DNA of 38,504 nucleotides from Candidatus Accumulibacter contiguus (GTDB lineage Bacteria > Pseudomonadota > Gammaproteobacteria > Burkholderiales > Rhodocyclaceae), in contig NZ_SPMX01000038.1 of the NCBI RefSeq assembly GCF_012940005.1, positions 1-38,504 of the forward strand, read 5' to 3'. The notes under the pieces are model-generated. The model saw only the letters and a program-made list of their open reading frames with translations, made no database searches and was not told the origin of the DNA. The position numbers were made by a program, and so were the translations under genes. This document shows, one piece after another, positions 1-38,504 of the stretch (within the stretch, counting starts at the first letter, position 1; each line of letters opens with the position of its first letter).

Positions 1-178
1 CTCCCGACCAGTCGTCGAATTCGCCCTTCACCAGACGTTCCATGGCGACGATTCGTTCCGGTGCCCAGTTCGTCAGATTGGCGATGGTTCGTGTGCAGAC
101 TTTGCCTCCCTCGCGATAGGACTCGCGAAGCAGGATGGCCGGCCTGGACTTTCGGTTGGGGACGCGGGCGATGTACAT
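1..178 (-). CDS. IS1634-type transposase, N-terminal part (runs off window)
   Basis: The minus strand from an ATG at 178 reads without a stop to the window edge (59 codons). It begins MYIARVPNRKSRP and contains LLRESYREGGKVCTRTIANL, the characteristic N-terminus of IS1634-family transposases, which precedes the DDE nuclease domain. Only the N-terminal segment is visible, so intactness cannot be judged. The AT-rich DNA just upstream (185-225) contrasts with the GC-rich surroundings and would carry the element's promoter and end. The family call rests on recognising the N-terminal motif; the catalytic residues lie outside the window. Confidence 0.75.
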   Translation of the reverse strand, partial: MYIARVPNRKSRPAILLRESYREGGKVCTRTIANLTNWAPERIVAMERLVKGEFDDWSG

Positions 179-184
179 GCCGAC

Positions 185-225
185 AATAATAGCCAATAGC
201 ACATTGTTTGTAAATAGCTATTATT
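185..225. repeat. AT-rich inverted repeat upstream of the transposase
   Basis: AATAATAGC at 185-193 is matched by its exact reverse complement GCTATTATT at 217-225. It sits 7 bases upstream of the transposase start codon in unusually AT-rich sequence. It could be an operator, a promoter hairpin or part of the insertion-sequence end; the sequence does not distinguish these. Confidence 0.5.
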
Positions 226-815
226 ATATTTACATGCCTACATTTTTGCCGATTTTCTGGTTTCTTGCCATGAATCAACGACTTACCTCAAGGGCTCCGG
301 GAAGGTCCGTCAGGGCGCCAAGCTTGAGCGGGCTGAAAAGCGTGGTCATGGTTGCAAGTCTCCTGAGATATGGGGTGACGAATACTAACCTAACCTTGCG
401 CAGTGACTGGATCACTTCTGCTGAGCAGCTGGCATTGATTGAGATCCTCGAAGAAAGCTTTTCGAGGATTGACGATCAACTTGCCTTCCAGGCACATTCA
501 TGCTGACGGTGCGGGCGACCCTGAACGCAAGCGGAAGGAGCAGGCTCAGCCGGCAATCGATAGACTGTACCAGGAACACGCGGACGCGCGTCGCGGGGTC
601 GCCGTCATTCCGGTGCGCGAGACGGAAGCGTGTGCCATCGTCGATGGCGATGCCCTGCGCAGTGTGTTTGGTACCACGCTCAGCGATGAGGCACTCGGTT
701 TGCCTTCGTCGGAGGGAATCGCGGAGGGACTCCCGATCCGAAAGCATTGCTGAAACGCCGCGGGCGCTGATCCAGGCGATGGTCGAGTGTGTACGGCCTG
801 AGCCGATGAAGTCGA
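226..815. other. Stretch with no supported gene
   Basis: Several overlapping open frames exist on both strands here, but none shows a recognisable family, a convincing ribosome binding site or a composition that favours one frame. It probably consists of debris between mobile elements, joining the IS1634-type element to the reverse transcriptase remnant downstream. Confidence 0.5.
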
Positions 816-956
816 TTGAACATCAAATCGGGTGATCTCTCTCAGCACCTGAAGGGCAAGGTGTCCGCACATCTGGTGCGTTACGCGGATGACTTTGTCG
901 TCATGTTGAACGACATCCCGCTGCGGCTCGACTGCCTGAGTCTGCCCGGCAGTTGA
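816..956 (+). pseudogene. Group II intron-type reverse transcriptase remnant
   Basis: The frame ending at the TGA of 954-956 contains LVRYADDFVVML, the palm motif with the catalytic YADD aspartates typical of group II intron maturases. It is preceded by HLKGKV, which resembles the segment before that motif in intact proteins. Only about 46 residues survive: an in-frame stop lies just upstream and another follows soon after, whereas complete proteins exceed 400 residues. No intron domain V hairpin was identified. It is a scar of a degraded retroelement. Confidence 0.6.
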
Positions 957-989
957 ACCGCAGTGCCGGCCCGTCACCCGTGCAGCGGT

Positions 990-1115
990 TCAGCGGCTGA
1001 CCAGGGGCACGATATCCGTCGCACGCTTCTCGGCCTGTTTGGCGGACCTCTTTTCCTTGGGAGTCAACAGCGGCTGCTTCTTCTGTTCCTTGTTGCCCTG
1101 CCTTATCTTGCCCAT
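990..1115 (-). CDS. 41-residue basic conserved small protein
   Basis: A short minus-strand frame encodes 41 residues beginning MGKIRQGNKEQKKQP and ending TDIVPLVSR. It is rich in lysine, arginine and glutamine, with no hydrophobic segment or cysteine. A Shine-Dalgarno GAGGAG lies about 7 bases before the ATG at 1115, which strongly supports translation. The layout (MGK-x-R-x-GNKE start, KKQP, then PKEKR-x-AK, ending near VPL) resembles small proteins I recall as hypothetical in betaproteobacteria. No function is known to me. It is divergent from the FMN reductase at 1372. Confidence 0.6.
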   Translation of the reverse strand: MGKIRQGNKEQKKQPLLTPKEKRSAKQAEKRATDIVPLVSR

Positions 1116-1219
1116 GATCGTACTCCTCGTGAGCACCCGCGAACGCAGGTGTTTATCGAGTATAGGCCGATCAGCGAGCAGAAACCGCCGCTCGGAAAAT
1201 AAGTTGACGGCAGCTGGGA

Positions 1220-1251
1220 GCCCGTCTGTCTGCGGGCGGAACCTCTCCGCC
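1220..1251. other. Two overlapping, mutually exclusive hairpins
   Basis: GCCCG at 1220-1224 can pair with CGGGC at 1233-1237. GGCGGA at 1235-1240 can pair with TCCGCC at 1246-1251. The arms share bases 1235-1237, so only one helix can form at a time. They lie about 120 bases upstream of the FMN reductase start. This could be leader attenuation or chance in GC-rich DNA. Confidence 0.3.
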
Positions 1252-1371
1252 GGTACGATGGTCTGTCTGTGACGCTTGACTGCCCGAGAAGCCGGCTGCG
1301 GCGATCGTCTGCGTCGTTAGGCCTTCCGGGTGCCATCGCTTTCACTTCCTTCAACTTCACTGGAGATCACC

Positions 1372-1926
1372 ATGAGCCAATACCAGATCGCCGTTGTCGT
1401 CGGCAGCCTGCGGCGCGATTCGTACAACTGCCGCCTGGCGACCGCCGTCAGCCGGCTGGCGCCGTCCAACTTCCTGTTTTCCCAGGTACAGATCGGCGAT
1501 TTGCCGCTCTACAACCAGGACGACGATAGCCGTCCCGCCGATTCGGTCAGCCGCTTGAAGTCCGAAATCTCGGCCGCACAGGGCCTGCTGTTCGTCACTC
1601 CCGAATACAACCGTTCGCTCCCAGGGGTGCTCAAGAACGCGATCGACCACGCCTCGCGCCCATATGGCCAGAATGCCTGGGCGGGCAAGCCCGCCGGCGT
1701 CCTCGGCGCGTCCATCGGAGCGATCGGCACGGCGATGGCGCAACAGCATCTACGCAACATCCTCGCCTACCTCGATGTGCCGACGCTTGGCCAACCGGAA
1801 GCCTTCGTTCATGTCAAGGAGGGTTTGTTCGACGAGGCCGGCAACATTGGCGAAGGTAGCCGGCAGTTCCTGCAGAACTGGGTGGACCGCTACGTGGCCT
1901 GGGTGAAGCAGCACAACGACCGATGA
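1372..1926 (+). CDS. NADPH-dependent FMN reductase (chromate/quinone reductase family)
   Basis: This 184-residue flavodoxin-fold protein would use NAD(P)H to reduce FMN-bound substrates such as quinones or chromate in the cytoplasm. Visible features are the N-terminal beta strand and phosphate loop GSLRRDSYN near residues 11-19, and the family signature PEYNRSLPGVLKNAIDH, which binds flavin. The length matches ChrR/YieF-type proteins. The start at 1372 is preceded by GGAG about 7 bases upstream; a longer frame starting at 1330 lacks a comparable site. It is followed 7 bases later by the tail of a broken SDR gene, so the original neighbour is lost. The physiological substrate cannot be read from sequence. 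Confidence 0.88.
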   Translation: MSQYQIAVVVGSLRRDSYNCRLATAVSRLAPSNFLFSQVQIGDLPLYNQDDDSRPADSVSRLKSEISAAQGLLFVTPEYNRSLPGVLKNAIDHASRPYGQNAWAGKPAGVLGASIGAIGTAMAQQHLRNILAYLDVPTLGQPEAFVHVKEGLFDEAGNIGEGSRQFLQNWVDRYVAWVKQHNDR

Positions 1927-1933
1927 GTTGACC

Positions 1934-2249
1934 ATGACCTCCACCGCCAACTATGCGCCATCCGCGGGCGCCCGCCGGGCCGCCATCCGGAGCGGCAGCC
2001 GGCAGGGCGATCCGGTGCGCGCTGCAGAAGCGATCATTCAAGCGGTCGAAGCGCCGCAGGCGCCGCTGCATTTGCTGCTTGGCCGGCCCGCGCGCGAACT
2101 GGCCGCCGGGCTCCAGCGCCGTACCGCGCGCCATTGCCGCAGGCCGGCCCGCGCTCAAACTGGCCACCGTCAAGCTGAAGGAGTTTTCGGCGGAGATGGC
2201 GACGTGGCGAGACCTCTCGCTCGGTGCCGACTTTCCGGACGCGGGTTGA
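1934..2249 (+). pseudogene. C-terminal remnant of a short-chain dehydrogenase/reductase
   Basis: The frame opening at 1934 contains AGARRAAIRSGSRQGDP, then AAEAIIQAVEA and PLHLLLGRPA, the C-terminal part of a common SDR subgroup. The matching end of the protein (LKEFSAEMATWRDLSLGADF) continues in another frame and stops at 2249, so at least one frameshift lies around 2100-2150. The Rossmann NAD(P) motif and the YxxxK active site are absent; they would lie upstream where the FMN reductase now ends. It is a deletion scar. Confidence 0.7.
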
Positions 2250-2619
2250 CCGGAAATGGTTCGCAGGATCGACAGCCGGCATTCGCAAAGCCTTGAACTT
2301 CTCACCGGCAGGCCTGATTCCCAACCGCGCTCAGACGCTCGAGATATTGCGGCTGATGGGCCGGCATCGCCCCCTGCTGATGCTCCTTGGCGATGACGAT
2401 GGCTATGGCACGCGCTGGCTGCTGGACGGCCAGGAGGTGCTGCCAGGAATCGCCAAGTACCTCATGGAAGCGGGTCTGGTTGCCGACGCGGGGGCCACCG
2501 GCTTAGGTGTCCGCAGGCTCGCGCTGACCGAATCCGGGGACCGCGTTCGCAAGGACGGCGAGACCTGGTGGAAGAGCCTCGGTTTCATCGAACGCCTGAA
2601 AATCCGGATCCTCGGTTGA
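2224..2619 (+). CDS. Hypothetical protein, possibly winged-helix-like
   Basis: An open frame of up to 131 residues, not assigned to a named family. The convincing part begins around residue 40 (TLEILRLMGRHRPLLMLLGD), continues through QEVLPGIAKYLMEAGLV and ends RLALTESGDRVRKDGETWW, followed by a basic C-terminus. A helical segment followed by LALTESG is what small winged-helix proteins look like, but this is only a resemblance. The start is unclear: ATG at 2224 lies inside the SDR remnant, and ATG at 2356 is an alternative. It lies 10 bases before the TIR gene and may form an operon with it. Confidence 0.5.
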   Translation: MPTFRTRVDRKWFAGSTAGIRKALNFSPAGLIPNRAQTLEILRLMGRHRPLLMLLGDDDGYGTRWLLDGQEVLPGIAKYLMEAGLVADAGATGLGVRRLALTESGDRVRKDGETWWKSLGFIERLKIRILG

Positions 2620-2629
2620 TGAGGCGCGA

Positions 2630-3004
2630 ATGACCATCATCGAACGAGCCACCGCCCCTGCCTCTGCAGCCGCATCCCCTCCCGGTGTCCCGCCCCTGCT
2701 CGTCCGCCAGGCCAGTGCGCGTGATCCGGTGGTCTTCATCAGCTACTCGCGTAGCGACCGGCAGATCGCCGATCGTCTGGTCGCCGACCTGCAGCACGCC
2801 GGCCACGCCTGCTGGCTCGATACCAGCGACATCCCCGGCGGCGAGATATGGCTGGCGGCGATTGCCGACGGCATCGAGCGCGCCCATGCCTTCGTCAACC
2901 TGGTATCGACGGCCGCCAACGCCAATGCCAACGACTGGGTGCGGTTGGAGTACCTGCAGGCAAGGAAGCGCGGCAAGCCTATCTCTCGCGCTTGCTGTCG
3001 CTGA
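2630..3004 (+). CDS. TIR-domain protein, truncated after the TIR domain
   Basis: This 124-residue product has a low-complexity Ala/Pro N-terminus (about 1-30) and then a TIR domain starting VVFISYSRSDRQIADRLV. The BB-loop region (CWLDTSDIPGGEIW) carries the acidic residues expected near a NADase active site, and the domain continues to EYLQARKRGKP. Bacterial TIR proteins cleave NAD+ or act as signalling adaptors, usually with a further effector or sensor domain. Here the frame ends 8 residues after the TIR core, and 190 bases of unassignable sequence separate it from an IS4 transposase, so the downstream domains look lost. It may be an inactive fragment. Start at 2630 has a GAGG-like site. 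Confidence 0.75.
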   Translation: MTIIERATAPASAAASPPGVPPLLVRQASARDPVVFISYSRSDRQIADRLVADLQHAGHACWLDTSDIPGGEIWLAAIADGIERAHAFVNLVSTAANANANDWVRLEYLQARKRGKPISRACCR

Positions 3005-3194
3005 ACAGGGCAAAGTCGTTCACGTAGAGCAGGGCGCCGCTGCGCGGCGCTTCAGAGAACCAGCAAACCAGAACAGAGAGCAGTGTGCCGGTGGCCAACG
3101 GTTCAAATGATGGGGGAGACACACCACACCCGAAAGCCGAGAAGGCAGTAGCGGACGCCGGGATGGGAGGCAATCCTCGCAACTTAGCACATAG

Positions 3195-4380
3195 TCATGC
3201 GGGTTTGTACGCATGAGAGAGATGAGGTTTGGGTTGAGGGTGATGGGGATTCGTTCGCTCGGGGACGAGCTTCTGCAGGTCCCTGGCGATCTCTTTCATC
3301 AGGGATTTGAGTTGGCGGGTAGTAGCCGCGCCGGCCAGCAGCCAGCGGCCGACTTTTTTCCTTGATCTTTTGGATCGCCTGGGTACGGTTGATTCTGTAG
3401 GGGGAGTCGGGGTCGAGGTGGGCATCAGTCGCGACATAGGCGGCCAGGGCATTGAGGTTGTCGAAGCTCACCTTGGCCCCAAAGTCCTGATTGGCGGCGT
3501 GCCAGGACAGGCCGGAAGTGTGCTCGAGGCCGAGGCGATGCTTGATCCGTTTGAAAGCCTCCTCAATTCTCCAGCGAGAATGATAGAGCCCCGCGAAAGC
3601 GGCAGTGGGAAAAGCGATCGCATCCAATAGAGAGGTCATCACCCCATGAATCCGCCCATTTGGGGTCACTACCCGCACCAGGCGAACCGTCGTGGACGTC
3701 CACGGGCAGTCGTAGTCTTCGGCATCACGCCGGTTCGGTGCGCGCAGCGTGACCACCCGTTCGCTTTCGCCGGAGCGCAGGAATTCACGCACCACCTTGA
3801 ATCCACGGGAAAGATCGCAACGGATACAGAAATGAATGGGGCGCGCGATGAGGACTGCGGGCAGCCACCGGCAGGGAAAGCCCCGGTCAAGGAGCAGCAG
3901 ATCCTGCGGGCACAGCTCATCAATCGATTCGAAGAGCATCTGTCGTTCGTTACCACTGCCCATCTGCAACTTGAAGCTGAGAAACCGTTCGATTCCCGGC
4001 AAGTAAAGGCCGAACGCCACGCCACTGACGATCGAACGTATCCCCTTCTTCCGCATCGTCAGCTGAACCGTCGTGCCATCGCCGGCAACCACCCGCAGCC
4101 CCTGCCATCGAGGAATCGATATCTCCTTCTCCACGTGGGCGATCAACTCCCGGCTCACCTCGTCGAAGACCCGCGAACTGATCTTGTAGCGCGCGGCGGA
4201 AAACGCTTGTGCGCTCACTTTCCGGATCGACTCCGCCCGATTCCGGAGGTCGGCAAAGAACGTATTCCACTACGACTGGACGGCGCCCTGTACACCCGAG
4301 AGCAGAAAGCTCAGGATCACGGGGAAGGTGAGCTTGCGGTCGCGGGTGAAATGCCGGGGATCGAGACGGGATTTCTCCAT
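3195..4380 (-). pseudogene. IS4-family transposase, broken by an amber stop and a frameshift
   Basis: The minus strand from ATG 4380 begins MEKSRLDPRHFTRDRKL, the N-terminus of IS4-type transposases, and meets an in-frame TAG at 4270-4272. The frame then continues with DDE landmarks: DGTTVQL (first Asp), LLLDRGF (second Asp) and YHSRWRIEEAFKRIKHRLGLE (YREK-type region with Glu). Near 3350, at a run of six A residues on the coding strand, the sensible C-terminus (VGRWLLAGAATTRQLK) moves to another frame and ends at 3195. Both lesions must be undone to give a full protein of about 395 residues. No confident terminal inverted repeats were found. Confidence 0.85.
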
Positions 4381-4501
4381 CAGGTCCTGGGAGGACAGAT
4401 AGCGGGCGAGTGCATTAATTACATTTCAATACTTCAGGGTCAGTGATGGCATCATTTCTCTCTTCTTATCAGCTTGTTGGAGAGACGCTATGCTATATGA
4501 A

Positions 4502-4921
4502 CTACGCGGACAAAGAGATCTTCGACGAATTATGCCTTCGTGCCAAGTTGGGAGGATTGAGATTGACCGCGGCAACTCTCGCCTCAAAGTTCGGTTCGCC
4601 GGCCTTCTCTCTCGCGACCTTGTCAAATCCGTCTTGCATGGCGCGTTGTGCAAATCTGGCAGGCGTCGCGGCATTGGCTTGCTCAGCATCCATTCTGGCC
4701 TTCTCGAATCGGGCGCCGATCTTTTCTTGCAATTCCCGGTCTGCTTCGTCGGCCCGTACTCGCTGGTCTGCGGCAGACAGTTCAGACCATCTCGGGATGT
4801 ACGCCTCGGCAATTGAGCGCAGTTGTAGCGGTAGATCGTCTATCGAACGGTCAAACCACTTGGCGAGCTTTCGCGCTATCTCACCGTCGGTCGGGATGTT
4901 CGCTTTGAATGTGATTTGCAT
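4502..4921 (-). CDS. Hypothetical charged, helical protein
   Basis: A 139-residue protein of no recognised family. From ATG 4921, preceded by GAAGGAA at a good distance, it reads MQITFKANIPTDGEIARKL, then a strongly charged helical region (ADEADRELQEKIGARFEKAR) and an alanine-rich stretch, ending KISLSA. There is no signal peptide or membrane segment. The first 20 residues look like a short beta strand followed by a helix, and the bulk probably forms coiled coils. The gene is isolated between an IS4 remnant and a higA fragment, a setting typical of mobile accessory genes. Confidence 0.6.
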   Translation of the reverse strand: MQITFKANIPTDGEIARKLAKWFDRSIDDLPLQLRSIAEAYIPRWSELSAADQRVRADEADRELQEKIGARFEKARMDAEQANAATPARFAQRAMQDGFDKVAREKAGEPNFEARVAAVNLNPPNLARRHNSSKISLSA

Positions 4922-5018
4922 CGCGCATTCCTTCAAATGCTCCTGCATTTGGGTGCCGCGCCAGCCGGGTGAAGGAACCCGGTTTTCTCCCCGTCGGGAT
5001 AGGCGCGGCAAAACTTGG

Positions 5019-5128
5019 TCAGGCGGCGAGCTTCTCCAACGGCTTGATGTTGGGTTTCGGCAGTTGCTCGGCTTGCCACAGATCCCACTGGCTCTGCATC
5101 CCTAGCCATAGATCGGCGGACGTGCCTA
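5019..5128 (-). pseudogene. C-terminal fragment of a HigA-type antitoxin
   Basis: The minus strand from the ISAzo13-type insertion point reads LGTSADLWLGMQSQWDLWQ, then AEQLPKPNIKPLEKLAA and a stop at 5019. LGTSADLWL followed by DLWQ is the C-terminal signature of HigA/VapI-type helix-turn-helix antitoxins. The DNA-binding HTH and the partner toxin (higB) are missing. The insertion sequence abuts the break, and sequence on its other side does not restore the antitoxin N-terminus convincingly, so a deletion accompanied or preceded the insertion. Confidence 0.7.
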
Positions 5129-5150
5129 GGAACGTTCAAAAAACAAGTTG
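5129..5150 (+). repeat. Left terminal inverted repeat of the ISAzo13-type element
   Basis: The sequence starting GGAACGTTCAAAAAACAAG matches the inverted right end with two substitutions over its inner 20 bases, plus one extra G at the tip of the right end. Confidence 0.75.
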
Positions 5151-5342
5151 CGGAATTTGAGTATTTGTCAGCAATTCCCGGCATAAATCATTCAACCCAT
5201 TGATTACAAATGACTCTCAAAATGCATGCACAGCTTTGGTGCGATAATTTATTATATAAATTAATAGGTTAAGTCAGGCCGGGAATTACTGAGTATTTGT
5301 TAAGATGGCAGATTCTCCCATGGCTAAGATTTCCTTCATTGC

Positions 5343-6570
5343 ATGAAGCCTTACACTGAAGAAATAGAACGTCTGATGACGACAATGTTTTGCAGGTTGT
5401 CCGAAAAAGATCGGCGACGGTATGCGGCAGTCGAAGCCCAGAAATTAGGGTGGGGTGGAAAGGAATATATTTCGCAATTGTTGGGTATAGACTCCAGGAC
5501 GATCTGCCAAGCTTGGCGGATTTGAAAGAAATGCAAGAATTGGCGCCCGGTCGGATCCGCAGACCAGGGGGCGGCCGCAAATCCATCATCAACGCCATGC
5601 CTGAATTGGAAAGCATTTTTTTTTTGAAGTCATCGCTGAACATACGGCAGGAAGTCCGCAACACGACATCGTCTGGACGAACCTCAAACCGCAAGCTATT
5701 GCCGATCGAATCACGACGAATGGCATTCCTGTAAGTCGCTATGTTGCCTGCAAGTTGTTGAAAAAGAATAAATTTGCAAGTCGCCAAGCCCAGAAAAAGA
5801 AGTCGTTCAAGCAACATCCAGAACGTAATCCCCAGTTTCAGAACATCACAGAAATCAAAGCGAAGTATCTTGCACGGAACCAGCCTGTGATCAGCATGGA
5901 TACGAAGAAAAAGGAGATGATAGGCAACTTCTATCGCGCGGGAAAATTGTACGCACGAGAATCCATTGAAGTCTTGGACCATGATTTTGCCAGCTACGGC
6001 GAGGGAAAAATTGTGCCTCATGGACTATATGATGTAGGGTTAAACAAGGGGCACGTGAACCTAGGAACGAGCCACGATACGACGGAATTTGCGTGCGACA
6101 GCGTCGCGCACTGGTGGGAAAAGGTGGGCCAGTACGACTATGCTCACGCCACCCAACTCCTCCTGACGTGCGATGGCGGAGGCAGCAATCCCTCCAATTC
6201 CTCTTTGTTTCGACAGGATTTGCAGACCTTGGCCAACCGCATCGGACTGGAAATTCGTATTGCCCACTACCCGCCGTACTGCTCCAAACACAACCCGATC
6301 GAACACCGTCTTTTCCCTCATGTCACGCGTGCTTGCGAAGGCGTAGTCTTCAAGAACGTTCCATTGGTGAAGGAATTGATTGAACGCACACACACGAAAA
6401 CTGGCCTGTGTGTCTCCGTCGACATCCTCAACAAAGTCTACGAAACTGGGCGCAAAGCTTCAGAGCAACTCAAGTCAACCCTGAAGATTATTGCCGATTC
6501 CATTCTTCCTAAATGGAATTACACCGTTTCTCCGCAGTCAGATATTGAATTTACACAAGTTGTTTCTTGA
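5343..6570 (+). pseudogene. ISAzo13-family transposase with two frameshifts
   Basis: The gene starts MKPYTEEIERLMTTMF at 5343 and reads to about 5510, where a missing base moves the frame (LADLKEMQELAPGRIRRPGG continues in a second frame). A second shift falls at a run of ten T residues (5616-5625), after which the third frame gives the rest: VISMDTKKKEMIGNF (first catalytic Asp region), LLLTCDGGGSNPSN (second Asp) and KHNPIEHRLFPH (Glu), ending at 6570. The order and spacing fit ISAzo13-type transposases of about 400 residues. The present copy cannot make the full protein without two frame corrections. Confidence 0.85.
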
Positions 6571-6578
6571 ACGTTCCC
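6556..6578 (-). repeat. Right terminal inverted repeat of the ISAzo13-type element
   Basis: Read inward from 6578 the sequence is GGGAACGTTCAAGAAACAA, closely matching the left end. It starts only 15 bases before the transposase stop codon and overlaps it. Confidence 0.75.
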
Positions 6579-6868
6579 TAGGCTCCGGACGGGATGTTCG
6601 GTTACTCCTAGCGAGGTATGCAGACGACGTGCGCGTGGCGGCCGAGAAGTTCGCGCTCCAACACAAGTGCAGAGTTGAGGCGCGAAAGAGCAACTCCATT
6701 CATGATCGGGTCATGTTTGTCGATGGGGCGCAGTGCTGGGTTCTGGGCGCTTCCACAAAGGATGCCGCCACCAAGAAGCCAACGTACTTGACCCCGCTCT
6801 CCGCCGATGTCGCGGCGCAGAAGATTCAGATCTATGAAGTCATCTGGAACGCGGCCACGGCAATCTAA
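6579..6868 (+). pseudogene. C-terminal fragment of a PLD-like-domain protein
   Basis: Reading out of the insertion sequence, the frame gives LLLARYADDVRVAAEKFA, then ARKSNSIHDRVMFVDGAQCW, VLGASTKDAA and PTYLTPL, ending IWNAATAI at 6868. The IHDRVMFVDG...VLGASTKDAA pattern resembles the second half of phospholipase-D-like modules in which the His and Asp of an HKD-type motif are kept loosely. The N-terminal part is missing. The stop codon falls in the first box of a possible attC site, which would be normal for an integron cassette gene. The family call is moderate. Confidence 0.5.
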
Positions 6869-6911
6869 CCGCAATAAAGCTGCGCCGCTCCCCTGAACTC
6901 GAACGTTGGGC
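6863..6911 (+). other. Possible attC recombination site, weak left half
   Basis: ATCTAAC at 6863-6869 fits the RYYYAAC left core box and GTTGGGC at 6905-6911 fits the GTTRRRY right core box. The right inner arm (CTGAACTCGAAC) is typical of cassette ends. The left inner arm does not pair with it, so the folded single-strand site would be poor. It may be a recombined or decayed site. Confidence 0.35.
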
Positions 6912-6979
6912 GCACTAGGCTGGAAAACAATTAGTCCCCCTAAGCTTCAAGGCAGTTGCCATGAGAAAGGGAAGTAACA

Positions 6980-7750
6980 ATGAAGCTCCACATCCTTTCG
7001 GACCTACACTTGAGTGTGTACGACATGTCACCGCCACGCACCGACGCAGATGTGGTCATTCTCGCAGGCGACATTGCTCGTCCGGTAGAGGCTATCGCGT
7101 GGATTCTGGCATTCACTGACAAACCCGTCGTATACGTACCGGGCAACCATGAGTTTTACGGCTCCAGCCTCCAGGCCACGGTACAAGAACTGCAGCGTTT
7201 GACAGCAGGCACAAACATCCACGTCCTCGACAACCAGGTACTGGAGTGGCATGGCGTTCGTTTTGTGGGTAGCACGCTGTGGACGGATTTTCTCGCCGCA
7301 GGAACTGGAACCGAACAAACCGGTGCCATAGTGCAATCGATGGCGTTCAACCGCGACTTTAGTCGTATCTACACCGATGAGCCGCCCGACAGACGGCTGT
7401 TCACACCACAAGACTCGGCTGCGCTGTTTGCGCGCAATGCTAGCTGGTTAGACACCGTGCTACGCCAGCCCTTTGGCGGTTCAACGGTAGTAGTCACGCA
7501 CCACGCTCCTTCGTTGCGCAGTATCCCCCCTCGTTTTGCTGGCTCTGCACTCAACGTCAACTTCGTCTCTGACGCCGAACACCTGGTGGGCCACGAGCGC
7601 GCTTGCCTGTGGGTGCACGGCCACTTGCACGACAGCTCAAACTACGAGATCAATGGCACGCGGGTGCTGTGTAACCCCAGGGGCTATGCGAAGGGCGGGC
7701 TGAACGAGAATCAGGCATTCGATCCGTTGCTGACGGTGGAAATCACCTAG
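6980..7750 (+). CDS. Calcineurin-like metallophosphoesterase
   Basis: A 256-residue phosphoesterase with the ordered metal-binding motifs of the family: SDLHLS (DxH, residues 7-12), LAGDIA (GD), PGNHEFY (GNHE), TTVVVTHHAP-like VTHHAP, and GHLHD (GHxH). These bind two metal ions that hydrolyse phosphate esters. The substrate is not evident. The protein has no signal peptide and should be cytoplasmic. The ATG at 6980 follows GGAAG at a normal distance. Standing alone after a possible attC site, and with more AT than the core genes, it looks like a cassette or otherwise transferred gene. Confidence 0.88.
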   Translation: MKLHILSDLHLSVYDMSPPRTDADVVILAGDIARPVEAIAWILAFTDKPVVYVPGNHEFYGSSLQATVQELQRLTAGTNIHVLDNQVLEWHGVRFVGSTLWTDFLAAGTGTEQTGAIVQSMAFNRDFSRIYTDEPPDRRLFTPQDSAALFARNASWLDTVLRQPFGGSTVVVTHHAPSLRSIPPRFAGSALNVNFVSDAEHLVGHERACLWVHGHLHDSSNYEINGTRVLCNPRGYAKGGLNENQAFDPLLTVEIT

Positions 7751-7812
7751 ACTTGAAATGCGTCAGCTTTGGCTGTTGCGAGGAAAGCTAAGTAGGAAGG
7801 GTTCGCCCAACC

Positions 7813-7852
7813 CATCAGAAAGTAAAGCATCAGAAGTAAAGCAGAAGTAAAG
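7813..7852 (+). repeat. Three short direct repeats (CAGAAGTAAAG)
   Basis: CATCAGAAAGTAAAG (7813-7827), CATCAGAAGTAAAG (7828-7841) and CAGAAGTAAAG (7842-7852) follow one another directly. The array is followed by GGGGCCAGGGTCAATTAA, a phrase I associate with ends of transposon-related repeats. It lies between the metallophosphoesterase and PIN genes. Confidence 0.55.
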
Positions 7853-7926
7853 GGGCCAGGGTCAATTAAACGTCTAATCGAACTAATAGGGGACAAACCA
7901 CGGTTTTCTGAACGAGGGTTGAAGTC

Positions 7927-8409
7927 ATGAAGCGCAAGGTATACGTTGAAACCTCGGTCATCAGCTACCTGACGGCTCGTCCCAGCAAGACCATTCTCGG
8001 GGCAGCCCATCAGCAAATTACTCTTGCTTGGTGGGAAACCCGCAACCAGTACGAACTGCTGGTGTCGGAGGCGGTATTGCGTGAGTGTGGCTCTGGTGAC
8101 CCAGATGCAGCCGAGAAACGGCTGGCTGTGTTGAATGATGTGCCTTTGCTCTTAATCACTGAGCAGGCACTCCATATCGCGGAGTCGTTGGTAGGACATG
8201 GAATTGTGCCGGTCAAGGTTGCGGAAGATGCGCTGCACATCGCGGTCGCCACGGTCAGCGGTATGGATTATTTGCTGACATGGAACTGTCGGCATATCGC
8301 AAACCCGGAGCTACAAAGATGCATTGCGGAGTACTTTGAGCAGATTGGTCTATTTCTACCCTTCATTTGTACACCGGAAGAACTTCTTGGAGAAGCCAAT
8401 GCTGAATGA
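7927..8409 (+). CDS. PIN-domain protein, probable VapC-like toxin
   Basis: A 160-residue PIN-domain protein. PIN proteins are Mg-dependent ribonucleases and the usual toxins of VapBC modules. The N-terminus KVYVETSVISYL places an acidic residue (Glu8) where many family members have Asp. A second acidic cluster is VAEDALHIAVA (Asp101), followed by MDYLLTWNCRHI (Asp114, Asn120). It overlaps the following small gene by 11 bases, indicating translational coupling and a shared function. No antitoxin precedes it, so the downstream gene is the natural candidate partner. The pair lies in a cassette ending with an attC site. Confidence 0.8.
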   Translation: MKRKVYVETSVISYLTARPSKTILGAAHQQITLAWWETRNQYELLVSEAVLRECGSGDPDAAEKRLAVLNDVPLLLITEQALHIAESLVGHGIVPVKVAEDALHIAVATVSGMDYLLTWNCRHIANPELQRCIAEYFEQIGLFLPFICTPEELLGEANAE

Positions 8410-8605
8410 CGAAGTGATCGATGAAGTGCGGGCCATTCGTGACGCCCATGCCGCTAGATTTGCTTACGACCTGCGCGCGATTTATGCAGACCTGAAAAGG
8501 TCGGAGGCTGAGCGTATTGCCGCCGGCCATCCCTTTGTTTCTCCTCCATCTGAACTTCCTACGCCTAACTCTGCATTGCAGCGGACTCGCTTCGCTCACC
8601 GCTGA
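8399..8605 (+). CDS. Small protein paired with the PIN protein, possible antitoxin
   Basis: A 68-residue protein starting MLNDEVIDEVRAIRDAHAAR. The first 50 or so residues are a charged helical module (DLRAIYADLKRSEAERIAAG) that I recall as a short companion encoded just after this type of PIN gene. The last 14 residues are translated from inside the attC site, a normal property of cassette genes and probably unimportant. It starts inside the PIN gene with GGAG upstream. It could be the antitoxin; no DNA-binding motif is obvious. Confidence 0.65.
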   Translation: MLNDEVIDEVRAIRDAHAARFAYDLRAIYADLKRSEAERIAAGHPFVSPPSELPTPNSALQRTRFAHR

Positions 8606-8620
8606 ATTTGAACGTTCGGC
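8563..8620 (+). other. attC site of an integron-type cassette
   Basis: The 58-base site opens with GCCTAAC (8563-8569) and closes with GTTCGGC (8614-8620), one base off the exact complement. The inner arms ATTGCAGCGG and CCGCTGAAT pair except for a single unpaired G in the left arm, the hallmark extrahelical base that sets orientation in folded attC sites. The transposase frame on the other strand ends within it. Confidence 0.75.
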
Positions 8621-9479
8621 AAATCCTGCTGGTAACGCGCCAGCGGCGTGATTCCTTCCAGTCCGTCATGGGGGCTGTGGTGATAGACCCGTTCGACCCA
8701 CGCCCACAGGCGCGCATTGATGTCCGCCAGACCGGTGATGTGGCGCTCGTCGAGTTCAGAAAGAAACTGATCGCGACAGGTGCGGTGCCAGCGCTCCAGC
8801 TTCCCCTTGCCTTCGGGCGCATATGGCCGGCAATAGATCAACTGAATGCCCAGGCGGGCGCAGATCCCTTGCCAGATGTGGGCGCGGTAGGCGGCACCGT
8901 GATCGACGACCAGCTTGAGCGGGATGCCGCGTTTCAGGATCGCCTGCTTGAGCACGCCCTCGATGTCCAGCGCCGTCTCCCCGGGGCAGAAGGCGCCGTG
9001 GGCGAGCAAACGTGAGGCATCATCGAACAATACCCTTTGGCGAGCTTGCCGCCGATGGGGACCTGCGGAGCGTGCATCACGTCGCTGTACCAGATCGCGC
9101 CGGCCGAAGCGGCGACGAAACTGCGCCTCTCCTCGGGCAGGCTGGCCGAGCCGGTGAGGCGGGAAAGACCGTGTTGCTGGAGCAGACGATGGATCGTCGA
9201 TCGCGACAGACTCCCGCGGGCGACGGTTCCAGCGGTTTCGAGCAACTGCCGAATCTGGCGAATCGAGCGCCGGGGATTATCCCGTTTGGCCGCCAGAATC
9301 GCGGCCTGGATGGCCTCGGAAAGCTTCGATTGCCCGCGGTCGGCGCGCGCCTTCGGCATCAGGCCATCGAGGCCTTGGGCTCGGTAGGTGTACCACCCTT
9401 GAATCGTCTTCTCGCCCAGATGGCGCCGACGGGTGCCGGGAATAGCGTATTCACGTACGGCCAGATATGACCATCGCAT
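8596..9479 (-). pseudogene. DDE (rve-type, IS481-like) transposase with a frameshift
   Basis: The minus strand from ATG 9479 reads MRWSYLAVREYAIPGTRRRH, then a helix-turn-helix region with KTIQGWYTYRAQGLDGLMPK and a second one (RSTIHRLLQQHGLSRL). The integrase core follows: IWYSDVMHAPQVPIGGK (first Asp), LKLVVDHGAAYRAH (second Asp) and GKGKLERWHRT (Glu). Near 9028 the frame breaks between KLAKGY and FDDASRLL, so the protein is disrupted. The gene ends at 8596 inside the attC site. It lies directly against the ATP synthase gamma gene, whose upstream operon is absent. The exact insertion-sequence family is uncertain. Confidence 0.75.
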
Positions 9480-9503
9480 GCACAGGGTCGTAGGAGCCAG
9501 CCG

Positions 9504-10358
9504 ATGAGCCGCCGGCGTGAGATCGCCAGGCGGCTGGAAGCGCTGTCCGATATCGGTGGCATCCTGTCGGCGATGAAGGGATTGGCTCTGATGGAGACCC
9601 GCATCCTGGGCAATTTCCTCGTCAGCCAGCAGCGCATGGTGGCAGGGATCGAAACGGCCGCCGCCGATTTCCTGGCCTGGCACGCCGAATTCAGCAGCGA
9701 GCCGGTTGCGGGACGGGAACTCTGCGTGCTGGTGGGCTCGGAACAGGGCTTCTGCGGCGATTTCAACGAAGCGCTGTTGGCGCGGATGGCGGCACTGTGT
9801 GAGGAAAAGGAGGCGCCGGTTCGTTGGCTGGTCGTCGGTAGCCGTCTGGCAGCTCGAATCGGCGAACGCGACTGCGTTGCCCTGGCGCTGCCGGGCGCCA
9901 TTGTCGCCGACGAAGTTCCAGCCGTTCTGCTGCGCTTGACGCGCGAGCTCGGCGGCTTGCTGGCCCGCGAGGTGTACGCCGGTTACGGGCTCTCGGCCCT
10001 CTCTCATTGTGATGCCAGTGGCGATATGCGCATGCGTCATCTGCTGCCCTTGCGCGATCTGCCCGCTCCCGAGCGGGCGTATGCGTACCCGGCGGAAATG
10101 AATCTGCGTCCCATCGAGTTCCTGCGCGGGCTGACCGGGCATTATCTGCACGCGGTACTGAACGAGCTGCTGTACAGCTCGCTGATGGCCGAGAACCGGC
10201 AACGGCAGGCACACATGGATCGTGCCCTGCAGCGACTCGATGAAGACAGCGAGCGGCTCAGACTCCGCTACAACAGCCAGCGCCAGGAGGAAATTACCGA
10301 GGAAATCGAGCTGATCCTGCTCTCGGCCGACATGCTGAGCGAAGCCGAACACGGTTGA
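9504..10358 (+). CDS. atpG: Orphan ATP synthase gamma subunit, N-ATPase type
   Basis: A 284-residue gamma-like subunit. It starts MSRRREIARRLEALSDIGG, then has ILSAMKGLALMETRIL, where ordinary F1 gamma subunits have a KITKAMxMVAASK segment, and a central LVGSEQGFCGDFN matching the conserved 'SDRGLCGxxN' region. The C-terminal coiled coil (NRQRQAHMDRALQRLDEDSE) closes the rotor shaft. Its divergence fits the separate N-ATPase operon (Na+- or H+-translocating), where atpG is last. No other ATPase gene is present; a transposase scar lies immediately upstream. The ribosome site AGGAG before 9504 is intact, but a promoter is not evident, and a lone gamma subunit cannot form a pump. Confidence 0.8.
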   Translation: MSRRREIARRLEALSDIGGILSAMKGLALMETRILGNFLVSQQRMVAGIETAAADFLAWHAEFSSEPVAGRELCVLVGSEQGFCGDFNEALLARMAALCEEKEAPVRWLVVGSRLAARIGERDCVALALPGAIVADEVPAVLLRLTRELGGLLAREVYAGYGLSALSHCDASGDMRMRHLLPLRDLPAPERAYAYPAEMNLRPIEFLRGLTGHYLHAVLNELLYSSLMAENRQRQAHMDRALQRLDEDSERLRLRYNSQRQEEITEEIELILLSADMLSEAEHG

Positions 10359-10591
10359 ATGCGGCGCACGGTTTTCGCGGTTTCCTCTCTGCGTTGGCGG
10401 AGTTCGCGTCGACTAGGGTAAGGGGGGTCTTGAGCAACCATCCCAGATTGCGGCAGACTAGCGCGCAACAACAGTTTGAGGGGCAACATTCTTCATGATT
10501 GCCATTGCAGCAGTCGTCACTTTTAATGTGAAAAGTTAGATGAACAATAACGATCCGTCGCTCTTTTTTCAGCCGAACCCGGAGTAGCGCA
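10359..10591. other. Intergenic region before the permease operon
   Basis: No gene is supported. It contains a small perfect inverted repeat ACTTTT-AATGTG-AAAAGT at 10519-10536, about 55 bases before the permease start. An operator for a regulator is possible but no specific factor is recognised. Confidence 0.4.
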
Positions 10592-11644
10592 ATGCGTGTA
10601 GTGCACATCGAAGAGTCTTCCCAGAGGAGACTGGCCAAATGGTTGCTCAGCCTTTTCATCGCAACGGTTGCCTGGGTTTTGGCCTACAGCCAACTCACCG
10701 CCTTTGCCAACTGGGTCGTCGGACTGCTCAGCCTTTCCCGTGAGACCCACTTCGGCGAAGCCGTCCATTTCTTCTTCTACGATACCCTCAAGGTATTGCT
10801 GCTGCTGACCGGCATCGTCTTCGTCATGGGCATCATCCAGACCTTTTTCTCGCCGGAACGTACGCGGGCGCTACTTTCCGGCAAGCGGGAAGGTGTCGGC
10901 AATGTGCTGGCGGCTACGCTGGGAATTGTGACGCCGTTCTGCTCCTGCTCGGCCGTGCCGCTGTTCATCGGCCTTCTCTCCGCCGGGGTACCGCTGGGAG
11001 TGACCTTCTCCTTCCTGATCTCGGCACCAATGGTCAATGAGGTGGCCTTGGTGCTGCTGTTTGGCATGTTCGGCTGGAAAGTTGCCGGCCTCTACCTTGG
11101 ACTGGGGCTGCTGGTGGCCATCATCGCCGGCCTGGTGATCGGCAAGCTGAAGATGGAACGACACCTTGAGGATTGGGTACAGAAAATCCTCGCTGGCCAA
11201 GTCGCCCAAGCAGACGGCGAGCGCCTTTCCTGGCTGGAACGTCTTGAGGCCGGCGGCGCGCACATGCGCGAGATTGTCGGCAAGGTGTGGCCCTACATTC
11301 TGGCGGGCATTGCGCTGGGTGCCGCCATCCACGGCTATGTGCCGCAGGACTTCATGGCCTCGTTCATGGGCAAGGATGTGTGGTGGGCAGTCCCGGCCGC
11401 CGTTCTGCTCGGGGTACCGATGTATACCAACGCGGCGGGAATCATTCCGATTGTCGAAGCCCTGATCGGAAAAGGAGCCGCCCTGGGTACGGTCCTCGCG
11501 TTCATGATGGCGGTGATCGCGCTTTCGGCACCGGAGATGATCATTCTACGGAAGGCGCTGAAGCCGACCTTGATCGCGACCTTTGTCGGTGTCGTGGCGA
11601 CCGGCATTCTGCTGGTGGGCTACATTTTCAACTGGCTGCTATGA
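10592..11644 (+). CDS. DUF318/ArsP-like permease
   Basis: A 350-residue inner-membrane protein with about eight to ten hydrophobic segments in two halves. The diagnostic motif is TPFCSCSAVPLF (Cys117 and Cys119) at the start of the first permease half, and TNAAGIIP in the second half. This family includes ArsP, which exports organoarsenicals, and other permeases encoded beside thioredoxin-like proteins. Here a broken thioredoxin lipoprotein and an intact CxxC protein follow directly, the usual arrangement. ATG 10592 has GGAG upstream. Substrate unknown; an arsenic role is not proven by sequence. Confidence 0.85.
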   Translation: MRVVHIEESSQRRLAKWLLSLFIATVAWVLAYSQLTAFANWVVGLLSLSRETHFGEAVHFFFYDTLKVLLLLTGIVFVMGIIQTFFSPERTRALLSGKREGVGNVLAATLGIVTPFCSCSAVPLFIGLLSAGVPLGVTFSFLISAPMVNEVALVLLFGMFGWKVAGLYLGLGLLVAIIAGLVIGKLKMERHLEDWVQKILAGQVAQADGERLSWLERLEAGGAHMREIVGKVWPYILAGIALGAAIHGYVPQDFMASFMGKDVWWAVPAAVLLGVPMYTNAAGIIPIVEALIGKGAALGTVLAFMMAVIALSAPEMIILRKALKPTLIATFVGVVATGILLVGYIFNWLL

Positions 11645-11823
11645 TGGATACCTCGCCTTGGCTTCGGGCTCTTCTCCTGGCCATCGCCGTCTTGCCGATG
11701 CCTGCCTGCGACCGGGGCGACCCCTTTACGAGCGCTTCTCCCGGCATGCGCCTGGTACAGAATGCCACCGCTTCAGGACTGCCTACGGTGGTCGAGTTCT
11801 TCGGCCTCGCTTCATCTTCTTGA
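11641..11823 (+). pseudogene. Truncated thioredoxin-domain lipoprotein
   Basis: A 60-residue frame overlaps the permease stop by ATGA. It starts with a hydrophobic signal (LRALLLAIAVLPMPAC) carrying a plausible lipobox Cys23, then MRLVQNATASGLPTVVEFFG, which is the beginning of a thioredoxin fold. In homologous proteins the WCxxC active site comes next, but here the frame reads LASSS and stops. The rest of the domain is missing and the next gene starts 19 bases later. An internal deletion is the simplest explanation. The operon position is typical of a periplasmic thioredoxin serving the permease. Confidence 0.65.
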
Positions 11824-11842
11824 CCCAACGAAAGGAAACTCC

Positions 11843-12073
11843 ATGAAGAGCATCAAAGTCCTCGGCACCGGCTGCGCCAAATGTCGCACAACCATCGCCC
11901 TCGTCGAGGCGGTGGCCAAGGAAAAAGGAGTGGAGATCACGCTCGAAAAAGTTGAAAGCCTGCCGGACATCATGAGCTATGGCGTGATGTCCACACCTGG
12001 CGTAGTCATTGACGGGCAGGTGGTGCATGCCGGTGGCGTGCCCACACGCGGCAAGGTGGAAGGCTGGCTCTGA
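11843..12073 (+). CDS. Small redox-active CxxC thioredoxin-like protein
   Basis: A 76-residue protein of the thioredoxin_3 type (redox-active disulfide protein 2). It begins MKSIKVLGTGCAKC, with the active-site pair Cys11 and Cys14, has a cis-proline segment VMSTPGVVIDGQVVHAG and ends in a short helix. It has no signal peptide. The longer frame upstream has no good ribosome site, whereas GGAAACTCC precedes this ATG. Members are commonly encoded with DUF318 permeases and are thought to exchange electrons or deliver the substrate to the permease. Confidence 0.88.
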   Translation: MKSIKVLGTGCAKCRTTIALVEAVAKEKGVEITLEKVESLPDIMSYGVMSTPGVVIDGQVVHAGGVPTRGKVEGWL

Positions 12074-12083
12074 AGGGCTGCCA

Positions 12084-12278
12084 ATGGGGTTGATCCGGCA
12101 ACGGCGAACTGCGGTGATTTCCCACCAATGGTCGGTGATGACGTTTCACGAACGCTTCGATCAGGTCGTTGCCCTGATCCTTTCAGCGGTGATCACCGTG
12201 ATCAGCGTGGTGTCGCTGCTCAAACTGATCCAGATCGTCTTCACGCTGCTGATCCTCGACGCATTCAATCCGCTATGA
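12084..12278 (+). CDS. PsiE-like membrane protein, truncated
   Basis: A 64-residue frame: residues 19 onward read MTFHERFDQVVALILSAVIT, followed by a long hydrophobic helix ending LLILDAFNPL. This corresponds to the first membrane segment of PsiE-like (phosphate-starvation-inducible E) proteins, which normally go on for three further segments; here the frame ends immediately and the M48 gene starts inside its last codon. The start could be 12084 or 12138. In the stress-tolerance locus a PsiE-like gene precedes an M48 protease and DegP, matching this order. It is probably a deletion product. Confidence 0.5.
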   Translation: MGLIRQRRTAVISHQWSVMTFHERFDQVVALILSAVITVISVVSLLKLIQIVFTLLILDAFNPL

Positions 12279-13240
12279 CAGGAAGTGATCCACGGGATGG
12301 GCCGCAAATTTGGCCGCGGCATCGTTCGATCAACCGCCTCCAGACGGCGCTGCTGGTCTTGACATTGATCGGTATCGCTGCGCTGGCAAGTGGTCTGCTT
12401 TTCGGCGAAGGTGGCCTCTGGATGGCACTGGGTGCGAGCATCTTCGCACTGCTGTTCGAACCGGCGGCAACCTCCACGCTGACGCTGAGGTTGTACCGTG
12501 CACGTCCCATTCATCCGGGCGACGCGCCCGAACTGTGGGAGATCGTGCGCGATCTGGCCACCCGTGCCGGCCTGCCCGCCGTCCCGATTCCGCACTACAT
12601 CCCCAGTGCCGTGGTCAATGCATTTGCGACAGGCTCGAAGCGTCATTCGGCCATTGCGCTGACCGATGGCATCTTGCGCAGCCTGACGCCGCGCGAGCTG
12701 GCGGGTGTCATTGGTCATGAGGTTGCGCATATCGCCAATGAAGATTTGCGTGTCATGGGGCTGGCGGATTACATCAGCCGGCTCACCAGCCTCCTGGCCA
12801 TGCTGGGGCAGATTGCGATTATTCTCAGCCTGCCCGCGCTGCTTGTCGGGGCGGCGGAAGTCAATTGGTTCGGCCTGTTCCTGCTGGCGGTGTCTCCACA
12901 ACTGGCATTGCTTGCTCAACTCGGCCTGTCTCGGGTACGCGAGTTCGATGCCGATCATTTGGCGGCGCAGCTGACCGGCGACCCGCATGGTCTGGCATCG
13001 GCCTTGGCGAAGATTGAACGGGTGAGCCGCTCCTGGCGAGCCTGGCTAATGCCGGGTTGGGGAAATCCGGAGCCATCCTGGTTACGCACGCATCCAGCCA
13101 CGCCGGATCGCATCGCCCGACTGCTTGAACTCGTACCCCAGCATCCCGTGACGCTGCGGCCCCATCCCTTCTACACCGCCCCGGAACCCGTCAAGGCGAT
13201 GCGCTCGCCGCGCTGGCACCCCGGCGGCCTCTGGCGCTGA
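12275..13240 (+). CDS. M48-family zinc metalloprotease (HtpX-like)
   Basis: A 321-residue membrane protease. Two N-terminal hydrophobic segments (about 22-63) precede the catalytic domain. The zinc site is GHEVAHI (His148, Glu149, His152) and the third ligand is probably Glu223 in RVREFDADHLAA. A further hydrophobic pair (about 165-212) lies between them, as in HtpX, and the C-terminal THPATPDRIARL segment is also typical. HtpX-like enzymes degrade misfolded membrane proteins. It starts within the last codon of the PsiE fragment and ends 22 bases before the HtrA gene, so the two proteases are probably co-transcribed for envelope stress. Confidence 0.9.
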   Translation: MTGSDPRDGPQIWPRHRSINRLQTALLVLTLIGIAALASGLLFGEGGLWMALGASIFALLFEPAATSTLTLRLYRARPIHPGDAPELWEIVRDLATRAGLPAVPIPHYIPSAVVNAFATGSKRHSAIALTDGILRSLTPRELAGVIGHEVAHIANEDLRVMGLADYISRLTSLLAMLGQIAIILSLPALLVGAAEVNWFGLFLLAVSPQLALLAQLGLSRVREFDADHLAAQLTGDPHGLASALAKIERVSRSWRAWLMPGWGNPEPSWLRTHPATPDRIARLLELVPQHPVTLRPHPFYTAPEPVKAMRSPRWHPGGLWR

Positions 13241-13262
13241 TTCGAACCAAGGAGACCTTGCG

Positions 13263-14414
<1,152 letters not shown>

Positions 14415-14535
14415 GTGCGCTGGTACAGAAAAGCTTTTTTCGCCCGCAGTAGGGGAAAACGAGGGGAAAGCCGTCCGAAAGTCCGCAAAGTCGACGAAAT
14501 CCGGCCCGCTCATTCCGCATCGTGAAGTTTTGCGG

Positions 14536-14563
14536 TTTTCCCTTTTCCCTTTTCCCTTTTCCC
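14536..14563 (+). repeat. Tandem repeat of TTTTCCC, four copies
   Basis: Four exact copies of TTTTCCC (14536, 14543, 14550, 14557) lie in the convergent intergenic region between the HtrA gene and the AI-2E-type permease. It is a simple tandem repeat prone to length change; no function is indicated. Confidence 0.9.
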
Positions 14564-14605
14564 TACTCCCAGTCCGACAGGCTGCTGGAAAACCTACCCC
14601 GGTAA

Positions 14606-14628
14606 GGGCAGGCCGCCCTCCCCTGCCC
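14606..14628. other. Hairpin between convergent genes
   Basis: GGGCAGG at 14606-14612 pairs with CCTGCCC at 14622-14628 around a 9-base loop, 26 bases beyond the stop of the minus-strand permease gene. It lacks a following T-run on either strand, so it may stabilise the 3' end rather than act as a classical terminator. Confidence 0.4.
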
Positions 14629-14654
14629 GCTGCTCCAATCATTCCGCTGCGCGT

Positions 14655-15668
14655 TCAGATCAGCTCCCGACTCGACAGTTCGTCCTTGAGCCAGGCATAA
14701 CAGATCGGCGCAGCCACCAGACCAGCGAGACCGAAGCTGCTCTCCATGAGCAGCATCGCAGTCAGCAGTTCCCAGGCCTTGGCCCGGATCTGGGCACCGA
14801 CGATACGCGCGTTGAGAAAATACTCGAGCTTGTGGATGAATACCAGGAAAACCAGTGACGAGATCGCCACGCCGGGCGAGTGTGCCAGGCTGACGACGAA
14901 GATCACGGTATTGGAGATCAGGTTGCCGACTACCGGCAGCAGGCCGACAATGAAGGTGACGACGATCATGGTCTTGGTGAGCGGCAGGTGCACACCAAAG
15001 AGCGGTAGCACGACGACGAGGTAGAGTGTGGTGAAGGCGGTATTCAGCGCCGAGATCCGGACCTGGGCGAAGACGACCCGGCGGAAGGCCTCGCCGAGGC
15101 GAAAAACCCGCTCGGCCAGCGCGCGCGTCAGCGGCCTCATGCTTTCGCCGGCGTCCGCCTCGCATAAGGACACCATGCCACCGATGATCATGCCGATCAG
15201 CAGGTGTGCGAGCAGGCGACCGGTTTCCTTGCCGATCATCTGCAGTTCGGCCGAATGTTCCCGTAGCCAGTGGCCAGCTCGTTCGCGAATGGCCTCGCCG
15301 CCTCGCGGCAGCAAGTCGGCGAGCCAGTTCGGCAGCGTCGAGCGGGAAGTCTCGATGATCTCGGCCATCTTGGCGAGCAGCGCAGCGAAACTGCCGCCCT
15401 CGCTGTTCATGAAGACAATCAGCCCGAGCACTGCCGCAGCCACCGCGCCGAGGACCAATAACACGACCAGACCAACAGCCATGGCCTTGGCGCGCGTGCT
15501 CGAGAGATGGCGTGCAAAGAACGGCGCCAGTACATGCACCAGTTCATACACCAGCAACCCGGCAATCAGCGCCGGCAAGAGGTGCACCTCGATGACCAGC
15601 AGCATCGCCAGCAAGGCAATGCTCCAGGAAACGTACTCGCTGACGGTCGTTTTCTTGAGTGGGTCCAT
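14655..15668 (-). CDS. AI-2E family transporter (PerM/YhhQ-type permease)
   Basis: A 337-residue integral membrane protein with about eight hydrophobic segments: two N-terminal pairs (about 12-45 and 62-88), a long soluble region (about 90-150), and a C-terminal group including LLPVVGNLISNTVIFVVSL and IHKLEYFLNARIVGAQI, the family's diagnostic region. Members of this family include Na+/H+ antiporters and putative exporters of signal or other small molecules; the substrate cannot be assigned. It is the last gene of the minus-strand operon, 45 bases after murI. Confidence 0.88.
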   Translation of the reverse strand: MDPLKKTTVSEYVSWSIALLAMLLVIEVHLLPALIAGLLVYELVHVLAPFFARHLSSTRAKAMAVGLVVLLVLGAVAAAVLGLIVFMNSEGGSFAALLAKMAEIIETSRSTLPNWLADLLPRGGEAIRERAGHWLREHSAELQMIGKETGRLLAHLLIGMIIGGMVSLCEADAGESMRPLTRALAERVFRLGEAFRRVVFAQVRISALNTAFTTLYLVVVLPLFGVHLPLTKTMIVVTFIVGLLPVVGNLISNTVIFVVSLAHSPGVAISSLVFLVFIHKLEYFLNARIVGAQIRAKAWELLTAMLLMESSFGLAGLVAAPICYAWLKDELSSRELI

Positions 15669-15713
15669 GGCGGCAATGAATGTGAGGTTGGCTGGCGGTC
15701 GTGTCCGTCAAGC

Positions 15714-16499
15714 TCAGGCGACGACCAGACGCGCGGCGCTGTACAGGCGGTCGTCCAGCCAGCGCAGGCCGAGTGCGGGCAAAGCGGCCTGCAGTCTTTC
15801 CGGCTGGGCGGTAGCCAGCAGCGTCAGTCGGCCTTGCCCGAGTGCGTCGGCGCCGGCCAGGCGAACGCACTGGCGGGCAACGGCGTCGGCAACGTCAACC
15901 AGCGTTGCCTGCTTGGCGACAATCGGTTCCAGCACCGGACAGAGGAAGGCGTAATGGGTACAACCAAGAACAATCTGATCGACGCCGGCAGCGAGCAGGG
16001 GCGCCAGATGACGACGCGCGTCCTCGACGAAATCCGGGTCGTCGAGGTACAGGGTTTCGACGCGGGTGGCCCAGCCGGGACAGGCCTCGATCTCGACCTG
16101 GACGCTGCCTGCGTGTTGCCGGATCAACTGTGCCAAGCGCTCGCTGCGCGCCGTCGACAGCGTCGCCAGGACAGCGATTCGACCACTGCGCGACATGGCC
16201 GCTGCAGGTTTGACGCCGGGCTCGACGCCGACCACGGGAAGCTTGGGAAAGTGTTCGCGAAAGGCCGCAACCGCTGCCGCGGTGGCGGTGTTGCAGGCGA
16301 CGACGATGACCCCGCAGCCCTGATCGACCAGATGATTGCCGATCGTCAGCACGCGCCGGCGAATGTAGGCGTCATCCTTGTCCCCATAGGGAAGGTGAGC
16401 CGTATCGGCAAGGTACACCAGATCCGCGCGCGGCAGCGCACGTGCAATGGCGGCCAATACCGAAAGTCCGCCGATACCGCTGTCGAAAATGCCAATCAT
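15714..16499 (-). CDS. murI: Glutamate racemase
   Basis: A 261-residue enzyme that converts L-glutamate to D-glutamate for peptidoglycan. The start IGIFDSGIGGLSVL holds the catalytic Asp of the DSGxGG motif. The two catalytic cysteines are Cys69 (VVACNTAT) and Cys180 (LGCTHY), and LPYGDK, a substrate-binding segment, lies near residue 37. All key residues are present and the length is usual. It is read after ridA with a 41-base gap and before the AI-2E-type permease, in a five-gene minus-strand group. Confidence 0.96.
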   Translation of the reverse strand: MIGIFDSGIGGLSVLAAIARALPRADLVYLADTAHLPYGDKDDAYIRRRVLTIGNHLVDQGCGVIVVACNTATAAAVAAFREHFPKLPVVGVEPGVKPAAAMSRSGRIAVLATLSTARSERLAQLIRQHAGSVQVEIEACPGWATRVETLYLDDPDFVEDARRHLAPLLAAGVDQIVLGCTHYAFLCPVLEPIVAKQATLVDVADAVARQCVRLAGADALGQGRLTLLATAQPERLQAALPALGLRWLDDRLYSAARLVVA

Positions 16500-16540
16500 C
16501 GGCTCAGGCAGAGGTTTGCGCCGCTGGCGCCGCCAGGCAG

Positions 16541-16885
16541 CTAGCGAGCGGCAACGACGGCAACTTCAATGAGGAAGTCGTGATGGGCCAGCTTGGCTTC
16601 GACGCAGACCCGCACCGGCGCGGTGCCGCGCGGAATCCACCGGTCCCAGACCGCATTGACCGCGATCGAATCGTCGATGTCGCGCAGATAAATGGTGACC
16701 ATCAGCAGGCGTGTCTTGTCGCTCCCCGCTTTTTCGAGCAGCTTTTCGATGCTGGCCAGAACCTCGCGTGTTTGGGTGGCGACGTTGCTGTCCAGCGTTT
16801 GCGGCGTTTCGACGAGATAGATGGTGTTCCCGTACGCGCAAATGTCTGAATACCGCTGTGTCGTTCCGTGCCGCTCTATCGCCAT
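16541..16885 (-). CDS. RidA-family (YjgF/YER057c/UK114) protein
   Basis: A 114-residue protein of the Rid family, whose best-known members hydrolyse reactive enamine/imine intermediates from PLP enzymes. The C-terminal core PRGTAPVRVCVEAKLA carries the conserved Arg that binds the substrate carboxylate, followed by an acidic residue in FLIEV. It resembles the YoaB/RutC-like subgroup more than archetypal RidA, so its substrate may differ. ATG 16885 is chosen over the alternative 16903 because GGGAGG lies at a suitable distance. It is 60 bases after the fumarase gene in the same operon. Confidence 0.88.
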   Translation of the reverse strand: MAIERHGTTQRYSDICAYGNTIYLVETPQTLDSNVATQTREVLASIEKLLEKAGSDKTRLLMVTIYLRDIDDSIAVNAVWDRWIPRGTAPVRVCVEAKLAHHDFLIEVAVVAAR

Positions 16886-16945
16886 GCCTTTTCCCTCCCG
16901 CAAAGCCGGCCTGGAGCCGGCTCCCCGCCTGTGACTCCCGGAAAC

Positions 16946-18466
16946 TCAGACGACGGCGACCGGGATCTTGCCGATCCTGGCCTGCCATTCCTTCGGTCCG
17001 GTGTTGTGTACCGATGTTCCGGTCGAATCCACCGCGACGGTCACCGGCATGTCCCTGACGTCGAATTCGTAAATTGCCTCCATTCCGAGATCGGCGAAAC
17101 CGACCACCCTGGCAGTCTTGATCGCTTTGGCGACCAGGTACGCTGCACCGCCGACAGCCATCAGATACGCCGACTGGTGTTTCCGGATCGCTTCGATCGC
17201 GGCCGGGCCACGCTCGGCCTTGCCAACCATCGAGATCAGCCCGGTCTGGGCCAGCATCATCTCGGTGAATTTGTCCATCCGCGTGGCGGTCGTTGGGCCG
17301 GCCGGGCCAACGGCCTCGTCGCGAACCGGATCAACCGGACCGACGTAATAAATGACGCGGTTGGTGAAGTCGACCGGCAGCTTTTCGCCTTTCGCCAGCA
17401 TGTCCTGGATGCGTTTGTGGGCGGCGTCGCGGCCGGTCAGCATCTTGCCGTTGAGCAGCAGCGTTTGACCGGGTTTCCAGGAGGCGACCTCGGCCGGTGT
17501 CAGCGTGTCGAGGTTGACCTGCGTCGAGGTCTCGGTGTTCGGCGTCCAGTTGACCTGGGGCCATTCACGAAGGTCCGGTGGTGTCAGAATGGCCGGCCCT
17601 GAACCGTCGAGATGGAAGTGCGCGTGCCGCGTCGCAGCACAGTTGGGAATCATCGCCACCGGCAAGCTGGCCGCATGCGTCGGGTAGTCGAGGATCTTGA
17701 CGTCGAGGACGGTCGTCAGTCCGCCGAGGCCCTGCGCACCGATTCCCAGTGCGTTGACCTTTTCGTAAAGCTCCAGACGCAGTTCCTCGACGCGGTTGCT
17801 CGCGCCGCGGGCGATCAATTCGTGGATGTCGACCGGCGCCATCAGTGATTCCTTGGCCAGCAGCATGGCCTTCTCGGGCGTACCGCCAATGCCGATGCCA
17901 AGGATTCCCGGTGGACACCAGCCGGCGCCCATCGTCGGTACCGTCTTGAGAACCCAATCGACGATCGAGTCCGATGGGTTGAGCGCGTAGAACTTGGACT
18001 TGTTTTCCGAGCCTCCCCCCTTGGCGGCGCAGATGACTTCGAGGTGATGGCCGGGAACGATCTCGTAATGCACGACTGCGGGCGTATTGTCGCGCGAGTT
18101 CTTGCGCGCGCCGGCCGGGTCGAGCAGCACCGAGGCCCGCAACTTGTTGTCCGGGTTGTTGTAGGCGCGGCGCACGCCCTCGTCGCACATTTCCTGGACC
18201 GACAGGCTGGCGTCCCATCTGACGTCCATGCCGACCTTGAGGAAGATCACCGCGATGCCGGTATCCTGGCAGATCGGGCGATGGCCTTCGGCACACATGC
18301 GGCTGTTGGTGAGAATCTGGGCGATCGCATCCCTGGCTGCTGGGCTCTGCTCGCGCTCGTAAGCGGCGCCGAGCGCCTGGATGTAGTCGAGCGGATGATA
18401 GTAGCTGATGTACTGGAATGCGTCGGCAACGCTCTGGATGAAGTCTTCCTGCTTGATCGTGGTCAT
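16946..18466 (-). CDS. fumA: Class I fumarate hydratase (4Fe-4S type)
   Basis: A 506-residue enzyme interconverting fumarate and malate in the TCA cycle. Class I fumarases hold a labile 4Fe-4S cluster, and the three expected cysteines are visible: Cys66 in RPICQDTG, Cys184 in GAGWCPPG and Cys276 in IPNCAATRH. The C-terminal half contains VDSTGTSVHNTGP and PVTVAVD, typical of the beta part fused to the alpha part. The ATG at 18466 overlaps the yqhA stop by four bases (ATGA), so translation is probably coupled. Whether the cell also has an oxygen-stable class II enzyme cannot be told from this window. Confidence 0.95.
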   Translation of the reverse strand: MTTIKQEDFIQSVADAFQYISYYHPLDYIQALGAAYEREQSPAARDAIAQILTNSRMCAEGHRPICQDTGIAVIFLKVGMDVRWDASLSVQEMCDEGVRRAYNNPDNKLRASVLLDPAGARKNSRDNTPAVVHYEIVPGHHLEVICAAKGGGSENKSKFYALNPSDSIVDWVLKTVPTMGAGWCPPGILGIGIGGTPEKAMLLAKESLMAPVDIHELIARGASNRVEELRLELYEKVNALGIGAQGLGGLTTVLDVKILDYPTHAASLPVAMIPNCAATRHAHFHLDGSGPAILTPPDLREWPQVNWTPNTETSTQVNLDTLTPAEVASWKPGQTLLLNGKMLTGRDAAHKRIQDMLAKGEKLPVDFTNRVIYYVGPVDPVRDEAVGPAGPTTATRMDKFTEMMLAQTGLISMVGKAERGPAAIEAIRKHQSAYLMAVGGAAYLVAKAIKTARVVGFADLGMEAIYEFDVRDMPVTVAVDSTGTSVHNTGPKEWQARIGKIPVAVV

Positions 18467-19080
18467 TTCAGGCTCTCTCTCGTGGGTGGCCGCGGGGCAC
18501 CTCCCCGCGGCGGGTGTCTGTTCAGTGTGCTGCAGCGTGCGGCATTTTTTCCGAGCAGGATGGTCTGGGTCATCATGCGGTCGACCCAGGCCATGGCCAG
18601 CGCCGAGCACAGAAAGAGGGCGTGGATGATGACCTGCCACATGATCGTGTGCTCGCTCATATTCGCTGCATTGATGAAGGTCTTCAGCAGATGGATCGAC
18701 GAGATGCCGATGATCGCCGTAGACAGCTTGATCTTGAGCACCCCGGCATTGACATGCGAAAGCCATTCCGGCTGATCGGGGTGGCCTTCGAGGTCGAGTC
18801 GGGAGACAAAGGTTTCGTAGCCGCCGATGATCACCATGATCAGCAGGTTGGCGATCATCACCACATCGATCAGGCCGAGGACGACGAGCATCACATCGGT
18901 CTCGCTGATCCGCGTGCTGCTGAAAAAGAGGTTCTGAATCAGGTGCGACAGTTCGATCATGAACAGATAGACATAGGCGCCCTGGGCGATGATCAGCCCC
19001 AGATACAGCGGCGCCTGCAGCCAGCGGCTCCAGAAGATGAACATTTCGAGTTTGTCTACGGCAGGTTTCAAGGAGGCCAT
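18463..19080 (-). CDS. yqhA: YqhA/TIGR00645 family inner-membrane protein
   Basis: A 205-residue membrane protein with about four hydrophobic helices: LQAPLYLGLIIAQGAYVYL, VMLVVLGLIDVVMIANLL, LSTAIIGISSIHLLK and a final helix near IIHALFLCSALAMAWVD. The motif SRLDLEGHPDQPEWLSHVN sits between helices and identifies the family. Function is unknown. The ATG at 19080 is chosen; a TTG 15 bases upstream also opens the frame. It is the first gene of the minus-strand operon that continues with fumarase, and it is divergent from acs. Confidence 0.9.
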   Translation of the reverse strand: MASLKPAVDKLEMFIFWSRWLQAPLYLGLIIAQGAYVYLFMIELSHLIQNLFFSSTRISETDVMLVVLGLIDVVMIANLLIMVIIGGYETFVSRLDLEGHPDQPEWLSHVNAGVLKIKLSTAIIGISSIHLLKTFINAANMSEHTIMWQVIIHALFLCSALAMAWVDRMMTQTILLGKNAARCSTLNRHPPRGGAPRPPTRESLK

Positions 19081-19345
19081 TTTCTTCAGGGTCAACAGAT
19101 TGGATGCGGGATTTTAGCATCAAGGCCTGTTTGCGTTGCGTTGCCGGACATGCCGTAAGTGGTGTGTAAGATTGGCGGCGTTTAATCTGACCCACTTGGC
19201 GTGACACGGGGCAGGGCTAGCAGCGTATGATTTGCCTTCCGCTAGGCGTTAAACGTTAGACGGAGGTCGCGAGCGACGGGTTCTTTTCGTTAATTGCAGC
19301 ATCGATTTCTTGAATTCTCTACCAATACCAAACAGGAGATGGGAC
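19081..19345. promoter_or_regulatory. Divergent control region between yqhA-fumarase and acs
   Basis: The 265-base gap must hold promoters for both the yqhA operon and the acs group. I see closely spaced GTTAAAC and GTTAGAC boxes near 19247-19260 and a GTCGC-GA-GCGAC palindrome shortly after, but no convincing sigma-70 or sigma-54 pair. The acs ribosome site AGGAG lies about 9 bases before its ATG. Confidence 0.5.
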
Positions 19346-21310
19346 ATGTCATTGAACGAGGCCGTAAAATTTTTTGAGCCCTCTGCCGAATTTGTCAAGC
19401 AGGCCACCATTTCGGGCATGGACGCCTACCGGGCGCTGTGTGCCGAGGCAGCAAACGATTACACGGGGTACTGGGCCCGCCTGGCCCGCGAACACGTCAC
19501 CTGGAAACAGCCGTTTACGCAGGTACTTGACGAGTCCAAGGCGCCCTTCTTCAAATGGTTTGCCGACGGTACGCTGAATGTTTCGTATAACTGTCTGGAC
19601 CGTAACATCGAAGCCGGTCTCGGCGACAAAGTGGCGCTCGTCTTCGAAGCCGATGATGGCGAAGTCAAGCGGATCACTTACCAGGAACTGCTGGCCCGCG
19701 TCTGCCAGTTTGCCAACGGCCTGCGGGCGCGTGGCATCAAAAAGGGCGACCGGGTGTTGATCTATATGTCGATGGGCATCGAGGGCATTGTCGCGATGCA
19801 GGCCTGCGCGCGTATCGGCGCCATTCACTCGGTCGTATTTGGCGGTTTCTCGGCGCAGTCGGTGCGTGACCGGATCAACGATGCCGGTGCCGTGGCGGTG
19901 ATTACTGCCGACGAACAATGCCGTGGTGGCAAGAAGATCCCGCTCAAGCCGGCCGTCGACGAGGGCATTGCGCTCGGCGGCTGCGAGTCGGTCAAGGACG
20001 TGATCGTCTTTCAGCGTACCGGCGGTGCCTGCCACATGCTTGCCGGTCGGGACCTCTGGTGGCACGACGTCATCGCCGGCCAGTCCGAGGTTTGCGAGCC
20101 GGAATGGGTCGGCGCCGAGCACCCCCTGTTCCTCCTGTACACCTCGGGTTCGACCGGCAAACCGAAAGGCGTGCAGCACTCGACAGGCGGCTACCTGCTG
20201 CATGCCATCCTGACCATGAAGTGGACCTTCGACCTCAAGCCGAACGATCTCTTCTGGTGCACCGCAGACATTGGCTGGGTCACCGGTCACACCTACATCA
20301 CCTACGGGCCGCTGGCCTGCGGCGGCACCGAGATGGTTTTCGAAGGCATCCCGACCTATCCGGATGCCGGCCGTTTCTGGAAGATGATCCAGGACCACAA
20401 GGTCAGCATCTTCTACACCGCGCCGACCGCCATCCGCTCGCTGATCAAGGCGGCCGATACCAATCCGTCGGTCGCGCCGACCCAGTACGACCTGTCGTCG
20501 CTGCGCCTGCTCGGTACGGTTGGCGAACCGATCAACCCGGCCGCCTGGCAATGGTATTACGACAGCGTCGGTGGCGGTCGCTGCCCGATCGTCGACACCT
20601 TCTGGCAGACCGAGACCGGCGGCCACATGATCACCCCGCTGCCGGGGGCGACCCCGCTGGTGCCGGGTTCCTGCACCTTGCCTTTCCCCGGTATCGAGGC
20701 GGCTGTCGTCGACGAAACCGGCACCGAACTCGACTGGGGCAAGGGGGGTCTGCTGGTCGTGAAGAAGCCCTGGCCGGCGATGATTCGCAACATCTGGGGT
20801 GATCCCGAGCGTTTCCACAAATCCTATTACCCCGATGATTTCGCCGGCAAGCTCTACCTCGCTGGCGACGGTTCGATCCGCGACATTCACACCGGCTATT
20901 TCACGATCACCGGCCGTATCGACGATGTGCTGAATGTTTCCGGTCACCGCATGGGAACCATGGAGATCGAGTCTGCGCTGGTCTCACACCCGATGGTGGC
21001 GGAAGCTGCCGTCGTTGGTCGCCCGGATGATCTGACCGGCGAAGCGATCTGTGCCTTTGTGGTTCTGAAGGGTCCGCGGCCGACCGGCGAAACGGCGAAG
21101 AAGATGGTCAAGGAGTTGCAGGACCACGTCGGACGCGAGATCGGTCCAATTGCCAAACCGAAAGATCTGCGCTTCGGCGAAAACCTGCCCAAAACGCGTT
21201 CCGGCAAGATCATGCGTCGTCTGTTGCGCTCCCTCGCCAGGGGAGAAACGGCTGCGCAGGATGTCTCGACGCTGGAAAACCCGGCGATTCTGGAGCAACT
21301 ACGCGGCTGA
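19346..21310 (+). CDS. acs: Acetyl-CoA synthetase
   Basis: A 654-residue AMP-forming acetate:CoA ligase, the usual length for Acs. Landmarks in order: the N-terminal ACS domain; [17 protein letters not shown] (phosphate-binding P-loop of the adenylating family); [16 protein letters not shown] (A5 region that contacts acetyl and adenine); [20 protein letters not shown] (hinge and CoA region); and [11 protein letters not shown], with the catalytic lysine that acetylation switches off. The start at 19346 is preceded by AGGAG. It heads a plus-strand group with a regulator, exonuclease-like protein and symporter, consistent with an acetate scavenging module. Confidence 0.96.
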
Positions 21311-21328
21311 TCTAGACCTCCCAGGCGA

Positions 21329-21398
21329 CCGGGCGCTGCGCTTGCACGCCCGGCCGCAAAAGCAGGTTTCAGGCCGGCGCCATCCATGTACCGGCCTG
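21329..21398 (+). other. Two hairpins between acs and the DUF294 gene
   Basis: CCGGGCG (21329-21335) pairs with CGCCCGG (21347-21353), and CAGGCCGG (21370-21377) pairs with CCGGCCTG (21391-21398). Neither has a T-run, so they are more likely 3' end stabilisers or partial attenuators of acs mRNA than terminators. The next gene begins 23 bases later. Confidence 0.5.
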
Positions 21399-21420
21399 TG
21401 GTGGCGATAGAGGAACTGGT

Positions 21421-23331
21421 ATGAGCAACAGCGCGACGGAAATGCTGGTTTCGGCATGCATCCGGTTCCTGCAGGCCCACCCGCCTTTTGATCGTATGGA
21501 GGCGGAGGCACTCTGCTTTCTTGCAGAACATGTCACCCTTGCCCATTACCCCAAAGGTGCGCGGATTCTCTCGAGTGAGATGGGGGTTGCGCGCGCCCTC
21601 TACATTCTGCAGCACGGCAGGGTGCGAGTCCGCTCCAGCGGCGGCGCCAGTAACGCCGACTCTGCACCGAGCACGCTCGGCCCTGGTCAGGCCTTCGCGA
21701 TCGGGGCGCTGATGGCGCAGCACCCCGCTTCGAGTGTCTACGTGGCACGCGAGGAGGTTTTCTGCTACGAATTGCCGGTCGACGACTTCTTTACCCTGAC
21801 CCAGAAGAGCACGGTTTTCAATCTCTTCTGCAGCCAGCACATCGCCGGCCTGCTCAAGCACTCGCAACAGCAGTTGCAACTGCAGTTTGCCCAGCGCGCT
21901 GCCGAGCAGAGAACGATGAATTCGCCACTCGCCGCGATTGTCAAGCGGGAACCGGTTTCCGTGGCGCCGGAGACATCGATTCGCCAGGTCGTTGCCTTGA
22001 TGGCCGACCGCCACCTGGGGTCGATGGTGATCGTCGATGCCGGAGAGCAACCGCTTGGCATCTTTACGCTTTCGGACGTGCTGAAGCGAATCGTCTTGCC
22101 GGGTACCTCGCTGGAGCAACCGATCTCCTCGGTCATGTCGGACTTGCCGCAGACCTTGCCACTGGCCGCAAACGCCCACGATGCAGCGCTGACCATGGCC
22201 ATGCACGGCATCCGCCATGTGCTCGCGGTGGATGAGGGTGGGCGCCTCAGGGGTGTGGTTTCAGAGCGTGATCTGTTCAAGCTGCAGGGTGCCGGTCTGC
22301 GGCAGATCCGGCACGCGATCGACGCAGCAAGCAGTCTCGAAGTGCTGCAGCATGCCCGTGAGGATGTCCGCCAATTGTCGCTGACGATGCTCGCCGAAGG
22401 GGTCGGCGGACAGGAAATCACGCAATTCATTTCGACCCTCAACGATACCGTGACTCGCCGCATCATCGAACTGAACCTGGATCGGCATGACCTCTACGGC
22501 ATCGACTGGACCTGGCTGTCGTTCGGGTCGGAGGGGCGCGATGAACAGACCTTCACTACCGATCAGGATAACGGAATTGTCTATATCTGTACCGACATCA
22601 TGGATCGCGAGCAGACGCAATTGCGTTTTCTCGATTTCGCCCGTGATGTCAATGCCGATCTCGACACCTGCGGCTTCCCGCTGTGCAAGGGCAACATCAT
22701 GGCGAGCAACCCCAGCCTGTGCCTGACGCTCGAGGAGTGGGAGGAGAAATTCGCCCAGTGGGTACGCACACCGGAGCCACAGGCTTTGCTCAACGCCACG
22801 ATTTTCTTCGACTTTCGCCCGCTCTACGGCCGCTTCAATCTGGCGCACCGGATGCGTATTTCGCTGTTCCGACAGACCAACGGCAATCCCCTGTTCCTGC
22901 GCATGCTGGCGCAGAACGCGCTCAGTGTGTCACCGCCGCTGGGGAGGATACGTGACTTCGTGACTGGCGCTGATCGCGAGCATCCCGGGACCATCGACCT
23001 GAAAAAGTACGGCGTCCGCCTGTTCACCGACGCAGCACGGGTTTTTGCGCTGGCGCGTCAGGTCGAGGCGACGAACACGGTCGCGCGCATCAAACGCGCC
23101 GGCGCCTTGATGAATATTTCTCCAGAGGACGTAGCCGCGAGCCTCGAAGGTTTCAACTTCATCCAGTTGTTGCGCTTGCGGCACCAGCATTTTGAGCAGG
23201 AGCACGGGCGCGCCGGTGACAATCTGATCCGACCGGACGAACTGAACGAAATTGAACGGCGGATTCTCAAAGAAGCTTTCCGACAGGCACGCAAACTGCA
23301 GGCGCGCCTGAAACTCGATTACCAGATCTGA
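21421..23331 (+). CDS. cNMP-binding, CBS and DUF294 nucleotidyltransferase-like regulator
   Basis: A 636-residue cytoplasmic protein with four parts: a cyclic-nucleotide-binding-like domain (about 20-150, with GQAFAIGALMAQHPASS), two CBS repeats (about 165-285, each ending in a segment such as GIFTLSDVLKRIV or GVVSERDLFKL), a DUF294 nucleotidyltransferase-like domain (about 325-460, with GSEGRDEQTFTTDQDNG matching the Gs-x-GR-x-EQ signature) and a DUF294 C-terminal domain. The architecture occurs beside acetate transporters and is related to GlnD/GlnE-type nucleotidyltransferases. It probably senses nucleotides and modifies or binds a partner. The gene ends two bases before the exonuclease-like ATG, so they are co-expressed. 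Confidence 0.9.
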   Translation: MSNSATEMLVSACIRFLQAHPPFDRMEAEALCFLAEHVTLAHYPKGARILSSEMGVARALYILQHGRVRVRSSGGASNADSAPSTLGPGQAFAIGALMAQHPASSVYVAREEVFCYELPVDDFFTLTQKSTVFNLFCSQHIAGLLKHSQQQLQLQFAQRAAEQRTMNSPLAAIVKREPVSVAPETSIRQVVALMADRHLGSMVIVDAGEQPLGIFTLSDVLKRIVLPGTSLEQPISSVMSDLPQTLPLAANAHDAALTMAMHGIRHVLAVDEGGRLRGVVSERDLFKLQGAGLRQIRHAIDAASSLEVLQHAREDVRQLSLTMLAEGVGGQEITQFISTLNDTVTRRIIELNLDRHDLYGIDWTWLSFGSEGRDEQTFTTDQDNGIVYICTDIMDREQTQLRFLDFARDVNADLDTCGFPLCKGNIMASNPSLCLTLEEWEEKFAQWVRTPEPQALLNATIFFDFRPLYGRFNLAHRMRISLFRQTNGNPLFLRMLAQNALSVSPPLGRIRDFVTGADREHPGTIDLKKYGVRLFTDAARVFALARQVEATNTVARIKRAGALMNISPEDVAASLEGFNFIQLLRLRHQHFEQEHGRAGDNLIRPDELNEIERRILKEAFRQARKLQARLKLDYQI

Positions 23332-23333
23332 TC

Positions 23334-24032
23334 ATGGCCTGGTATTCCAGACTATTCGGTGGCCAGGAAACCACTGGCCCGGCGTTGACCGCCAGACAGC
23401 AGCAGTTGCTCGCCGCCTGGCGCCAATTGCCCGATCAAGACATGCGGCGCTCGCACTATCGCTGCCGCTACGTGGTGGTCGACGTCGAAACGACGGGAAT
23501 CAACGTCAAAACGGATCGCCTCTGCGCGATTGGTGCGCTGGCGGTGGTCAACGGGCAGATCGACTTCAAGGATGCCTTTCATCTCGTCCTGGAACCTGCA
23601 GCGCCGGCAGACGATCCTGCGGAACATCCGGAGCCGGTGGCCGGCGCACCTTCGATCGACGCACTGATCTCCTTTCTGCACTTTGTCGGCAAGGCACCAC
23701 TGCTTGCGTACAACGTTCCGTTTGTTGCCGCGATGATCGAACGCACTCTGGCAGAAAACCTCGGTATCGACTTGGGGCTACCATGGATCGACCTGGCGTG
23801 GGTGATGCCCGATCTGTTTCGTGATGTCGAGCATACCGAGACGGGGCTCGACGCCTGGCTGAACCACTTTGCCATCACCAGTATCCGCCGTCATCACGCT
23901 GTTTCAGACGCTTACGCCACCGCCCAGTTGTTGCAGATCACGATCGCCAGTGGCGCGCGCAAAGGCTTTACGACTCCTGCCAGCCTGCTCGACCTTGAGA
24001 AGGCGCGTCGCCACATGCATCAGAGCGGCTAG
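23334..24032 (+). CDS. DnaQ-like 3'-5' exonuclease family protein, altered active site
   Basis: A 232-residue protein with a DEDDh exonuclease fold. Motif I (VVVDVETTG, Asp50 and Glu52) and motif III (RHHAVSDAYA, His188 and Asp192) are present. Motif II reads LLAYNVPFVAAM: Asn127 is kept but the metal-binding Asp normally at the position of Val131 is absent. The enzyme may therefore be weak, or bind rather than cleave. It has a short N-terminal extension (about 1-45). It sits between the DUF294 regulator and the symporter, as in other acetate transport clusters, so it is probably part of that regulatory circuit rather than DNA repair. Confidence 0.85.
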   Translation: MAWYSRLFGGQETTGPALTARQQQLLAAWRQLPDQDMRRSHYRCRYVVVDVETTGINVKTDRLCAIGALAVVNGQIDFKDAFHLVLEPAAPADDPAEHPEPVAGAPSIDALISFLHFVGKAPLLAYNVPFVAAMIERTLAENLGIDLGLPWIDLAWVMPDLFRDVEHTETGLDAWLNHFAITSIRRHHAVSDAYATAQLLQITIASGARKGFTTPASLLDLEKARRHMHQSG

Positions 24033-24046
24033 GCGGGCACTGCGCA

Positions 24047-26086
24047 ATGGCCGACTACACTGTCCCGCTGCGTCGCTATTACGCCTACTACACTGCCGGT
24101 TTCTTCATTTTCATCGGTACACTGGCGGTGCTCGAGCGGCATGGCATGCCACCACGCTGGATCGGTTATTCCTTTCTATTTCTGACCATCTTCCTGTACG
24201 CAACGATCGGCGTGCTGGCGCGAACTGCCAGCGTTTCGGAGTACTACGTCGCCGGCCGGCGCGTGCCGGCGGTATTCAACGGCATGGCCACCGGCGCCGA
24301 CTGGATGAGTTCGGCCTCGTTCATGGGTCTGGCCGGAACGCTCTACCTGTCGGGGTATCAGGGCCTGGCCTACGTGATGGGCTGGACCGGTGGCTACGTT
24401 CTGGTTGCCCTGCTGCTGGCGCCTTACCTGCGCCGCTTTGGCCAATATACGATTCCGGACTTCCTCGCCGCTCGTTATGGTGGCAATCTGGCCAGGCTGG
24501 TCGGTGTCTTTGCGACCGTCCTGGCGTCCTTCGTTTATGTGGTTGCACAGATCTATGGTGTCGGGCTGATTACCAGCCGCTTTGTTGGCCTGCAATTCGA
24601 GGTCGGGGTATTTGTCGGACTCGCCGGCATCCTGGTGTGTTCCTTCCTGGGTGGCATGCGCGCGGTCACCTGGACACAGGTGGCCCAGTACGCCATCCTG
24701 ATTGTCGCCTATCTGGTGCCAGTGACCATTCTCTCGTACCAGGTCACCGGCATTCCGGTTCCGCAGCTGACCTACGGACAGGTACTGCAAACCGTGCAGC
24801 TTCTCGAGGAAAGAATCTTCGATGACCCATCCGAACTTGACGCCCGCCGCCTCTTTCGCGAGCGTGCGGATGGCTACTACGACCGCATCCTGACGCTGCC
24901 GGACTCACTGGAGGAAGAGCGGCGCAGCCTGAGCGGACGAATCGACGATCTGAAGAGCAGCAACGCGCAAATGCGTGATGTGGTTAGCCTCGAGCGGCAG
25001 CGCCGGGATCTGCCCAAGAGCAGCGAAGAGGCACGCAGCCATTGGGATGGTTTGATGCGTCAGGCAGCGCAGCGCGGCGCAGCACCCGATCACCATCTGA
25101 CCCCGTATCCGGGGAAAGGCGAGGCGGTCAATGACGACGCTCGCCTGAACTTTCTGAGCCTGGTGTTCTGCCTGATGGTCGGAACCGCTGCCCTGCCGCA
25201 TGTGCTGATGCGTTATTACACCACGCCCAGCGTACGCGAAGCGCGTAACTCGGTGTTCTGGTCGCTGTTGTTCATCCTGGCACTGTATCTGACGGCACCG
25301 GCCTATGCGGCTTTTGCCAAGTACGAGGTGTACACGAGTCTGGTCGGATCATCGATGGCGCAATTGCCGGTCTGGGTCAATTCGTGGGGCAAGATCGGCA
25401 TGGTCTCGATCGAGGACATCAACGGCGACGGCATCCTGCAACTCGCCGAACTGTCGCTCAACCCCGATGTGATCCTGCTGGCAACCCCGGAAATTGCCGG
25501 CCTGCCTTACGTTATTTCCGGCCTGGTGGCGGCCGGTGCGCTCGCCGCTGCCCTGTCCACTGCTGACGGGCTGCTGTTGACGATTGCCAGTGCTCTGGCG
25601 CACGACGTCTATTACAAGATTTTTCGTCCCAACGCGAGCACGCAATGGCGGCTGGTGGTTTCCAAATCACTGCTGCTGGTGGTTGCCGTACTGGCGGCCA
25701 GCGTCGCCTCGCAGAAGCCGGCGACCATCCTGTTCATGGTCGCCTGGGCTTTTTCACTGGCGGGATCGGCTTTTTTTCCGGCATTGATTCTCGGCATCTT
25801 CTGGAAGCGGGCCACGCCCAGAGGTGCCGTCAGTGGCATGCTGATTGGCCTGCTGGTGACCATATATTACATGGTGCGCGTCCATTTCGATGCCATTCCG
25901 TGGCTGGGAATCCACGGGTTCGGTATGGAACCCTGGCTGGGGATTCAGTCCACTGCGGCCGGGGTGTGGGGCGTCGCTGCCGGCTTTCTGACGATCATCG
26001 TGGTCAGCCTGTTCGACAGGCCGCCCAGCCAGGAAACACAGAATTTTGTCGAAAGTGTCCGTTACCCGGAGTTTGACCATTGGTGA
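24047..26086 (+). CDS. Sodium:solute symporter, VC_2705 family (probable acetate uptake)
   Basis: A 679-residue inner-membrane carrier with about 13 hydrophobic helices. The family core begins SVSEYYVAGRRVPAVFNGMA and includes GLAGTLYLSGYQGLAYVMG. Between helices lies a charged, mostly helical insert of roughly 130 residues (about 255-375), not found in ordinary SSS carriers but usual in this family. A canonical EF-hand loop follows at residues 457-468 (DINGDGILQLAE), implying calcium binding outside the membrane. The symporter needs the small DUF4212 subunit encoded next. Related carriers take up acetate or other short carboxylates with Na+. ATG 24047 is preceded by a weak ribosome site. Confidence 0.88.
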   Translation: MADYTVPLRRYYAYYTAGFFIFIGTLAVLERHGMPPRWIGYSFLFLTIFLYATIGVLARTASVSEYYVAGRRVPAVFNGMATGADWMSSASFMGLAGTLYLSGYQGLAYVMGWTGGYVLVALLLAPYLRRFGQYTIPDFLAARYGGNLARLVGVFATVLASFVYVVAQIYGVGLITSRFVGLQFEVGVFVGLAGILVCSFLGGMRAVTWTQVAQYAILIVAYLVPVTILSYQVTGIPVPQLTYGQVLQTVQLLEERIFDDPSELDARRLFRERADGYYDRILTLPDSLEEERRSLSGRIDDLKSSNAQMRDVVSLERQRRDLPKSSEEARSHWDGLMRQAAQRGAAPDHHLTPYPGKGEAVNDDARLNFLSLVFCLMVGTAALPHVLMRYYTTPSVREARNSVFWSLLFILALYLTAPAYAAFAKYEVYTSLVGSSMAQLPVWVNSWGKIGMVSIEDINGDGILQLAELSLNPDVILLATPEIAGLPYVISGLVAAGALAAALSTADGLLLTIASALAHDVYYKIFRPNASTQWRLVVSKSLLLVVAVLAASVASQKPATILFMVAWAFSLAGSAFFPALILGIFWKRATPRGAVSGMLIGLLVTIYYMVRVHFDAIPWLGIHGFGMEPWLGIQSTAAGVWGVAAGFLTIIVVSLFDRPPSQETQNFVESVRYPEFDHW

Positions 26087-26159
26087 TCGCTGCTCCGAGG
26101 GCGAGCAGCATCGCCGCCGCCGGGGTCTGGCGCAGTTTTCCGTAGCCAGGGAGCAGTGC

Positions 26160-26429
26160 GTGCAACGCAGGCGAAAGCAGCAGGACTACTGGCGGCGCAA
26201 CCTCAGGATGACGGCCTTGCTGCTGGCAATCTGGTTTGTCGTGACCTTTGTCGTCAGTTACTTTGCCCGCGACCTGGCGAACATCACCCTGCTGGGGCTT
26301 CCTCTCGGTTTCTACATGGCTGCCCAGGGGGCACCGGTGATCTACGTGCTGATCATCTGGTGGTACGCCCGCTACATGAACCATCTCGACCGGGAGTACG
26401 GAGTGAATGACCGGGATGCGGAGGACTGA
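26160..26429 (+). CDS. DUF4212 small subunit of the symporter
   Basis: An 89-residue membrane protein from GTG 26160, chosen because AGGGAG precedes it by 6-8 bases and the product (VQRRRKQQDYWRRNL...) matches the usual start; a longer frame into the symporter gene is possible but has no good site. Two hydrophobic helices follow (MTALLLAIWFVVTFVVSYFA and an amphipathic stretch including LPLGFYMAAQGAPVIYVLII), and the protein ends WWYARYMNHLDREYGV, the family signature. It is encoded directly after the VC_2705-type carrier and is presumed to stabilise it. Confidence 0.85.
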   Translation: MQRRRKQQDYWRRNLRMTALLLAIWFVVTFVVSYFARDLANITLLGLPLGFYMAAQGAPVIYVLIIWWYARYMNHLDREYGVNDRDAED

Positions 26430-26488
26430 CCCGAGCCCACCGGGAGAATCAGCCAGGGGGAAATCAGCACCTGAAACGCCGCACGATG

Positions 26489-27103
26489 CTACTTCCTGTT
26501 GCCGATTTTCGGCTCGCTGCCGGCCATCAGGCGTTGCAGGTTCTGCCAGTGTTTGCCGATCAGCGCCATCGCAATGATGCCGATCACCAGCAGCAGGGAA
26601 TCGCGCCCCCACAGGAGAAAGCCGTAAATGGGTGCTGCCGTTGCCGCAACCAGTGCCGCCAGTGACGAATAGCGCAGGGTGAAGGCAATCAGCAACCAGG
26701 TGCCAAGCGTTGCCAGGCCCAACCAGGGGTTGATCGCCAGCAACACGCCGGCGGCAGTCGCCACGCCCTTGCCGCCCTTGAACCCGAGAAAAACCGGGTA
26801 GAGATGGCCGAAAAAGACCGCCAGTGCAACGAGTCCGACGGTGTAGCCGGAGAGGCCGTAGTCGGCCGCATGCTGATCGGCGAGAAAAACCGCCAGCCAA
26901 CCCTTGGCGGCGTCGCCAATCAGGGTGAAGATGGCGGCGCCCTTGTGACCGCTGCGCAGCACATTGGTCGCTCCAGGGTTCTTCGAGCCATAGCTGCGCG
27001 GATCGGCAAGACCGAAAAGTCGGCTGGCGACCAGTGCGAAGGAGACGGAACCCAGCAGATAAGCGGCAAGAACCGCAAGAAAGGTGATCAGGTAAGGCGG
27101 CAT
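26489..27103 (-). CDS. plsY: Glycerol-3-phosphate acyltransferase PlsY
   Basis: A 204-residue inner-membrane enzyme that acylates glycerol-3-phosphate from acyl phosphate, the first step in phospholipid synthesis. Three conserved motifs appear: LLGSVSFALVASRL (motif 1 region), GSKNPGATNVLRSGHKG (motif containing the catalytic and acyl-phosphate-binding residues) and FLGFKGGKGVATAAG (glycine-rich third motif). About five membrane helices are seen. It is divergent from folB, with a palindromic repeat in the intergenic region, and convergent with the DUF4212 gene. Confidence 0.95.
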   Translation of the reverse strand: MPPYLITFLAVLAAYLLGSVSFALVASRLFGLADPRSYGSKNPGATNVLRSGHKGAAIFTLIGDAAKGWLAVFLADQHAADYGLSGYTVGLVALAVFFGHLYPVFLGFKGGKGVATAAGVLLAINPWLGLATLGTWLLIAFTLRYSSLAALVAATAAPIYGFLLWGRDSLLLVIGIIAMALIGKHWQNLQRLMAGSEPKIGNRK

Positions 27104-27133
27104 GTGTCGGGGGGGCTCTGGGTTAATGTGAAA

Positions 27134-27248
27134 CGCGTCAGCGACTCACAAATCTCCCCTCCCCCCCTCGCGGGGGGGAGGGGTCGGGGGAGAGGGAAAC
27201 GGTCATGACTTTCATGATCGGGGGTGCCTGGAAAAGTCATGACCGTTA
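27134..27248 (+). repeat. Palindromic repeat element, copy A
   Basis: A 115-base unit starting CGCGTCAGCGACTCAC and ending CATGACCGTTA. It contains a C-rich/G-rich hairpin (CTCCCCTCCCC with its complement) and a 13-base perfect inverted repeat AACGGTCATGACT...AGTCATGACCGTT. An inverted second copy occurs at 32691-32801, about 90 percent identical. It is a REP/BIME or small MITE-like element and lies in the plsY-folB divergent region. Confidence 0.85.
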
Positions 27249-27331
27249 GAGTGTTAGAATGCGCGCGCTGTCGCTGCGCTGCGGACTGCTCGCCCGACAG
27301 GCAATTCTACACCGACCTGGCGCATGGCCTC

Positions 27332-27688
27332 ATGGACATCATCTTCATCAACGACCTTCGCGCCTCGACGCTGATCGGCATCTACCCGCGCGAAAAGGCA
27401 ATGCCGCAGATGGTGGAAATCTCCCTGCAGATCGGCACCTCGACCGCCAGCGCCGGCGCCAGCGACGACATCGGCGACACCATCGATTACGCGCTGGTGG
27501 TCGAGCGTCTGCGCAGCGAACTCGCAACCCGCCATTTCAACCTCCTCGAAAGGCTTGCCGAGTATGTGGCCACCCTGCTGCTGGAGGACTTCGGTGCCAC
27601 CTGGGTGCGCGTCTCGATTGCCAAACTTGGCATGATGCGCGGCGTGCAGCGCGTCGGCGTGGTCATCGAGCGCGGGGCGGCGTCCTGA
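27332..27688 (+). CDS. folB: Dihydroneopterin aldolase
   Basis: A 118-residue enzyme of folate synthesis (cleavage of 7,8-dihydroneopterin to 6-hydroxymethyl-dihydropterin and glycolaldehyde). The start MDIIFINDLRASTLIGIYPREK contains the family signature, with the GIYPxE segment near the active site. FNLLERLAEYVATLLLEDFG and VRVSIAKLGMMRG follow, the latter with the conserved lysine (Lys in SIAKLG) used in catalysis. ATG 27332 gives the usual length; upstream frame extensions do not. It is near plsY but read away from it, a frequent betaproteobacterial pairing. Confidence 0.93.
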   Translation: MDIIFINDLRASTLIGIYPREKAMPQMVEISLQIGTSTASAGASDDIGDTIDYALVVERLRSELATRHFNLLERLAEYVATLLLEDFGATWVRVSIAKLGMMRGVQRVGVVIERGAAS

Positions 27689-27702
27689 CGGCTTTCGCCT
27701 TG

Positions 27703-27725
27703 CCGCGAATCCTGGTTCGGTTTTT
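27703..27725 (+). terminator. Weak intrinsic terminator candidate after folB
   Basis: CCGCGAA pairs imperfectly with TTCGG around TCCTGG, followed by a run of T residues (27721-27725). It lies between the convergent folB and dolP genes. The stem is short, so the call is tentative. Confidence 0.3.
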
Positions 27726-27770
27726 GGCATCCTTGTGCCAGCTTGGTGAACACGGCAAGTCCTGCCCTGC

Positions 27771-28421
27771 CTAGCCGCTGCTGGCCGGCGGGCTCGCCTG
27801 CGGCTTGGGCGCAGGCATGCTGATGTCCAGTTCTTTGACCTTGGCATCGGGAATGATCTCCATCAGCGTCACTACCTTCTTGACACCGCTGGTGGTTCGC
27901 GCCACCTGGATCGCTGCGTCGGCCTCGCGCTGGCTGACCAGACCCAGGAGATAGACAACCCCTGCCTCGGTCACCACCTTGACATGCACGGCGTTGAATT
28001 TGCCTGCGTCGACGAAGCGGCTCTTGACCCGGGTCGTCACATACGAATCGTTGCTGCGCGCCGAGAAAGAGCTGACCGGGCCGACAGCGAGCTCATTGTA
28101 AACCCCTTGTACCTGTGGCACGCCGGTGACGATGTGCTCGACTTCTGCCTTCATCTGCTCGGAGGGCACCTCTCCGGAGATCAGGACCTTGCGGTTGAAG
28201 CTGGTGAAGTTGATATGCGAGTGGTCGCCAGCCGTTTCGCTGACGCGTGCGCTGGCCTTCCATTCGATGCTTTCGTCGTCGGTTTGGGTGCCCAGCGATC
28301 GCCGGTCGAAGGCCGCCAGGGCGCCGCCGCCAGCACCGGCGGCGAGCATCGGCAGGCAGCCCTGCAGCATCGGCAGCAGTACCGCGCCGAGCAGCAGGCT
28401 GGTGGCGAGAAATTTCTTCAT
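27771..28421 (-). CDS. dolP: BON-domain outer-membrane lipoprotein (DolP/YraP family)
   Basis: A 216-residue lipoprotein: the signal sequence ends at a lipobox LLPMLQGC (Cys22), then a glycine/alanine linker, then two BON domains (about 55-125 and 130-200), each a phospholipid-binding module, with [17 protein letters not shown] and [16 protein letters not shown] as recognisable cores. DolP supports outer-membrane integrity in Gammaproteobacteria. It overlaps the upstream diaA/gmhA gene by ATGA, in the conserved order rsmI-yraN-diaA-dolP known from enterics. The C-terminus is proline/alanine rich. Confidence 0.88.
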
Positions 28422-29011
28422 TCTTCAACTCCCATGAGCAGACAATCAATGCCATCGCAAAGGCAGTGGATGATCAATAGATGTATTTCCTGAATGCGTG
28501 CCGTACGTTCCGCAGGAACGCAGATGTGCACGTCGCCATCGCGCAGGATCTCACCGATGGTGCCACCGCCCTTGCCGGTCAGTGCGACGATGCGCAGATC
28601 GTTCTCGTGTGCGGCATTGATCGCCTCGATCACGTTGGCGGAATCGCCCGAAGTGGAGATGGCCACGAGGATGTCGCCCGGCTGGCCGAGGGCGCGCACC
28701 TGCTTGGCGAAGATGACCTTGTAGCCATAGTCGTTGGCAATCGCCGAAATGACCGAGGTGTCGGTGGTCAGCGCAATCGCCGCGAGTTCGTGGCGCTCCA
28801 GCTCGAAGCGGCCGACCAGTTCGGCCGCCAGGTGCTGGGCGTCGGCTGCCGAACCGCCGTTGCCGCAGGCGAGGATCTTGCCGTTGTTCAGGAGACCGCT
28901 GACCATGGCCTCGATCGCTTCGGCAATTGGCGCTGCCAGCAACTCGACGGCTTCGAGCTTGGTTTGCGCGCTCTCTGTGAAGTGCCCGCTGATACGGCTG
29001 ATCAAATCCAT
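28418..29011 (-). CDS. SIS-domain phosphoheptose isomerase / DiaA
   Basis: A 197-residue sugar-isomerase-fold protein. The N-terminal helix bundle leads to [20 protein letters not shown] (phosphosugar-binding and catalytic Glu region), [17 protein letters not shown] (SIS P-loop) and [16 protein letters not shown] (containing the conserved His). It could be GmhA, making ADP-heptose precursor for LPS, or DiaA, which binds DnaA. The order with yraN upstream and dolP downstream favours a DiaA position, but the sequence carries the GmhA-type catalytic residues, so I leave the name open. The ATG at 29011 is chosen to give the family length. Confidence 0.85.
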
Positions 29012-29057
29012 GGGCTGTGAATGTGTTCTGGGGCAAGAAAGAAAGACCATTCTAACA

Positions 29058-29438
29058 TCAGAGCACCAGGAACACCTCGAACTCGACGCGGCGCCAGGGA
29101 TTCGGGTCTTCGCGCATGCGGGAAACGCGCGCCTCGAGTTTTTCGCCGGCATCGATCGCCTGGGCAACGGCACGGTTCTCGGCGCGCGGCACGTAACCGA
29201 GGGGGCGGCCGTTCCATTCGACGCGGATGGCCTTGCGGTCATGACGGTTGTCCGGTTCGCGGACCAGCGTCAGACGGTCGCCGGGCTTGATCTGCGACCA
29301 CAGTTCAGCGACGGCGTAATACTGGCTGCCGGCCAGCGGCGAGCTTTGCACGAGCACCCTGACCGTCTCGCCGGCACCGGCGTGCCAGCACAGGCTCAGC
29401 CAGAGGAGCGTGAGCGTACTACACCGCAAAAAACGCAT
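29058..29438 (-). CDS. Exported HIRAN-domain protein
   Basis: A 126-residue protein starting with a signal peptide ([20 protein letters not shown]). The mature part is a HIRAN domain: [19 protein letters not shown], then [23 protein letters not shown] and [22 protein letters not shown] is best known as a DNA-binding module of helicases, but here it is secreted and alone, as in many betaproteobacteria, and the ligand is unknown. It overlaps yraN at its 5' end by 20 bases in the same operon. Confidence 0.88.
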
Positions 29439-29781
29439 CGCGAATCCATTCGATGGCCTTTTCGGAGAGTTCGTCGAACAGGACGCAGTCGAAGCGGCAA
29501 TCGGATTCCCGGCCCGGATGGGTGCTCAGGAAATGCTTCGCGGCAAGAACGATACGCCGCTGCTTGGCGGTGGTGATACTGGCGGCCGCACCGCCGTAGC
29601 TCGCGTTGCGGCGCAGGCGCACCTCGACGAAGACGAGTACCCGCCGCTCTCGGCAAATCAGGTCCACCTCGCCACCCCGACAGCGATAATTGCGCGTCAG
29701 CACGTTCAGACCCTGCCGTTCGAGGAAGCGCGCAGCCAGTTCCTCGGCGATCGCACCGGGAGCTGCGGGAAGGGATGGCAT
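29419..29781 (-). CDS. yraN: YraN (UPF0102) endonuclease-fold protein
   Basis: A 120-residue protein with a restriction-endonuclease-like fold of the UPF0102 family. It contains the segments ARFLERQGLNVLTRNYRCRG, GEVDLICRERRVLVFVEVR (catalytic Asp and Glu-x-Lys-type region) and RFDCVLFD. Its nuclease role is unconfirmed. The ATG at 29781 fits the usual length. It is divergent from rsmI by 61 bases and overlaps the HIRAN gene, matching the conserved rsmI/yraN neighbourhood. Confidence 0.92.
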   Translation of the reverse strand: MPSLPAAPGAIAEELAARFLERQGLNVLTRNYRCRGGEVDLICRERRVLVFVEVRLRRNASYGGAAASITTAKQRRIVLAAKHFLSTHPGRESDCRFDCVLFDELSEKAIEWIRDAFFAV

Positions 29782-29842
29782 GGCGGGGTGTCCTGCCGGC
29801 CCGCTCGTGTTATCTTTAGCGCTCACCTGCAAGCCGACTCCC

Positions 29843-30682
29843 ATGACGAAAGAATCGCCCGCATTATATGTCGTTCCCACGCCGCTCGGCCACCTTGGCG
29901 ACATGACGCAGCGCGCGATCGAAGTCCTGCGGCAAGTGCCCTGGGTGGCCGCCGAGGATACCCGTCACAGTGCGCCACTGCTGCGCCACTTCGGCTGCAA
30001 TGCGCGCCTGCTGCCGGCGCACCGACACAACGAGGAAGGCGCAGCTCAACAGGTGATCACACGCCTTGCCGCCGGTGAGTCGGTCGCACTGGTGGTGGAC
30101 GCCGGCACGCCGGCGGTGTCCGATCCAGGCGCTCGGCTGGTGGCGCGCGTGCGCGCCGCCGGCCATCGCGTCATCCCCTTGCCAGGGGCTTGCGCGGCGG
30201 TGGTCGCACTCTCTGCGGCAGGGCTCGGCGAAGCCCATTTTCTCTTTTACGGTTTCCTGCCGAGCAAGGCCGGGCAGCGCGCCGAGGCCTTGCGGGAACT
30301 CGCGCCACTACCCTATGCGCTGGTCTTCTACGAGGCGCCGCATCGCATTCTCGAAGCCGTCGCCGCCTTGCTCGTCGCCTTCGGACCGGAACGTACACTG
30401 GTCCTGGCTCGCGAATTGACGAAGCTGTTCGAAAGCATTCATTGCTGCGCACTCGGTGAAGCGCAGACCTGGCTGCTGGCCGATGCCAATCGCCAGCGCG
30501 GCGAGTTCGTGCTGCTCGTTTCCGGCGCAGCACCGGTCGAACAAAGCGCCGAGGGCGAACGCGTGTTGCAGCTGCTGCTTGACGATGGCCTGTCGATCCG
30601 TCAGGCCAGCCGGCTAGCGCACGCGATTACCGGCGTCGGAAAGAATGTCCTGTATCAGCGGGCCCTGGCCCTGAAGGGCTAG
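29843..30682 (+). CDS. rsmI: 16S rRNA 2'-O-ribose C1402 methyltransferase
   Basis: A 279-residue SAM-dependent enzyme (tetrapyrrole-methylase fold) that methylates C1402 in 16S rRNA. The motifs LYVVPTPLGHLGDMTQRAI, VAAEDTRHS, VALVVDAGTPAVSDPG and LPGACAAVVALSAAG are all characteristic, as is FLPSKAGQR. The start at 29843 gives the usual start MTKESPALYVV. It is divergent from yraN and convergent with the PEP-CTERM gene, ending only 15 bases from its stop codon. Confidence 0.95.
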   Translation: MTKESPALYVVPTPLGHLGDMTQRAIEVLRQVPWVAAEDTRHSAPLLRHFGCNARLLPAHRHNEEGAAQQVITRLAAGESVALVVDAGTPAVSDPGARLVARVRAAGHRVIPLPGACAAVVALSAAGLGEAHFLFYGFLPSKAGQRAEALRELAPLPYALVFYEAPHRILEAVAALLVAFGPERTLVLARELTKLFESIHCCALGEAQTWLLADANRQRGEFVLLVSGAAPVEQSAEGERVLQLLLDDGLSIRQASRLAHAITGVGKNVLYQRALALKG

Positions 30683-30697
30683 AGTCGTGCCTTTGCC

Positions 30698-31507
30698 TTA
30701 GGACGCACCCCGACGGCGTGACAACAGGGCGGCCAGCGCAGGGAAAGCAAGCAGCAAGGTTCCCGGCTCGGGCAGCCCTGGAGGGGCAGCAATATCCAGG
30801 GTTGTGGTGATCGCAAAAGTCGAGGCCACCGTGTGCCGCTCCGCGAAGAAGATGTCGAGATCGTATGGTGTACCGGCTGTCAGCCCCAAAGTTTTCAAGT
30901 CTTCCTCGGTGAAGCTGGCGCTTGCCGCGCCATGCACGCCGCCGAGATCGATCACAAGTTTTCCGTCGACGAAAATCCATAGGTCGTCGTCGCCAGTGAA
31001 TGTAAAGAGCTTGTCCGCACCGAGGGTAGGATCGCTGAACGACAGCAGCCCCTCCAGATGCATCGTGAAGTGGTAATTGTGCGGGTTGCCCTGATTGCCG
31101 TAGAGTAATCCGTCAATCGGAAAAAAGGCCCCGCTGCTGTAGGTGAAAGTTCCCGGCGGACCTTCGGTCAAGGTGAGTGAAGTGGGGGTCGAGAGATTGA
31201 AACCGGGGGAGTCGACATACCACTTGGCAAAATTTGCCGCGGTGGACGCACCGGCCACGATTGACCCAGCCGCTGTCGGCAGGCCTGCCGTCAATGTGCT
31301 CCCTACCATGCCAGTGACCACACCCGGCACAGCACCTTCGAAGTCCGACAAATGCGTACAGGTGGAGCCGATACTGGGTGCGCAAAAGTCCCGGATCGTA
31401 CCGGTCAAGGTCACCGAGGCGCCGATGGCAGTAGTGCTCCATCCCAGACCCAGCAGCACCAATAGAGTCAGCGCCCGATTTTGACTTAGGTGGTTCTTAA
31501 GGTTCAT
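30698..31507 (-). CDS. Fibro-slime domain PEP-CTERM protein
   Basis: A 269-residue exported protein with a signal peptide (about 1-30), a fibro-slime-type region ending FTFTGDDDLWIFVDGKLVID and GGVHGAASASF, and a C-terminal PEP-CTERM tripartite signal (LPEPGTLLL, then hydrophobic residues and RRRGAS) that the exosortase system cleaves and anchors. The fold resembles beta-rich surface proteins and the Asp-rich TGDDD segment may bind calcium. The function is unknown; PEP-CTERM proteins often accompany exopolysaccharide and flocculation. ATG 31507 has GGGAGA upstream. Confidence 0.9.
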   Translation of the reverse strand: MNLKNHLSQNRALTLLVLLGLGWSTTAIGASVTLTGTIRDFCAPSIGSTCTHLSDFEGAVPGVVTGMVGSTLTAGLPTAAGSIVAGASTAANFAKWYVDSPGFNLSTPTSLTLTEGPPGTFTYSSGAFFPIDGLLYGNQGNPHNYHFTMHLEGLLSFSDPTLGADKLFTFTGDDDLWIFVDGKLVIDLGGVHGAASASFTEEDLKTLGLTAGTPYDLDIFFAERHTVASTFAITTTLDIAAPPGLPEPGTLLLAFPALAALLSRRRGAS

Positions 31508-31987
31508 CCACTATTCTCCCAAAATGATTGCATCAGAATTTACGAGCCAGAGTGGTGCTTGCCACGCCCACGAAGAAATCTTCCACTGCCCAACACAATG
31601 ATGAGCACTTCGTCAGCCTTTCCAAAGCACGTTTCGTACCAGAAGTCTATGATAGAGAGAATGTTCCAATAATACATTGGATTATGATCGTCCATCGACG
31701 TAGTCACAGCAACTCTGAACGTCAGATCCGGTTCAACTGTAAGAATTTCCGACAGTTCTCGGGTTACTGCGGGGATCCGAGAACTGGGGGAAACGCTCCC
31801 TCAAGAAGCCTGAATACCCGTCGGATACACTGCATCGCCGTCGGCAGCCTGCGACATAGGGAGAAAAGTCCTGACCGCTTGTGCCTTACGCGCGTTTGAA
31901 GCGCTACCGCTCGCGACCAGTTATGATTACCCCTGTTAGGTCGCTTGCGACCATTTTCTTTATCTCCCTGCAATGCCAAGGCATCCC
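31508..31987. other. Non-coding stretch with strong local secondary structure
   Basis: No gene is supported. TATGAT boxes occur at 31648-31653 and 31683-31688 without convincing upstream elements. The 31753-31961 part, described separately, holds several hairpins and a terminator-like sequence. Confidence 0.6.
31753..31961 (+). ncRNA. Candidate structured RNA with terminator-like 3' end
   Basis: CAGTTCTCGG (31753-31762) pairs perfectly with CCGAGAACTG (31777-31786). CTCCCT (31796-31801) pairs with AGGGAG (31858-31863) as an outer stem around 56 bases. GCGACC (31913-31918) pairs with GGTCGC (31939-31944). GGTCG-CTTG-CGACC at 31939-31952 is followed by ATTTTCTTT, a plausible intrinsic terminator on the plus strand. 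No known riboswitch or sRNA family is recognised and no sure promoter is visible, so this is a hypothesis. Confidence 0.3.
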
Positions 31988-32693
31988 ATGACCGAAAACG
32001 ACGAAATCCTCGCCATTCCGCTGTGGATCAACGGCCACGCCTATCTGACGATGGCGCCGGCCTTTTTTCGATGTCCGTGATCCGTGCACTGGCCAGATCA
32101 GGCGCCGTACGCCGCTGTGCGGCACGGATCAGGCGCTAACCGCCGTCGCATCGGCAAACGCCGCACTGCCCGCCTGGGCGGCGCTGACGGTCGCGGCCAG
32201 GGCAGCGCTGCTGACGGCGCTGGCCAAGGCGCTGGCGGGATATGCAGAACACTTTGCCGGCCTGATCTCCGAGGAAACCGGCAGGGATGCTGCGTCGGCG
32301 TCGACCGAGGTCGAGCAGGCGCTACACCTGCTGCAGGCGGCCGCAGCCGGCAGCCCAGCGACCGGCGACAGCGGCGTCGTGGCAGTGGTCAGCGATGACC
32401 GCGCGCCCCTGCTCGGGCCCCTGCAGAGAGCCGTTCCGGCACTGCTGGCGGGAGCGACGGTAGTCGTCAAGCCGAGTCCGAAAGCCCCTTCGGCGGCATT
32501 TGCGCTGGCCGAGCTGACGGCACGCAGTGCTTTTCCCGGCGGCGTGTTCAACATCCTGCACGGTGATCTGGCGGCAATCGAAGGCCTTTGTAGCGCCGCC
32601 GAAGTGGGGCTGCTGCTGTTTGCCGGTGATCCTGCACTCGGCAGCAAGGTGGCGGCCATTGCCACCCGCCACGGCAAGCCTTTTGTGGACTAA
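31988..32693 (+). pseudogene. Aldehyde dehydrogenase N-terminal half, frameshifted
   Basis: From ATG 31988 the frame gives MTENDEILAIPLWINGHAYL, then a run of six T residues at 32063-32068 shifts it; the sensible continuation (DVRDPCTGQIRRR, LVVK-type segment ATVVVKPSPKAPSAA, then GGVFNILHGD) runs in another frame to a stop at 32691. The pieces correspond to the NAD-binding half of ALDH up to the region before the catalytic Cys, which is missing along with the C-terminal half. The stop codon TAA belongs to the palindromic repeat that follows. It is a decayed gene, not a functional enzyme. Confidence 0.75.
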
Positions 32694-32801
32694 CGGTCAT
32701 GACTGTTCCAGACACCCCGATCATGAAAGTCATGACCGTTTCCCTCTCCCCCGACCCCTCCCCCGCAAGTGGGGAGGGGAGATTCGTGAGTCACTGACGC
32801 G
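32691..32801 (-). repeat. Palindromic repeat element, copy B (inverted)
   Basis: A 111-base unit matching copy A at 27134-27248 in the opposite orientation, with the same 13-base inverted repeat at one end (AACGGTCATGACT) and the same C/G-rich hairpin. It supplies the stop codon of the preceding ALDH remnant and lies 17 bases before the 2-hydroxyacid dehydrogenase gene. Confidence 0.85.
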
Positions 32802-32818
32802 ACTTTCAGAGGAATGCC

Positions 32819-33775
32819 ATGCACCGAATTGTCTACCTCGAAGGCGAGTCGATCATCGCCGACGTACGCCGGCCGGATTTTCCCCATTGCTGGGTCGAAC
32901 ATGCGACAACGCTGCCGCCGCAGGTCGCAGAGCGGCTCGCCGGGGCGACGATTGCGATTGTCAACAAGCTGCCGGTCGACGCAGGACTGATCGCCGCGCT
33001 ACCGGATTTGCAGATGGTCGCAGTCGCGGCGACCGGCACCAACAACATCGACCTCGACGCCTGCCGCCGACGCGGCATCGTCGTCTCGAACATCCGCGGC
33101 TATGCCGTGCATACCGTTCCCGAGCATGTCTTCGCGCTATTGCTGGCGTTGTCGCGCAATGTCGTTGCCTATCGGCAGGCAGTGGCTGCCGGCAACTGGC
33201 AGCGTTCCGGGCAGTTCTGTTGTATCGATTATCCGATCCGCGACCTGCACGGCGCAACACTCACGGTGATCGGCAGCGGCAGTCTCGGCGGCGGCGTCAT
33301 CCGGCTCGCCGAAGCCTTTGGCATGCGTGTGCTGCGCAGCGAGCGCAAGGGTGCGCCGAGCGTGCGTCCCGGCTACACCGCTTTCGAGCAGGCCTTGCGC
33401 GAGGCCGACGCGGTCTCGCTGCACTGCCCGCTGACCCCCGAAACGAAGCACCTGCTCGGCGAACCCGAGTTGCGGACCATGCGGCCTTCGGCATTGCTGA
33501 TCAATACGGCGCGCGGCGGCCTGGTCGATGAAGCGGCCTTGGTCAGGGCGCTGCAGCAGGGCTGGATCGCCGGTGCCGGTTTCGACGTCCTGAGCGTCGA
33601 GCCGCCAAGCACCGGCAACGTCCTGCTGGCACCGCAAGTGCTCGCGCTACCGAATTTCCTGCTGACCCCCCATGTAGCCTGGGCCAGCCGGCCGGCGATG
33701 CAGGCTCTCACCGACCAATTGACGGCCAACCTCGAAGCCTTCGCCCGCGGCGAGCCGCAGAACCGGGTCGCCTGA
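32819..33775 (+). CDS. hprA: D-2-hydroxyacid dehydrogenase (glycerate/hydroxypyruvate reductase type)
   Basis: A 318-residue NAD(P)-dependent enzyme. The nucleotide motif is VIGSGSLGGGVI (GxGxxG), followed by the NTARGG segment with the catalytic Arg, an acidic residue in DVLSVEPP (Glu partner) and the catalytic His in TPHVAWASRPA. The N-terminal VVAVAATGTNNIDLD-type segment completes the family pattern. The closest fit is the hydroxypyruvate/glycerate dehydrogenase group, hence the symbol, which is tentative because several 2-hydroxyacid dehydrogenases look alike. It overlaps nothing; a repeat precedes it and an ankyrin gene converges on it. Confidence 0.85.
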   Translation: MHRIVYLEGESIIADVRRPDFPHCWVEHATTLPPQVAERLAGATIAIVNKLPVDAGLIAALPDLQMVAVAATGTNNIDLDACRRRGIVVSNIRGYAVHTVPEHVFALLLALSRNVVAYRQAVAAGNWQRSGQFCCIDYPIRDLHGATLTVIGSGSLGGGVIRLAEAFGMRVLRSERKGAPSVRPGYTAFEQALREADAVSLHCPLTPETKHLLGEPELRTMRPSALLINTARGGLVDEAALVRALQQGWIAGAGFDVLSVEPPSTGNVLLAPQVLALPNFLLTPHVAWASRPAMQALTDQLTANLEAFARGEPQNRVA

Positions 33776-33776
33776 T

Positions 33777-34442
33777 TCAGTGCACTCGTTTTGCCGGGGG
33801 TTCAGCGGGTTCTGTTCCCCACAGCGGGGCAAGGCGCTTGCTGCGCGCCTGCCCCGGCTTGCTGCCTTGCCGCAATTCGGAGATGGAAAGCGCACCGCGC
33901 GCGCGCAACAAACGCAGATATTCGGGGCGCGGTTTGCCGTACTTCACCGCCAGGCTGTCCAGATAGAGAAGCCAGGCATCCTTGTCGGCCGGGTCTACCG
34001 CTTTGGCCTCTTCGGGCAGTTTGACATTCCAGACCTCGTAGCGATAAACAAAGACCGCCCAGTCATACAGCAACTCATCACTGGAGTGCATTCTCACGGC
34101 GTTGGGATCAGCACCGGCGTCCAGCAGGATGCGCAACATTTCGGTGTCCATGTTCAGAACCGCAACGATCAGTGGGCTGGAACCATCCTTGCTGAGCGCA
34201 CGTGGATCAGCACCCAGCCGCAACAATTCCTTGACCACCTCGTACTTCGGCGTTTCGGAGCAGAATTCCAGGTCGCTGATCACCCGTTCGAGGATCGTAT
34301 CGCCGAATCGATCGGTGCCATTCAAGTCAAAGCCCGCAGCGACCTGGGCACGCATCGCACCGATGTCTCCCGCGCATGCACACGAAACAAAGGTCTGGAT
34401 CCGTTCGTCATCCGCCGTCCACGGCTGTCTCATGTCGTTCAT
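33777..34442 (-). CDS. Ankyrin-repeat protein
   Basis: A 221-residue cytoplasmic protein with ankyrin-type repeats. The clearest are around residues 60-75 (KELLRLGADPRALSKDGSSP) and the following one (LRILLDAGADPNAVRM). The C-terminal half (EYLRLLRARGALSISELRQG) looks like a degenerate repeat. Ankyrin proteins mediate protein-protein contacts; no partner is known. ATG 34442 has GGAG about 7 bases upstream, better than the TTG two codons earlier. It ends one base after the 2-hydroxyacid dehydrogenase gene on the opposite strand. Confidence 0.85.
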   Translation of the reverse strand: MNDMRQPWTADDERIQTFVSCACAGDIGAMRAQVAAGFDLNGTDRFGDTILERVISDLEFCSETPKYEVVKELLRLGADPRALSKDGSSPLIVAVLNMDTEMLRILLDAGADPNAVRMHSSDELLYDWAVFVYRYEVWNVKLPEEAKAVDPADKDAWLLYLDSLAVKYGKPRPEYLRLLRARGALSISELRQGSKPGQARSKRLAPLWGTEPAEPPAKRVH

Positions 34443-34882
34443 TCGCAACTCCTTTCCGAGTACTTGTCAAGGCTCGAAGCCGAAGCCAAGTCTCTTCAGT
34501 CATGACCGGGCGCACCCGATTCCATCCCTGGACTCCCGGTATGGATTCTCCCGTGCGGTGCAGGCTGCGGCTAGTGGTAATACTCCCGTTTCCGGCAGGA
34601 AAATTTCCCGACCGGCGTGCCCGTCTCTGGCCAGGCGAGAATGCGAGAATGCGAGAATTCGACGCCAAGGGTCGCTGTTGGTGTACGTTTGCGTAATAAT
34701 CCGCCTGTGATCACACTGCACACCAGCCAGCTTGCGGACGTGCCGTTCGCTCTTCCCCTTGCGGTCTTCGGCAAGGCATATGGCGATTTCGCCGAACGCG
34801 GCCGGCGCCAGGATCGACAGGAAGCCTGCTACACGGCCCCGCCCAGCCGCCTGCGGGACTCGCAAAGGCGACCGCTGCAGAC
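34443..34882. other. Intergenic region between the ankyrin gene and the sensor kinase
   Basis: No gene is supported; open frames on both strands lack family resemblance and ribosome sites. It contains three tandem copies of GCGAGAAT at 34635-34658. The promoters of the ankyrin gene and the sensor kinase should lie here. Confidence 0.5.
34635..34658 (+). repeat. Tandem repeat GCGAGAAT, three copies
   Basis: Exact copies start at 34635, 34643 and 34651. The 8-base period suggests slippage-prone DNA or a possible regulator-binding array; no specific binding protein is recognised. Confidence 0.8.
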
Positions 34883-36760
34883 ATGCACCCGCAGCCGGGG
34901 GGCCGTATGCACTCGCTGACCGACTCGCAGTGCGATTCGATCGCCGTGCTCGACGAATTCGGCGTGATCATCAGCGTCAACCAGGCATGGTGCAGCTTTG
35001 CCGAAAGCAACGGCGGCAGCGCGGCACTGGCGGCCGGGGTCGGCATCGACTACCTGGCGGCAGTGCGCAGGGCAGCCGCTACCGATTCGCTGGCAGCGGC
35101 TGCCCTGCGCGGCTGTGAACAGGTTCTGGCGGGACGACAGACGCTGTTCACGCTCGAGTACCCCTGCCCTTCTCCGGATCGCGAACGCTGGTTCGAATGT
35201 TACGCCACCCCCTTGCTGGGTGCCATCAAGGGAATGGTCGTCGGTCATCGGGACATCAGCGCACACAAGCTGGCCGAGAGTGTGCCCGAGGAGCATCGCT
35301 TCGAGCGGCGCCAGAATGAGCGCGACCTGAACGCGGTGCTGAACAGCGTCTCGTCGATGATCGGCTACTGGGACCGCAATCTGCGCAACCGCTTCGCCAA
35401 TCACGCTTATCGCGACTGGTTCGGCATCGATCCGGCGACGATCCCGGGCAAGCATATCCGCGAGGTGATCGGCGAGGAACGCTACCGTCTCAACCTGCCC
35501 TACATCGAAGCCGTACTGGGTGGCGCAGCACAGCAATTCGAGCGCGCCATTCCGTCTCCGGATGGCCGTTCGGTGAACCATGCACTGGCCCGTTACATCC
35601 CCGACATCATCAACGGCGAGGTGCAGGGGTTCTTCGTCGAGATTGTGGACGTGACCCTGATCAAGCGCAGCGAGCAGGCCCTGCAGTGCGCCCAGGAGCT
35701 TGGCCGGCTCGGCAGTTACCTGATCGAACTACCCTCGGAATCCTGGATCGGCAGTCCGATGCTGGAGCGGATATTCGGCATCGGCCCGGCATGTGAACAT
35801 ACCGTCAGCGGCTGGGGAGAGTTGCTCCATGCGGCGGACCGGCAGGCGACGCTCGATTACTTCCACCAGGTCATCGCCGAGCGAGGGATATTCGACCGCC
35901 AGTACCGGATCGTTCGACCCAGCGACGGCGCGCTGCGCTGGATGCATGGCCTCGGTCAGGTCGAGTGCGCAGCGAACGGAGAAGCCCTGCGCATGGTCGG
36001 CACCGTCCAGGACATCACCGAGCGCAAGCTGGCCGAGGAGGCGACGCAGCTCCTGCTTGACGAGAACACTCGCCTGGTGCGCGAACTGATCTCGGTGCAG
36101 GAGCGTGAGCGAGCGGAGCTGGCCCGTGAACTGCACGATGAACTTTCCCAGCACCTGACGGCGATTCGTGCCTTTGCCGGGGCCATTCTGCGCAATGGCG
36201 CACACGATCACGAATGGATCAAGGCCGCCGCGCAGGCGATCGAGGATTCCGCGCGCGCCATCTACCAGGTGTCGCACCGCCTGATGGAAGGTCTGCATCC
36301 CAGCATTCTCGACGCCGCCGGCATCGTCGAGGCGATTGCCAGCCTGCTCGAGGTCTGGGGACAACAGCATCCGGAGATCGAGTGGCGAGCCTCACTGGAT
36401 CGGGAGCTGGTCTGCCCGGCAGCGCCGGTGCGAGTGGCCATCTATCGCATCGTCCAGGAGTGCCTGAACAATGTCACGCAACATGCGCACGCCGAGCGGC
36501 TGCGGTTCGTCCTCGCCAGACGGCAGCACGGCGAGTCGCTGCGTCTGCTCATCCGGGACGATGGCGTCGGCATGGACGTGGACGCAGCGCATGCGGGCTT
36601 CGGTCTGCTCGGCATGCGCGAACGCGTCCTCAGTCTCGGCGGCTCGCTGCAGATCCGCAGTTGGCACGACGGTGGCACGCGCGTGCGGGTGATTCTGCCG
36701 ACCGCGGATACCCCTGCTGAAATGGCGGCCGGTTCGCATCAGGGTTCGACCAGACCCTGA
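34883..36760 (+). CDS. NarL-type sensor histidine kinase with three PAS domains
   Basis: A 625-residue cytoplasmic kinase with no membrane helices. Three PAS-like domains occupy roughly residues 10-130, 145-275 and 280-395; the second carries SVSSMIGYWDRNLRNRFANH. HisKA_3 dimerisation domain has the phosphorylated His418 in LARELHDELSQHLTAI, and the ATPase domain shows VQECLNNVTQHAHA (N box), RDDGVGMD (G1 box) and FGLLGMRERV. Its partner is almost certainly the response regulator read toward it. PAS sensing of an internal ligand or redox state is inferred. The start at 34883 has no strong ribosome site; ATG 34907 is an alternative. Confidence 0.9.
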   Translation: MHPQPGGRMHSLTDSQCDSIAVLDEFGVIISVNQAWCSFAESNGGSAALAAGVGIDYLAAVRRAAATDSLAAAALRGCEQVLAGRQTLFTLEYPCPSPDRERWFECYATPLLGAIKGMVVGHRDISAHKLAESVPEEHRFERRQNERDLNAVLNSVSSMIGYWDRNLRNRFANHAYRDWFGIDPATIPGKHIREVIGEERYRLNLPYIEAVLGGAAQQFERAIPSPDGRSVNHALARYIPDIINGEVQGFFVEIVDVTLIKRSEQALQCAQELGRLGSYLIELPSESWIGSPMLERIFGIGPACEHTVSGWGELLHAADRQATLDYFHQVIAERGIFDRQYRIVRPSDGALRWMHGLGQVECAANGEALRMVGTVQDITERKLAEEATQLLLDENTRLVRELISVQERERAELARELHDELSQHLTAIRAFAGAILRNGAHDHEWIKAAAQAIEDSARAIYQVSHRLMEGLHPSILDAAGIVEAIASLLEVWGQQHPEIEWRASLDRELVCPAAPVRVAIYRIVQECLNNVTQHAHAERLRFVLARRQHGESLRLLIRDDGVGMDVDAAHAGFGLLGMRERVLSLGGSLQIRSWHDGGTRVRVILPTADTPAEMAAGSHQGSTRP

Positions 36761-37410
36761 CGAATGGCCATGCGTGCCATTTCTGCGAGACTGGAAACGC
36801 CGAGCTTGGCCCGGATCTGGGTGAAATGGTTGCTGACCGTCTTGCTGCTCAAATTGAGAATACTCGCGCATTCGGACAGCGTGTGACCCTCGCTGAGCAG
36901 CCTGAAGACCTGGAATTCGCGCTGCGTCAGGCGGTTGAACTGCGCGGCACCGGACGGGCGGTGACGGTCGAGCAGCGCCGGCAACAGGTCGGCGCTGACG
37001 AAGGATTCGCCCTTCGCCACTTGCTTGAGCCCCTGCAACAGCGTCTCGACCTTGCTGCCCTTGGTGACGAAACCCATGGCGCCGGCCTCGAGCGCTCGTT
37101 CGAGCAGCACCTGCGAATTGTGCACGCTATAGACCAGGATGGCGGCCTGTGGATCAAGCTCGCGAATGCGTCGGATGGCTTCGATGCCGCCGAAGCCTTC
37201 CATGCTGAGGTCCATGACCACGGTGTCCGGAACGTGCTTGCGGTAAGCGGCGTAGGCCGCCTCGCCACTATCCACTTCCGCCAGCACACGCAGAGCAGGA
37301 TCGGAATCGATCAGGCTGCGCAGGCCGGCACGCAAGGCCGGGTGGTCGTCGACCACCAGCACCGTCACTGGTGTCAGTTTCGCTCCGGAAGAGATCCCTT
37401 GCCCGTCCAT
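36739..37410 (-). CDS. LuxR/NarL-family response regulator
   Basis: A 223-residue regulator with a receiver domain (about 16-135; Asp21/Asp22 acidic pair, phosphorylated Asp67 in VVMDLSM, Lys in FVTKGSK) and a LuxR-type helix-turn-helix (about 155-215: LTQREFQVFRLLSEGHTLSE and SSKTVSNHFTQIRAKLGV). It is phosphorylated by the convergent sensor kinase, whose gene overlaps its 3' end by 22 bases. Its start is probably 37410; a nearby internal start is possible since the receiver fold begins at VTVLVVDD. Confidence 0.92.
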   Translation of the reverse strand: MDGQGISSGAKLTPVTVLVVDDHPALRAGLRSLIDSDPALRVLAEVDSGEAAYAAYRKHVPDTVVMDLSMEGFGGIEAIRRIRELDPQAAILVYSVHNSQVLLERALEAGAMGFVTKGSKVETLLQGLKQVAKGESFVSADLLPALLDRHRPSGAAQFNRLTQREFQVFRLLSEGHTLSECASILNLSSKTVSNHFTQIRAKLGVSSLAEMARMAIRQGLVEP

Positions 37411-37454
37411 GTGCCTTCTCCCAATTCACTGCGCCACTGCGCAATACCCGGCGC

Positions 37455-38165
37455 TCATTTCAGAATTTTCAGCAGGTTGGAAAAACCATCGGTCCACACC
37501 GCGAAGCCCGGTCGCGGCGCAAGCGGGACGGCCCCCTTGATCTTCTCCAGCAGGCCCGCCGCAGGTTCGGGTCGGGCAATCATCACCCAGACCGAATCAC
37601 GGCAGAAGGCATCGTCCGCATCCGCGTCGAGTTCGACGATCAGGGCGCGCATGCCGAGCTGCTGGGCGGCTGCGGCGACGACCGGTCGCAGGTCGAGATA
37701 GCGGTTGGTGATATGCACGGCCAGCACAGCATCGCTCTTGAGGTGGCGCAGATAGGTCCGCATGGCTTCGATGGTCAGCAGATGCGTCGGGATCGAGTCG
37801 CCGGAGAAAGCGTCGATCGCCAGCAGGTCGAAGTGCTGGACCGCTTCGCCTTCGAGCATCAGGCGTCCATCGCCGAGCACCGGAACGATCTGTGCTGCGC
37901 TATCCGCAAGGTAGCTGAAGTCCTTGCGGGCCAGGTCGAGCACCTGTTCGTTGATTTCGTAGATACGCATTTCGTCGCCCGGCCGGCCGTAGCTGGCGAG
38001 GGTTCCGGCGCCTAAACCAAGCACCCCGATCTTCCGCGGCTGGCCGGTGGCGAGGCTGAGCAGCGCTTGGCCAATCCCCGATTTCTCGCAATAGTAGGCC
38101 GTGGGTCGCCGGCTATAGGCGGGGGAGAGGAACTGTTCGCCGTGGTAAATCTCCCCGTGCAACAT
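37455..38165 (-). CDS. Spermidine-synthase-like protein, 5'-truncated
   Basis: A 236-residue fragment with a SAM/decarboxylated-SAM binding fold: IGVLGLGAGTLASYGRPG (glycine-rich loop), MRIYEINEQVL, GDGRLMLEG and LLAIDAFSGDSIPTHLLT, the spermidine-synthase-type active region. Homologous proteins of this type are usually much longer, with an N-terminal membrane or MFS-like part. Reading upstream of the ATG, a sensible frame continues a short way (LKRTMLHG) and then meets a stop near 38205, where sequence unrelated to the gene begins. The gene therefore seems cut by the mobile sequence to its right. Confidence 0.75.
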   Translation of the reverse strand: MLHGEIYHGEQFLSPAYSRRPTAYYCEKSGIGQALLSLATGQPRKIGVLGLGAGTLASYGRPGDEMRIYEINEQVLDLARKDFSYLADSAAQIVPVLGDGRLMLEGEAVQHFDLLAIDAFSGDSIPTHLLTIEAMRTYLRHLKSDAVLAVHITNRYLDLRPVVAAAAQQLGMRALIVELDADADDAFCRDSVWVMIARPEPAAGLLEKIKGAVPLAPRPGFAVWTDGFSNLLKILK

Positions 38166-38288
38166 CGTGCGCTTCAGCCCCAGGGCTTCCCACTTAAAGC
38201 GGGACAGTCATGCTACCGATAGAGTCTGAGGATGAAGGGAGCTGAGGAGATGGGAACTGGTTGCCGCATCTCCTGTATCATCAGTTTT

Positions 38289-38504
38289 ATGACAAAAAAA
38301 ACTCTACGACTCAAGCCATACGGACAACCAGCCGCGTCATTTTTGCCGCACTTACAGACCAGGGAAAACGAAGCCTGCGTGCAGTGGGGGAATTAATTCA
38401 TCGCCCGAAAAGCAGTGTTCATCGCCACCTGCAAGCGCAAGCCCGTAGGAACCGACATCCTGAATCGGGGTTTTGGGAAACCGAAGAGGGGGAGGCATGG
38501 CTGA
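38289..38504 (+). CDS. Transposase N-terminal part with an A-run frame break (runs off window)
   Basis: The frame past 38300 reads TTQAIRTTSRVIFAALTDQG, then LRAVGELIHRPKSSVHRHLQ, QARRNRHPESGFWETEEGEA, a helix-turn-helix and linker typical of a transposase family I cannot name precisely. The ATG at 38289 is out of frame with it by one base and is followed by eight A residues (38294-38301). A one-base deletion there, or transcriptional slippage on the A-run, would join MTKK to the transposase. Unless slippage occurs the gene is broken. Confidence 0.55.

Follow-up and report, generated by a model that had tools for sequence, protein, structure and literature searches.

What is a reverse transcriptase (RT) motif doing in an open frame of only about 46 codons? 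The question arises at positions 816-956 of NZ_SPMX01000038.1, a contig of Candidatus Accumulibacter contiguus (GCF_012940005.1). We call the 38,504 nt of this stretch the window, and all coordinates below are window positions. The frame reads ...R*SRLNIKSGDLSQHLKGKVSAHLVRYADDFVVMLNDIPLRLDCLSLPGS*, with stop codons (asterisks) flanking both ends, and has RYADDFVVM between them. Its about 46 residues, its YADD block, and the stops on either side are as an earlier note on this DNA described them. The same note took the whole piece for an RT palm fragment, and here the origin holds while the size does not: only 21 of the 46 residues, encoded within 843-906, are RT, and the flanking residues are encoded by other DNA whose frame coincides by chance. 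Very probably, 843-906 is a nonfunctional remnant, 64 bases long, of the RT gene of a group II intron and one tile in a row of gene scraps beside the remains of fetB, and the open frame around it is a chance fusion over two junctions. Genomes are given G numbers (G000 is the window's own, the others were compared with it), and loci fetched from genomes are given L numbers (L033 from G010, L034 from G001, and L016 from G013).

Ancestry of the YADD-bearing segment

As an isolated piece of 40 residues, the segment matches TIGR04416 (group_II_RT_mat) with E=0.007 and 15.5 bits (cut-off 300) and Pfam RVT_1 with E=0.039 and 14.1 bits (cut-off 29.6). Both scores lie below the curated cut-offs, so profiles alone are insufficient, and it is DNA identity that settles RT ancestry. 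Positions 843-906 agree with the intact group II intron RT gene of L033 at 62 of 64 bases, with each of the two RT copies in L034 at 61 of 64, and with two G000 copies at 58 of 64. The similarity ends sharply at 843 and 906. It also extends beyond the short YADD motif, the point on which the earlier note had staked its reading, since at the protein level (tblastn) RT residues 253-273 are identical to the translation of 843-905 at 20 of 21 positions (95%).

A YADD-like peptide that arose by chance, with no RT ancestry, would be in keeping with the weak profile scores of the isolated piece. Among 500 mononucleotide shuffles of 701-1000, however, of which 210 gave a match of whatever score, the best reached 23.1 bits against 45.1 bits for the real sequence, and a DNA search of 28 genomes of the genus returned the RT tile in one genome at 97% over 64 bases with E=5.5e-24. 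We therefore give a chance origin next to no credence: the DNA of 843-906 is closer than chance allows to group II intron RT genes, which indicates descent from such a gene.

Because RTs of different kinds have the YADD block in common, and because the intact RT also matches DRT and CRISPR-associated RT profiles, the scrap might instead derive from a retron, a diversity-generating element (DGR), or an Abi/DRT system. The nearest DNA relatives argue against this. Among the matches listed for 816-956 (at most eight candidates per genome), they are RTs with group II ribozyme RNA at their locus, and the L033 protein also has a GIIM domain. Moreover, group_II_RT_mat is the sole NCBIfam model matched by the window piece. 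Rfam searches of the whole window at gathering score and of 1-4000 at E<=5 gave no retron RNA family. An origin in another kind of RT is thus highly improbable, and the group II assignment of the relic stands. A blastn search of 816-956 against a plasmid collection gave nothing at E<=1e-5, and a literature search for Accumulibacter with 'group II intron' found no paper with a title on the subject.

A row of gene scraps beside fetB

Comparison with intact loci resolves the DNA around the RT relic into the following features, listed from left to right.

309-394: 5' end of an NADH:flavin oxidoreductase gene, then cut off; 98.8% over 86 bases to L014
495..754, plus strand: piece of a DUF4276 / HEC-01B-type gene (candidate phage defence); 88% over 261 bases to L017, 85% to L018
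755..818, plus strand: piece of an hsdM (type I methyltransferase) gene, 21 codons; 64 bases, 81% to L017, 84% to L026
818..842, plus strand: putative terminal piece of a transposable element, ~25-29 bases; right limit uncertain within 842-847
843..906, plus strand: relic of a group II intron RT gene, 64 bases; residues 253-273 of 445, palm, YADD block
907..955, plus strand: remains of fetB (UPF0014 ABC permease); 921-955 is the 3' end with the stop
993..1115, minus strand: conserved small gene of 41 amino acids (MGKIRQGNKEQKKQPLLTPKEK...), neighbour of fetB in relatives

The counterpart of 309-394 in L014 is a long open reading frame with an Oxidored_FMN domain. For the next tile, the intact L017 protein matches 496-762 at 75% identity (tblastn, E=8e-39); this protein hits HEC-01B at E=6.6e-83 and DUF4276 at E=2.2e-6 (28.5 bits, just below the cut-off of 30.2), and a Pfam search of the 495-754 piece by itself gave no match. 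The peptide of the hsdM tile, TPRALIQAMVECVRPEPMKSI, is identical to HsdM of L017 at 17 of 21 residues (E=6.5e-5), and the product of that hsdM gene carries N6_Mtase and HsdM_N. An IS110 transposase, first considered for 755-818 because of a similar peptide, was dropped because the stretch aligns with hsdM. In L017 the HEC-01B and hsdM genes lie side by side, and the stretches that match the window are 618 bases apart. Positions 27-2907 of that locus hold a HEC-01A/HEC-01B-like candidate defence pair followed directly by the hsdM-like gene, and the window retains scraps of the second and third genes only of this trio.

The 818-842 piece resembles five repeat copies (L035-L038 and L056) at 90-93% over 27-30 bases, and in a sixth copy (L055) its 25-base pattern is matched with 3 mismatches. 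With up to 3 mismatches allowed, the pattern is present in 4 of 61 genomes (G000, G011, G013, and G015), and a reversed control pattern is present in none. The repeat copies have a common sharp right end; three copies in G011 and the one in G013 have >1 kb of common sequence to its left, which in G011 extends into an AAA ATPase gene, and the G000 and G015 copies have only ~40-75 bases in common with these. We hold with moderate confidence, the match being short, that 818-842 represents the right end of a transposable element.

To the right of the RT relic, the window from 921 on is 90% identical over 325 bases to L016, where an intact fetB adjoins the small gene. Positions 907-939 match an internal part of fetB (33 bases, 85%, E=7e-4), so 907-920 probably derives from the interior of fetB; at the protein level, the fetB tail by itself gives a weak match (9/11, E=1.7). 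The small gene encodes a lysine-rich protein that tblastn matched in all 13 distinct loci listed, at 54-100% identity and across genus and family, although these loci were fetched for matching this DNA stretch and form no unbiased census. Six of them have an intact fetB, three have the RT scrap, and four have neither in the DNA fetched. Against Pfam, the 41-residue protein matched no family at E<=0.01. The window's own genome has an intact fetB elsewhere (G000:C107:15334-16134, 84% to the query), and so do G010 and G026, in which the copy beside the small gene is likewise destroyed. Farther along the window, the open reading frame at 2630-3004 is apparently cut short; it opens with VFISYSRSDRQIADRLVADLQHAG..., a start that is similar in L014 and L015 and that we take to resemble a TIR domain.

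Each main tile therefore has an identified source, with mosaic boundaries that are sharp against the intact loci. Some caution is due, in that 64 bases are a short match and the assignments of the transposon end and of 907-920 rest on ~14-33 bases.

Missing intron parts and a shared junction

The intact relatives define what a complete element of this kind looks like. The L033 protein has RVT_1 and GIIM (region 340-410), and group II RNA encoded on the RT strand, RF02005 (D1D4-6) together with RF00029 (domain V), accompanies both the L033 gene and the first RT copy in L034. At the second L034 copy the open reading frame is shorter, and domain V is the only RNA part present. As positive controls, domain V was found in L002, L003, L006, L033, and L034 and group-II-D1D4 RNA was found in L001, L003, L033, and L034. 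None of the parts of a functional group II intron (full RT domain, GIIM, domain V, and domain I-IV RNA) was found in the window. The covariance-model scan for domain V that the earlier note had proposed found none at gathering score in the window, nor in 1-4000 with E<=5 allowed. No group-II-D1D4 or other intron RNA came out of the gathering search of the whole window either, and the search of 1-4000 gave no intron RNA, its sole match being a nematode snoRNA model at E=1. The one Rfam family at gathering score anywhere in the window is the int-alpA RNA (RF02996) at 4942-5009 on the minus strand (70.2 bits).

Direct comparisons bear out the earlier observation that no intron structure surrounds the fragment. 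When the 2-kb intron stretch of L033, from D1-D4 to domain V, was compared with the whole window, the best match beyond 843-906 (E=3e-25) had E=0.064. At the protein level, no other RT part rose above the chance level anywhere in the window (next best E=0.35), and neither did the GIIM region of L033. Possible sources for the scrap exist in the window's own genome, where TIGR04416 is matched 16 times at E<=0.001, with many of the matches partial or at contig ends. The source was very probably a group II intron of a kind still intact elsewhere in the genus.

The joined RT scrap was found in 3 of the 28 genomes searched (up to 30 candidates scored in each), and the RT and fetB pieces meet at the same point in all three, G000, G010, and G026. 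A scan for the exact junction pattern gave one record, Ca. Accumulibacter vicinus UBA5574, which is apparently one of the same three (G026), in a collection that may omit entries for the genome of the window or for one very close to it. Since the junction is common to three genomes, the scrap either predates their divergence or was exchanged among them. To the left of it, the G010 alignment continues through the transposon end to 823 (823-842 aligned), so at least one transposon event had already taken place there, and in G026, which lacks window positions 678-842, position 843 follows immediately on the HEC-01B piece.

These alignments bear on the earlier proposal that a retroelement was present before an IS-rich reshuffling. 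The shared junction agrees with an old scrap, or an exchanged one, but the proposed order is weakened by a transposon end that already abuts the RT scrap in two of the three genomes. The simplest history would be one ancestral mosaic followed by further deletions in each lineage, with exchange between lineages possible. Deletions and transposon events would have produced the scraps, and deletions with little or no common sequence at the junctions may have joined them in the order HEC-01B, hsdM, transposon end, RT, and fetB tail. A complete intron may once have stood near this site; no further RT sequence lies in any of the 13 small-gene loci, most of them fetched with ~1.5 kb of flank at either end, and there is thus no sign that the site itself ever held a whole intron.

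Probable decay of the scrap and comparison with known intron fragments

A last alternative is that the chimeric frame of ~46 codons has been recruited to make a small peptide or RNA with a function. In each of the three genomes the frame runs open through the RT tile and the fetB tail, and retention of an intron fragment (FRE652) in Sinorhizobium, perhaps in a cis-regulatory role, has been suggested (PMC5894124). The pattern of divergence points the other way. Compared with G026 and G010, respectively, the window is identical at 57/64 and 56/64 bases of the RT tile, at 43/49 and 43/49 of the fetB tail, and at 122/123 and 113/123 of the small gene, so that across three short sequences divergence in the RT tile is about that of the dead fetB tail and exceeds that of the small gene next to it. 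Against that contrast, the short spacer at 956-992, for which no coding role is known, is conserved too (35/37 and 34/37). Substitutions in the RT tile alter residues, including the Asp of the catalytic motif, which is lost in G010 (YASD for YADD) and retained in the window and G026, and the left part of the frame is unlike in each of the three genomes. A YASD in one of three copies is as expected of decaying DNA, and nothing in these alignments indicates constraint on the RT tile, although three short sequences measure constraint poorly. Co-option therefore has only a slim chance of being right, and it is very unlikely that the RT-fetB frame is now a small expressed peptide or a regulatory RNA built from intron scrap.

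Taken as a decaying relic, the RT tile has little importance alone, but the locus shows cleanly how defence genes, transposons, and a group II intron decay to scraps of 25-260 bases. The RT-fetB junction can serve to mark shared descent, or else exchange, among three genomes of a single genus, and the frame across it is a warning that a short motif-bearing open reading frame can arise as a chance fusion of unrelated gene pieces.

With the group II intron RT/maturases (TIGR04416; RVT_1 plus GIIM), of which L033 is an example, the scrap shares 62 of 64 bases and 20 of 21 residues of the palm YADD block. In contrast to the intact introns of L033 and the first L034 copy, no other RT block, GIIM, D1-D4, or domain V was found with it. 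Truncation is reported for a majority of the group II intron copies in bacteria (PMC4028801). The scrap resembles truncated introns in being a piece of the intron open reading frame without RNA boundaries, and it differs in being only 64 bases long with both ends internal to that frame. A parallel in persistence is FRE652, described as a persisting 652-nt intron fragment of Sinorhizobium (PMC5894124). Like it, the scrap is dead intron DNA retained in several related genomes, but FRE652 retains ribozyme DI-DIII and part of DIV, and the window scrap retains 64 bases of the open reading frame only. The RT scrap is an ordinary, very small case of the truncated and persisting intron fragments already known.
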